DNA of 64,000 nt from Coffea arabica (Eukaryota > Streptophyta > Magnoliopsida > Gentianales > Rubiaceae): NCBI RefSeq assembly GCF_036785885.1, contig NC_092322.1:13166466-13230465 (forward strand), read 5' to 3'. How positions within the stretch are numbered: position 1 is the stretch's first letter; every line of letters begins with the position of its first letter. The position numbers and the translations under genes were made by a program. This document shows positions 1-64,000 of the stretch, piece by piece. The notes below the pieces were generated by a model. It was not told the DNA's origin. It saw nothing but the letters and a program-made list of their open reading frames with translations, and made no database searches.

Positions 1-3000
1 TGGAATCGAGTATCTCTTACTTTAACTTGACTCGTTAAACTATTGAAACAAGATTCGTGTTTGATCGATAATTATCGAGTTCGAGTTTGGGATCAACCCA
101 TTTTAACAAGGATGAGCCGAGCTCGAATAAGGTAACTAAGCTCAAATTCAAGCTTTTATAATTTGTACAATTTGCCTATTCTATTAAGAAATCAGAGCAA
201 TACAAATTTCAGTCTAGTCATATAAAATGAAATTATGCCTGAAGCAAATCTAGTGGACAATTTAATAATCATCCTCATCAACACAAATTCCAGTCTGGTT
301 GTGTGATGTATCTAACAGCCAAAAATACTACCATCTAACCTCTAAACCTGTGAAATGACAATGAGATACATGTCCATGAATGCTCGTTTAAGTTCGTGAA
401 CAAGATTACTCGATAGCTTATCGAACTTAATTATTTGTTTGAACTCAAACTCATATAAAATCTCAAACGAGCTATTGTCGATCTCAAACGATCCTAAACA
501 ATTCGAATGGTTTGACTCGAATAATAGCTCTGATAAAAAATAAGATAGGGTTAACTACAATACGTATCCCTAAACTATCATCAATTTGCACTTTACACTA
601 GTAATTTTAAAGCTTCAGTATAGTATAGTATCAATTTATGCATATTTGTTCTATCACCTTCAAAACTATTGGATTACGCTAACTAGTTTTACATTAAAAG
701 ACTTTGGTCCTCTTAAATTACGAAATTTTCACGGTGATAAGTTGGTCATTTAACTAAACCTAATGAAAAAATAAACCAGAACAATGGACAGATCGTATAA
801 TTTGGCCAATCTTTATATTTCACCAGCCAAAAATGTTTAAAATCTTATAAATAGTATTTTGAATAATATTTTAGACTGTTTTAGATCCTACAAGTCCTAT
901 TCTTAAATGACATACTAGATTTGCACTTCACTCGAATATTTTGCACCTAAGTTTTGAATATATGGTTTAAAATGAGTGTGTAAAAGCGAATCAAAGGAAA
1001 ATGAAACCGTTGCATGCATGGCCTGAAAGCTCAGCCAATGGGCATAAAAAAAGTCTGATAGGACAAGGACGTAGAATTCTATTGCTTCATATATAGTAAA
1101 ACTTTTTTATTGGAAATTAAAAATTGTATCCAAACTAATTTAAATCACACATTACAAAAATAACTATTTTTCTTGTTGAAGTGTTTCCCACTTACCCCAA
1201 ATAGAATCTTTAATGGCTTCTTTCAATGTCTAACTTTAATGTACTATGGCTTGTTGTTTTCAATTTGAGCATATCAACAATAAAAATCTACTAGCTCGTA
1301 CCAAAATTTAATGAGGCACCTAAGCTAAGTAACTTCAATATTGTCACAATCCTAGGTACAAAATTTTGGATTACAAAATGCAACTTTTTTGTCTTGGTCT
1401 GGTTGCAAAGATTTATTACTTGGGTGCATGGGGGCTTCAAGGATAAAAATTCTCAAGTAATTTATGTTCTAGTAATGTCTAAATTATAGCATAACTATAA
1501 GAATTTTAGGTAATTGGCCAAGTGAAAAAGAAGTTTTTTTTTTTTTTTTAAAAACTTCTTTACTCAAGTCCATATATATGGGGTAAGGATGAATATTTCT
1601 TTTCATCACTTATCTTTCTGTCATCCACTTAAAGGATGAAAGTATTTGACCAGATTTTTCTTTTCATTCTTGTGGGGGAAAAAAAAAAGAGATATAAATG
1701 CTAAAAAGTACATGAGATGAGAGGTAAAACCGTAAAAGCATGTGGGGACTTAGCACAATTGTTCCCATAGAGAAGGTACAGAAATCAGTTTTTTACAGTT
1801 TGTCGGATCTTTCCTTTGCAAAGTAAAAGGGGGAAACGTCACTTGGATTGAAAGGCAGTCAATTCTTAGATTCTTCTTGGATTTAACCGCACGTGTGGAG
1901 AAATATTCACACCATATTTGTGTAACATCTTTTTATGCTTCGAACAAAATATTGCATACTTTTTATACTAAATATTGCTTCGAAGAAAATAGTGCATACT
2001 TACATGGGGTATTTTTTTTTTTTTACTAGTTTCTGTATTTAATATAAATTCTAACTCTTCTACATTAACATATGATAGCGAGACTATAATTCGTCTCTTT
2101 TTTTACGAATATTAATGAGTTTGGTTAACGAATGCTCGAAAGCACATGTTAAAAAGGTCTCATGTGTTAATTTTTTTAGTAAAAGTAAAAATTAATCTGA
2201 AAAAATTTTTAATAAAGGGATACAATAAATGTAAGTGTCTGTAATACCCAAAATATTACCATTTGCTATGTAATATCTAAGATAAACGTTTTCTTTTGTC
2301 AAACACTCTTTTTTGTTGTTATTAAAATATATTTGTTCGAAGAAATTTGAATTACATTAATCTTAAGTTGGACTATATCAAGTTATCAACTACTCATTCA
2401 ATTTCTGCGAGAATCATTTTCTGTAGTTTTCATTTTATACTTGGAAAATCCTCTAGATGGATTTCAAGTTTCAACAACTTAGCCATTGAGTTACCCAAGT
2501 TTCTTCATAGAGTTATGTTAGGATCCTATTCTCCTTCATTATTTTGTAAAACTTGTCATGAAATTAAAAACCCTAAAGATCTACAACTTGAGCTTTGTCA
2601 ATGTGCACATTGTTGATCTAATGATAGGTTTATCTAACGGGGCATTCGTTGGGCACTGATTAAGATATATTTCAAATGTTAGATGTTTGAAAATATAAGA
2701 TTAATTGTAAATATATAGGAAGATAGGTAAGATTAAACAAAAAAAGTATATAAATGCAATGAATCATAATAATTATTAGTATGCATATATACATAATAAG
2801 TTAGGTGAATTTTAAGTGTCTTATATTTCATATCGGATCATCCCTTTTTTTTTTTTTTTGTTCCCTAAAGTTTTGCAGGTTTTAAAAAAAAATCCATTAT
2901 ATGTTCATGTGTAATACTAGAAGAAAAAAATGCCAAATGAAAATTCTTTAGGGACATGACTGTCAGTCCTTTCACCAATAAAGAAAGGACCCACATGATA

Positions 3001-3481
3001 AATTCCATAATATCCAATTCCCCAGGTACTTTTAATAAATTTTACTATTTTATTTTTGCTTTTTTTTTTTTCTGGTCTTTGCCTTCAATTCATATCCATT
3101 TCTGATTGAATCAATGGCTCTGAAAAACTTGAATGGATTTTTGAAGGGATAAAAATGGAAAGAGGGTATCCTTCCATTTGTTTACTACTTTTTGATTTAG
3201 GTTGGAGGCTCAGAAAGAAAGAAAGAAAGAAAAAGAGAAGCTGATGATAGTGAATGGGGGCCCATTATCTGGAGGAGACTCGTGCCATTGTCCAGCATGC
3301 AAACGTGGACCAACCACAGACGTAGGATGAATGTGCCTCATCTGTCACTTTGACTACACACATTGACAGCTGTCATACTATTCCTATTAAAAAAAAAATT
3401 TACAATTTTAATTTTTTTAGAGTGCTAGTTAAGTAGATTGCTTTTAGTTAATTTCAATTCATAATCAAAATAGAAATTCAC

Positions 3482-3504
3482 ATATATATATATATATATA
3501 TATT
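3482..3504. repeat. (AT)n microsatellite
   Basis: An uninterrupted AT dinucleotide run of about 11 units in gene-free DNA. Confidence 0.9.
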
Positions 3505-4800
3505 GTAAAATACGAGTTCCATTTCAAAATCAGCTGACAATGAATGATGTGGTCTCCGATCTTATTAATCCAGTTGGAAATTTTTCAAAAGTCGATTTAG
3601 GATATTTTGTCTTTTAACATTTGTCATTATCAAGTCAGTTTGGACTAGGTGATTTCGAAAAACTTTAGTGTAGAAATTTTTTTTAAAACTTCTTGGATGA
3701 GTGTATATTGAGGTGAGTTTTGGAGTATTTTGTTTTAACTTTTTACCTCTTTAAACCAAGAAAAAAAAAAAAAATTCTACTTCCATCCTTGCCCGCCTCT
3801 CCCCTTCTCCTGCAACATTTTTTCCCATTGTCAACTGCCTCTGCCCATCTTTCAACCAACTCTCCCTTTCCCCTTTTTCTGTCCATCCCTAACACTGGTA
3901 CTTTTGCAGTTTTCTTCTCCTATGATCCTTTCCCTTCTTCCCCACCTCGCCTTCCCTGCCCTTCCTCTTCTTGTTCCCCGTGCTTTCTTTCCCTCTATAA
4001 CTAAGGGTTTGGGAGGGAAAGAGAGAAGCGAGAAGGTGGCACGGGATTGTAAAGAAGAGATAATAGGTGATCATGCAAGGTGAAATTCTAGTTTTTTTTT
4101 GAAAGGTGAAATTCTTTCACGAAAGCAAGTAAAAGCAAAGATGACAAATACAATATGAGTACTGAAAAAAAATAGCATAAAAGTTAGCAGCAAAACCCAT
4201 GCTCGATCAATCCAAATGAGTTCTGCAAATAAACGTTGGTTGCATCCAATTCCTACCTAATGTCCTGTTCTAATTTCCAATCTTCAATGCTGGCACTAAA
4301 TCTTTTCTGGTATATATGGAAGTTCTTGAAGTTCTTCCACACCTAGCAAAACAAAATCTCATCAAAGAGAAACATTTAGCAAGTTTTTTGCTTAACCACC
4401 ATGAACAAGGGACGGAGTGTAACATCAACACAAGCGTGCACTGAATTTAGGTATATAAGCACCTTTTCAAGAATCTTTCTGTAGCATAATAATACGTTGC
4501 TGAATAATGACATCTTACAGAGAAAGGAAAAAGAAGTACGTACGTACAAAGAGAAACAAGAACAACAACATGTGCCCTTTTCAAGAAATGCTAATTTGAC
4601 ATCTCTTCTTGCCCAAAAAGCAACTATTGTTCAAGAAGTTAGTAGAAAATCAGTGCATAAAGGCCAATGGCTAATTATGGCTGTGGAATATCAAACTATC
4701 ATTTTGATTACCCTTTTAATGTAATCATGATTATAAGATTAGAAGGTAAAAGGGTCCTAAAAGACACCACACGTGCACCAACACTTGCCTAAAATTATTG

Positions 4801-4820
4801 GAGAGAGAGAGAGAGAGAGA
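4801..4820. repeat. (GA)n microsatellite
   Basis: Ten perfect GA units in gene-free DNA. Confidence 0.9.
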
Positions 4821-7800
4821 ATATTGAAGGTAAAAACTAAAAAAGAAAAAGGTGTAGTATCCAAAATTGTGGCTCCCACTTATTGACTTGGATTAGATAA
4901 ACTAAAGTAAATTAGATGCAAGATTTAGGGAAATTGCAAGGTAAGGAGGAGGACAAAAAGAGGAAACACTTGGGAACTCAAGCTAAGAGGGGTCTATGTG
5001 GAAATAATAAAGAAATGAATAAAAATCATTATGCTCAAATGATGATGATAATGGAATTAATTGTAGTAGAAGGAATCATTAATGAAGCATGTATCATTAA
5101 GCTATGGTGTGTTGGTTGGAGATAGGAAGGGTGGACCAAGTGACTACTAAAATTTTTCTTTTTGGTCTGTCTTCTTGTGTAGCCATTAGTCAAGTACAAA
5201 AGAAAGAAAAAGATGAGAATGAAAATCAAAGGCACACGAGAGGTAATGAATTGAAATGAGTTTGAGTTAACTGCCCCACCACCAAATTATTTTCCTATCA
5301 AGGGGTGTGAGAACTTTGTTGGGCCATGCATGAGGGCTATTTCAATGGAAGACACACTGTCCTTTAGGACTAAGCCTGCTACAACAATAAATACAAACCA
5401 CAAGCCCAGCTGTCTCCAAGTCACAACCTCACAGAAAAGAAAGCCATTAATTGCAAAAACTTACAAGCTATTTTTGCACTAACCAATTCTGCTGTTTGTG
5501 TCCTATTTATTTTGTCTGCCACCTCCACAGGGAGGAAGATGGAAGAAGAAGAGGAGGAGTAGGAGAGAAATGTACCCTATATGGTTTTGTCCTGTTTAAC
5601 TCAACGTTTCTATGCAGACTTTGGCATGAATGGATGACTTGTAACAAGTTTAGCGGCTATATTTTCTTCTTGATGTTCTCTCCGATTAGAAAAAGACCGA
5701 ATTTGTCTGATTTCTCTTCCACGGGAGAGTTGGAGGAGTTCCAGAGAAAAGGAGGAGAAAATAGTTCTAAAGAGAAGGAGAGGCAGAGGGCATTGACACA
5801 TTTAAATTGACAACTTTCTTTTTTCTCATCATCCTTACTATGCTTTTAACCTGTACGTTAGAACCCTAATCTCAAAAAGAATTTTATTTGTCTATAAGTT
5901 CCAAACGTTCACATAACAAGCGGTAGACAAATCAAACTAAAACACAAGAAATCTCATTATCAGATTAGCTTTCCTTTTACTCGTAGAAAAAAGCATCAGA
6001 TTTTTAGTTGAACAGTTCTTTGTGTGCTTCTTTAGACCGGTCATCGACATCAAATTTGAAAAAAAATCTTTCTTGGGCTGTCAAGTTTTAAGAGGATTTA
6101 TTGCCAAATTGCAGCTACCTGTTCTACCCTATTGCCAGATTAAGTTGTAGCTCACTATTTGCAGTTGAATCAGTAACCTTTCAAGGTGAATGTTAACATC
6201 ATATGTAGCAGCAGCCTCGTAGTTTTGTATACCACATTGATTAGGATGACAAACAAGATAACTTAGTTTGATACGTTTCCTCAGTTGTCTTCAAGGACAA
6301 TCAACTTGACAAAGTCAAGAAAAGCCAATCTTTTTGGTTTGCTGTCTATTTGCTTTCCTAATTTAGAGATTTACTACTGATTCCTGCGGATGATGACAGA
6401 CTATGACTACAAGCACAGCGCTAATACATAAGTTAAACTGTTTGGATGATTGCTTCTTTTTTTTTTTTTTTTTTTGAGTGCCTTTTACAAAAAATTTTAT
6501 TATGGCTTTTTTTGTTATTGATAAATATGTTATAAGATTAAAAAAATGTAATGTAATTGAAAATCAGTGCATAACAAATAAAAAAAAAAACCTTTTTGGG
6601 TTCTTTCTTGAAAGGAAAAAAAAATGAAAATTTAGGGAGGGGGGCTGGCAAAAACTCATCTATGAGAAAGCCATTGCTTGGAATGCATAGAAAACATTTG
6701 ATAGCATCCAAAAAAATAAACATTTACCAGCCATATAGTATTACAGAGTAGGTATTTTACAGCCCTAATCAAAATGAATTAGTTGATGCAAGAAAACAAG
6801 AGGTGGGATCCATTTGCAGCTGTATCTGCAGGTGAGGCTGCAACAACAACCTTTTCTTGTCATTTCCATAACAGAATTGTTATGTCATCCATGCTACTTG
6901 CTCAATCTATTTGGTTCCTTTGTGTTTACCTTTTTTTTTTCTCTTTATTTAATCTTTTCCTCTTCTTCTTGGGAAGAAAAGGGCCCTTTTAATTTTTCCC
7001 TCTTCTTTTTAACGTTTATGAGGTGTCCTTGTTCCCATCCTTCTTTTTGTACCCCCAACCCCACAAAAAAAAAAAAAAAAAGGGAAAACCACTACTTGAA
7101 TCAGCTTGTAATTTGTTTGGATTTTTTTTTTTGTAAATTTTTTATTTTCTTGCATCATCAACACAGTTTTCAGTTACCTTTTTATCTGATATGTATCATA
7201 TCAAAAAAGTACTACAGTATTTTTTTATATAAAAAAAAAATTTTATCCCAAATAATAAATTGATGGAATTGGTCAAGGGCAAGCATTAGAAGAGGGCATT
7301 TAATTAATGCATACATACAGCATGAAACACATGAATGGAATCTCACCAAAAAGCCAGTAGTGATAGATAGACTAGAAATAGAATGCCTCAAGTGATCATC
7401 AAGATAAACAAGTGCACGTGTGAAAGAGAGGGCCTTCAATATCAATAACAATAAATGCCAACTTCAATCACCAAGCAACTGTTTCTTATTGGCATCATTC
7501 TCTTTATCTTCTGATATGATTCTCCGTTTATTACTCTACACTAGTTTGGTTTGCACTGTGTATCTATTATAGTAGCTGTTTAGTTTTGGTGCAAACATTT
7601 ACTCCACTAGACCACTCTTTTTTAAGCTTCAATACCAACTTTTACAAACTTTTATGGGCTAACAAACCTGATTTGGTGACATGTATGAATTAGGGTAGGG
7701 TCTTTTTCTCCATGAGATGAGCCCGGCGTTAAACGCAAAACACCACCCTTGCCTGCTTTTGGATCTCAAATAGAATATAATGATGTGCCAGCCAGGGTCA

Positions 7801-7996
7801 ATTTGGTTTTTTGTGATACAAAATCTGCAGAATCAGCACAGTTCTGCTCGCGGAATCCGTTATACATTATCCCCAACTATCAAACCGTAGTCTCAAGTGC
7901 ACCTGATTATTGTTCCTTCTCCTTCCTCTGTATTCTTCTTTCTGCTGTCACATCATCGATGTTACTGGCAGTGTGTGGTGTGTGCGTGTTTTTTTC

Positions 7997-8009
7997 TGTG
8001 TGTGTGTGT

Positions 8010-8046
<37 letters not shown>
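7997..8046. repeat. Compound (TG)n-(GA)n microsatellite
   Basis: TG repeats pass into GA repeats through a short imperfect junction, just downstream of the transporter stop codon. Confidence 0.9.
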
Positions 8047-8052
<6 letters not shown>

Positions 8053-8233
8053 AGATTCCAACTGAAACTGATAACCCTTTAAAGAATAATTGCAGATTTT
8101 GGACCGAATTCGGCTATATCTTTCCATAAAGGTTTCTATTTTAAGGAAACAAACATCCTCAAATATGATGGTATGTTCAGAGATCAGGCAAAGTAAGATG
8201 CCAAACATCCTTTTTCCTCTCTGATTAAAATGC

Positions 8234-11200
8234 CTATTCCTTCTCATTGAGCTGTCCGGATTCTACTAAGGAACTTAATTCTTCTGGATCGTTGTCGGCG
8301 GGTGGTGGTGGTACTCGTTCCTTTCCTCCAGGGAGAGACGAGACATTACCATACCAAATCATGCCAAGTATTGCAATTATCATACCCAGAACTACATGTA
8401 GATTCAGACCCTCCTTCCCAAAGAAGAGGAATCCTAAAACCAGGACAAGCACGGTCTTCATATGGCCAAGCACCTGAAATGACACTGCCGTGAATCTTCC
8501 AATGCAGATGAATTGGCTGAGATTGGTCCCAATTGCAATGGTACATGACAACGCTATGAACAACTGCAATAGACAACAATCAGGCAGAAAAAGGTCAAAT
8601 ACTGTAAAGCAGATAAAAGTTAGATCAAGTCTCAAAACTGAGAAGATAGACAAATTAGGTACAAAAATCCAGCAAGATCAAAGCATCCTTCGCTCACAGT
8701 GGCCACGAAACAAAAGTCCTTTTATTTAGAAATGTTTTAAAGATGTCTAAAGCTGAGGAAAGAGTAGGAGATGCAACTCGTTTCCTGGTGTAAATGTGAC
8801 TCCCAAAAATTTGACTCCTGAAAATCTGATGCTCTTGTTTCTATTACTACATACACAACCTTGTTTCCATTTTTAAACATCAATAATTGATGATACGGAT
8901 CATCAATTGTTCGCTTGAACGTGCAAGTCCTATAAAGATAGACCTATAGCCTGTGAAGTTTATCTCGAGACGTTAATTCATTTTCCAATACTATTTCAGC
9001 CTTAGCATCGATACAAAAATGAAGCTACACTAACATGAGAAGAGTAAATTAGACCAAAAAACAAGAAATGTTAAGACTTCCCCAAAATTATGTATAGCAG
9101 GTCTTAATAGTTTCAAAAAAGTTTTAAGTAGGGGTTAATGGTATTTAAGAGCCACAAAAGGGGCTAAAAGCACTATTCTTCCTAAACCATACTTGGGCAC
9201 CAAAATAAGTTTATTTCCCAGTAACTCAAAACCCTCATCACTTTTTGCAGCTTCAACCACATCTCCATGCAAATACAATAATGACTATTTTTTTGATAAA
9301 TTGATTTATCCTATCTTTACTTGCTATAATTGTTAAAGTCCTTTGAGGAAGGCATCAAATCATTAAGGTTTCATTTGTGTACACATGATCCCTGAAATTT
9401 ATAACTGCACAATATGCTGTATGTATACAAGTAGCTAAGTAATGAAAAGGAAATTTGATAAGAATATCAGGCAATACATTAGGCAATAGAGACTTCAAAA
9501 TTCAGACATGGAGAGATTTCCTAAAAGTTCTAAATGATTAAAACAAATGTAGAAGATGTTGACCATCAATACCATTACTACGTATGGGACTACAATATAA
9601 GCAGGAAAACAAACTTTGAGCAATAAACATGGACGAGCACACATCAAAAGACTTGTTGATCAACCATAGGGTAGATTTTGACATAGCTAAGGTCACCAGT
9701 CACATGCAGAAATACAAGCATCATAATAGAAGCTAAAATTTTCTTGTCCTGTGGAAAGTTCAAACTCTCTCATATGAAAATCTTATTTGCTTACCAGTGA
9801 TGCCAAAGTATAGTTAAAACCATCAACTCTCTTTCCTGTCAACCAGTAGTCCACAAAGGGGCCACATAACAGCAAGGATGCAGCTTGTAATGGTGCAGTG
9901 TGCCCCAGTAGGTTGAAAGATCCCAGTGAATACTTCTGTTGAAGAGAGTGTACATACTGCAGATGAAAAGGAAAGTCAATATATAGTATTAACCTTCACC
10001 TCAACAGGAAGAAAAGCAACAATCATGATTCAAGTTAACTCACGCCAAATCGTTGGAAAGATTTCTTGCCATCAAAAAAACAAATATCTAGGTCGTGCTC
10101 ATCACACCCATACCATCACATATGCAGGTAATGTACCATGGCCAAATTATTAGATTGAAAGTGTTTCATGCCCCCTCATGCAAAGTTGCTTGATTCAAAG
10201 TTTTCTATCGCCAAGTTATACATAATAACATCAGTTGAGCCAGGGAGAACTTACATATTGCTGCAGAGAAGTACTCCATACTGCTATGGAGGCAGCAATA
10301 AAACCCTTGGCATTGACACTCACATCTGTAACAGTGCAGATTGCAACACCCAGTAGAACCAGCATAATGCTTAGCTTGGTGTCCCTTGAATACCGCACAT
10401 TGTCCAATACAACTTCCAGTAAGCATGACACAGGGATCATAGTAAGCTTTGCAATCTGACAAGGAGGAGTTCATGATTTAATTATGGTAGTTTAAATATT
10501 CCTTGACAGAATGAGAGAAAAAAACACATGGTTAGGCTAACTTACCTGATAGAACCCCACAGAATTCCACATTAGACTCACATTCATTCCAACAATCGAG
10601 AAATTAGCAAACAAAACAAATTTTATTCGCTCATGTAGTGGTAGGTGTGAATTCTGGATATACCCTAATGACTTGAGAATAATAGTCATCAAGGTTGTTG
10701 TAGCAAAATGTAGTCCAGTTAAGGTTGTAGCTGCAGAAACAAAAAATGATGCAATTTAATAATCAGGACATGTATGCGCCAATACAAATGCTAGATGAAA
10801 ATAGCAAATTAATCACTGGTCTTTTTTATAGTCAATGTTGCATGAGAATTACCAGCATTGCATAACTCTTTTTGTTATCTTCTAAGCAGTTTTCCACTCA
10901 GTAATTGACTATAATACTTGAATAACCAGAATTGACTACTTCAAGCCTTTTCAATCAGGTTTACAATAACAGGATACTGAAACAGAATATTTTTCTGTCG
11001 AAAGTAGCTTCAATCAGGCTACTCAGCTCATTCAGAACCATTCAGTTACAGCAAACATTCTATCAGCAATTAATATGGAAAACAATACCAGCTAAGGGCC
11101 GCAAATTGACAAAAAGAATACCAAATTAAAGAATTATTTTTGAGGAGTCCCTGCAATGATATAATCACCCAGAGCAGTACCAACCAAATGGGAGGTATGT

Positions 11201-12002
11201 AAGCAATAAATAAAACAGCTTTTTACACAAATAGAGGACCAAAGCCACCAAGGTCATAAATTAAGTATGGCCTCAATACTAGTTCAAGAACTATTGTCAA
11301 TCAAATAGTTAAGTTTCAGCCATGCCTAGTCAACACTTTTACATCCGCTCAAACACAGGAAACTTTTCTCTCAAATTACCTTATAGGTCTTGGCTTGCAA
11401 TATGAGCCGCCAGAATGCAGTTTGACACTTTAAGAGCTTTAGATGGGCTAAAAGGACAGAAAGGAAAGGAGACATAAACCCAATGAATACTTTCTTCCCA
11501 CTACCTTATTGATCTTGAAAGCAATATAAGCCACCAGAACACAGTTCTGAGCTTTTAAGAGGTCTGGAAGGGCTAACATAGAGGAGAATAAGTTACCCAA
11601 ACCCAAATTGCTTTATCATCATGTTCCAATCATATACTCGACCGAAAAACTTGGCCCCATCAAATGCACAAGGAACTCTTTGATATGTGATGGTTATGCC
11701 AAGGGAGTATGCTTGCATACGCATCAAGGTAGAAAATCCCCATCCAAGCAAAAAATGCAAATTTTTGTAGATCAATATCACCAGACTAATAATAAAAAAC
11801 AGCATACATATGTAATTATAAAGCAATAAAGCTATAAGCAAATGCATTTTGTGAGAAGCCATTAATCTTTACCAAAACTGAAGCCGTATGTGGCCATTAA
11901 GGCCTTATTGACAATAATGATTCCCACAGACGTGACAATATTAAACGTCCATGCTGCAACATCAATGACCTTTTTATTTTCATCCTTGCTTGCTAGAGAC
12001 AT
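8234..12002 (-). CDS. UDP-rhamnose/UDP-galactose transporter (URGT-like)
   Basis: Nucleotide-sugar antiporter of the plant TPT/NST-KT group; family members sit in the Golgi membrane and import UDP-rhamnose and UDP-galactose for pectin and glycan synthesis. Coding exons on the minus strand: 12002-11873, 10730-10546, 10455-10255, 9956-9795 and 8563-8234. All junctions are GT-AG and the frame closes to 335 aa, a normal family length. The start [11 protein letters not shown] leads into the first membrane segment ([21 protein letters not shown]). Landmarks are ATTLTGLHF (exon 2), the lysine motif [14 protein letters not shown] (exon 3), [16 protein letters not shown] across the exon 3/4 join, [20 protein letters not shown] (exon 4) and [13 protein letters not shown] (exon 5). 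The hydrophilic tail ends in LNEKE. Substrate is inferred from the family; UDP-xylose (UXT) transporters align less well. The leader seems to hold an intron: a splice acceptor-like TCTCTGTAG lies near 12105. Confidence 0.93.
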
Positions 12003-12869
12003 TTGTATTCCCCTGCCACCAAAGTGTCAAGATGCTCCTTCAATTAACCTTCAGAAGCAATTTCGGATTCAAGTTCCTCAAGTGGACAAATTTCGATTTC
12101 TGGCCTACAGAGAAATTTCCAAGACATTGAAAATCATTGTCAGCTGTATACATGATCACATGCAGAAAATCACAAAAGGGAAACCCAATTTAATGACACA
12201 GAGATTGAATCCTGAATTAGCAATGTCATATGTCCTAATAACCACACGCACATTTTTGTACAAAAAGTAAGTAATCATTTTGAACAAGGTCAAAAGCTCA
12301 CAAGCTGGCCTTAACAATACCTTCCACCTGAGGGCAAGTAGAAATTTACATTATCCACACAGACATAACATTAAATAATCACAAGATGCTACAAATAATG
12401 GGGATCAAAAGATGCAACTTACAAACAACTAGCAATAAAAGCAATGAATTTTCCATGGCATAAAAAACAATTATATACTCATAAGTAGCTTAAAGGAGCT
12501 AAAATGACAGCCACAAATGATTAATGTAGCACACGCCATATTACCATCCCCTTAAAATCACTAATCAGTCATCACAAAGCATTTTGATTGCTAATTTTTC
12601 TAGAGAATGACTTTTTACACAAGTTATTAAACCGCCTATTTATCTAACAGACACACTTGTCTACAATAGTACTAAAGTAAACGATTTTCTAAAAAGAATC
12701 TTCTAAAAAACGACATCCTGGTGAATTTTCAATTCCAAATGAATTTCCAAACTTAAAACATACAAGATTAGAAAAATGTCAAACAAAATCTGAAACTAAT
12801 ATGATCTGCTATGTCTAAATTTTACTTAGATTAAGCAAGAACTTTTACAACTTACCTAACATTAAACCC

Positions 12870-12890
12870 CAGCCCCCCCCCCCCCCACCA
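12870..12890. repeat. Poly-C tract
   Basis: A run of about 14 cytosines within a longer C-rich stretch, in the inferred leader intron of the transporter gene. A matching poly-G run of 13 lies in gene-free DNA near 17736-17748. Such runs are unstable and their length may be a sequencing estimate. Confidence 0.7.
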
Positions 12891-13201
12891 AAAATAAAAT
12901 AAAAGCTAAATTTAACCCATCCAAATTCTTCTACCAAACATTCCACAAAGAAATCCGGTCAGCAACTAATACAGCTCTGCACTTACATAGCCTACCTAAA
13001 CTCTATCTACAAACACATGATTAAAGATTCAAAACACACGAAACAACGAACACACGCGTAAATCAGAAAACAACGAACAATTACCAATGGCGATCGATCT
13101 TCTAATTCTACCAAGTCAAAACCAAAAAAACTAAATTAGATTAAATTAAACGAGCTTAGCACCTGGAAATTGGGGAATGGCGAATTGAATTTCGTGATTT
13201 C

Positions 13202-13267
13202 TTAGACAATAATATATAGTTGTAGCAGAAGTAGCAATAGTGGAGGAAGAAGAGGAGGGGGAGCCAT
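13202..13267 (-). CDS. Possible upstream ORF in the transporter leader
   Basis: A 21-codon reading frame in the probable first (non-coding) exon of the transporter gene. It begins MAPPPLLPPLLLLLL and ends with TAA. It lies just before a plausible leader-intron donor (CCAG then GTGCTA, near 13161). If the transcript starts upstream of 13267, ribosomes would meet this ATG first. The leader extent is inferred and no homologue is known to me. Confidence 0.35.
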   Translation of the reverse strand: MAPPPLLPPLLLLLLQLYIIV

Positions 13268-14157
13268 TATGAAGGAGACGTAGACTGAAGAAAAGGAAAG
13301 GTGCCATCCGGGCACAGTTGTTTCCTTCGGTCCTTCCTCTTCTTGGTTTTGTCGTTTCGTGTTTAATGAGGAGTCGTATTTATTTTTTTTCAGATCAAAA
13401 TTAGGGAAAGTGTACTTAATTAAATAATTTTATAAAAGCCGGCACGCCTGCCCATTTTCCTTTGGATATATATATATATACCCTATTGGGTATAATTTTA
13501 TTTAATTTCATTTTTATTTTAAACACTAACATTTGGACTCTTTTAACCCTACTCTGGCAAAAAAGCAAAAACAAAACAACAAACGAGCCTGCAAAATAGA
13601 ACATTATCTAGAATCTTGCAGTTGACATTCTGTATAAAATTTAAAGTTGGGTAAAAAGAGATTATCATCTCATATTGAATCTGTCTAAAATTACCAAAAA
13701 ATATTGGTGCAAGTAGAAGAGACTTGTACCATGAGCACTCGGATTCAAAATTCATGAGAATGAAAAGGATTACAATGTTGGGAGAGCTTCTCCCCGCAAG
13801 AGGTCGATCCGATTCGAACAGAATTAGTCGCAGACCATAAAATGGATACGAATACCTGTGGACTATATTTAAAAATTTTGTTTAAAATTTAAAAGGATAG
13901 TACTGTTCATTTGGTCATAAAGAAAACTAACAGATTAATTCCGTTAAAGGGAGGAAGGGAGTAAATGTACACATCTCTAGGAGTACTGAGTACCAATTTA
14001 TACGCGTAATAGGCAACTAGGCCTCTCATGAAATAGTCAAATATTTGCGACTAAGTCCCTTAGACGGAATGGTCAAATGTTCACGTTTCACAACTAGGCC
14101 TCCAATGGAATAGTCAAATGCTTGGATTTAGATGGAGTTGGATGGAAGGGCCTTTGT

Positions 14158-14275
14158 GGAACAACATTTTGTAGATTTTGAAGTTTTTATATAAAAATGT
14201 ATTATAACGATTTGATATATATGAGATAAAAAGGTGATTGAAAAATATGTTCATAGAAAACGTAATAATTTTGAA
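14158..14275. repeat. Dispersed MITE-like repeat, copy 1
   Basis: Shares the core word GAGATAAAAAGGTGATTGAA and flanking AACGATTTGATATATATG with at least six other places in the window: 14311-14467, 17085-17225, 18975-19175, 30085-30175, 45158-45262 and 45662-45785, in both orientations. No terminal repeats were resolved. Confidence 0.6.
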
Positions 14276-14310
14276 AAAAAATAGCAATCGAAACAATTTT
14301 ATAGGGGCAG

Positions 14311-14467
14311 TGTGTTTGGAAAAGGAGATTAGTTGGGATAAATTTTTTGCAAAAAAATATTATATCACTTTTTTTGTATGATGTATGTGAGATAAAAAGG
14401 TGAATAAAAAAGGTGTTGGTAGTGCAAGTAAGTTAGTATGTGTAAATAATGTGCAATCCAAACATAT
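14311..14467. repeat. Dispersed MITE-like repeat, copy 2
   Basis: Opens with GTGTTTGGAAAAGGAG, holds GATGTATGTGAGATAAAAAG, and closes with GTGCAATCCAAACAT. The outer GTTTGGA/TCCAAAC words are inverted, which suggests near-complete ends. Confidence 0.55.
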
Positions 14468-14516
14468 TTTCTTGTTATTTTATTCTTTGACGGGTCAATT
14501 TTGCATTAATCCAATA

Positions 14517-16248
14517 TCCTTATACTATATAAAATTGAGTTTTGGTGAAAGAGGGGGTTGCATTTCAACCGCATAGGCAGAGACTTTTTGAGAATGTGAA
14601 ATATTTTGCAGTGTTTTACAAGTTATAGGTACAAGTGAGGAAAACTTGTGGTTAAGTATATTAACCGAAATACCCTTATTTATAGACATTTAAAATTTTA
14701 TGTTGTTGAAACATATGCATATTTATGGTATATGCAATTAATCTGCAACCATTTATTGCTTTTGGTACAACACACATAAGCCTGTGGTTTGTGAAATTAC
14801 TTAAATAACCTTCGCACATCATATGTGCGGTCATTACGAAAAGAAAAAGTCATGACCATAAATACGGCAATTGAATCACACGGTCATTACTGAAATGGCC
14901 TTCACACATCATAAGTCTGTCGTTTAACTAATGATCACTAAACTTGGAAATCACTTGTATAGGGAGCCCACAAGTGAAAGGAAATAAAAAAAAGCCAACC
15001 TTGCTCAACCGTCACCGTGGTTAGATCTTAAGTGTGGAAGCACCTCCTTTTAGACCTCATTCTCTATGATTTATACTTGAATTTAATGGCAAAAAACGTG
15101 GGCCTACTAATGGCTCATGAGTTTCGAGAATTGGGTTTTCTCTTGCAACTTTTGTCTAAAACAGAATGTCGCATCGTTTCCCCTCTCACCTGAACTTATG
15201 GCCGAAACACTCCATTTCTTTCTCATTATAGCCTCAATTAAATAGCCAGACGTTGGTAAGTTAATGCCCAACGGTTGCGTCGGTTATGATTGTTTCCATG
15301 CCTCCTCTTCACCTTCTTCAGTTTTAACATTTTCATATTTTGGGGTTGAGATATTTTTTTTATGCTCTTATACTGCATAAATCCTAGGCATGGAACAATC
15401 ACCACCCATTGAAGCAAGAAGTTGCGGAGGGTCCGACCGACAATCTTTATGAGGGTCATTAAGTTAATTTGGGATTTGATGAGGCTTTCACTTGGCCTCT
15501 GCTTCATTTTGGTCCCATGATTTCTTCATTCTGCTATGGCTTGTCCTTAATCACCTTCTATTAGTAAGTTAATGACTCACTCACTTGAAGATCGACCGAA
15601 TGTGGACATTAGCAGTGTGTAGTCCTTCACCACATAACTCCTTCAACTTACTTGCTTCCTTAAGCCAACAACTGACTTGCTTCCTTAAGCCAAAGGCACC
15701 AAGCGTAACTACTACGACAAGAAAAAGCACTAACATCCTTGCGTTGCCTCCACTTTCAACTTCAGTAGTTAGAGTAGTTGAAGCAGGAAGTTGCGGAGGG
15801 CCCTCAATCATGTATGCTCTACACTCATCATGTAGATGCTGAAGTTAGGACCAAAATGAAGAAACCACCAAGAAGCAATGCATCTGACTGCTGTCTATTA
15901 CAGTATCTACATGAGTTTACTACTATTCGTATCACTAAATAAGTAGACATACATGATATCTTATTTAACATACTCTGCTATCTATCTCGTAGTTATTACC
16001 TGAAATAATTTCATAAATATTTGCCCGTACACCTTTGGAAACTTGCTGCATCTAATTATTTGTGTTCGGGAACTTCCTGATTCTAATATTGGAAGACTCT
16101 TATGTTGTTTGTCTTATAACAATACATGTTTCTAATTATTTATTGCAACGTATTATTCTCGCAATGTATTATTATTTGTCCAACCAAAAAACATTCTTTA
16201 ACTACAGGCACCAAACACCCGCGTGATACGCGGGCACTCCTCCTCTAG
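14517..16248 (+). mobile_element. Non-autonomous Helitron
   Basis: The left end begins TCCTTATACTATATAAAA, like plant Helitron 5' ends, directly after a host A. The right end shows a GC-rich hairpin (CCCGCG, loop TGATA, CGCGGG; 16218-16234) followed 14 bases later by the CTAG terminus and a host T. That is the family's usual A/T insertion with no target duplication. Length is about 1.73 kb. There is no Rep/helicase coding. Two stretches share the word GAAGTTGCGGAGGG (15405 and 15785 regions) and could be captured or duplicated host fragments; I do not recognise them. Confidence 0.75.
16218..16234 (+). other. Helitron 3'-terminal hairpin
   Basis: Perfect 6-bp stem CCCGCG/CGCGGG with a 5-base loop, 14 bases before CTAG. 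In this transposon class the structure marks the rolling-circle termination site. Confidence 0.75.
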
Positions 16249-17084
16249 TCTTATAATTAATAAAGATCAATAATATACAATGACGAAAAAAAAGAAGTAT
16301 TATGGAAACATTTGTTGTATTCATGAAAGCAGGGACTAAGGAGTTGGGGCCAACTTCGCTTGAATAGTCTCCGTTTAATAACAAAAACAGCAAAACCACT
16401 AGGCCACCACCTAAGTGGATGGGGTGAACCCTTGCCTCCCGTCCAAAAAATGTCACATCTAAGTGGTTTGTTTCTGAAAAATCTAGGTGGGTGTGCTGTG
16501 CATCCGTCTGATCCGGTGGTGGTTCAGTTCTCTCTGAGTTACCCCTGGACCTTTTTAGATCCGCCCCCTCCCCCTTAATGTAGGATAGAATAGGTTTATC
16601 GTCTCCGAAAAAAAAAATAATAAAATAGCAAGCTTACGTTTGTGAGAACAATTTGTCACTTTTTTGGGTACTTTCTAATTCCATCCGTATAAACGAAGAT
16701 GTTTGGGATTATTATGGACTTTTTCTCTTTCGGTATTCTTTTTGGAAAAGGAAAAAGGACAAGGCTCCTAAGCACAATAATATGCAAATTAATTCAAAAG
16801 AGAAAGGAGCTTTCTCGTATACTATTACTAGTTTTTATTACTATAATAATAGGTGTCAAGAACGCCTCAGTTTATTGATTAAAATTGAAGTTCTAGAAAT
16901 TAGAGATTCTTGATCATAATCTTTTTGCTTCATTCCTACATTTTAAATCTCACCCCTCCCCTTGCTGCAACAAGTATTTTGCTAGTCCTACATGATTTGG
17001 CCCGAACATGGTACGTCATTCCCAAAATCGTGAAAACAAAGAGAGAAAAAAATTTGTGCAAATTACAAAAAAGAAGCTAAGGCC

Positions 17085-17225
17085 TTATTTGAATTACAAT
17101 TTTTCTCTAAATTTTTTTTATATTTTCCATGCACGCATTTTTTACTCATCTTTTATCTCATAGATATTCAATCACCATAGTATATTTTTCTATAAATACC
17201 GTAAAACATAGCAATCTAAACGATT
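17085..17225. repeat. Dispersed MITE-like repeat, copy 3
   Basis: Inverted relative to copy 1: TTTTATCTCATAGATATTCAATCACC is the complement of the shared core. Confidence 0.5.
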
Positions 17226-18974
17226 TTGGGATGCATTAAATATATTTTTTTAGGTAGGATTTATTAAACTTTAGCCACAAGTCCCAAGCACTCCCAGCTC
17301 TCCATCCATGAATATCAGAAGAATATCGATTTATAGACTACTGGCTTGGCCTGTAAATTGGTGGCCTATAAAAACATACTTTCTCCGTCTCAATTATTTT
17401 TTTATTTTTTGAAAATTCAAAATTTTAAAAATAGTGATTTAATTGTTATGTTTGTGCTTCTATTTTCAATCCTATTCCCACAAATTCAAATTTTGAATTT
17501 GAATGGTAACATGTATATGATTTTAAAGAATGGACTATATTGGAAGAAAAGATTAAAAAATGCCTTGACTTTCTTAACACAATAAACATTTTAGAATATT
17601 CCAAAATGAAAGTATAGCAATTTCAATGACAGGAAGGGAGCAATACGTTTGAGAATTTCAGGATAATCATTTTCCCATGATGCTTGGTAATCAATTCAAA
17701 GGCATATGCTCTCTATCGTAGTATGTAATATATTGGGGGGGGGGGGGACCTTTTAGATCTCTCTCTCCCTCTTTCTTTCTTGCTTATTTTTTTTATCTTT
17801 AATTTTTTTAAGAATATTCTAACAAGTACGACCTAAAAATTGGTGCACAAATTGTTATTCTAATATGTGGTACGAAGATGTAGGACAAGAATAAGAAGTG
17901 AGCTCGATATAAATTTTTTTTTTTTACATAACAAAACTTTAAAATTGCAATTCAAGAAGTAAGTGATTACTTTACTATTTCTCTTGTTTAGGTAGTGAAT
18001 TTGTTCTGTTTGGCACTTGAGTTTTTTGTCAAGTTTATCTGCTACAAGTTTTTTAAAAATTTTAACTACAGTAATCTCAAAAAATTCAAAAAAAAAATTC
18101 AAAAACTTTTACAATAAATTACAGTAAAATTTTAAACAAACACGTGAAAGACTCGCTTGCCAAACGGGTCGTGATCTAGATCTAGTAGATGTAAGAGTAA
18201 TTCCTAGATCGGAGGCTACTTTTATGGATTCTTGCTTTTAGAGCAATTTATGTACACGTGGCGATGAATCTGGTCTGCTACCTTGCTTTTTCTAAGTTAA
18301 GTTTACGCGTAATCAGTACACATTCATATCTCCATATTCCCAAGTACTCTTTTTTTTTTTTGGGGCAAAAGTAACGAATTAATATCAGACGCAAGAAATT
18401 AGCATTTTCCAATAGGAAAGCAAGAGAAAGAATGCAAAGTTACGTACTAAATCTTACACTTCTCCATGAGGGTTCATTTTTTTTTTCTCATGAGGGTGCA
18501 TTTGATAAAAAACCGAATTTTGAAATCTGAAATTTTAAGTCTAAAATCTGAATCCATTAAGTTATTGAATAGTTAAATTAAATTTGAAACATTTGAATGT
18601 ATATCACATTAAGTAATAAGTGAATAGATTATCACTTATTTTTTGGAGCAAGTTTTGCGTATGAAATTCAGTGTCACTTAATTAATTTAGATGTTCAATT
18701 TTTTGCTATTAAACGACACACGATGAGATATAAATCTATTAAATTTAAATGTCGAATTGGGTTAAGTGTCGATCTCTATATTAAGATGGGTTCGATTGAA
18801 ATGGAACTTAATTATTTTAGTACATATCTCTTTTTCGGGGGTAAATTTTCAACAAATATCCCATGCCAAAACTTAAGCCTTTCTAGTAGTAAACATTTAT
18901 CTATGACTGTAGGATTTTTCTAATTGGATAGGGTACCTGTAAACACTCAATTTAATTTATTATCACCAAGTAAC

Positions 18975-19175
18975 ATTGGTTGTGTTTTTATATGAGATTA
19001 TTTGAGATAATCTTTTGGAAAGACAATGTAGCTCTTTTTTATAATATAATGTATGTGAAATAAAAAGATAAGAAGGTGATTGAAAAATATACTTGTGATG
19101 CAATCTTTTTTTTTTTTTATTACTTGTGATGCAATCAAATAATTTTTTGGAAATAATAAGTTATCCAAACAAACT
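18975..19175. repeat. Dispersed MITE-like repeat, copy 4
   Basis: Holds ATGTATGTGAAATAAAAAG and GGTGATTGAAAAATATAC, with TTGTGTTTTTA at the left and TCCAAACAAACTT at the right. A poly-T tract interrupts it. Confidence 0.5.
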
Positions 19176-20744
19176 TTGATATGACTACGATTTGCAATAC
19201 GCTAACATTTGAAGTCCCATTTGAGCAGTGTAGTGAATAACCTCTATTCATATAAGATGATTGTACATTGAAGTGGGTAAAGAAAAAATGCTAGGAATAA
19301 ATGCACTTGTGTTGAATACTGCTTATAAACCATACTCCTTTTTTTTTTTGGGTTTTTTGAATGAAGCTTATAAACCAACTAGTCAATACCAAATTGACCA
19401 TCACATGAAATTTAAGACTCTTCCATCTGCGGTTCAAAAAATTTAAAGGTTGATTAAGTGTTCAAGTATTTTTAATTATATTATTTGGATACATAGTTAA
19501 GTAAGTATTTATTGTATTGAATAATGTATAATTTTATATATTTTAAATATATTTATCTCTTTATTTAGTTCATAATACAAGATAAAATGATTAAATTTAA
19601 TGTATTTTTTTAAACACAAAAACTATCCTAAAAGCACAAAATTTTAGCTTTTGCTAAAAGCGCATTTAACACAAAAAACTCCATTTCTAATTTCATCATA
19701 TGATGTTTATCAAACACTTTAAAAATACTTTTAACACCCAAAAGTTTTTTCTTTTTTAACTCAAAAGCACTGCAAACCCAAATCAGGCCTAGATCTTTTA
19801 TAATTTAGACATCACTAATCCCTCTACATAAAAGCATCTATTTTCCCTTTTTTTTTTAAAAAAAATTGTTTGATCAAGTCCTTTTCCATTAAAAATAAGA
19901 TAGTATAGGTCCTAGACTTTTGTTAAAAAAAAAAAGATAATTGTAGTAATAATAAAGTAAAAAATAAGGATTAAGTTTTTATAAACTATTAATGTAGAGT
20001 TTTCGCTTACATTTGTAGTTATTGATATATGCCATCTATGTAAAAACTAAATTTCAAATCTAAAATTAGATTATGCTGCTAGGGGTGGAAATGGGTTTAC
20101 TCAAACCGAATACCCACATGTTCAAGGTTGTTTGATTATTTTAACGAGTTTAAAATTTTGTTTAAACTGGATTTATTTATTTGTTGAATCTAGTTTGAAT
20201 GAATTTTTTTTCATTGAATTTGAATGTTATCAAATATCACACTTTTAATCTTAACTTGACTAGTTGTTGAATCAAGATCGAATGAGTTCTTACCAAATCC
20301 AACTTAATTCGAGTATCAAGTACTTTGATATCTTTCAATCCTATATGCGACATACATCCAATATCGTACGTGTATACATTGATAGTGTATAAAAAATTTA
20401 CCCATCAAGAATAATGCTTGTACTATTAAAACTTAAAAGCACAAAAATTTTTTTTTTTAGAAAGCACAAAATTTGTTGATTGTCCCTTGGACCGGCCACT
20501 AGCACAAATAGTTGGACAAATCTCATTCTCAAAACTCACAAGTAAATGATTATTTGGCCCAATCAACATCAAACACCACGGAAATGGGCACACAGAAGGG
20601 AGCCCCGAAATCCATAGTCAGGTGGGCTTCCCCAAATTTTTTGATCCAACTTTATTTAGAAACAATAAACCAACGTGGCAAAATATCATTGGATATTTGG
20701 ATTTGAGAGAAACTCATTTAAATAATTTTTTTCTTCTCCTATAA

Positions 20745-21215
20745 ATGCCAAACGCCAGATCAGCTCGCCTTCACATTCAAATTAAAAAAATTCAAGGCGG
20801 CTCTTTCTCTCTCCTCTTTCCCCAAATTCTTCCCGCCACGATTTCTCAATCTCTCTCTCTCTCTCTCGCTCGATTTTACCAGACAAATTCAAAGTTCAAT
20901 TCTACCTTGAATTTTACTCATCGAAGTTTAATCGAATTTCTGACAGATTTCAATTGTTGATGTCTTGATGAATTTCACTTGTACGGTTCTGCATGTCCAA
21001 TTATAACGCATAAACCCTAGATTTTTTCCCCTCGTTTGTGTTTTTTTTTTTTGGGCTTTTAATGTTTTTTTTCTGGTTGATTTAAACTAGTTTATCTGCT
21101 GTGGACGTTTTTGTAAATAATTCTTGGGTTAATTGGTAGTTTTGAAATGATAAATTTTATTTGAATTTGTTCTTCTGGTGACGCGATGGAATTTGCAGAA
21201 GAAAGTTGAGGCAAG
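20745..21215 (+). promoter_or_regulatory. Probable leader of the TKI1-like gene
   Basis: A pyrimidine-rich stretch with (TC)n at about 20850-20870 is typical of a plant 5' leader. A leader intron probably ends at TGGAATTTGCAG (21187-21198), 17 bases before the start codon. The transcription start is not determined. Confidence 0.4.
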
Positions 21216-24200
21216 ATGAAAGCTTCAGGTCAGCGGAAGAGAAAGGTAGGAGAGGTTTCTGAAGAGAATCGGAAAAGTATTGGTGCGGTAATGAAGAAAT
21301 CTGCAAATGGAAGCTGTAAACGGCGTCCGAAACCAGCAGGTAAGCAGCTTTGAAAAAAAAAAGCTTTTTCTGATTTAAGATTTTACTCCTAATTGTATCT
21401 TCTTCGGGACCCATTCTTATTGTTATCCATTAATTCTTTCTTCTTCTTCTTTTTTTTTTTTGGTAAGATACAGCTGCAGCATTGCTTTCCTTTTGTGTTT
21501 TTTTTTTGGCTAGTTTGGTTCATTATGAGTGTCCAATTTAAATGTTTTATCATTTATGGAAATTACATTTGGGTGTTCGCTAATTGGTTGCTTAGGGATT
21601 TCTAGATGACTTATTCTGCCCGTTCCACTTTTTTGGTTGTTATTGTTTGAATACCCCCGAACTCACTTTCAAATGGTATCGTTAGAAAAAAAAAAGGTTG
21701 CATGAGGGGAAAGATATACAAGGAACTCAATTAGAGCCGGATGTCTGTTTACACGGCACTAATTTTTCATGTCTTCGACCTTCTTGTTTTCAGGGGAGTG
21801 TAAACTTTTGTTGCCCAAAAATGACCTAAAGGAGAAACCTTCAACAACTGCTCATTCACCTGGTGAAACAACTAAAGTTACTAACCCATCTAATAAGGAA
21901 ACAGCGAAGGTTCAAAACGTCAAGGTTCAGAAGGGAGACAGATTGACTTCTTCAAAGATTAAATTGCAGCTCTTTCCAGTAAATTCAATGACTCGGTTGA
22001 AGTTGGAGAAGGTGAAATTGTTACTGTGATCATGAACGAGTTGGATTTTTGAATGAAATTCAGGATATTCAAAGTGACACTGTGTTCATTTGACTTTTTT
22101 AGGATGGTCATAATCCATTCTTGGAACTCACTCTAAGTGTTCAGAAGAAAGTTTCATCTGTGATTAAGCACCTTAATACCAAGTGGGGCTGTTCTAGTGC
22201 AGCGCTTGGAGAGCTTATGCTTTTTCCCTATGATGTAAGATTGGAAAACATTGCTTCATCCAGAAGCTGGACTTCAGATTGTGGTAGCTTTACCGCTGGA
22301 GAGCTGCATGAGGCTCTAGAAACTCCTTCAATTTTTCGCTTAAAGTATGTGGACTAACTATTCCATCTAGCATGTGCTTCTAATTTGCTGTATTACGTTA
22401 TGATTCTATCTTGTTATAAAGGTATGGATGGTTCACTAATCTTCATGTGGAGGCTTGTGGGGTTTCTCTTACATCTACAGCTACGGAGGAGCAGTCAGAA
22501 TCCAAGCATAGTCAGAACGACTGCAGTTTGTTTTCAAGGATGACACATGATCAAAGGAAAACTATTACTGCTGCAAGTCAAGGGATCCAAAGCCCAATCA
22601 ACATGCATGAAGAGGAGGATGTAGCCAGAACTAAGCAGATGCCAACTTTGTTATCTGTTGACCATGTGGTAATTTTTTTATGTTTTGCTGTCTAGGTTTG
22701 ATTTTAATCTAACACATGCCAAAGCATTTCAAGTGAATATCTACTCGCTTTCAAATCATTAGTGACTTCCCAGTTTTGGCCTTTTGTGCTACACCTATGA
22801 ATTACAAGATTGAGTGCTTAAGTTTTGACCGTTCATTGTTACAAAAGGTTTCAAAAGGATTTTGCATTTGATTTCACCAAAAAATCTTGCTGCCACAATT
22901 TTGAATTGTTAAGGTGATTTATATTATTCATAAACAATTTGATTTATAAATCCATAATCAATTTGTTAAGCCCTTTTGCAAGACTGATGTGTATTAGATG
23001 AGTAGAAGTTTTATTCAGGCAATAGAAATTTATGTGACTTCTCGTCAGAGCAATTTTGAGATGTTCAGAGGCATTTGAGGCATAATATGCTTGTCGTTTT
23101 AAAGTTTGAACAGTTTGCAATTATCTGATTTGTAGATTGTTGTTAACTTAGCTTCCAAATTAGGCATGATTATAGTGTTACATAGTAGCACAATAAGAAA
23201 CGTATTGTAGTGTAACATTTTTAGTGGACTTTAATGGAAACCTATTGAAGGGATCACATTGATAGAGTAACTAAAGTAGCAATATTACAAATTTGGATCC
23301 TCTAGTTGCACATGGTTGTTGTGGTTGTTATGGCACATGGAATTGGACAGAATTAAGGGTTGACTGCCCAACATAAACTTTGAGAGTCTATGAGTAGGTT
23401 TTTTTTGGAGCACACGACTGTTATTTTTTAAATATAATGAACTGCAACCATTTTTTTGGCAAATACTTGCCTAAGGGGCTGGCATATTTGGCTCCAGTAT
23501 GTTGTTTAAAATGAATTTGCAATTGGTTTTCTTTATCAAACTGGCTGCATATTATTTTAGGTCGTCAATGATGTTCCTCTACCCCCAGCAGTATCATGGG
23601 ATGACAGCTTCACTAGCTTGAGCATAGGAGGTTTGCTATCTGAAGCTTCTTTGCTAAATAAGATAAATAATCCCACTGAAGGATCAGACAACAAATCCAA
23701 CTTGCAGCCTATTGAGTTAGTTTCTGATATAAGCATAGGAGCTTTGCTGTCTGAGGCATCTTTGCTGGACAAGATCAATAATCATGAACAGAGATCATGC
23801 AAGTCTTTAAGCTTCCAGCTAACTCAGCCAGTGTCTGATTCATGTAGAAGGGACTTGATGTCTGGGGTGTCCTATCAATGCAATGTTGAGAACCCTGATT
23901 TGAAGGCAGAAAATGAAAAAGGATTTCAGCCTGTTTACTCAGCTTCAGAAATAGTTATTGGTGGCTTACAGTCTGAAGAATCCTTGCAAGGCAAGATTAA
24001 TGCCTTTGATGCAGCATCCAGCAGGCCAGGACCGAAGCCAACTATGGAGAATGGAGCTTCACAATTTTTATTTCCATGGGATGATAGTATGATATCCTTG
24101 AGTATTGGAGGCTTGCTCTCTGAAGCATCCTTACAACGGTACTTTAGTTGTTGCAACCCAAAGTCAAAAGAGGCTGCATCAAGCGTTACCTTAAATTCAT

Positions 24201-25847
24201 CTGAACCTTTTGCTGCCTCACAACTTAATTTACATCCTCCAGCGCCTAAGTCACTTGTACCTGACTCATTCTCTTCTATCTTGGATGCTGAAGAGACATG
24301 CCATGCCTTTTCCTTTGAAAATCTCTCTTCATCAAGAAAAAAATCTATGACTTCTGATGGAGGAGACAAATCTACGGGATCCTGCAATGCCTTCAAATCA
24401 AAGACATCCACACCGCCTCATACAAATGAGGTTTGTTGAATCTTGCTATAGCTTGACTGCTGTAAACATTGGGAACAGTTGGTTTATACTAATAGATGTC
24501 AAGGTTATATTTTGTGTGTCAAAGATGATTTTTGAGCCAAAGGTACAAGTTGATTTACAGCATTCTTTGTTCATATCTAATCTGGAAGTTGAGCCAATGG
24601 ATGTACTAAATCATCTGCACTGGCTTCCAAGTTAGTATACCTTTGCAAGCAAACTTCTTGGCTTCATTTTTGATAGCTTGTTTGAAATTGATGACTTGCA
24701 AAATTTAGTTGAAGCACTGTTTGAAACTAGCAATTACATTCCAAAATGATCTTAATTGAAGTATATGTACTACTTATAAAAATGATGTGAAGTGATTCGA
24801 TGATCTAGAGTGAGGTCTCTTTGCTATTCTTGTGGGAAGAAATTGTCACCAGAGCTTGGGGTTTCATTTTATGAATTGAACAAGTCTTAGTAAGCTTGGG
24901 ATTTTTTTTTATATGGTCAGTTTCGTTAATATCATGGTCTATCTATTTTTAGATTAGCCCCTTATAGAATAGTGCTTGGTCCTTGTGTTTGAAGGAGATT
25001 TGTCAGCAATTACTGGGCTATATTTGTCAGCTTGCTGAATGTTATTCCTAGGATTCAGAAGTCAACTATAGCGTTGTACCTGAAGCACCACATTTTTTGT
25101 GCAGTTTAATGAGCTGGTGCACATTGTATCTATGACTTTGTAATATGCTATTTCAATAACATAGTTTAATGAGCTGAATGTTATTCCTAGGCTTCAGAAG
25201 TCAACTTCAGTGTTGTACCTGAAGCACCACATTTTTTGTGCGGTTTAATGAGCTGGTGCATATTGTGTCTATAACTTAGAAATATGCTATTTCAATAACG
25301 CAAGTTTTTTTAGTTTCTATCAATCTTCTAGCACTCTGCCTGACATGATGCTGTTTCTCATTCTTGATTCACTAATTCATGAAAATTGTCTTCTTGGTCG
25401 AGGAGGTTATATTAACTTACGGAACCATCTAATAGTAGATTAAATCTGTTGTATAACATCTGGAGCTGATGATTTTTGGTCAGCTGGCTGGCACTTGTTA
25501 AGAGACTTTTCTGTTGCTGATCTTGTAGCTCGACGAACCAAGCCAAGCTTGCAAATGATCCTGCTGACCAGAAACTGATGACTAAAGTTTTGCCTCATCG
25601 TCAAGGAGCGTCTGATGAAGCCAGCAGCCTTGGGCTAAGAGCAAATAAATGCGTATGTAAATCAAACATTTTTCATGGTGCTCTCTCTGGGTCATGTCAT
25701 TAATCAAATTAGGCAAATAGTTGACATTCTTTATCACGATGGCATTCGCAGAACGAGTTCATGGGACCCTTTGATCCGAGTCTACCCACTGCACTGCAGG
25801 TTACTACTGGTGGAGACGGTCTTAGTCTCAGCGGATTTGTTTGGTAG
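21216..25847 (+). CDS. TSL-kinase interacting protein 1 / CRAMPED-like protein
   Basis: Nuclear protein related to Arabidopsis TKI1 (partner of the TOUSLED kinase) and animal CRAMPED. Exons: 21216-21339, 21794-22011, 22103-22344, 22422-22668, 23561-24430, 25548-25652 and 25752-25847; about 633 aa. The basic N-terminus (GQRKRK, KRRPKP) looks like a nuclear localisation signal. Residues about 115-205 form the conserved module: NPFLELTLSVQKKVSS, LNTKWGCSSAALGELMLFPY, then FRLKYGWFTN across the exon 3/4 join. The fifth exon carries a repeated SIGGLLSEASL motif starting near residues 298, 335, 409 (degenerate) and 458. The C-terminus MGPFDPSLPTAL...LSLSGFVW matches the family end. The exon 6 start is the least certain point: only an acceptor at CCAAG/CTTGC keeps frame, whereas a stronger-looking CTTGTAG at 25521-25527 would lead to a stop. 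No N-terminal SANT domain was found, though I am unsure TKI1 proteins always carry one. Confidence 0.88.
25034..25304 (+). repeat. Two-copy tandem repeat in a TKI1-like intron
   Basis: Two direct copies, 139 bp apart (25034 and 25173), beginning GCTGAATGTTATTCCTAGG and holding GTACCTGAAGCACCACATTT. They differ at a small number of positions. They lie in intron 5 and do not affect coding. Confidence 0.9.
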
Positions 25848-26962
25848 CTCTCAAATTTCTGTGGTGAAAGAAAGCAAATCAACTTGAAACCACTTGAGGA
25901 AAAAGTTCTAGAAACTGAGAAATTTGTGTTTCCTTACCTGGTAGTATTGCAAAGACAGATTTGGTTCGTTGTGTAGGAGGAATGATAGTTGCAAGGAAAA
26001 TTTGCAAATTGACCATGGCAAGAATTACATCTTGCTTTGGATCATATACAAATTAGGAAATCCCCAAATTGGGATTTCAGGTATAGATTAGTTAATGGTA
26101 TGTGAATTTTGGTGTCTTCACCACATTTTTAAAAATTAGAGCAAAGAGATTTTTCTTGTGAGTTGTGACTGCCTGGTGGTCAGAGTTACAGTTAAGCAAT
26201 TAAAGTTGCTGATAAATATCTGATACTTGGCCGAACAATTTGGTGTTGTATGAGGGTCGAGAATACGCAGTATCCATTATAACTTTCTGATCATTGTTTT
26301 TGTATTCTTTTTTCTTATTCTTCTGTTTGGCTTAATTGAATAGTCATTTCACTTATGATTTTTGAACTATTCAATCAATTTAGATTAAATTGTTAAATGG
26401 GGGAATATGTTTTTGGTTATTAGCTCAAAGCGTGCTACTACTGGTAGGGATTAACAAAATAATTTTTCTCTTAATGGGCAGTGGCTCTAAGAAGAATTAT
26501 TCAAGATTTTGCTAATTTATACACTGAAAACTACTTAAAACTAGCGATGAAAGGAGAAAATTGGAGCAAAAGAACTTTCAAAAAGTTTGAAGTTGAAATT
26601 TCTTAACTAGAGACGACGAAATTCCTTGAAATAATGGTCCAATATTCATTGGTAATGTCTACGTATTGTTTCCAACCTTGGTTCTTTCTTGCGACGGAGA
26701 AAGCAGAGGCCATCACTGGCTCTAATTCTAGCATGTATATCACAGTAGCCGGCCAAAGTGACAAGGACATCACCTGTCATTTTCATCTCGTAAATTCTTT
26801 TTCAGACACTTTGTTTTGATCAAAATGCCCGAAGAATGTCATAGTTACGATGATCAGCACTTATGGTTCCTGTAATACAACAACATTTCCTAGTCATTAT
26901 CGTCACTTAGATACTCAGAAAAAGTCTAAGAAGACTCGGAGACTCGCCGCGGTGAAGTGATC
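25848..26962. other. Intergenic region between TKI1-like and CDK-like genes
   Basis: Probably holds the 3' untranslated region of the TKI1-like gene and the promoter and leader of the kinase gene. A GC-richer stretch GACTCGCCGCGGTGAAG lies just before the kinase start codon. No other feature seen. Confidence 0.5.
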
Positions 26963-29900
26963 ATGGGATGCGTTCAGGCCAAAGGTGGATCATTCACACC
27001 TACTAGGAATCTAGACAGGTTGAAGAACGAAAATTTATATGTTAGAGGTGGCCATAGTGGCGAACAAAAAGTTATTGTTGTTGGTTCAAAAGTAGTGCAT
27101 ATTAAGGATTTGAAGAGGGATTCAAGGCCTCAAGATAATGTTAAGAATGTGGCTGTTGGGATTAATGGAAGTGGAGAAGATAGAAAAATCAGCAGAGAAG
27201 GTGAGAAAGAAGGTGATCATGGTGGGAATGTTTCGCGGAGGATTAGTATTAAGCAGATTGCTGGGGATGATTTCGTTGAAGGATGGCCTAAATGGCTTGT
27301 TGATAACATTCCTAGAGATGCTCTTGCTGGCTTGGTTCCAAAGAGTGCTGATTCTTATGATAAACTTGCAAAGGTCAGTATAGCAGAGAAAAATAAAATA
27401 TACAAGCTGAGTTTCATTTGTTCAAGAATCAAGACTAAAAGGTTTAGCAAAAGAAGATCAAAATGAGAACACTAAAATGGTGCTGTTCTTCAATATAAGT
27501 TTCATATATCGTGCAGTGCTGTCTTTTACATGTAAAGTTGCTGACTTTTGTCCTCTTCAAGTAAAATGGTATTACTGTATTACTTTCCAGTTCCTAGACA
27601 TTTGAGTGTTGTTATATTTTTAGTTTATATTTCTTCCGGCTAGATTTTCTAAGAGAAACAAATTGTACTACAGTACAACGTCTGTTCATATCTACACAAT
27701 CACCTTTGAAGGTGATGGATATGGCTGTTTACATATTGCTATGAAGGAGCAGAAAAGATCATGAATAAATGTTTTTCTGTTATTTGGTCTATGCAGGTAG
27801 GCCAAGGAACATATAGCAACGTGTATAAAGCTCTAGATAGGGACACTGGAAAAATAGTTGCCCTAAAGAAGATCCGTTTCAATACATCAGAACCAGAAAG
27901 TGTCAAGTTTATGGCAAGAGAAATCATCATACTAAGGAAGCTTGATCATCCTAACGTTATTAAGCTTGAAGGATTGGCCACTTCAAGGATGCAGTATAGT
28001 CTCTATTTGGTCTTTGATTTCATGCTGTCAGACTTGACCAGAATCATATCTCGTCCGGAAGGCAGGCTTACTGAGCCACAGGTCAGATAATCTGCATTTA
28101 GCAACTCAAGTTATCATCAGAAACTTTTTTCTGGTAGCTTTTTGAAGCCATATAAACAACTTGAATATTGAGAGTGAATGTTCTCCCGGTATATTACTCA
28201 GAAAATTTACAAGGCATGGTTCTGAAAAAATTTGTATTACAGAAAGAATAAATGAGTGTTACTCGTCAAAAAGTTTGTAGTACAGAAACAGCATGTGGCA
28301 CGACTGGGATAGTGGGATATAGTCATGCTTCCTTGAGAGAATTAAGAGTATCTTATTCGCGAAATTTGGCACTTAAATATTTCTTGATGCAGGTGAAGAG
28401 TTACATGCAGCAGCTGCTCTCAGGTCTACAGCATTGCCATGAGAGAGGAATTCTGCATAGGGACATTAAAGCATCTAACTTGCTGATTGATAAAAATGGA
28501 ATGCTCAAAATCGCAGATTTTGGCCTTGCTAACTTCTATCAGCCTAAACCAAAGCGGCCCCTAACAAGCCGAGTTGTCACGTTATGGTATAGAGCTCCAG
28601 AACTTCTTCTAGGTTCTACTGATTATGGAGTTGGCATTGATCTTTGGAGTGCCGGATGTCTTCTAGGGGAGATGTTTGAAGGAAGGCCTATCATGCCCGG
28701 CAGAAATGAGGTAAACTTCTGCATAAATCCTTGAACTCAGAGGACAACTCAAGTCAACACTCTATAAATTTCGACAGCTGATCAAACACACCAAGCAAAA
28801 TTTGCAAGGGACTATTTGCCTACTCTTGGTTGTTAAACAGGCTTGTAACTGCCCGAATCAAAAGCAAATTTCAAGACCAAAATGTGTTGTTTTCAATCCT
28901 TTCCAACAAACATATTTTGGAACAATGAACCGGCTTACACTGCTTAGTAGCAGAAAGTAAAGGGTCCAGTTATTTTACTTTCTAGGTTGCGTATTATTAA
29001 CCTTTACAATCTATTTATCTTTACTGAGGTTCAGATTGAGCAGCTTCACAAGATCTTCAAGCTGTGTGGTTCACCTCCAGAGGACTATTGGAAGAAAGTC
29101 AAGCCACCAACAACCTTCAGACCACCTCCACATTATAAACCTTGTTTCCGGGAATCCTTTCCAAATTTACCTGATTCGGCGACAGATCTTTTGGCTACAC
29201 TTCTGTCTCTTGATCCAGCATATCGTGGAACTGCTACTAGAGCTCTTGAAAGTGAAGTGAGTTGTCACATTCTGTTTTGTAGAATGATAGCCATGTTCTG
29301 CATCTTAACTATGGATGCTGAATACTGATTTTAGCTGGCAAACAAGATATCATGCTTGTCTAGATGATGGAGGATATATTTCTATCTAATTTACTAGTTA
29401 CCGGAACTGTCATCATTGAAAAGTCATGGCCACGCTCTAAAACTTTATGTTGCAGTAGCCTATCCTCATGAATGATAAAAAAAAAAAAAATTGCCTACTT
29501 GAAGATGCTGGAACTTGAATTTCAGACCCAAAAATTGTTTGCTTACCTGTCAAAACCCAGTGAAAAGTATAAATATAACTGATGAACTTGGTTAAGTTCG
29601 CGACGTAGAGGCATAATCTCCACCTTTGATTGCAAATAATGCATCAGAAATGCTTTCTCACCATATGAACATTTATTCAAGTATTCAACACTTTATCGTA
29701 GTGTGAACGTTTATACTTGTTGCTTAGGTTTGCTCCTTTCATGTTTACAGTTCTTTAATACGAGCCCATTAGCATGTGATCTTTCTGGTCTGCCGGTGCT
29801 GAAAATCAAGGAGGATGACCTATCCCAATACACTGATCGCATAAGGTATGTATTTGGCAAGAATCTGAAGACTCTTTCTTTCAGAAGTCACAGTTGTTAT

Positions 29901-31692
29901 ATGTATTTTATTCATTTCTCGGATACAATGCAAAACCTTTTCTTCTTGCAGCAAAGGTTTTCTACTGCCAAGCAGTTATTGGAAGAAATTCCTAGTCTTT
30001 CTCTTCATTTATCCAAGTTAAAAGTTAATTGCAGAAGTTTCCATTTCTAGAAAACAGACATGGAGCCCGTTTGATTTCGAGTTATCCAGGAAAATTGTTT
30101 TTTTGGAATATTCTCTTGATAGATTTTCTAATTACCCTTTTATCTCATAAACATATTTCTACGAAAACTCCAATCCAGTCGGGCTGGGTGTAATGTATTT
30201 CTTACTTGAGCTTTCACTAAAGCACAAAGAGAGGACATAGTTTGACAGTTCACAATATTCACCTCAAAGAGAAGGTTGCAATCATCAAGTTTTCAGTTTG
30301 CTGGTTCTGAAATTCTGATACAACGTTGTACAATTTCATCTAAAAGCCTCAACTGTTGGAGAGGCAACAGTTTGTGTTCACAAAACGCAACACTCGAGTC
30401 GAAATGTATTCTTCAATAGCTCTAACAGACACATTACCAGCTTAGAAAGGTTCCAAAATCTAGGATCTCAGTTTATTGTCCAAAATGATATGTACAGGAG
30501 AGGATATGCCATGAGATTGTATACTTTTGAACCATGATCATTTTGCTGTCCCTTTTATTAGCATAAATGGAATCAAGAATAGAGCTTTATAACCAACTCA
30601 GAAGAGCTTCAGTTTCTTTGATTATTTGTTTTGTACTGGAAAACACCATGATAACTCAAGATAACTTGAGATGGAGGGGAAGGATAGGAGTAAATTCTTT
30701 CTTGACCTGTGGCTTAAGTCGTTAGTTTTCTTTTGTTCTTTGTACTATCTGAAGCAATTCAAGTGGTTTAGTAATGCCTATTGGCGTACCACATATCAGG
30801 CTACTATCTTCCCCATTCTTTAAAATCCACAATATACTCCTAACGTTCTGATTCTTATCCACTCTCCAGTATGGCGGTGAGATAAACTGATCACACCATT
30901 TTTTTTCCTGATAGGATCAGGGCTTCAAAAGCAAAGCAAGTGTCCCGCAGAAATCGTGAAGGGCATAAAGAAAAGGTCTCATTCCCTGAAACGGTCAAAG
31001 AAGATTATGGATCTTCAAAAGAGGTACTTAATTTTGTAATTTCTACACATCTCAAGTGTAAGTGTTACCTGGCCAAGAATCCACAGAACCCTTTGGTCTT
31101 AAATCTATAAGAGTTGTGCGTTTGAAAATAAATGACCCTCTATATGTAGAAAACAAGATATCTACCAATTTTGTGATCATGCTTTTAATTAAGCTTCAAA
31201 AGGAACTCTTAAGATAAAGAAATTACGTCACCAAGTTCCAACATTTTCCCTCGGTAAGCTATATGACCTGCTTAATTATGTTTTCCTTTCTTCACAATGG
31301 ATTATATGCATCACAGACACGTTTACATTGATATACTTGTCTCATCACAGCAAGAAAAGCCAGCAGAGATAAGCTTACATAGCCAAGAGATAATGAATAG
31401 TGCAAGTAGCAGCAGCTCAAGTGCAAAACAAGGAAGGACTCATGAAAGGTCACCTCCATCTCCACGTCCAGCTTTTCATTCTCGGCAAGGCAGATCTGCA
31501 AAAACAGAGGCACATCCTAATGCACTCAAGAATATCCAGAACTATCCTCTCCTGCTAGCCTCTCTAACTGAAGCTGCCAGCCGTTTTGAACAGAACAGAT
31601 TGAGTCTCAATCACAGGTCTATTTCCACAACGGACTTCAGAAATCTGGATACTGAGAAGATATCAAAACTCTTTGGCTTGGAGGATCAGTAA
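26963..31692 (+). CDS. CDK-like Ser/Thr kinase, At1g54610/At1g09600 type
   Basis: Plant cyclin-dependent-kinase-like protein. Exons: 26963-27373, 27797-28081, 28393-28710, 29035-29256, 29751-29845, 30915-31023 and 31351-31692; 593 aa in frame. The start MGCVQAK was chosen because MGC is the family's N-myristoylation/palmitoylation signal, so membrane attachment is likely. A family linker GWPKWLVDNIPRDALAGLVP precedes the kinase domain. Catalytic features are all present: glycine loop VGQGTYSNV (from residue 138), ATP lysine in VALKK (161), HRDIKASN (254), DFG (274), TSRVVTLWYRAPE and GIDLWSAGC. The helix equivalent to PSTAIRE reads EPESVKFMAREI. The loop HRDIKASN differs from the commoner HRDIKGSN. 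After FFNTSPLACDLSGLP the C-terminal tail is basic then Ser-rich, ending KLFGLEDQ. Substrates and any cyclin partner are unknown. Confidence 0.92.
30085..30175. repeat. Dispersed MITE-like repeat, copy 5
   Basis: Fragment with ACCCTTTTATCTCATAAACA and AAAATTGTTTTTTTGGA, inverted relative to copy 1, lying in intron 5 of the CDK-like kinase gene. Confidence 0.45.
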
Positions 31693-32380
31693 TGCCAGGA
31701 AAAACAAACGCCTTCACTTGGACATTTCACTTTATCTGCTTACAATTTTTTTTTTTTTTCACTTTATATGTATAAGCTACTTACATATTAAGTAATGTCC
31801 ATCTTGGTGGTTCTACCAAGGAAAATACTGGGTCAAAAATTATAAGAGTAGCATGTTGTCATTATGGGAATCCATCCTTCACAATCATGCTACCGAGTTT
31901 AACTAGGCATGATGGTTTATGTAAGAGTTGACAGTGTAGGAAAGTCAAATAAAAGAAAAGAGAAGTTGGTTGAACGTGTTTTGTTGTATCTAATCTGACA
32001 TGAAAACAGAACTTATTGTTGATTCAACATTAATATTATGGTGCGATAATTATTCAGCACTTTTACCTTTTAGGTAAATCGATACATCCAAAAAATGGCA
32101 AATTTACATTCAATGGATTGATGAAAGACTGGATTGGTAGCAAGCACACATTTAAAGGGATGGATGAAATACTAGATCAACCTTAATTTTGCTGAACTTC
32201 TGCCCCGAGTAATTGATTTGGAATGTCAAGAAGAAGGTCAAACATAAATATAGAAACTGAATGATCATGGCATGCTGTAGTAGCCTCGACGAGAAAGGAT
32301 TTCTACAGAAATTTGAAAAGCCACCAAGGATGAAAATATAGAGAATGGTGTTCATGTTTGCTTGCCGAACTTGGACCCCA
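31693..32380. other. 3' flank of the CDK-like gene
   Basis: AT-rich, with a poly-T tract near 31750. Probably includes the 3' untranslated region of the kinase gene. Nothing else recognised. Confidence 0.5.
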
Positions 32381-33030
32381 TTTAGGGCTGCGGTGAGTTT
32401 ACAAAAGGAGTGCTTTTAAGCACTAAGAGTAGGCCTGTCAACGACCTGGACCCGGACCGGATCCGTAGGGATAATTCCGTTACTCGAATCCAAATCCGGA
32501 TCCATTTTGTAAAAAAAAAAAAGGATTAGATACGAAATATAATATTCCGATCCATGTCCAACTCGAATCCGGATATAAATGAATTAATAATTTAAAAATT
32601 ATATATTTATCAATATAATTTGATTAGGGTGATGTATTTAAGTAAGGTCAATTTGATTTTTTTTGTATTAGTTAGAAATTAGTTACAAATATATATTTTT
32701 TCTTATTTTTGTTAGAAATTGTAAGTTCAATAGATTTTTTTCGGGTAGACCCGACCCGGATCCGAGACTCGTTAGATCCAGATCCGGAATATAGAGTAGA
32801 AGATCCGTCGGGTAAACGGGTTGAATCCAGATCCAATATAGTATGCCGAATCCGAGTCCGGAATAATGAATTCCAACTTGCATTATTCCAACTTGAACTC
32901 GACTCGTTGACAGGCCTAACTAAGAGTACTTCTAAAGTGTTTGGTAACTAAATTTTTCAAAATTTAAAGAGCCCAACTTTAAAAGCATTTGTACCAAAAG
33001 TGTTTCTTTATAAATCACCGCAACCTCAAC
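32381..33030. mobile_element. Outer MITE-like element, host of a nested hAT MITE
   Basis: Imperfect inverted ends: TTTAGGGCTGCGGTGAGTTT at the left and CACCGCAACCTCAA at the right. Both are flanked by CCCCA, a possible 5-bp target duplication. Internal arms also pair (AGGAGTGCTTTT against AAAGTGTTTCTTT). A complete hAT MITE has inserted inside. Family not assigned. Confidence 0.5.
32430..32918. mobile_element. hAT-type MITE
   Basis: A 489-bp element with perfect 15-bp terminal inverted repeats TAGGCCTGTCAACGA/TCGTTGACAGGCCTA. It is flanked by an exact 8-bp duplication ACTAAGAG (32422-32429 and 32919-32926), the diagnostic target size of hAT elements. It has no coding capacity. The interior is rich in GGATCCG/CCCGACC words. 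Confidence 0.88.
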
Positions 33031-33578
33031 CCCAGGGCGGGGCTTTAGTTTCATACTTACACATGTTTCAGTATCAGTACATCCCCAAAAAGCACAACAA
33101 AGTTTCCTTCATGGACATGCTCTGGATGTTATGATTTATTCTCAAAGTCTACGTTGTTTCCAAACTCTAGCTCATTTACAGAAAGAAGGCACAGAAAGTG
33201 ACAAAAGCTAAAAAATTATTGGCAAAACTATTAAAGTGACTGGATATTTCCAGCGGTGTTTGTTTGGTAAGCAAATTACGGTTCAGGATGCAAATGCACC
33301 TGGCATGGTATCTCCTTATGTACAATGGAAAGCTTTAGTCATCCTAACACACAGAACCCATACAATCCCTGTTTGCACTTTGCTCTTATAGGACGAATGC
33401 AAGAACTAAATCTGAGGTACAACCAAAAAGGAAAAAGAACAAAAAATGGAAATTGTTACACGAAAGGTTTCCCTTAAACAAGGAAACTCATTTATAACTC
33501 CTGATTGCTGAGAGGTTAACATTAGAGAGACAGATGCATCACCTTATCTGGTACATGATGACTGCAAGTCCATGTTTC

Positions 33579-35105
33579 TTATTCTCCATCCTGCAATAAG
33601 TTATTGATCATATTTACCAAAGGGAGAGTTCCCTTTGTCATAATCTCAAATCTTGAGGTATTGGAGGCGTGAGAGAAAAGAGAAAGCCCAAAAAGAACTA
33701 GCTCTGGAAGAAATAATCGAGATGACAAGAACCCGTGCCAGTATCGAGGTTCTAGGTTGAAAAAGGTATCAAAAAATCTTCTTGTGGCATCTAAATCAAG
33801 CTTCAACAGAATATCCATCCCAAAGCAAAAGAATTCCCTTTGGCGTCTCCTTTCTATTGGCCACAAATCTTTCCAGACTTCTGAAGATATATCTGCACCC
33901 ACAGGAGTTTTATCTGAACCAAGGTATCGAACTACGGCATTGGCAACAATAGGAGCTGCTGCTAGAGTCCTTGCTACCATATACCCAGTTGAAGGGTGTA
34001 CCATGCCAGCTGTACCACCAATTCCAACAACTCTCTGAGGTATTACTGGAAGAGGGCCCCCCATCGGAATCACACACCGCTCATCCTCTTCAATACTTTT
34101 AACTTTTATCCCAAGGTGCCTTAACCGAGCAACCATCCTCTCTTGAATATCCTCCATCGGAACTCCTGGACGAGCCACAAGGGAAGTTTCTTCAAGAAAA
34201 ATCCTATCTGATGAAAATGGCATGGCATAAAGAAAAGTTGGTATCCTTCGGTTTCTCTCCTTTAGTACCAAGTTATTATTAAGATGTGAATCTCGCCAAT
34301 CCATGAAAACCATCTTGTTTACATCAAAGGGATGCTCTTCTACTTCTGCCAAAATTCCATAAGCTACTTGGTATCCAGGATTATATGGCTTATCATACTG
34401 AACCAAACATCTAGCAAAACCAGTTGCATCTAGTACTGCAGCAGCTTGAATGGTAACACCATCATTACAGATCAACAAAGATTTGGACTCTTCATGGATA
34501 ACTTTCACAACCTTAGCTTGATGAAACTTGACACCATTCACTATGCATTTTTGCATCATTTTCGATTTCAACAGTTTCCTATTAACCCTCCCATAAGGTC
34601 TATCGAGATCTTTAGTATTCTGATCATCAATATAAACAACAGCACCTGACCACGTGGCGTCGAGGCAATCTAACAAATCCATAGCCTCAAATTCATCGAC
34701 CCAGACACCATAATTATTAGGCCAAATCAATTTGGGAGAAGGATCAATTGAACAAACAGAAAGCCCTGCTTCTGAGACTTGCTGTGCAACTGCAAGCCCT
34801 GCAGGGCCACCCCCTACAACAGCCAAATCCACAACCAGCCCTTTTGAGGGGTCATATAAAGGAAGTTCAAATTCAAGATTTTCTTTCTTGGTTTCAGGAA
34901 CAAGTTCCAAAATAGCACTACTACTAGCCTTAATCCAACCATTTCTACCACTCCCTCCTCTAAAGCAAGATTTTTTACAACCAAACTTGCTAAATTCTTG
35001 ACTAATCTGAGGCTTCAAAGAGCTCAAGGCACTAACTTTATCAGCAAAACCACACAAGGGAGACACAAAATGAAGCTTATTAGGTGTCTTCAGCAAAATC
35101 CCCAT
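33579..35105 (-). CDS. LCYB: Lycopene beta-cyclase, chloroplastic
   Basis: Converts lycopene through gamma-carotene to beta-carotene by forming both beta-ionone rings, at plastid membranes, using a reduced flavin cofactor. One uninterrupted exon encodes 508 aa, a little longer than the usual 500 or so; the extra residues fall in the Ser-rich plastid transit region (1 to about 75). The start MGILLKTPNKLHF corresponds to the conserved family start. The dinucleotide-binding motif VVGGGPAGLAVAQQV spans about 96-110. Further landmarks: GYQVAYGILAEVEEHPF (about 244-260), FLYAMPF, the catalytically important FLEET (303-307), and MGGPLPVIPQRVVG followed by GGTAGMVHPSTGYMVAR. The C-terminus LVNMINNLLQD is typical. 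The LEPRYWHGFLSSRL stretch matches LCYB better than neoxanthin or capsanthin-capsorubin synthases. No break seen. Confidence 0.97.
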   Translation of the reverse strand: MGILLKTPNKLHFVSPLCGFADKVSALSSLKPQISQEFSKFGCKKSCFRGGSGRNGWIKASSSAILELVPETKKENLEFELPLYDPSKGLVVDLAVVGGGPAGLAVAQQVSEAGLSVCSIDPSPKLIWPNNYGVWVDEFEAMDLLDCLDATWSGAVVYIDDQNTKDLDRPYGRVNRKLLKSKMMQKCIVNGVKFHQAKVVKVIHEESKSLLICNDGVTIQAAAVLDATGFARCLVQYDKPYNPGYQVAYGILAEVEEHPFDVNKMVFMDWRDSHLNNNLVLKERNRRIPTFLYAMPFSSDRIFLEETSLVARPGVPMEDIQERMVARLRHLGIKVKSIEEDERCVIPMGGPLPVIPQRVVGIGGTAGMVHPSTGYMVARTLAAAPIVANAVVRYLGSDKTPVGADISSEVWKDLWPIERRRQREFFCFGMDILLKLDLDATRRFFDTFFNLEPRYWHGFLSSRLFLPELVLFGLSLFSHASNTSRFEIMTKGTLPLVNMINNLLQDGE

Positions 35106-35460
35106 CTTTTTCCAAGTGGGTACACTTTATTTCAAGTTATTTCAAAAGGGTCTTCACAATTCTTGAAAATACAGTCTAGGTTTCAAGAAGTCTTCTACTA
35201 GCAAAAATCATAAATTCCAAAGCCAAATATTGCATAAATCCAAATGTGGGCAACTAAAAAAATGTAGACAGTAGCTACCACCACACATAACTGAGAGAAC
35301 CATGAACGAAACTGAAAAGTGGGCACTCTGCAAGCTGGACAATTGGGCCAAAAGGGAAGGAGAATATGAATACTTACAAGAGAAAGAGAGAAAAATTTAG
35401 TCAGGATTTCTCTTTTGTTGCTTTGATTTGCTACTGCAATAGGTGGTGAGGCCTCCCTGG
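35106..35460 (-). promoter_or_regulatory. Probable LCYB leader with intron
   Basis: On the minus strand a donor-like TTGTAAGTATTC near 35375 and an acceptor-like TTTTTGCTAG near 35203 suggest a small leader intron. This is inferred from splice consensus only. Confidence 0.4.
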
Positions 35461-35689
35461 CTGCCTGCTTGTGGTGAGCTAGTGGTGGATGATATCTTCT
35501 TTACGTTTTTACAACTTTTTGGCACCGGGAAAAGGGAGGAAATGCGTCACTATTGCCATTATTGCAGTGTTTGTTTTAGAGTGGATAATACATTTGATTT
35601 GGTTGGAGATGATAGAAATCGAAGTACGGATTTTGCACCATATCATGCACCCAGCACCCACTAACTATTTTGATGAAGAAAATGGTAAG

Positions 35690-36675
35690 GGTCAAATGCA
35701 CTACTCCTAGTTGCGCTTTGCCCTCCACAAACTCATTTAATAAACACTTTGCCTCTCTATTTGATATTTTAAAGTAAAAGTGCCTTTGCTATTTTATTTT
35801 GTTTCTTTCTTGTTTATTCATTCCCTTTTTTTTCTTTTTCACTACTTTCTTTTATTTTTTTTACTATTTCCTTTTATTTTTTACATTTCTCATGCCACTA
35901 CTTTGTTTCACTTGTATGCTTAGTGTCATATTGTAATTATTTTTACTTATAATTTATTATTGTTTTATTTATTACACTACTAAAAAAGTCAAGACAAACT
36001 GCATAACATAAAAACTGATAAATCCTTATAATAAAATAAAAAAGTATATTTTACTAGCAATTTGACTATTTAAAAAATTAGCAAACTAGAACTTTAAATT
36101 GCTTAATATTTAGAAAAGCATATAAAAAAAATAAGGTAATTAATATTTTTATTTACTTTTTAAACATATAGTTGATTAACCACTATATCAATACCACCTG
36201 AATTTGTTATCGTTGGTATTAATAATTAATTTATTATAAAATCTAGATGTATTGATTTAAGTAATATATAAAATAGTCTATGCGCATAGACAATATATAC
36301 TTTGTTATAGTATAGACTTTATGATATTGTTATTTTCAATAACAAAAAGTAAAAAAATTGAAATAAATAAAAATAATTGTAGAAAGATTGAAATTAATAC
36401 AGAGATAATAGCAAAGAAAAGAAAGTAGTTGATCCATGAAAAAAAGGAGAAAATAAAATAAATAAAGAACAGAGACAAGTAGAAGAAGGGCAAAAAAGAA
36501 AATAATAAGATAATAATTAATATGGAATAAACACTTTTATACTAAAATATAAAGTACGAGGGGAAGAGGGGGGAAGGAAGGGGACAAAGTACCTATTTAT
36601 TGAGTTGAAAAGGAATAAAGTGTAACTGAGGGTAAAGTTTAGGAAGGTTTAATACTTTTAACCCAATAGTAAATT
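35690..36675. repeat. Degenerate foldback-like region, very AT-rich
   Basis: The ends read GGGTCAAATGCACTACTCC (left) and, inverted, GGGTTAAAAGTATTAAACC (right). Both are followed by TTTGCCCTC or TTTACCCTC words, as in decayed MITEs. The interior is A/T-rich and non-coding. No target duplication was resolved. Confidence 0.35.
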
Positions 36676-38433
36676 CTCTGTCTAAATTTGAGTGATTTCT
36701 AGTGAAAATTGTCGTATTGTGTTTTATGGCAAGGCTATTAGCATTGGCTCGTGTGTAGCGTAGCAGAAAACTACCCCATGCCCTATCCTTATTCGTTATT
36801 GAGATTTGGAGCTTGCAATCCTTTAAATATTATGAATATTCGTTGCAATTTAAATTGGCTTTCCTCCCAAAATTTACTGATGCAAGCGAGTTGGACTCAA
36901 TTAAGTAGTTTGCAAGTTTGCTCAGTCAAAGTTCGAGTTTGAACTCGTATTGACTGAATTCAAGTTACTTGATAAGTTCAAACTTGAACCTAATATGTAA
37001 AGTTTGAAACCTTGTCGAGTTTAATCGAGTTTCACCTATATTTGTTTTTTTATTGATATGAAATAGTTATTTTGTCCCTTAATTAAAACTATAATAAATA
37101 TATTTATATTTCTTAAACTTGATTAGATTCGATTAAGTTTAACTGAATTCAAATTAAGCTCGATTGAACTCAATTTGCATGAATTCGAGTTTAAACTCAA
37201 GTAAGGCAAAACAAAATCGAGTTTGAACTCGACTTCTTGAAAGTCGAGTGAGCTCGGAGCTCGAATCCAAACTTTTTAATTGGAGTCATGCTTTACTCAA
37301 ACCTGACTCGACTTGATTCGATTGCACCACTATCAATTTTAGACGTGATTTAGTTGGACTTCCTGTCCTTTTATGTTTTTCTTGTTTTACAAATATGTGC
37401 CAAAATATGCCGGAACTTTGAAGAGTCTGCTACTTGCTGATCTTCGGTCTTGGATTTCTTAATTTATTCCAATGCAAATGTGCTAAAAAAGACCATTGCA
37501 AGTCACAAGATTATCCAGGATAAGTTCCATATGAAGGAGAATGCATAGCTAAAGAATCGAGAAACTGTTTTAGGCTATTTTCTACTTTTTCTTAACCTTT
37601 GCTTCACTCTTATCCGTGGTTTTCTTTGTTCTTTTATTTTGGCTCTCCTTTTTGTCTCAACACAGAGAACTAGCAGGGAAAATATGATACTAGAAGCCGA
37701 TCGATGAAATGACTCGACTTTCAGTTTCATCCCCCTACAATTTTCCTTGAAAAATTATACCAGATTCCCTATATTTTTTCTCCATTTTGGCTTTCTTCTC
37801 TATTTTGTTGTCAATGTAGAGAAGAAGCGGGTCTTATTAGAGAAAGCATGCAGGCGGCCTTTCCTTGTGAGTGGATTGTATGTTTTATTCCAGCAGAAGC
37901 AAGTTTTAGGAAATCATGTCATTTCTTCTCGATCGTATTATTGTATCAGATATATATATAGCTAGAAACTAATAGATTTTGATGCCTTGGATTACGGTGG
38001 AGTCAGTTTCTTAGTAAAATAATAGATTTTGTAGAAATATCAAAGAAGTGAAACATATTTGGGCTTGTCATGATATCTTTTTTTGGCTTCTAAAATCATA
38101 TGTGGTGTTTATATCATGAGAAGTGAGGAAATTTCTAAGTATAATGTTTGTTTCAAATCATATCATTTAGAGTTTCCTTAATTTGATGTTCAAACCATTA
38201 ATATGTTCATAATTTTTTTCAGTATAATTAAACAATTAATGCAAAGATGTTTCCTTAACTTTGTTTTATGTGTATTAAGTGGCCGAACTTTTTTTTTTTT
38301 TTTTCTTTTTGGTTAAGGTTAATAAAAGACCAAGAGAATTGGGAAAGGTTTCCTTATTATTAGTTTCAAAAATTTAATTGTCCATTCTAATTTTGATAAA
38401 ATTAACCAATATCAAACATGACCATATTTTATT
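36676..38433. other. Gene-free region
   Basis: No supported gene. About 36890-37330 is dense in CGAGTTTGAACTC-type words in both orientations, resembling the repeat DNA at 1-560, and is probably transposon-derived. Confidence 0.5.
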
Positions 38434-38850
38434 GGGTAAAAAACAAAAAAATCCCTTGTAGTAAACCTAATATATAGAAAAACATACAAAACGACATCTC
38501 ATACTTTGAACTAAATTATAAATGTGATGGAATCCAATAAAATTAATGGAAATGACTTATTGGAACCTAAAAACAAAATTTTTATACCTAATTTTTAACA
38601 AATATACTTGTTCTACCCCGTAACCCCCAATTCTCTCTTTGTAGAGAATGAAACAAATGACTTTGTTAAACTGCTTTTTGCTCAGTTACATTAGGGCATT
38701 TTTGTCATTTAGTCCGTCCCCGTTAATTTTAATGGATTTTATTACCTTTACAATTTAGTTCAAAATATAAGGTGTTGTGTCGTATGTTTTGAAACCACGT
38801 GGGGCTTTTCTGTATATTAGATTTATCACAGGATTTTTTGTTTTTTACCC
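38434..38850. mobile_element. Mutator-type MITE with long inverted repeats
   Basis: A 417-bp element whose ends pair over roughly 100 bp or more, starting GGGTAAAAAACAAAAAA and ending with its complement. It is flanked by an exact 9-bp duplication TATTTTATT (38425-38433 and 38851-38859), the target size of Mutator-like elements. It has no transposase. Confidence 0.88.
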
Positions 38851-39307
38851 TATTTTATTTTGGTACGTTCATAAAAATTGAAATTAGATTGCAAAATCAT
38901 AGGCAGTCTTTCCTATTTCTTGGTATGCTACGTTTGGAAGAATCTTCTAATTTTTACAGACTAAACCTAACTAATAAAAGTACATATTCCAAACTAAAGG
39001 TACTAATGCTATTTTAAACAATATCTAAACAATTAAAATAAATCAAAAAATTGAAAAACAAAAGAATGAAGACTTGGAAGCTCAACGGTGAAAAGTTGTC
39101 TTCAAACATATATATCTCGTGGTGGGAACAACGGCCATACTTGCAGTTCCACCGCCACCGCGTGCGGCGCTGTGAACCCCTGCTTGTTCCTTCTTAAAAA
39201 AAAACCCACAAGGCATTAAAAAAAAGGTGGATAGTTGATTAGTTTATCAAAGCGCGTTGAATTTGAGAATTCGAACATATGCACAATACAAAATTATCCA
39301 AATCATA

Positions 39308-39324
39308 TTGACCCCAGTTCGTCA
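39308..39324 (+). promoter_or_regulatory. Inverted W-box pair upstream of first pseudokinase
   Basis: TTGACC and an inverted GTCAA lie in TTGACCCCAGTTCGTCAA, about 123 bp before the start codon. WRKY factors bind TTGAC cores. The same arrangement precedes the tandem copy at 43591. Function is inferred. Confidence 0.45.
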
Positions 39325-39430
39325 ACTCCTGAATTATTTCCAAAACAGTAGTAATTATATGCAACTGATCTGAAAATCCATCATTTCATCATTTCATGAT
39401 TCACCGGTTTGCATGACTTGGGTTATAACC

Positions 39431-40194
39431 ATGGCTCATGTTTATGACAACTGGGAAAGGCTTGTCCGAGCCACGCTGCGGATGGAGGATCTCCGGATCA
39501 CCGGTGAAAAGACTCCCAGTGAGGTTTCCTCCATATCATCATCCCTCTCATCACCTTCCTTCAATTCTAGAACTGCATCATCTTCCTTCAAATTTAGTAA
39601 AACTGCTGCTTCACCTGTGCAATTTTCATCTTTATACTTGTCCAGCTTTTTGCTGGCAGCGGCGGGACGGGCATTTGAATATGCTGAAATTCTTGAAGCT
39701 ACAGATCGCTTGAGTGAATCGAATCTCATCAAGCGTGGACGCTCCGGGGATCTGTTTCGTGGTAGGTTGAGAGATAAAAGTAATGTTGTAGTCAAAAAAA
39801 TTGATTTGTCTTCCTCTGTTGAGAAGCAAGAGAGATTGGTAACAGAGTTGGGAGTTTTAGGGAAGGTTTCCCATAATAGACTGGTTCCTCTGCTGGGGTA
39901 TTGCTTGCAGAATAAGAACAATGATGACAGGTTTCTGGTTTACAAGTATATGCCTTACAAGGATTTGTCGAGTTTTCGTGGATTGGAGAGTGATGGTAAT
40001 GACAGTTCCCAATCGCTGGATTTTGTTAGGAGGATGAAGATTGCAATTGGAGCTGCAGAGGGTCTGTGCTACCTACATCACGAATGCGTTCCACCTCTTG
40101 CTCACAGGTACCTGAAATAATTGAGCATGTTTCAGGTATACTTTTGTCTTTCAGTAGCAATATTTTGCAATTTGAGTTAATTAGGAGATTTGCT

Positions 40195-40232
<38 letters not shown>

Positions 40233-42383
40233 TATATACATATATATACACACACATATATAGAGTTGAGATTGAAAAATATATTTCAATCATTGGGGCC
40301 TGTAATCATTTTGGCCACCGATATTTCAACCTTATCACTCTCATAAAAAACATCTATCCCTAACCACCACCTCATATACCCGAAAAGGACATTAAAAAAA
40401 AAAAATTACTACAGCCACATGAAAAGTTGAAAAGTGTTCACCCTAAAGAGATTGATAAAAATGGCTGATAAGAATTTATTATAAATGCATTTTGGTGGCA
40501 CTAGTTTTGTACTCTTGAACTTGTTTTGAATATGCATATGATACTAGACCATTGGATGGTCAAGTTGGTTGGCTTTGCTTATCAGCACTCTTGCTTAGGA
40601 AATAAAAGAGAGACCTGATGGACGTTGGTTTGAAGCCTTTGTATTTAGCATTCTATTACTTCCTTTAGTCTTCCTTATCATCTGCTTTTGGCATATTCAA
40701 AGTGATGACTCTTCTCCATTTGGTGAGTAATACAAACATGTTTTATGGTCCTGCTGACGACATTCTTTTCCCCTTCCTAAAGGGATATTCAAGCCAGCAG
40801 CATACTCCTCGATGATAGATCTGAAGTACGTTTAGGAAGCTTAAGTGATGTCTGTGCTCAAAAGTGGGAGACTGAGAGTCATAAACATATGGTTAGCAAG
40901 TTTTTGCGGTTGCCACTGTAAGTAGTCCAGATACCTCATTTCACTTCAACGTCTTAGCTTGGAGCATGATTTTGATCCACACCTGTGGTGAGAAATTGCC
41001 TATTTTTCCTTTCCAGCTAAATTTAAAGCCAAGCTACTTTTTACTATATAAATGTTGTTGCCCTGATACAAAGGTACAAAATGGTATTATACACTCCGTT
41101 CTACTTAAGGTACTCATTTGGCTTTTAGATGATTTCCAATTGGAGCTTAGAACAGTACGATCCTTGGATCCTAGATTTTCTGAAAACTGAATGCACTATA
41201 CAAGTTAAGTAGTCTTGCTGACTGTTTAATGGACACATTATATGCTTCCATTCAGAATTAGTCTAAAGAGAGGATCCAGATGTAGATGAATGTTGTGAGC
41301 TATCACCCCATCAGCAATGTAGTATGGATTGCTCTGCTATCAATTAAGATGTTCAACATTCTCGTGAAATGCAGTTTGTTTAGTGTAAATGAAGTCGGAT
41401 TTCAGTTTAGTAACATCTTTGTTGACTCTCTATAAACACATGCAATAGAACCATTGAAGAACATGTTTAGTATGCCGGCTTCAGTCATATAAGCACATGT
41501 AATAGAACCATGCATTGAAGAACTAGTCTTTACTGTCATGTCTGGAACTCACTTATGGAACCATATACTAGCTGGTACTTTTATTACTTGGCATTATCTT
41601 TCTTTAATACAGTTCTCAGGTTATGAAATTGCCTCCCTTCCCTTTTAATAATTGAGACATCTAAGTTACTGTCTTCTGTAGCAGCATTCTATAGCCCTTA
41701 CCAATTTGTGCAAATTGCAATGCCACTATTGCACTGCAAAATTATTCTGAATAAGGGCTCTAATAGAGGAAAATTTTCCCCCCATGCAGGAGATCTGATC
41801 AAGGTCCATCTGGTAAGTAAACCTTTCTTCTCATTGCAGCTTTTTGTTTGTCCTCTTTACTTCTTTTTCCCTCCATTTGATGCTCAACTCTGTCATACGG
41901 TCACTGCCCAGATCAATTTTTGGTCTTTATGCGAAATTTTGCAATGCAAAATAATTGGAGGTTTTCCCCCCTCACCTAACTATTTACTTGAAATTTTTTT
42001 TTGGCTTGACATGTTCAGGTAGCCCAGAGGCTGCATGGGAGGATGATGTCTATTGCTTTGGGAAGATTCTGCTTGAGCTTGTTACAGGAAAGCTAGGTAT
42101 GAGTGCATCATCTAGTGATGCTGCCATGAAGGAGTGGTTGGAGCAGACACTACCCTTGATTAGCATTTATGAAAAGGAACTTCTGCCAATAATTATCGAT
42201 CCATCCTTGATCATAGACGAAGATCTATTGGAGGAAGTATGGGCTGTGGCTATAGTTGCTAGGTCTTGCCTCAATCCTCGACCTTCAAGGCGACCACTGA
42301 TGAGATATGTTCTTAAAGCTCTGGAAAACCCTCATGAAGTATTGAGGGAGCCCATTGACTCCCTTCTCATCAGGGTAGAATAA
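39431..42383 (+). CDS. Ectodomain-less LRR-RLK-related pseudokinase, copy 1
   Basis: Closest to the cytoplasmic part of the LRR receptor kinase At2g16250. Exons: 39431-40107, 40783-40917, 41790-41812 (a 23-bp microexon) and 42019-42383; 399 aa. The start MAHVYDNWERLVR is shared with the tandem copy. A Ser-rich linker (about 30-70) precedes the kinase-like domain AFEYAEILEATDRL. The ATP lysine is kept (VVVKK, 122), and HRD is present (225-227). But the catalytic loop reads HRDIQASS, lacking the Lys and Asn, and the DFG aspartate is replaced (LGSLSD). Phosphotransfer is therefore unlikely; a scaffold or decoy role is an inference. DDVYCFGKILLELVTGK and the C-lobe WLEQTLP...ARSCLNPRPSRRPLM are intact. 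There is no signal peptide, LRR or clear membrane segment, and none of these is encoded in the 4 kb upstream. Confidence 0.85.
40197..40263. repeat. (TA)n microsatellite in intron 1
   Basis: A long imperfect TA run with CA interruptions in the first intron of pseudokinase copy 1. Confidence 0.9.
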
Positions 42384-43191
42384 CTACTTCCTCAACAAGC
42401 AACAACAAGTTTAGTGTCTTGAAATTTGGCCAAGGCAATATTGATTTGGTCAAGTTCATGGCCCATGAGTTCGATAATCGATTGGATCGGATAATAAAAA
42501 AACTAAAAAAATGAGAGAAAATTTTCTCTTGAGTTTGTAACTCATTTACACATTTGATGGATTTAGACTCAACACAAACAGTTCCACTTAAAAAGTTATA
42601 GAAATTAAGGTAGAATTGTAAATTGCAAAATATATAGGTCAATTATACATTTTCTTGAAACATTGAGGGGTCAAAACAAAAAAACCACTATTTCTTCTCC
42701 CTTTGCACACGGTATCTCTGTCCTTTCCTCTTCCACACATGCATACAAAACACAAATAGAAACTAACGCATGACACCTCTTCTTTTCTTCGTTATCTTCC
42801 TAAGTTGTGTCTCAATCGGACTTTTTGAGTGGTCTCGGCGGTTCAATCTCGATTCATCTCGACTCATAAATATAGCACATAAATTAAACTATCACAATTT
42901 GTTAAATTTTTTTTCGTGTTGAAACAATAACCAATTGTATTGATTTAAATATGAATTGAATAATCAATATTCTTCTGCTTATTCATCTTTTGAGGCTATG
43001 AAAGAATTGAATGTTGCTTTTTTTTTTTTAAAAAAAAAAATTGAAATAATTACCTTTAATCTATTTGCTTTTTTTTTTTTTTAAATAACTTTTGCCTCCT
43101 TTCAATTTATAGCCCTCAAAGTGAATAAACACCAATATTGCAAGCATGGAAAAATCGCAAAACATTAAAATCTAGTATTTCACTTCGCTCA

Positions 43192-43231
<40 letters not shown>

Positions 43232-43590
43232 ATTTCCTTGTATTTTCATCATAAGTTGAATTTCCTAAACAGGCCATCTTTTTCTGCTAAGATTGGCTTT
43301 AACATGGCTTAGCTCGAATACCCAAACAAAAAAGTGGAAAAATCCAATTGAAATTAGAGGTTAGCTAACTTTGGAAGGAAACGAAACCGTACAAAGGTTT
43401 CCTCGAATCGGACGGAATTTGGCCATAGAGTGCAAAGGCAGAAAGGAGCTTGACAGCAAGACACGCCCATCAAACAAGACAAAAGCCGGCCTTAGTGGTC
43501 TGGTCGGACGGTGTTGAAAAGAGTTCGAGATTTTCACAAAGAGCGTTGACTTTGAGAGCTAAAAAGCACGAGTAAGATATCCGAATAAAG
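42384..43590. other. Intergenic DNA between the two pseudokinase genes
   Basis: Contains the 3' flank of copy 1, poly-T/poly-A tracts near 43018-43082, and a compound (TC)n-(AC)n repeat at about 43194-43231. From about 43540 it resembles the upstream DNA of copy 1 (AGCGTTGACTTTGAGA against AGCGCGTTGAATTTGAGA). Confidence 0.55.
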
Positions 43591-43607
43591 TTGACCCCAA
43601 CTCGTCA
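43591..43607 (+). promoter_or_regulatory. Inverted W-box pair upstream of second pseudokinase
   Basis: TTGACCCCAACTCGTCAA, 102 bp before the start codon. It is the duplicate of the site before copy 1, with both TTGAC cores unchanged although neighbouring bases differ. Confidence 0.45.
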
Positions 43608-43692
43608 ACTCCTGCATTAATCAACAGCACTAATTGTGTGCAACCGAAAAAAAAAATTCATCATTTCATCCTTTGTATGACTTGCTTTCCCC

Positions 43693-46600
43693 ATGGCTCA
43701 TGTTTACGACAACTGGGAAAGGCTTGTCCGAACCATCCTGCGGATGGAGGATCTCCGGTATACCGGCGAAAGGACTCCGAGCGACGTGTCCGCTATATCC
43801 CTCTTGTCATCCTCCTTCAATCTTAGTTCTACTGCTTCTTCCCCTCTCCGGCCAATTTCGTCTTTCAACTTCTCCACCTTACTACTATCAGCAGCTGGAG
43901 AGGCGTTCGAGTACGCTGAAATTCTTGCTGCTACAGGTTACTTGAGCAAATCGAATCTGATCAAGCGTGGACGCTCTGGAGATCTCTTTCGGGGTAGTCT
44001 GCGAGGTAACACTCCTGTTGTGGTCAAGAGAATTGATTTGTCTTCGTCTGTTGAGAAGCAAGCGCGGTTGATAACGGAGTTGGGTGTTTTAGGGAAGGTT
44101 TCGCATAGCAGACTGGTTCCTCTGCTGGGGTATTGCATGGAGAATGGGATTAATGATGACAAGTTTCTGGTTTACAAGTATATGCCTTACAAGGATTTGT
44201 CGAGTTTTCAAGGATTGGAGGGTGATGATGAGAGTTCCCAATCGCTGGATTTTGTTAGGAGGATGAAGATTGCAATTGGAGCTGCCGAAGGGCTGTGCTA
44301 CCTGCATGAGGAATGCAATCCACCTCTTGTTCATAGGTACCTCATGATTTTACTTTACATGTTAATTTTAGGTATAGTTTTATCTCTTTCTTTTCTTCTT
44401 TTTACTGGTTCAAATGAATGAGTAGCAATGTCTTAAAACCGATCGGGCTGCAGTGAGGTCAGGGTCGAGGGTTCAATCGATTAGAATGATAGTAAATAAT
44501 GTTAAAACCATGCTAATAATTTGGGCAACCTATTTTTTTTTTTTGGCCTTTTGGACTGGGTAGCTACGGGTCAAATCTGTTGAACAGGCTAACACGGCTG
44601 AGTTTAGGAAAATTGACGAGTAGTGGTGCATTCCTAGTTTAATGGTCGTTCCAAGAATTTCCTCTGACATGCTTCCCTATTTTATTGGTGGTACAAGAAA
44701 TTTTTGGTACTTAAAATCTTTCTAAAACAACATTGGGGTCACATTCAACACAATTTTTCAATTTTGTTCAAACTTTTCTGCAATCTTCACTCATCAATTC
44801 GTGAAGGATGTTTGTTCAACGCACCATTTGATGGAGTCCATAAAGCGCGTTGAAAATATATATTGGAACTGAAAAAATTTTTCAATTATTGCGGCCTGTG
44901 ATCATTTTGGCCACTAATTCATAATCCAATCACCTCAAATACCCCGGGAAAAAAATTGCTTCAGCCAGACAAAGGTTGGAAAAGTTTGACCTTAAACAGA
45001 TTGATGAAAAGGGGGGCTGATAATATATTATAGATGCATTTTGGTGGCACTTGTTTTGAACATGCACATGTTAGAGTATTGGATGGTCAGGTTGGTTGGT
45101 ATTGATGGTTTCTTGCTTGGAAAATAAAAAAGAGGGACATGATGAATATTTATGGCTTTGTTTGGACTGAAGTTTTCTAATGAAAAATTTTTATATTTTT
45201 CGTGATTATATTTTCTAATTAGCTGTTTAACTCACATATATTAGATCGTTATAGGACATTCTTAGTTTGCAAACTTTGCATTTGGCATTCTATAATGTGC
45301 TATAATCTTCCTTAACATCTGCTTTCGGCATATTCAAAGTGATGACTGTTATCTCTCGCTCACACCTTTAGGATAGATGGATTTCTCGTTGGGGAGCTGC
45401 TTGAATTTTTCGATCATATCCTTGTGGAAATTAGACTTTGTCCTCCAAGATTTAAAAATCTTTTCTATCCTCTCAAAAAAAAAAAAAGAAAGAAAGAATA
45501 TTTCACTTATATCCTGAAAAATTAGCCTTTGCCCCCAAGTCTTTTGCAAAAATGCAAGACAACCCTACTAATCTTGTCCTCAAAATCTGAACCCCTTTTC
45601 TACCATTGTGAGTGGTGATTCTTTTTTGTATGATTCTATAGAATATCTTTTTTCTACAAGCGGCCTTGTTTGCATTGTGATTTTCTGTCAAAAATTTTTT
45701 ACGTTTTCTGTGAATATATTTTTCTATCACCTTTTTACCATATGTATATTAAATCGCTACAATACATTTTCCTACAAAAAAAAAAAAAACCCTAAAAATT
45801 CCTGTTGATGATATTCTTTTCTTATTCCTGAAGGGACATTCAAGCCACTAGCATACTCCTCGATGATAGATTTGAAGTACGCTTGGGAAGCTTAAGTGAG
45901 GTCTATGCTCAAAAGCGGGAGACTACTGAGAGTCGTCAAAATATAATTAGCAGGTTCTTGCGGTTGCCTCAGTAAGTAGCCTTAATACCTGACTTCTACG
46001 TCTTAGCTTGGAGGCATGATTGTGATACACTCTTGTGCTTAGAAAGGAAAAAAGGCAGAAACAATTACCAATATAACGGTTTTTAATTGATGTAAGTTTA
46101 TTTCAACGAGGTATAACTTATTTTCGAATTGATGTAGGTTTGTTTGAACAAGTTATAACTTATTGTGAACTACTTGTATAACTTTGTAACAAAGGCATGA
46201 TATTCAATTGCTCTTCATGTGGATTGTATACATATTAATTGCATCTTTATTATGGAATTGGACATGTTGTTTACAATAACTTACAATTTTTTTTTCCACA
46301 TGTTGTTCACAATAACTTATAAATTTTTTTTTTTTGCACAAGTTGTTCACAATAACTTAAAGCTTTTTTTTTGGGTAAGCGGGGTTTTTTTAGTAAGTAG
46401 GAGGTTTTAAACTCAGAAAACCTCCTACTTATAATCCCTCTCCCCTTACCACTTGACGTTTGTTTGAACAAGTTATAACTTATTGTGAACTACTTGTATA
46501 ACTTTGTGACAAAGGCGTGATATTCAATTGCTCTTCATGTGGATTGTTTACATATTAATTGCATCTTTATCATGGAATTGCACAAGTTGTTTACAACAAC

Positions 46601-48187
46601 TTACAACTTTTTTTTTTTTTTTTGCACATGTTGTTCACAATAACTTATAACCTTTTTTTTTTTTGCACAAGTTATTCACAGTAACTTATAACTTTTTTTT
46701 TTGGGTAAGTGTGGTTTTTTTTTTAGTAAGTAGGAGGTTTTGAATTCAGAAAACCTCCTACTTATAATCCCTCTCCCCTTGCCACTTGACTCATCTTTCT
46801 CCTCACAGTAACATATAATTTGTTAATACTAAGTTACGGCGTTTAAAGTGGTTGTGTTGACAATTGTTCTTGCCTTTCTTTGTGGAGAAGTTGCCTATTT
46901 TTCCTATCCAATTTAATTTGAACGAGGACCTATTTTTTTTAGTGTGCTAATGTTGTTGTCGTAATACAACGATATAAATTAAATGGAACATTCCATTTTA
47001 ATTAAGATTTTTTAGGCAAATATAACTATTCTCGTTACTGATTAGGCAAAAAATATTTACAATGAGAACACAGAAGCTCAGTAACATCACTTACACTTAA
47101 AAAAAAAAGCTCAGTAATATATACAACTGAAGGCAGCCACAGATTTTACACTTTCTTAAGATTCATGTTGCTTTTAGATGATTTCTAATTTGATCTTGGA
47201 ACAGTAAAATCTTGGATCTTTGATCTTCTGAAAGCTATTGTTATGAGCTACCACCACCAGAAATGTAGTATGGATTGCTCAGCTATACAATAAAACATTC
47301 AATTTTTATCATTGAGGCATATAAGTTTTTGTTTTCTTTCTTCTGGAGCAGTATTCTTTAGCTCTTACCACTATTTGCAAGTTGCAATATCACTATTACA
47401 CTGCAAAGTTATTCCAAAATAAGGCTCTGATAAAGAAAATTCTTCCCTAGACGCAGGAGCTCTAATCAAGGCACCTCTGGTAAGCATACCCTTATTTTCT
47501 TTTTTCTTTTTTTTTTTTTGCAGATTTTTCTTTGTCATATTTCTTCGTTTTCCCTCCATTTGATGCTCAATTCTGTTGTCCATCTATATGGTCAGTGCCT
47601 GGGCGATTTTTGGTCTTTGCGTGAAATGTTGCAACTTTGCAATGCATTTTAGATTTTAAGGAGATGTAAAGAGGGAAAGTTTTGAAGGACAACTGAATAT
47701 CTACCTTAAAGTTTTCTTTTACTCATTAACTATTTACCGGACATCTTTTCTTATTTTGACATGTTTAGGTACCCCAGAGGCTACATGGGCGGATGATGTC
47801 TATTGCTTTGGGAAGGTTTTGCTTCAGCTTGTAACAGGAAAGCTAGGTATCAGTGCATCCAGTGAAGCAGTCATGAAGGTGTGGTTGGAGCAGACACTAC
47901 CCTACATCAGCATTTATGATAAAGAGCTTGTGACAAAAATTATCGATCCATCTTTGTTCATAGACGAAGAACTGTTGGAGGAAGCATGGGCTGTGGCTAT
48001 AGTTGCCAGGTCTTGCCTTAATCCCAGACCTTCAATGCGACCCTTGATGAGATTTGTTCTTAAAGCTCTGGAAAATCCTCATGAAGTAGTTAGGGAGCCA
48101 ACTAGCTCCAGCCATGAGATAGAAGAAGAAGAAGTTCTACTTCCTCAACAAGCTACAAGAAATCCTGTGTTTTCAAACATGGATTGA
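43693..48187 (+). CDS. Ectodomain-less LRR-RLK-related pseudokinase, copy 2
   Basis: Tandem paralogue of the upstream gene with identical architecture. Exons: 43693-44336, 45834-45971, 47457-47479 (23 bp) and 47769-48187; 407 aa in frame. It begins MAHVYDNWERLVR. The kinase-like domain runs from AFEYAEILAATGYL with lysine 112 (VVVKR). The loop reads HRDIQATS and the DFG position LGSLSE, so it shares the inactivating changes of copy 1. Lower-domain motifs are DDVYCFGKVLLQLVTGK and ARSCLNPRPSMRPLM. The tail is extended relative to copy 1 and acidic (EIEEEEV), ending VFSNMD. Introns 1 and 2 are longer than in copy 1 because of inserted repeats. An AATAAA at 48298-48303 is a likely polyadenylation signal. 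Intron 1 of both copies keeps similar sequence around CCTGT(A/G)ATCATTTTGGCCAC, so the duplication included introns. Confidence 0.87.
45158..45262. repeat. Dispersed MITE-like repeat, copy 6
   Basis: Starts GGCTTTGTTTGGACTGAAG and holds CTCACATATATTAGATCG, related to the other copies. Located in intron 1 of pseudokinase copy 2. Confidence 0.45.
45662..45785. repeat. Dispersed MITE-like repeat, copy 7
   Basis: Starts GGCCTTGTTTGCATTGTG and holds TATCACCTTTTTACCATATG and ATTAAATCGCTACAATACAT, a clear inverted match to copy 1. Located in intron 1 of pseudokinase copy 2. Confidence 0.6.
46138..46790 (+). repeat. Tandem duplication of a 320-bp unit in intron 2
   Basis: Unit 1 is 46138-46457 and unit 2 is 46458-46790, each starting GTTTGTTTGAACAAGTTAT and ending in CCCTCTCCCCTT(A/G)CCACTTGAC. 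Inside each unit is a set of shorter repeats of TTGCACAAGTTGTTCACA type separated by poly-T runs. Each unit also holds a hairpin with a 14-bp perfect stem, AAGTAGGAGGTTTT/AAAACCTCCTACTT (46395-46430 and 46728-46763). Confidence 0.92.
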
Positions 48188-48639
48188 GCTGTTTGATGAA
48201 CTCAGGGGTCATGGATTCGATTGGTTGGGCCAAAGTATAAAACCGGAGAACTGGATGATGATATTTTGATGCCAGAAATGTACATTAATGATGTATAAAT
48301 AAAGTAGTATAGAAAAATTCCCCTTTAGTTGGTGGTTCATATACATATTTGATTAGTTTAGATCTATATGGTCATGCCTGCATTCTTTTTTCACATAATT
48401 TCAAAGGTTTGCAGCAATCACATGTATGCATGTCTTCGACTCTTTACTGAAATGCAACCAACAAATTTCTGCCAAATAAAATTTATGTTGTTGATCAATG
48501 TCCTGAAGGTAATTCGAATGCAGAAACTTCAATGCATTGACCTTTTCTTAACAAATTGCGGCATCAAAAACTATTAACTTCAGATTCCCTTTTTTTTTTT
48601 TCTTTTATACTTTATTCTTCAAAACATACATTAATTGCA

Positions 48640-49260
48640 AAACGTTTTCTTCACCAAATGAAACCTTTCTAAAGCAGAGAGAAATTAACTGGAGATTCGA
48701 GTTCCTTGTATGTTGTATCTCGCTTCATATAAGCTAGGAGTAGCTCCGTATAATGTACCAAAATTGCTATCATGTTCTGCTCTTTTTAAGAGCTTGAAAC
48801 AAATGCATCATTAACATGTTTCTCTAATGCTCTATGATGGTTTAATGTCAGTGATGGACTGCTGGATATGATCTTCCAAAACAGTATCGACTTTTCCATT
48901 CACCAAAAGGAAACATATATTAGAGGAATATGTTGTCAATGGGACATTTTTACAGTCTTTCTGTGTAATTACATGTCTCACGAACTCATGTAGCGAGTTG
49001 AGGATTATACTCGCGGACCATAACAGATGAAAAGCAAAGGGATAACTTTACGTCTGCGAACGATGGGACAGCAGTGAAAACTTCCTTCAGAAGGGCTACC
49101 AATAAAGTCTGTTCTTGAGAAAGAACAAGAAATACATGCCAGTTAATTCAGTTTGTTAACATTTTTAAATATTGAAATCTTAGCTATTACAAGGGGGAAA
49201 TTTTCATTTAATCAAGAATGAGTACTTGCAGAAAATCCGAAAACACAAAAAATAGGTAAT
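48640..49260 (+). repeat. Duplicated non-coding block, copy A
   Basis: Shares ordered patches with 50870-51780, including CACCAAATGAAACCTTTCTA, ATCTCGCTTCATATAAGCTA, ATATTAGAGGAA, GGACAGCAGTGAAAA and ACATGCCAGTTA. The order and orientation are the same. Confidence 0.8.
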
Positions 49261-49514
49261 TGAACTTTCAACAGTGTGCTTAATATTTTAGGGAATGGGA
49301 AAAAAGAGACAGTTTGGTTTTTTTTCTTTCCTTATAATTAAAGCTTGTCGGTTAATGAGTATTGGATGACAACTTAATTAATTAGGGTCATTTCTCTTTA
49401 CCAAATCATGCTAAAAAATTTTCTGTTAAATTATTATTTGAATTGAGGGATTATTCTTATGTTTTCGATCCTAAAAAGCAAAAGTCAAATCAAAATTTGT
49501 ATTGTCATTTGAAT

Positions 49515-49704
49515 GCATAGTTATTGAACCCAATTCGATAAGGAACTTGGTAGAGGGATCGAGTCAATGGGTCGGTCACTTGTTCAACAATTGAATCATT
49601 GATTGGACTGGTGGATACTAATTTAATATTTATAAATACAAAATAGTAATTTTAATATACGTAAAATGTCTTATTAAGTGCTTTAGATACTAATTGTTGT
49701 ACTT

Positions 49705-49750
<46 letters not shown>

Positions 49751-50290
49751 GAAGATATAAATATTAATAGAAGATTTAATTTCATTTTATTGTACTTTTA
49801 CATAAATAAATAATATAGTCAAATATAAAATAAATTGCATCACTTGTTTTGAAAGATATAGCCTCTTTTTTATTTTTTGTTAAAAAATAAAATAATTTTT
49901 TTAATACTCAAATATTGTCCATTTGAAAGTTGAAAAGATTAATTGTATAATAAAAAAGTAAACAAATTTATTTAAAAAATATTTATTTATCAAATAAAAA
50001 CTTTGCAAGCGGTAAACCCTTGTGCACATTTAAATGAAGATATAATGTACAAAACCTGTTAAGAGCATATATACATTTTGTTTAAGAAACAAAGATCCAC
50101 AACTGTTGTAAAAAAAAAAGGTGGGTCAACTGAAAAACTGAATAGATTCTCAGTTGAATCAACGGATCAAACAGATTTGAACGGATCAATTGCTTGTTCA
50201 GTCAAAATAGAGACTCGATCTGACTTGATACCTAGGTCATGGCGGCCGACCAATTCAACTGTCAAGTCGAGCCAAATTTAATAACTATGC
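49515..50290. mobile_element. Foldback/MITE-like element, 776 bp
   Basis: Ends in an 11-bp perfect inverted repeat GCATAGTTATT/AATAACTATGC. Flanks TTGAAT and TTAAAT are a possible imperfect target duplication. The interior is AT-rich with a long (TA)n run and GATCAA/TTGATC-type words near both ends. It has no coding. Confidence 0.5.
49707..49749. repeat. (TA)n microsatellite
   Basis: About 20 perfect TA units. Confidence 0.9.
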
Positions 50291-50375
50291 TTAAATATCA
50301 TAAGTTACATAAAATTTTTCGTGCGATCCAAGACCTCTAATGTTATAGGGTCAATTGGCCGGTGCGGTAAGTGGC

Positions 50376-50480
50376 CAAGATCGAGCTAATGAGGTCCGGC
50401 TTGATCTAGATTACTCCTTTTATTTTGAAATGAGTGGTTGAAATGAGCAGTTCAGATCAAGTCTCATTAGCCCGATCTTG
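50376..50480. repeat. Inverted repeat
   Basis: Left arm CAAGATCGAGCTAATGAG and right arm CTCATTAGCCCGATCTTG pair with one mismatch; an additional inner pairing is CTTGATCT/AGATCAAG. Confidence 0.8.
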
Positions 50481-50869
50481 ATTCACTCATGTACTTCGAC
50501 AAATGCTTTCTATCTAATTAAATTTGATCATTGGCGTCTGGAAAGTGGCTATTATACATACAAATAATTAATTACAACGCGCCAAATTGATTTGGTGTCG
50601 TTTATGGCATCTGTCAGTGAAAATTTGCTTTCTCCCTATCCGGGGCGGTAGCCTCAGTTGCAGATGAATGCAAAGGCTGCTGTTCTAAAAGATGATTCCA
50701 TGAATGCAAAGGCTGCTGTTCTCCATATCCGGGGCAGTAGCCCCAGTAAGCACCGAAATGTACCCCCGGTTTCCTTTCATTTCTGTGGTCTGCAGCGACG
50801 TCTAAAGCTATCAAGTTTAAATCCTGTTTTTTCCACTTTATCTTCAGGTTTAAAACGTATGTTGCCCCC

Positions 50870-51780
50870 TCAGTTCTTCACCAAATGAAACCTTTCTAAA
50901 GCAGACAGAAACTGGAGTACCTTGGCATCTCGCTTCATATAAGCTATCATTAGCTCCTAGTCCTGTAGCTCGCTATTAGGTCGTTTCCTTTCGAGAACTT
51001 GAAGCAAATGTGTCATGACCATGTTTCTATTATGCTTCATGAAAGTTTCATTGGAGCTATGATAGTTCCATTACTATTATGCTTGAGCGAGTCAAACAGC
51101 ATAATTGCCAGCTGCCCAGTTCACTTCTTTGATATGAACTTCAAATCTTTATGGACTTTTCTATTCCAAAAACGGGAAACACATATTAGAGGAAAACGTT
51201 CCCAATTGGAAAATTTTTTACTCTCTTTTTGTGTAACTACATAGTCACCAACTGGTATAGCAAATTGAGGATGATATTCAAGGACCATAGAACTTTGTAT
51301 GAAGATACATGCTAAGATATGACCTAGTAATAACAAAAGATATGGAAGTTAAGGTGCAATACGTGCTGTCATTTCTTAGCAAGACATTCAAGGTGGCAGT
51401 TAGGACAAGGCTAAGGTTATTAAAGCAACCTGTTTGAATCCAGAAACAGATTAAAATAAGATTTTCTCGCATTTAACACATATCAAGGAACATCAGCAAG
51501 CTGTAAAATTACAACTGCCTGTGCTTTTGCCGAAAATTGCACGAAGGTTCATCAGCAACTGAAAAGCTTCTACGAGTAGCTATCTGATAACAATTGGACA
51601 GCAGTGAAAATTTCCTTTAGAAAGGCTACTGATAAACTCATTCTTATACAATGATCACAACCAGAATTCAGAAACACATGCCAGTTATTTTAGCTTGTTA
51701 ACATTTTCAACATTTGAGTAGTTGCAGAAAATCCACACACAACAAATTGGTAAGTTAACATCCAACAATGTGCAAAGAAA
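50870..51780 (+). repeat. Duplicated non-coding block, copy B
   Basis: Second copy of the block at 48640. It is longer because unmatched DNA lies between about 51270 and 51560. The origin of the block is unknown. Confidence 0.8.
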
Positions 51781-52180
51781 CTAAGTAGCATGTCAGGCTT
51801 ATTTTAAGCCAGCTTACCGTATATCTTGGCAAACGAAGCAAGCCATAAGAAGGAAAGGAAAATGCAGGAGTCAACAAATCAAATGCTTAAATTGTAGAGA
51901 AATAATGTAGAGAACCTGACTCTCTTCATTTGGGAAAAAGAATATCAGTTATAGTTAAATCTCAGAATATTTTAGCTGTCCAAAAACACTTTAGTAATCA
52001 CTTTCATTCAGTTGCATGCTTGTCAACCAGAAAAGGAAAAAGATATCATCATCAACTCACGAGTTGCAGTTTGCAAGTTGTAAGGTACAAGGTCTTTCAT
52101 CGAGATCTACGCCAAATAGAAAGCAAAGCATTCCAATTGGCAGACGAAGTGTTTGCAATGATAAAAAGCAAAGTGATCTA

Positions 52181-52760
52181 TGTTAAACTAACTATGTACA
52201 TGTGAATCGATCTACTGCGCAGCGAAAATTTAAATATACTTATCTCTAATCATTGTTATCAAGCACAAGTTGATCTCTTCTTGTATTTTTGACTTCTTTT
52301 TGTCTATTTTAACAATATAAAATATGTAGAAGAAGGAAACGTAGAAAGAGAATTTAGAGTAAGAGTCTTCTAGATTATGCCTAACCCAAAAGTGTACAAT
52401 TGATGGAATACCACAGGCTATTTATAGGATAGGCTAAGGATCCTTACTGACAAATACAAAAATCCCTAGGGTTTCCTTCCATCAAGGAAATCTTGCCAAA
52501 ATTCATAACTGAAATTAATATTTTCTGACCAATTGATTGATTAACTGATTGAATAAGATATCAATTGACAATAGATATCAATCAATCACTAACAAATGAA
52601 ATATACTAATTAATTATTGACAAAATGTCAATCAATTAATCAGGATACCAATCACCAATCATTGCCTAATGGGAGATACCAATTAATTGTCAATCAATCA
52701 ATTAGAATATCAATTAATCATGTGGGTCATAATTTGCCTCTAAAGGAGGTAAGTCTGACA
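52181..52760 (-). repeat. 3' LTR (element orientation)
   Basis: Begins TGTTAAACTAACTATG and ends AAGTCTGACA on the plus strand; matches 57774-58349 almost throughout. Its AT-rich half is full of ATCAATTGA/TCAATCAAT words. Confidence 0.93.
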
Positions 52761-52772
52761 TTCTCCCACTTG
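52761..52772 (-). other. Polypurine tract
   Basis: On the minus strand AAGTGGGAGAA directly abuts the 3' LTR, the usual primer for plus-strand DNA synthesis. Confidence 0.75.
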
Positions 52773-55700
52773 ACCCACATGCCATAGTCAGATAATTTAT
52801 GAGTGACTAACTAGTTAAAAATGGCCATAAATCTTGTTTGTCACTCACCAAATTCAGCAGTTATGTAACAGTTGCTTAATTAGAAAATAATAATGCACGA
52901 ATCATGGTGGTTATGCTCTCATGGCAAACACTTCCTTCCATGTATTATAATGTATTATACTTCCTAATCAAGTGCTTTTAAAAAACTTTATGAATAACTT
53001 CATATAAGTTATTCAGGATCTAACTTTATGGATCACATGATCCTTACTTTATACATGAACAACAATGTGCACAAAATCATATAAATATTTCGAGTGTCTA
53101 GACAATAACAATAGTTTGAGAATAAAAGCAAAATACGAAATGAACTATTGAGTTCCATGTGAGTTATTTGTTCATTAACAATTCAGCCGGCAATCTTTAG
53201 TTGTTTGATCAATAATAATAACTCTTTACTGTATACTCAATAGTTACTTTTTGCTTTTCAAATAATTATTGTATACTTTATGTTGACTTGCCTATTTTGA
53301 CTCCCACTCTTTCATGTATATATAATGAAAGGGTATAGTCAAATCAAATAACTATAATGGCTATAATACAATATCGACAAACTTTATGCCAAATAGTAGA
53401 TACCTGTGGTATAATTTCATAGCATCTTTGGTGAATTTATATTCATTCCAATACATGATGCGAACATTATGCAATTGTTCACTATTATTACTTAAAAGCA
53501 ATCAAAGAATTCTTGCATGAACGTCTTAAGATAGATTAACTATCTTTTACATTCTATTTTGTGAATATCAATGATAGAAGGATTTCACAAATATCATGAT
53601 TGAAAAAAACTCTCATAGTATTACTCTCACTAACCTTAATGTATATTAATTTACTAGAAAAAATTCTTCTAAGATCAAATGAAGAATACCATTGGGAAAA
53701 AAATTTAAATTGCATTCTCTACAAAAATGTATTATGGTGACACATGTGTACACCTAATTATCAAGAGTCACGTTAAGGATATTTGTTTTCATATTTAATG
53801 TAACTCTAATAGTGAGTTATTAGTGTCATAATTACCCTAAATAAAATCTCTCAAACTTGGTAGAGATTTTGTGGTAATTTGTGACATTATTCCTGAATAT
53901 GGAGATTCTCCATTTGCACCTTAAGAATACATTACCCAATTCATCCTTAAACTCTTGTAAGTATACAACATAGTAACCAGAGAACTTCAATTCTCTATAG
54001 AGAACATTTTGCCTCCCACTGCGTCAAAGATAACTTAACCAGTAGGTTAAAAGTGGATTTATCTTTATGTGTTTGTTTGACAAGGAGTTTTTCAATTGAT
54101 TGCTTATCTAAAATAATTAAATAATTATTTTGAGAAAAGCTATCAATTTTTGATATGCAAAGGAGTCAATATGAATCCTTACCATTTCAAAACTCCATTC
54201 GAGAGTCAAAACACTTCCACTTACTTCATGTTCTTAAGAAATTTAAATCTCCAGTTCTAATAATTCTTGAAGTGTAAAGGAATCTAAATTTCTTGAAGTA
54301 AAATAGCCTTATTTCCTTTGTACAGTTTCTTTATGTGTAGGTTGATTAGCCTTATAAAATTGAACATAATATTGTAAACTTAATTTCCATCCATACCAAA
54401 ATCAACGTGGTGTTTAAACAACATTGGAGGAAATTGTTTAAGTATATACTTAAATTTCAAGGCATTACTCACAAGATATAAAGATTGTCAAAATACTATA
54501 TCCACAACTATCTCATTATTTCCTTAAGATACATCATTTTGGATGTAACTAATCAAGCATTGTTTTACTCATTAGCAATGCTTCATAATTAAAGAATTTG
54601 TAAAATGAGCACATATAGGATTGTCCTCTAATTTTGTGTGCCTTCATTTTCTATCTCTCAAATTTCAAATTTTCTTTCTTGTTTGAACACTTACAAAGGT
54701 ATCAAATATTGATCCTTTATCAAATAAGAAAGGAACTTTATATTTGATGAATGGTTACCTAATAATGAGATAAATATCTCTCACCAATAAAAAATGATAG
54801 AAAATAATTCACAAAATTTTAGTGTTATAAAGAAACTCTTATTGCATCCATAATGGTTGAATAGTCTGCTTTACTTATGCAGTCTACCTGAAATATTATA
54901 GTCAATAAATCTAAAATCTTTAAAGATTTATGATTTATCAACTCTTTTATTTCCTTATAGAGATGTATCTCAATCTCTTATGCCAAAATTTAAGGAGTTT
55001 CTCCAATGATAAACATACTTGCTGCCAATATAATTATTATGATCAAGTGCAGTTTATTGCTCAATTCAAAGGATAGTACTAGAAACTTTAGAATTAATAA
55101 CTTTACTATTTTCAAAATCTACTACTGGATAATGAGATTCATAATCATACCCAATAGTAATTAATTTGAAAATAGAAATTCTAAAGTAACAAGAAAATAA
55201 TGTTTTTGAAAAAACAAATTTTCTTAAATGAGCAATAACACATCACTTATCTTTATGTGAACAATTTTTTTTTTTTAGTTTCTATAAAGAAACTTTTGTT
55301 CACTTTTCATATAATCAGAAATTTATTATACTGGCAGCGTAAATTGACAGTTTTAGTCAATTCACCAAATATATCACAATTTATAACACTCAACAATTGA
55401 GATTTTCTTTTGAGTTACTTTCTCTCAAAGTAGAGTATCAAATATCATTCTCTTACAAACAACGTTGGTCTTTATCGCTGTTTGATTTAATGAGAACAAA
55501 AATACCTTTCTTTCCATTTCTTCTTTCATGAAGGTTAAGTTTCTCTTATTTCTTAACATCTTTATCCTTTCTTAATACACATGGTTAAAACAAGTAATTA
55601 ACCATATAGCTTTATGTGTATTATAAAGGTTTGAATGGTTAAGAAATTCTGCATGAAAGAATCAAGATTGAAATGCGATAGAAATAACTCAATCTCAATT

Positions 55701-56430
55701 TGAGGGGACTTTAATTAATGATATAGCAAAATTCTCAACTCTAAGAAATGAGCTAAAATACACTTCAATATTTAAGTGTCACAAAAGAAAGCCTTCTAAT
55801 GGTGCTAGTTAGAACTTGCAACAATTTCTTTTATGGCTTTCATACAAGATTTAACTATAAATAATTAGGGTTTGAACCCTATTTTATATGAATATGAGAC
55901 AAAATGAGCAAACTATTAAATTGCTTCTAATTCTCATACTCAACCTCTATATTAGCAAATATATCCACATTATGAGAATGGTTTGTTCATTCTCATGGAA
56001 GTGCTAATTTAAAACTTGCACCAAAACAAAAGAGGATGAATTTAAAAATCAAGCTAATAAGAACCATAAAATCATTGGAATGAAACACTGAATTAACAAT
56101 CAATAACTATATCAAAAAAAAAAGCTATGAAATTTGTACCTTGATTTTGAATCAACCTTATGTCAATTCAAATAGTAAATTCAAACCTTTCTGTGGACAA
56201 AGGTTGCAAATATGCATAGAATTTACTTTACTTAATCATAAGATTAGTAATCTAGAACAATGAATTAAAGAAATAATTCGTACCTGTGGGCATAGAAATA
56301 TCTCTTAATTGACTGTCTAATTTACCATCTTATGTCAATTAATCTCATCAAAATAATTACCTCCCTGTGGGGCCGGATAACTATCTCAATGAATTAATTG
56401 CAACTTGATATAGATGCAAATTTTTTTTAA
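52773..56430 (-). other. LTR-element interior, non-coding
   Basis: AT-rich with stops in all frames. I see no gag, protease, integrase or reverse transcriptase motif. A short hairpin AACCTTT/AAAGGTT with loop CTGTGGAC lies at about 56187-56208. Confidence 0.6.
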
Positions 56431-56439
56431 TTTCTTTAA

Positions 56440-57130
56440 TCACTCAACAATATGTGAAAAAGAAATGCAAAATTTCTCCAAACACCAATATACTTAAGAT
56501 GTTGTGGCTACTCCTAAGTATACGGCATTATAAGAAAAATTGTCAACTAGTCAATATGTTGACTAAAAATCCATAATTTCAATCACCAAACTATATGTGA
56601 TGAAAAACTTTTTTCATCAAATATTTGAGATGCTGTGGCTATTCCCAAATAGTAATGTAAAAGTAAAATTCTTAACATGACATCTTGTTATTTATCAATA
56701 GTCAAAAAACTTTATATTGACTGAATTTCATTGAATTTTCCTTTCGTTTTATAATCACTCAATCTTATGTGATTAAAGTTATTTACACCGTATATTTGAG
56801 ATGCTGTGGCTACTCCCAAATATATGGTGTAAGAAAACTTTTAATGAAAATTCATAGAAAATCAGTAGTCAATTTGTTGACCAAAAAATCCTTGATTTTG
56901 ATCACTAAACCATATGTGATCAAAATTGTAGTACATCAATGTTTGAGATGATATGGCTACTCTCAAACATAAAGTGTACTAGACTTTATAAGGATATCAA
57001 AATAGTCAAAAGTCTGTATTTTGACAAAAGAATTTCATAATTTCCTTTTTTTTTTCTTATATTCATTTTTAACCACCAGCCTTTATGTGATTAAAATACT
57101 TCATGCATCAAATAATTGAGATGCAAAACA
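56440..57130 (-). repeat. Array of hairpin-bearing repeats in the LTR element
   Basis: About five degenerate direct units of 145-180 bp. Each begins with an ATCAC...GTGAT inverted pair. Each of the first four then holds a second hairpin around a conserved core GATGCTGTGGCTACTC. Stems: TATACTTA/TAAGTATA (56489-56522), TATTTG/CAAATA (56622-56651), a 16-bp stem (56783-56832) and ATGTTTGAG/CTCAAACAT with outer TAGTACA/TGTACTA (56929-56981). The fifth unit keeps only the left half. Confidence 0.85.
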
Positions 57131-57756
57131 CACTTTATAAAGGAAATTCTCTGAAATTTAAATGTAATCAATCATACTAATGTTGACCTTATAATATGAG
57201 ATAAATGGACATAAGTGTAGTGCACAAAATACTACATAATTCCAAATAACAATAGAAACATGGAGGCAAACTCATATTGAAATCATGCCTTCAGATATTT
57301 ATCTCATAATAAGGTAGCAAAGATTCAATAAACCACTAGATCCATTCATATAAAGTCAACCAATTATCTTGCATAGATTAATATGATATTAATCTTTTGA
57401 TTGTTGAATATAACAACTCTTTATATGTTTCTCGAATTGTTATATTGTATTGATAATAACAATCAATACATATAACCCTTGCAATCACAAATATGTAAGT
57501 CCAAGAAACATTCAAATTACTTGCAATCATACCAGATTATTGGAGAAAATCTGGATGAATTGCATAACCAAATAAGGTATCATATGAATGATACATATAC
57601 ATAGGATTAGTCAATAAATCTCAATTATTGAGAAAATAGACCATAGATCCCATGGCAAATTAAATTCGATTCGTTTAAACTTGATACGAATCTCTAAAAC
57701 TTTTATCAGATTGCCAATAAACCATGAAATTATAAGCTAAACAACATGGTTAGAGG

Positions 57757-57771
57757 TTGGCTCTGATACCA
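57757..57771 (-). other. Primer binding site (tRNA-iMet)
   Basis: On the minus strand TGGTATCAGAGCCAA lies two bases inside the LTR, complementary to the 3' end of initiator methionine tRNA, the common plant retrotransposon primer. Confidence 0.9.
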
Positions 57772-57773
57772 CA

Positions 57774-58349
57774 TGTTAAACTAACTATGTACATGTGAAT
57801 GTACTACGTAGCGGAAATTTAAATATACTTACCTCTAACCATTGTTGTCAAGTACAAGTTGATCTTTTCTTATATCTTTGATTTCTTCTTGTCTATTCTA
57901 ACAATATAAAATATGTAGAAGAAGGAAAAGTAGAAAGAGAATTTAGAGTAAGGATCTTCTAGCCTATGCCTAACCCAAAAGTGTACAATTGATGGAATAC
58001 TACAGGCTATTTATAGGATAGGCTAGGGACCCTTACTGACAAATACAAAAATCCCTAGGGTTTCCTTCCATCAAGGAAATCTTGCCAAAATTCATAACTG
58101 AAATTAATATTTTCTGACCAATTGATTGATTAACTGATTGAATAAGATATCAATTGACAATAGATATCAATCAATCACTAACAAATGGAATATACTAATT
58201 AATTATTGACAAAATGTCAATCAATTAATCAAGATACCAATCATCAATCATTGCCTAATGGGAGATACCAATTAATTGTCAATCAATTAATTAGAATATC
58301 AATCAATCATGTGGGTCATAATTTGCCTCTAAAGGAGGTAAGTCTTACA
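57774..58349 (-). repeat. 5' LTR (element orientation)
   Basis: Plus-strand start TGTTAAACTAACTATG, end TAAGTCTTACA. It lies next to the primer binding site. Confidence 0.93.
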
Positions 58350-58818
58350 ATCTATTGTAGAAACGTCTCATGAAAGATAGTTTTCTTTGGTAAATAAAGG
58401 TTTCTGTTAACACACAAACTAAAAAGATGAGCAACAAAACTATGAAACGATCTGAAAAATGCTAAAGTCAACTCAAAAGGCAAGGAGTAAAAGGAGGAGA
58501 CCAAGAAAAAAAAATCAGGAATTGATGAGCATGCCAATATTAATCTGTGAAGTAATGTATGTTGATTGAGTATTTCATTTTCTCTTAGTTACAATTGATC
58601 TTCTACAATAAGTTTATAAGGTTACATAAGCATTCATTCACAAACAGCATTTATTTCTTCCTAGTACAATATTAGAAAAGCACTAGTAAAATGAATATTA
58701 ATAGCCAATGCAACATTTCGCTGTAAATTCATGTCCCCATTGTTCATCTCAAAGATAGTTGCAGAGAAGCATGCAGAAGGTGTAGGAAGTTTAGCTGATG
58801 TTATTGGTGGCATAGCGG

Positions 58819-61671
58819 TCACTTTGGAGGCTGGCTGAAAAGTGAGTAGTATGCTCCATTTGGACCTTTAGCCATCAGAGAAGAATGAGTCCCTTTCTCT
58901 ACTACTTTACCTTTGTCCAAAACCGCTATTATATCACAGCACTGGATTGTACTTAGCCTATGCGCTACAACCACACTAGTCCTTCCCACCATCACTCCCT
59001 CAAGTGCACCCTGTAGGAGCTTTTCTGATTGACTGTCAAGTGCACTTGTTGCTTCATCCAACAATAATATTGCTGGATTTTTAAGTATAGCAACAATGGC
59101 AATACGCTGCTTCTGACCACCAGATAGCTGCAATCCCCTGTCCCCGCACCATGTATCATATCCGTCCTGCAATGCTGCAACGAAGTCCTGAGCATTGGCA
59201 GCCTTAGAAGCCACAATGATCTCTGACTCGTTTACATCCTCTGATGCACAATATGCTAGATTTTGGCGTATGGTGCCTTCAAATAATGGGGGCTCCTGGC
59301 TAACGAGTGCTATGTGTCGTCTTGAACATCTTAAGTGATATGATTTTATATCTTGACCATCAATCATCACAGTTCCTCCAAGTGGACTATAGAACCTCTC
59401 AATTAAGCTGATTATGGTTGACATTCCTGAGCCACTTTGTCCAACCACTGCTGTTGACTTTCCTGCCTCAAATGTGAGTGAGAATCCTTTGAAAATGATG
59501 ACGTCCTGCCTGGCAGGATATGCGAAATCAACATCTGTTAGTGTGGCTTTAGTCCCACATCGCTAATAGCAAAGGAATTCTTTCCTTTGCTACTTATAAA
59601 TATAGGGATCCTATGATAGGATTAAGTGCACCACTCAAGAAAATATTATATGGGTTATTAGCTTTTTGAGTGCACTACTCAAAGCCCAAGAAGCTAATAG
59701 CTCATATAATACTCTCTTGAGTGGTGCACTTAATCCTTAGGACACCTGTATTTATAGGTAACAAAGAAAAGAATTTTCTTTGCTATTAGCGATTTGGGAC
59801 TAAAACCGCACTAACAACATCATGCAACTCAAGTTACTCAGCATGGCCTATGATCTTTTCAGTCATGTGGCCTTTTCGGTCTTCAGGATCAATTTGGGAG
59901 TACCGGTCCTGAATTGCAAATACATACCTAACTGCATCTGAACCTGCAGCTAGGTCACTAGTCATTGTTCCTGCATTAGCAATGCAACGACCAGTGCTTA
60001 TCAGCATCAAAAGAGTTTGGAAAAGTGCTTTTGCTCCTAGATAGCCATCGGCAATGAGTTTACCCCCGTACCAAGAATCAAGAGCCCACGTTAATGTCAA
60101 CAAACTAGAGGATACCCCAAGCACAATACCAGCAAACCATGATTGGCGAATACTTTCTTGTCGTGGTCCTTCTTGTGCTTTTTCGAGCATATGGAGAATT
60201 CGGGCTTGGCAGCTGAAGGCTGTGACAGTTCGAATATTGGTGACAGCTTCTGCTGCAAGCTTACTACTTTCTTCGTGAGCTTTAATGGCCTTTTTTGACA
60301 TGATTTTCAGGAGAGCAAACATACCATAATCGCAAAAAATGAGAAGGGGTTGAGTGGCTAGTATCACCAACGCAAGCCTCCATGCAATAACAAGGCCCAA
60401 GGTGCATGCAATGGCCATTGCCGAAAAAGCATTGATGAGTAGCCCCATGCGATCACCCGCTATTGAGTAATGACCGCACCTGTGCATGCCAAGTAAACGT
60501 CACTTAGATACGAGAGTTCAGCTACAGAATGTGCATTTTTTCCAACAGGTAATGCAACAAAGTTGTTCTTTTCAGTATATTTTCTAACTTGTATCTTAAA
60601 ATGAGTCATTTCTTAATGATTAGTTCAAAGAGAGCTACAGGGTAACATGTTCCAAGTATACAGATTTGCACAGTTTCCATTCAAGCCTGGATTGGTTCAA
60701 GCCTGTAGCACCAGACTAATAGGATTTTTTTTCTCCATTTTGGTTGGACATCTCTAGGATAGTTCAGAAAATAGTTTTCCATAGTGAACCTTGGTTCTGT
60801 TCAGCACTATATGGCATGAGGACAATAAGACCAGCATAGTGATAATTAGCCTGTTTTACAGGCAAATCATCTAAAAGTGAGCATTGAAGGCTCACTGTCT
60901 TCATGAAGTCCTCCAAAATAAATCTAGTAAATTATGGATTTCAATAGATATTAGGATAACTGGTTTTAAATAAAAATATATGTTTCATTTTGAACAGGCG
61001 AAATGGATCCTTAAATGAACTAGACCAATAGTCGAAAGTTTCAAACATAGACTTGGTTGTAACAAATCTAAACTGGTTTATCATGTAATCAGAGCCAACA
61101 CTGAGTAAGCCATTGTTACAAGATTAGATTCAATACTCAAAGCTGCATTAAATGATGTTTCCCAGGGAAGAATCCTACTTACCACATTGGTATCATTGGC
61201 TAGTCTGGAGCAAACAACACCAGTTGTGTTCTCATCCTGATCAAACCACCCAATTTCAAAGCTGAGCATCTTGGCAACCATCATTTCTCGGATTCTGTTG
61301 GTCAAGTGCTCCCCCATTGATGCAAAATTATAATGCTGGCATATGTTTATAAACACTGAGAACAATGCAAGCCCCACAAAGCACAAGGCATATACTTCTG
61401 TCTTCTGCTTGATCTCTTTATGATCCGTCAAAAAATACACTGATATCATCGACCCCATGGCACATGCATAAGATGGTTGAATTGCACCAAATAACATAGC
61501 ACTTACACATCCCGCTGTTGCCTGCCTCCATTCAGGAAAATTAATTGCCAGTAGTCTTCTGAATGAGGGTACTGAAAAAACTTGATCACTAGAACTTGTT
61601 CCATTGTCTGCTCTATGGCTTAGACAATTCATTAGACAATCTAACATTATTATGCATTTTTTTTTCAACAA
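58819..61671 (-). pseudogene. ABCB (MDR/P-glycoprotein, ABCB15-like) relic, C-terminal half
   Basis: Related to plant full-size ABCB transporters. Three pieces remain. 61640-61183 is the start of the second membrane domain ([18 protein letters not shown]...SRLANDTNV). 60479-59817 is the rest of that domain ([11 protein letters not shown]...[17 protein letters not shown]). 59535-58819 is the second nucleotide-binding domain, with [22 protein letters not shown] and [10 protein letters not shown]. Damage: a frameshift near 60463-60470 before GDRM; an in-frame TAA at 59834-59836; a 281-bp foldback insertion between the codons for HDV and DFAYP; the Walker A lysine changed to Met (GQSGSGMST, 59422-59424); and one residue lost after QRIAI. 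The first transporter half is absent downstream of a LINE insertion, unless it lies beyond the window. Not expected to make a working pump. Confidence 0.9.
59536..59816. mobile_element. Palindromic foldback element with snRNA-promoter-like arms
   Basis: A 281-bp near-palindrome with ends TGTTAGTG/CACTAACA, flanked by an exact 5-bp duplication ACATC (59531-59535 and 59817-59821). Removing it and one ACATC rejoins the ABCB frame exactly. Each arm carries a close match to the plant snRNA upstream sequence element and a TATA box: GTCCCACATCG (59552-59562) with TTATAAATA (59594-59602), and on the minus strand GTCCCAAATCG (59800-59790) with CTATAAATA (59757-59749). There is no coding capacity. Confidence 0.85.
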
Positions 61672-62745
61672 ACGATAATATCTTTATATATATTAACACT
61701 TGATAATACAAGGATTAATTACAAAAGGGGGCAACAGCCCCTCCATCTATTCTATTTGCTTCTATCAACCAACTTGGGAAGTCATTTACCCAATCTATGT
61801 CATTAATTAGCTTTGATGCAAAAAGTGCTAGCCTATGACTTGCTATATTAGATGTTCTAGGCACCTAAGATATTATGCAGTAATCAAAATCTAGTGTTAG
61901 ATCCTCAATGTCTTCCAAGATGGTTGCTAGAATCCCATCCTACACATTGTTGCATCTGATGTAGTCTGTGGCCATCTTGCAATCTGATAGGATAGCTATC
62001 TTCCTCCAGCCTACTTCGCGTGCCATTTGGAGAGCTAATCTAATAGTTAATGTTTCCTCCATTAGAGCTTCACCCTTCTTTCTTTCTACTACTCCCTTTG
62101 CTCTTATAATCTTGCCTGTCCGGTGCCTTGCAACTATTCCTTTTCCTGTTCTGATCATCCTTGCATTGAGTGCAGCATCTGTACTGAATCGGATGATTCC
62201 TTCTACTGATGGTACCTTTACCTGTTCCTTCTGATTCGCAGCCATTCCTTTCTGTTTGGTAGCTCCTTCCTGCTGTAACACCTCTTCATATTCGAGCCAT
62301 TCTTGTTGTGCTCTCAAAACTATATCTCTTGCTTCACCCCTTTGCTGTTCAAAAACCACATTGCCCCTTGCTTTCCAAATCTGCCATAGGATGTTTACTG
62401 TCAAGTTGATATGCTTCATCCCATCTTCCTTTGATCCTGTCTGAGCTACCACCTCCCCCCATCTCCACAAATTACATTGTAAGTCTCTCAGCTTCTCCCA
62501 TCTAATCGGTGCTAGTTTCCACACTATTTGGGCTCTTGGGCATGTGAAGAACATGTGTTCAACTGTTTCTACTTCTTCCCCACAAATTGTACAGATCTTG
62601 TCCCCTTTACCAGTTCTTTTATAGATAGCCTCTTTCACAGCTATACCTTCCTGCAAACACTTCCAGTGAAGTGTTTGAGTATGTGCTTTAGATTCAGTTT
62701 CAAAAGTTGTTTCCAGATGCTATGCTTCCTAATTTCCCAGCTTGT
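61660..62745 (-). mobile_element. 5'-truncated LINE retrotransposon
   Basis: Non-LTR element remnant flanked by an exact 18-bp target duplication (61642-61659 and 62746-62763, starting TAACATTATTATGC). On the minus strand it ends in a short poly-A tract. It encodes the end of the plant LINE polyprotein: a reverse-transcriptase zinc-binding segment (ICTICGEEVETVEHMFFTC; 62656 downward) and an RNase H-like domain (FSTDAALNAR...EETLTIRLAL...ILSDCKMATDYI). An in-frame stop follows at 61940, and VPRTSNIASHRLALFA of the RNase H C-terminus continues after a second stop. Inactive. It lies just upstream of the ABCB relic exon. Confidence 0.92.
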
Positions 62746-62831
62746 TAACATTATTATGCATTTGATTTTAAAAAAATTGACATATTATTAATTAGCTTAG
62801 ATGATTTTATTCTCCATTATGAATGTTAGAC

Positions 62832-62890
62832 TTGGGTTTTATCCCCGATTAGACTTGGGTTTTATTCCACCAATCGGGGATAAAACCCAA
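62832..62890. repeat. Perfect 19-bp inverted repeat
   Basis: Arms TTGGGTTTTATCCCCGATT (62832-62850) and its exact complement (62872-62890). The spacer itself repeats CTTGGGTTTTAT, so the left half-site is partly duplicated. Confidence 0.92.
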
Positions 62891-63767
62891 TCCCAACATT
62901 GAAAATTGCGATTTAATCCCTGTTTACTTCCTCTACAGCTATGCACAGTTTTGGAACAGAGGGACTAAGATGAATCAAGCTTAATCAAGAAAGATGCAAA
63001 CTAAAATACACTTAGCTGATTAGCCAATACATTTTTTTTTCTTAGAGAGAGAGAGAGAGAGGAATAGCTGTAGCACTTAGCAGTCTTGTGCAATGTTAAT
63101 TGGAATTTTATTGTCTGAATTTCTATCTAAATAGTGTATAAATTACAAAGTTTGTATGCTAATTAAAATTAAATTTACAAAAAACAAAAAAAAAGGGTGA
63201 GAGAAAAGCTTAATTGAAATTACATGTGGTCTCCTGTCCTTTCTCCTTTATGATTTTAACTCCATAATTTATTATTTAAAAAATGGCCTGATATCATGCA
63301 AGTGGTTTTCTCAAAATTCAAACCCACCCACCCCCTAAAAAAGAATTTCTGATTCAAGAAATGAAGAACAAAGCAGGAGATTCTGAGAAAGTGAACGCAT
63401 AAAACGATAAGCAACATGCATATATCTTTTTCCTTGTCAAAGATGCCGTATGAGTTCTTGAGTGCAGAAATGGAGATTAATCAGTTATTATGGTAAATTA
63501 TTCAGTGCCACAATAGATAACCAATAATATGATATAGAAATAAACCATCAAACCGATTTCAAAGTATAAATTTTTTACAAAATTGGTGGTATTTTTAAAT
63601 TTTTTTGGCAATCAATTGAACCTTCATATGAGTTGGCAAAAAACGTGCATGTATCGCTTGAGTTTGCTACATATTCTCTGATATGACTATGTTTATACAT
63701 CAAATTTGAATGATTAACCAACAACTAATCAAACAAAATTTAGTTTAGATTTTTCTTTGTTATTTTT

Positions 63768-63811
63768 TCTCACACACACACACACATATATATACACACA
63801 CACACACACAC
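63768..63811. repeat. (CA)n-(TA)n compound microsatellite
   Basis: CA units, a short TA stretch, then CA units again. Confidence 0.9.
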
Positions 63812-64000
63812 TCGTACAAGTTAGGAGAGCGGAGAAATGGACTATAACAAAGCTAGGAATAGTAGTCGTACATTTGTACAATGGTAGTACATTGCCGTAA
63901 GAAAAGTGTATAGTTAGAATTTTTTAAAAATAAATCTTGTGAGTTAATGATTATTGGATAACAACTTATATTTAATTATCTTGGTACCAACAGCTGCTAA

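Follow-up and report, generated by a model that had tools for sequence, protein, structure and literature searches.

Plant snRNA genes share an upstream box, the USE, for which the accessible part of PMC9845283 gives the consensus RTCCCACATCG; in the Pol II snRNA genes it places the USE and the TATA box four helical turns apart, and in the U6 and U3 genes it places the USE one helical turn closer to the TATA box. (Below, U3 otherwise means the 5′ region of a long terminal repeat, LTR.) Boxes ahead of a TATA are also described in retrotransposons of the copia type: Sirevirus LTRs, in the accessible part of PMC2829016, have repeated CGG-CCG palindromic boxes shortly before a conserved TATA. LTRs with the unusual termini TGTT/AACA are described from Rosaceae in the accessible part of PMC5659011. 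We found no published link between a copia LTR and an snRNA promoter in a literature search with partial, open-access coverage, which is weak evidence of novelty.

Here we describe a near-palindrome of 281 bp at 59536-59816 of the window, by which we mean the whole 64,000-nucleotide stretch of Coffea arabica DNA that was analysed (C13:13166466-13230465, in a 1.198-Gb genome of 131 contigs). It is best explained, with a probability that we put at roughly 80%, as two copies of the 5′ (U3) end of a Ty1-copia LTR, joined in an inverted dimer that carries the marks of copia integrase, in which case its USE-TATA pairs would be a retroelement core promoter.

The palindromic element and its host gene

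The features of the locus, in window coordinates, are as follows.

58822..59562, minus strand: stop-to-stop frame with an ABC transporter nucleotide-binding domain (PF00005, E 4.3e-27), its first residues inside the element
59531..59535, no strand: target site duplication ACATC, left copy (identical site and duplication in the C14 copy)
59536..59671, plus strand: left arm, inward-reading, from a Ty1-copia LTR at about its positions 1-136 (U3, probably with the beginning of R)
59552..59562, plus strand: USE-like box GTCCCACATCG, exact (consensus RTCCCACATCG from the accessible part of PMC9845283)
59595..59602, plus strand: TATAAATA of the left arm, 32 bp past the USE box
59626..59626, plus strand: predicted inward transcript start of the left arm, 31 nt past the first TATA base as in three U1 genes
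59669..59686, no strand: palindrome centre, 18 nt separating the inner arms
59681..59816, minus strand: right arm, about LTR positions 1-136, inverted
59725..59725, minus strand: predicted inward transcript start of the right arm, placed by the TATA-to-RNA distance of three U1 genes
59749..59756, minus strand: TATAAATA of the right arm, 33 bp past the USE-like box
59790..59800, minus strand: USE-like box GTCCCAAATCG, with a single change
59817..59821, no strand: target site duplication ACATC, right copy
59837..60499, minus strand: stop-to-stop frame with an ABC transporter transmembrane region (PF00664, E 1.5e-21)

The element has TG...CA termini, with TGTTAGTG as its first letters and CACTAACA as its last. 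Its arms are identical at 119/133 aligned positions, and blastn of the element against its own complement gives 236/288. The predicted RNA fold has -175.4 kcal/mol, compared with -58.4 +/- 4.6 in 200 shuffles (z = -25). Within each arm the USE-like box occupies positions 17-27 and TATAAATA begins at position 60 (left) or 61 (right); both promoters face inward and are thus convergent. The initial annotation had proposed a 281-bp near-palindrome with TG...CA ends and a clean 5-bp duplication, and a USE-like motif in each arm, one exact and one with a single change, at about the Pol II-type distance from a TATA box; the duplication ACATC, the identity between arms and the gaps of 32 and 33 bp bear all this out. 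Its gap of about 32 bases was right in size but not in being equal on both sides, and the word 'divergent' in its title was wrong where the 'convergent' of its body was right.

Taken by itself the USE motif is not significant, having four matches in the window (up to two mismatches) against a chance expectation of 4.95. Two features do stand above chance: the palindrome (by the z of its fold) and the repeated occurrence of paired USE and TATA boxes in LTRs across the genome. The window copy may be decayed, given its left gap of 32 and the change in its right USE box. An Rfam search of the window gave no match at the gathering score, a viral-contig scan with a 16-base piece gave none, and a query of both flanks joined, looking for a paralogous empty site within the window, gave only self-matches.

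The element, lying between the two frames listed above, interrupts an ABC-transporter gene. It probably splits a single exon, because in the C14 copy of the gene the frame reads GHVELQDV up to the element and resumes beyond it with DFAYP. That copy has an insertion at the identical base (C14:14913034-14913484), likewise with ACATC duplicated, of 451 bp and rearranged. Alignments of C14 with the window that enter the element from each side, part of the arms included, have 97.8% identity over 1268 columns and 96.3% over 1997. The shared site argues for a single insertion older than the split of the two gene copies, which would have diverged afterwards. Insertion sites are likewise shared, as judged from flanks, by the C17/C18 and C7/C8 insertions described below, and all three pairs may be homeologues or haplotypes.

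Arms collinear with Ty1-copia LTR starts

A genome search with the element, in which 40 of 522 candidates were scored, yielded 92 matches, with many places entered once per arm. Many of the 92 were one arm's length and lay in same-strand pairs. Twenty loci (L009-L028) were picked from these matches and fetched, so that finding the arms by blastn in 20/20 was expected beforehand. Six copies at four sites (L011-L014, L022 and L024) are bounded by same-direction repeats of 392-404 bp, and the LTRs of L016-L018 are longer than this. The LTRs terminate in CTAACA (3′ end like CCAGTCCTAACA), and the 5′ copies are followed by AACTGGTATCAGA or a close variant, which we take to be a tRNA-Met-like primer site. 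Duplications of 5 bp around full copies, read by eye, are AGGGT (L011), ATTGC (L012 and L014), ATTTC (L024) and, with one mismatch, that of L022. The frames of three copies match RVT_2, rve, Retrotran_gag_2, gag_pre-integrs or an SH3-like polymerase domain, which is copia coding content.

Each arm corresponds to the first ~136 bp of such an LTR of ~400 bp. Against one LTR used as a ruler, LTR positions 1-125 align forward at element positions 1-124 and inverted at 161-281, with 89% and 83% identity. The arms being collinear with LTR starts, the palindrome is two LTR starts head to head, and the two 'snRNA promoters' are therefore LTR promoters set head to head; the USE-TATA pairs in the arms would then be the retroelement's own core promoter. 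Homology of the arms to LTRs of copia gag-pol elements, together with TG...CA termini and a 5-bp duplication, marks the palindrome as a Ty1-copia derivative. The same termini and duplication, found as in the full copies, agree with the initial proposal of a mobile-element integration product.

Genome-wide copies of the element's end were sought with 34 bases of the LTR start, allowing up to three mismatches, over 1.198 Gb. This end pattern occurs at 13 sites, with none for the reversed control: two are the LTRs of one C2 copy, four belong to the C7/C8 pair, and seven are ends of inverted groups. C2 and C7/C8 are ordinary LTR-element insertions; the inverted groups are C13/C14, which includes the window element, and C17/C18. 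The C17/C18 inverted insertion (1341 and 1265 bp, TCACC duplicated) contains one LTR in forward direction and one inverted, the latter succeeded by a stretch resembling a primer site, besides two more LTR-start pieces in opposite directions. One LTR-start piece of C18 is without the U3 start. These structures indicate that inverted integration probably happened at least twice, independently, in C13/C14 and in C17/C18. A multiplying palindrome family was not seen with the end pattern genome-wide, nor in the element search, in which, at 40 scored of 522 candidates, weaker relatives are missable. Related copies in the genome, which the initial annotation had asked for as a check, do exist, as LTR elements and the C17/C18 inverted group; the palindromic transposon family that it had suggested is not borne out by 13 sites with only two inverted insertion groups.

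Arms A and B of the window element differ at 15/129 positions, 13 of the differences being transitions, as would be expected for long-silenced DNA. Divergence is 0.098-0.125 between the paired LTRs within the six copies and 0.068-0.091 between LTRs at shared sites in sister copies. On the simplest reading of these values, the arms would have been identical at insertion, and the palindrome inserted at about the same time as the full copies, before the sister copies separated. In C14 the right arm differs at 8/133 positions from window arm A and at 13/129 from arm B, which is its counterpart by position; this closer affinity to A needs arm-to-arm conversion or inversion. The C14 insertion is a chain of five U3 pieces in mixed direction; conversion or a flip between arms would account for both the affinity and the chain, and palindromes rearrange readily.

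USE-TATA spacing in LTRs and in U1 genes

The same layout occurs in three U1 snRNA genes of this genome (L045, with an Rfam score of 147 bits, L056 and L057), in which the gap is 32 or 33 and the first TATA base lies 31 nt before the U1 start. By this yardstick and that of the accessible part of PMC9845283, the arms are of snRNA type both in the USE (exact left, one change right) and in the distance to the TATA (32 and 33 bp). A Pol III type, with the USE one turn closer, does not fit 32-33 bp.

The pattern TCCCACATCG-N20-50-TATAAATA has 886 matches genome-wide (441 + 445), with 0 + 1 for the reversed control. The 100 matches listed cover C1 and, up to 42.5 Mb, C2. Of these, 71 have a gap of 33 and 27 a gap of 34, with single cases of 32 and of 27, and 66 lie in same-strand pairs 4.0-5.6 kb apart; 23 of the 100 places fall in C2:3.4-4.3 Mb and are one family, so that the rows are not independent. 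Spacers between the boxes were clustered for 45 of these 100 (35 of C1 and 10 chosen from C2), and fall into about 11 unlike groups at 65% identity, a loose cut (shuffled spacers have a median of 0.48, a 95th percentile of 0.61 and a maximum of 0.71). One group is the U1 genes. The USE-TATA spacing thus holds across LTR families whose spacers cannot be aligned. Drift in spacing occurs, to 29 bp in one LTR of L013 and to 27 in L052.

Twenty places were sampled among carriers of the motif pair, one of them being the U1 gene L045; the U1 genes L056 and L057 also come from the list of 100. A motif-holding repeat was found in 14, a rate biased by 12 of the places having been laid out around motif pairs, and a related copia reverse transcriptase (RT) lay nearby in 15. 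At L038 the sole RT match is distant and lies at the edge of the place, and neither a motif-holding repeat nor an RT is near L036, L048 or L052. RT identity among 20 carriers, copies of the first set included, ranges from 98% down to 44%. Read by eye, the sampled LTR pairs place the USE box anywhere between about 16 and about 110 bp into the LTR but keep it 33-34 bp from the TATA. With a variable distance to the LTR start and a steady distance to the TATA, the USE is tied to the promoter and not to the end read by integrase.

Conservation was measured in 33 LTR rows hand-chosen from L009-L025, which became 32 when identical rows were merged; L026-L028 and the third LTR of L016 were left out. 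Averaged over positions, the commonest base has a share of 0.996 in TATAAATA, the most conserved 8-mer, and of 0.956 in TCCCACATCG, compared with 0.81 at positions 1-16, 0.85 at 28-59 and 0.82 at 68-136. For the whole USE of 11 bases, whose first base varies, the share is 0.92, a value reached by 16/126 windows of the same length, its own included. The expectation that USE and TATA would be conserved beyond the rest is therefore upheld for TATAAATA and TCCCACATCG and not for the full USE, which is not outstanding.

Taken together, the sequence comparisons show the layout of a plant Pol II snRNA promoter in many copia LTRs of this genome. These LTRs would then be transcribed by Pol II through the USE-binding (SNAPc-like) machinery of snRNA genes. 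The strongest competitor, which we consider less likely than not but a serious possibility, is that the LTR pair is some other Pol II box that merely resembles a USE, or one kept by descent without function. It draws on the 13/13 checked high-scoring copia RT hits (8 C1 hits and 5 C2 hits below 42.55 Mb, compared by eye) for which no strict USE-TATA site lies within 10 kb; these are from 150 hits to RVT_2 scored of 8872 candidates, the best Pfam scorers and not a random sample, and the layout is accordingly confined to some copia lineages. Against a look-alike, the LTRs have R as first base, TCCCACATCG, a fixed gap and TATAAATA just as the U1 genes of this genome do, and they keep these across some 11 spacer groups and carriers that differ as widely in RT as noted above.

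Formation, RNA products and relation to known systems

Where an ordinary LTR of this group starts with U3 and finishes with U5 (CCAGTCCTAACA), the outer ends here are both U3 (TGTTAGTG). A clean duplication at two U3 ends implies a DNA that had U3 at each terminus when it inserted. We propose that an aberrant copia cDNA with U3 at each terminus, arising by strand switch, fold-back copying or end joining in reverse transcription, would have been treated by integrase like a U3/U5 pair; the arms would have been identical when inserted and have diverged since, the C14 copy being reshuffled later. The formation route is drawn from few cases, the two inverted groups. In the literature searched we found no plant account of palindromic inverted LTRs, and a look for head-to-head solo LTRs with hairpins brought up one nematode review only.

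Rearrangement after insertion is unlikely by comparison but has a share of the probability: an ordinary copia insertion or solo LTR would have been inverted afterwards on site, by recombination or template switching. The reshuffling of C14 into five U3 segments of mixed direction does speak for post-insertion rearrangement in at least one copy. But the right end, by the duplication, is U3 in C13, C14, C17 and C18, and a later event would need to have exchanged the U5 end precisely down to its last base in two independent groups, which is the less likely course. Both inverted groups hold extra reshuffled U3 pieces, an observation that fits later recombination as well as aberrant cDNA.

Joining this inverted-dimer origin to the promoter layout, we propose that several Ty1-copia lineages may run on snRNA-type Pol II promoters fired by the host's USE-binding machinery and not by ordinary mRNA activators, and that copia integrase may also accept cDNA that carries U3 at both termini, the outcome being short hairpin loci in which snRNA-type promoters converge; we hold this combined proposal to be evenly balanced between right and wrong. 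The U3-U3 insertions would be a small natural record of the ends that copia integrase accepts. Should the LTR boxes prove to be genuine snRNA promoters, some of the plant copia load would run on the constitutive machinery of spliceosomal RNAs. The promoters of plant snRNA genes are generally regarded as favouring short transcripts that lack a poly(A) tail. The question would then be how such copia elements make a polyadenylated RNA of 5 kb. The layout shared by LTRs and spliceosomal RNA genes makes the use of that machinery by some jumping genes testable.

Intact palindrome arms would give convergent, self-complementary RNA, and convergent transcription, hairpin RNA and small RNAs from the palindrome are possible. 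That the palindrome is a small-RNA source silencing its parent copia family is a long shot: the strong predicted hairpin and the convergent promoters suit such a role, but the element is old and of low copy number, most of its arm differences (13/15) are transitions, and the parent subfamily, too, is rare here. Least probable is that a transposase mobilised a real family of palindromic, MITE-like DNA transposons whose ends LTR elements later took. The short length, TIR-like arms, TG...CA ends, clean duplication and two independent inverted insertions with 5-bp duplications speak for such a family. Against it, the end pattern is found at just 13 sites, and of the four insertion groups that these make up, two are ordinary LTR elements; the arms are also collinear with LTR positions 1-136, which in full copies continue as far as the LTR end and the primer site.

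Set beside known systems, the palindrome has the short, inverted-repeat structure of a MITE or foldback element, but its ends and arms are LTR ends, and in place of the many dispersed inverted-repeat copies of a MITE there are two insertion groups (among the end-pattern sites and 40 scored of 522 candidates). With a solo LTR it shares LTR derivation, TG...CA and a 5-bp duplication; a solo LTR is one whole LTR, whereas the palindrome is the LTR start alone, twice and inverted. Neither a solo LTR nor a TRIM, which has a primer site and PPT besides a whole LTR, fits an insertion in which LTR positions past ~136 are absent. The closest system is the U3 of Ty1-copia (Pseudoviridae) LTRs, which has the arm sequence, TG...CA and the 5-bp duplication, and whose relatives here have gag, integrase, RVT_2 and a primer site. 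The palindrome, at 281 bp, differs in having two U3 ends and in being without positions past ~136, primer site and coding region. A normal copia element or LTR has one U3 and one U5 end, which makes this locus a derivative. Sirevirus LTRs, of the copia lineage, share conserved boxes at a short distance before a conserved TATA, but those boxes, in the accessible part of PMC2829016, are CGG-CCG palindromes and not the snRNA USE. Unlike the Pol II snRNA genes, the layout found here stands in LTRs and the palindrome, with no snRNA body downstream; with the promoters of those genes (U1, U2, U4 and U5 type, as the accessible part of PMC9845283 describes them) it shares the box RTCCCACATCG and the distance of about four helical turns to the TATA.

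The interrupted ABC-transporter gene and nearby repeats

The gene that carries the palindrome differs from its sister copy on C14 at places other than the insertion, and other repeats lie close by (window positions):

59833-59841: nine bases adjoining the target duplication, absent from the C14 copy
52210-52509 and 57799-58098: direct repeat of 300 bp (93%), close to the interrupted gene
61943-62719: frame with zf-RVT and RVT_3 domains, found in a domain search of the window frames

The nine extra bases bring an in-frame stop to the window copy; the C14 copy reads GHVELQDV at this place. The nucleotide-binding motif of the transporter is GSGKST in the C14 copy, whereas it is GSGMST in the window copy. 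The frame with the two domains is a LINE-like fragment and lies within a stretch (~61672-62746) that has no cover in the alignment of the window with C14.

Variants of the USE-TATA layout

The spacing between the upstream box (USE) and TATA can drift in old copies, as shown by a 29-bp gap in one LTR of the fetched region L013. Both outer LTRs of region L016 have a single TATA with two USE-like boxes upstream, 37 bp apart, and only the box nearer TATA gives the 33-bp gap. USE, 33 bp and TATA also occur on the minus strand near 4976 of L048, a region from the USE-TATA site sample, where a search for an LTR pair found none and the bases further downstream are masked.

Copia copies at shared sites and back-to-back LTRs

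Copia copies occupy the same site in sister copies in regions L012 (C14) and L014 (C13), and in L022 (C8) and L024 (C7). The four are 5.1 to 9.5 kb long, three of them with extra length, and these same-site pairs aid in dating the split of the sister copies.

At two places on C2, USE-bearing copia LTRs stand back to back, ~180 bp apart: C2:38772198/38772377 (region L025, which also holds an inverted duplication, 95% identical, at 4833-6177) and C2:38799111/38799291. Their orientation is opposite to that in the window palindrome, where two LTR starts meet head to head.
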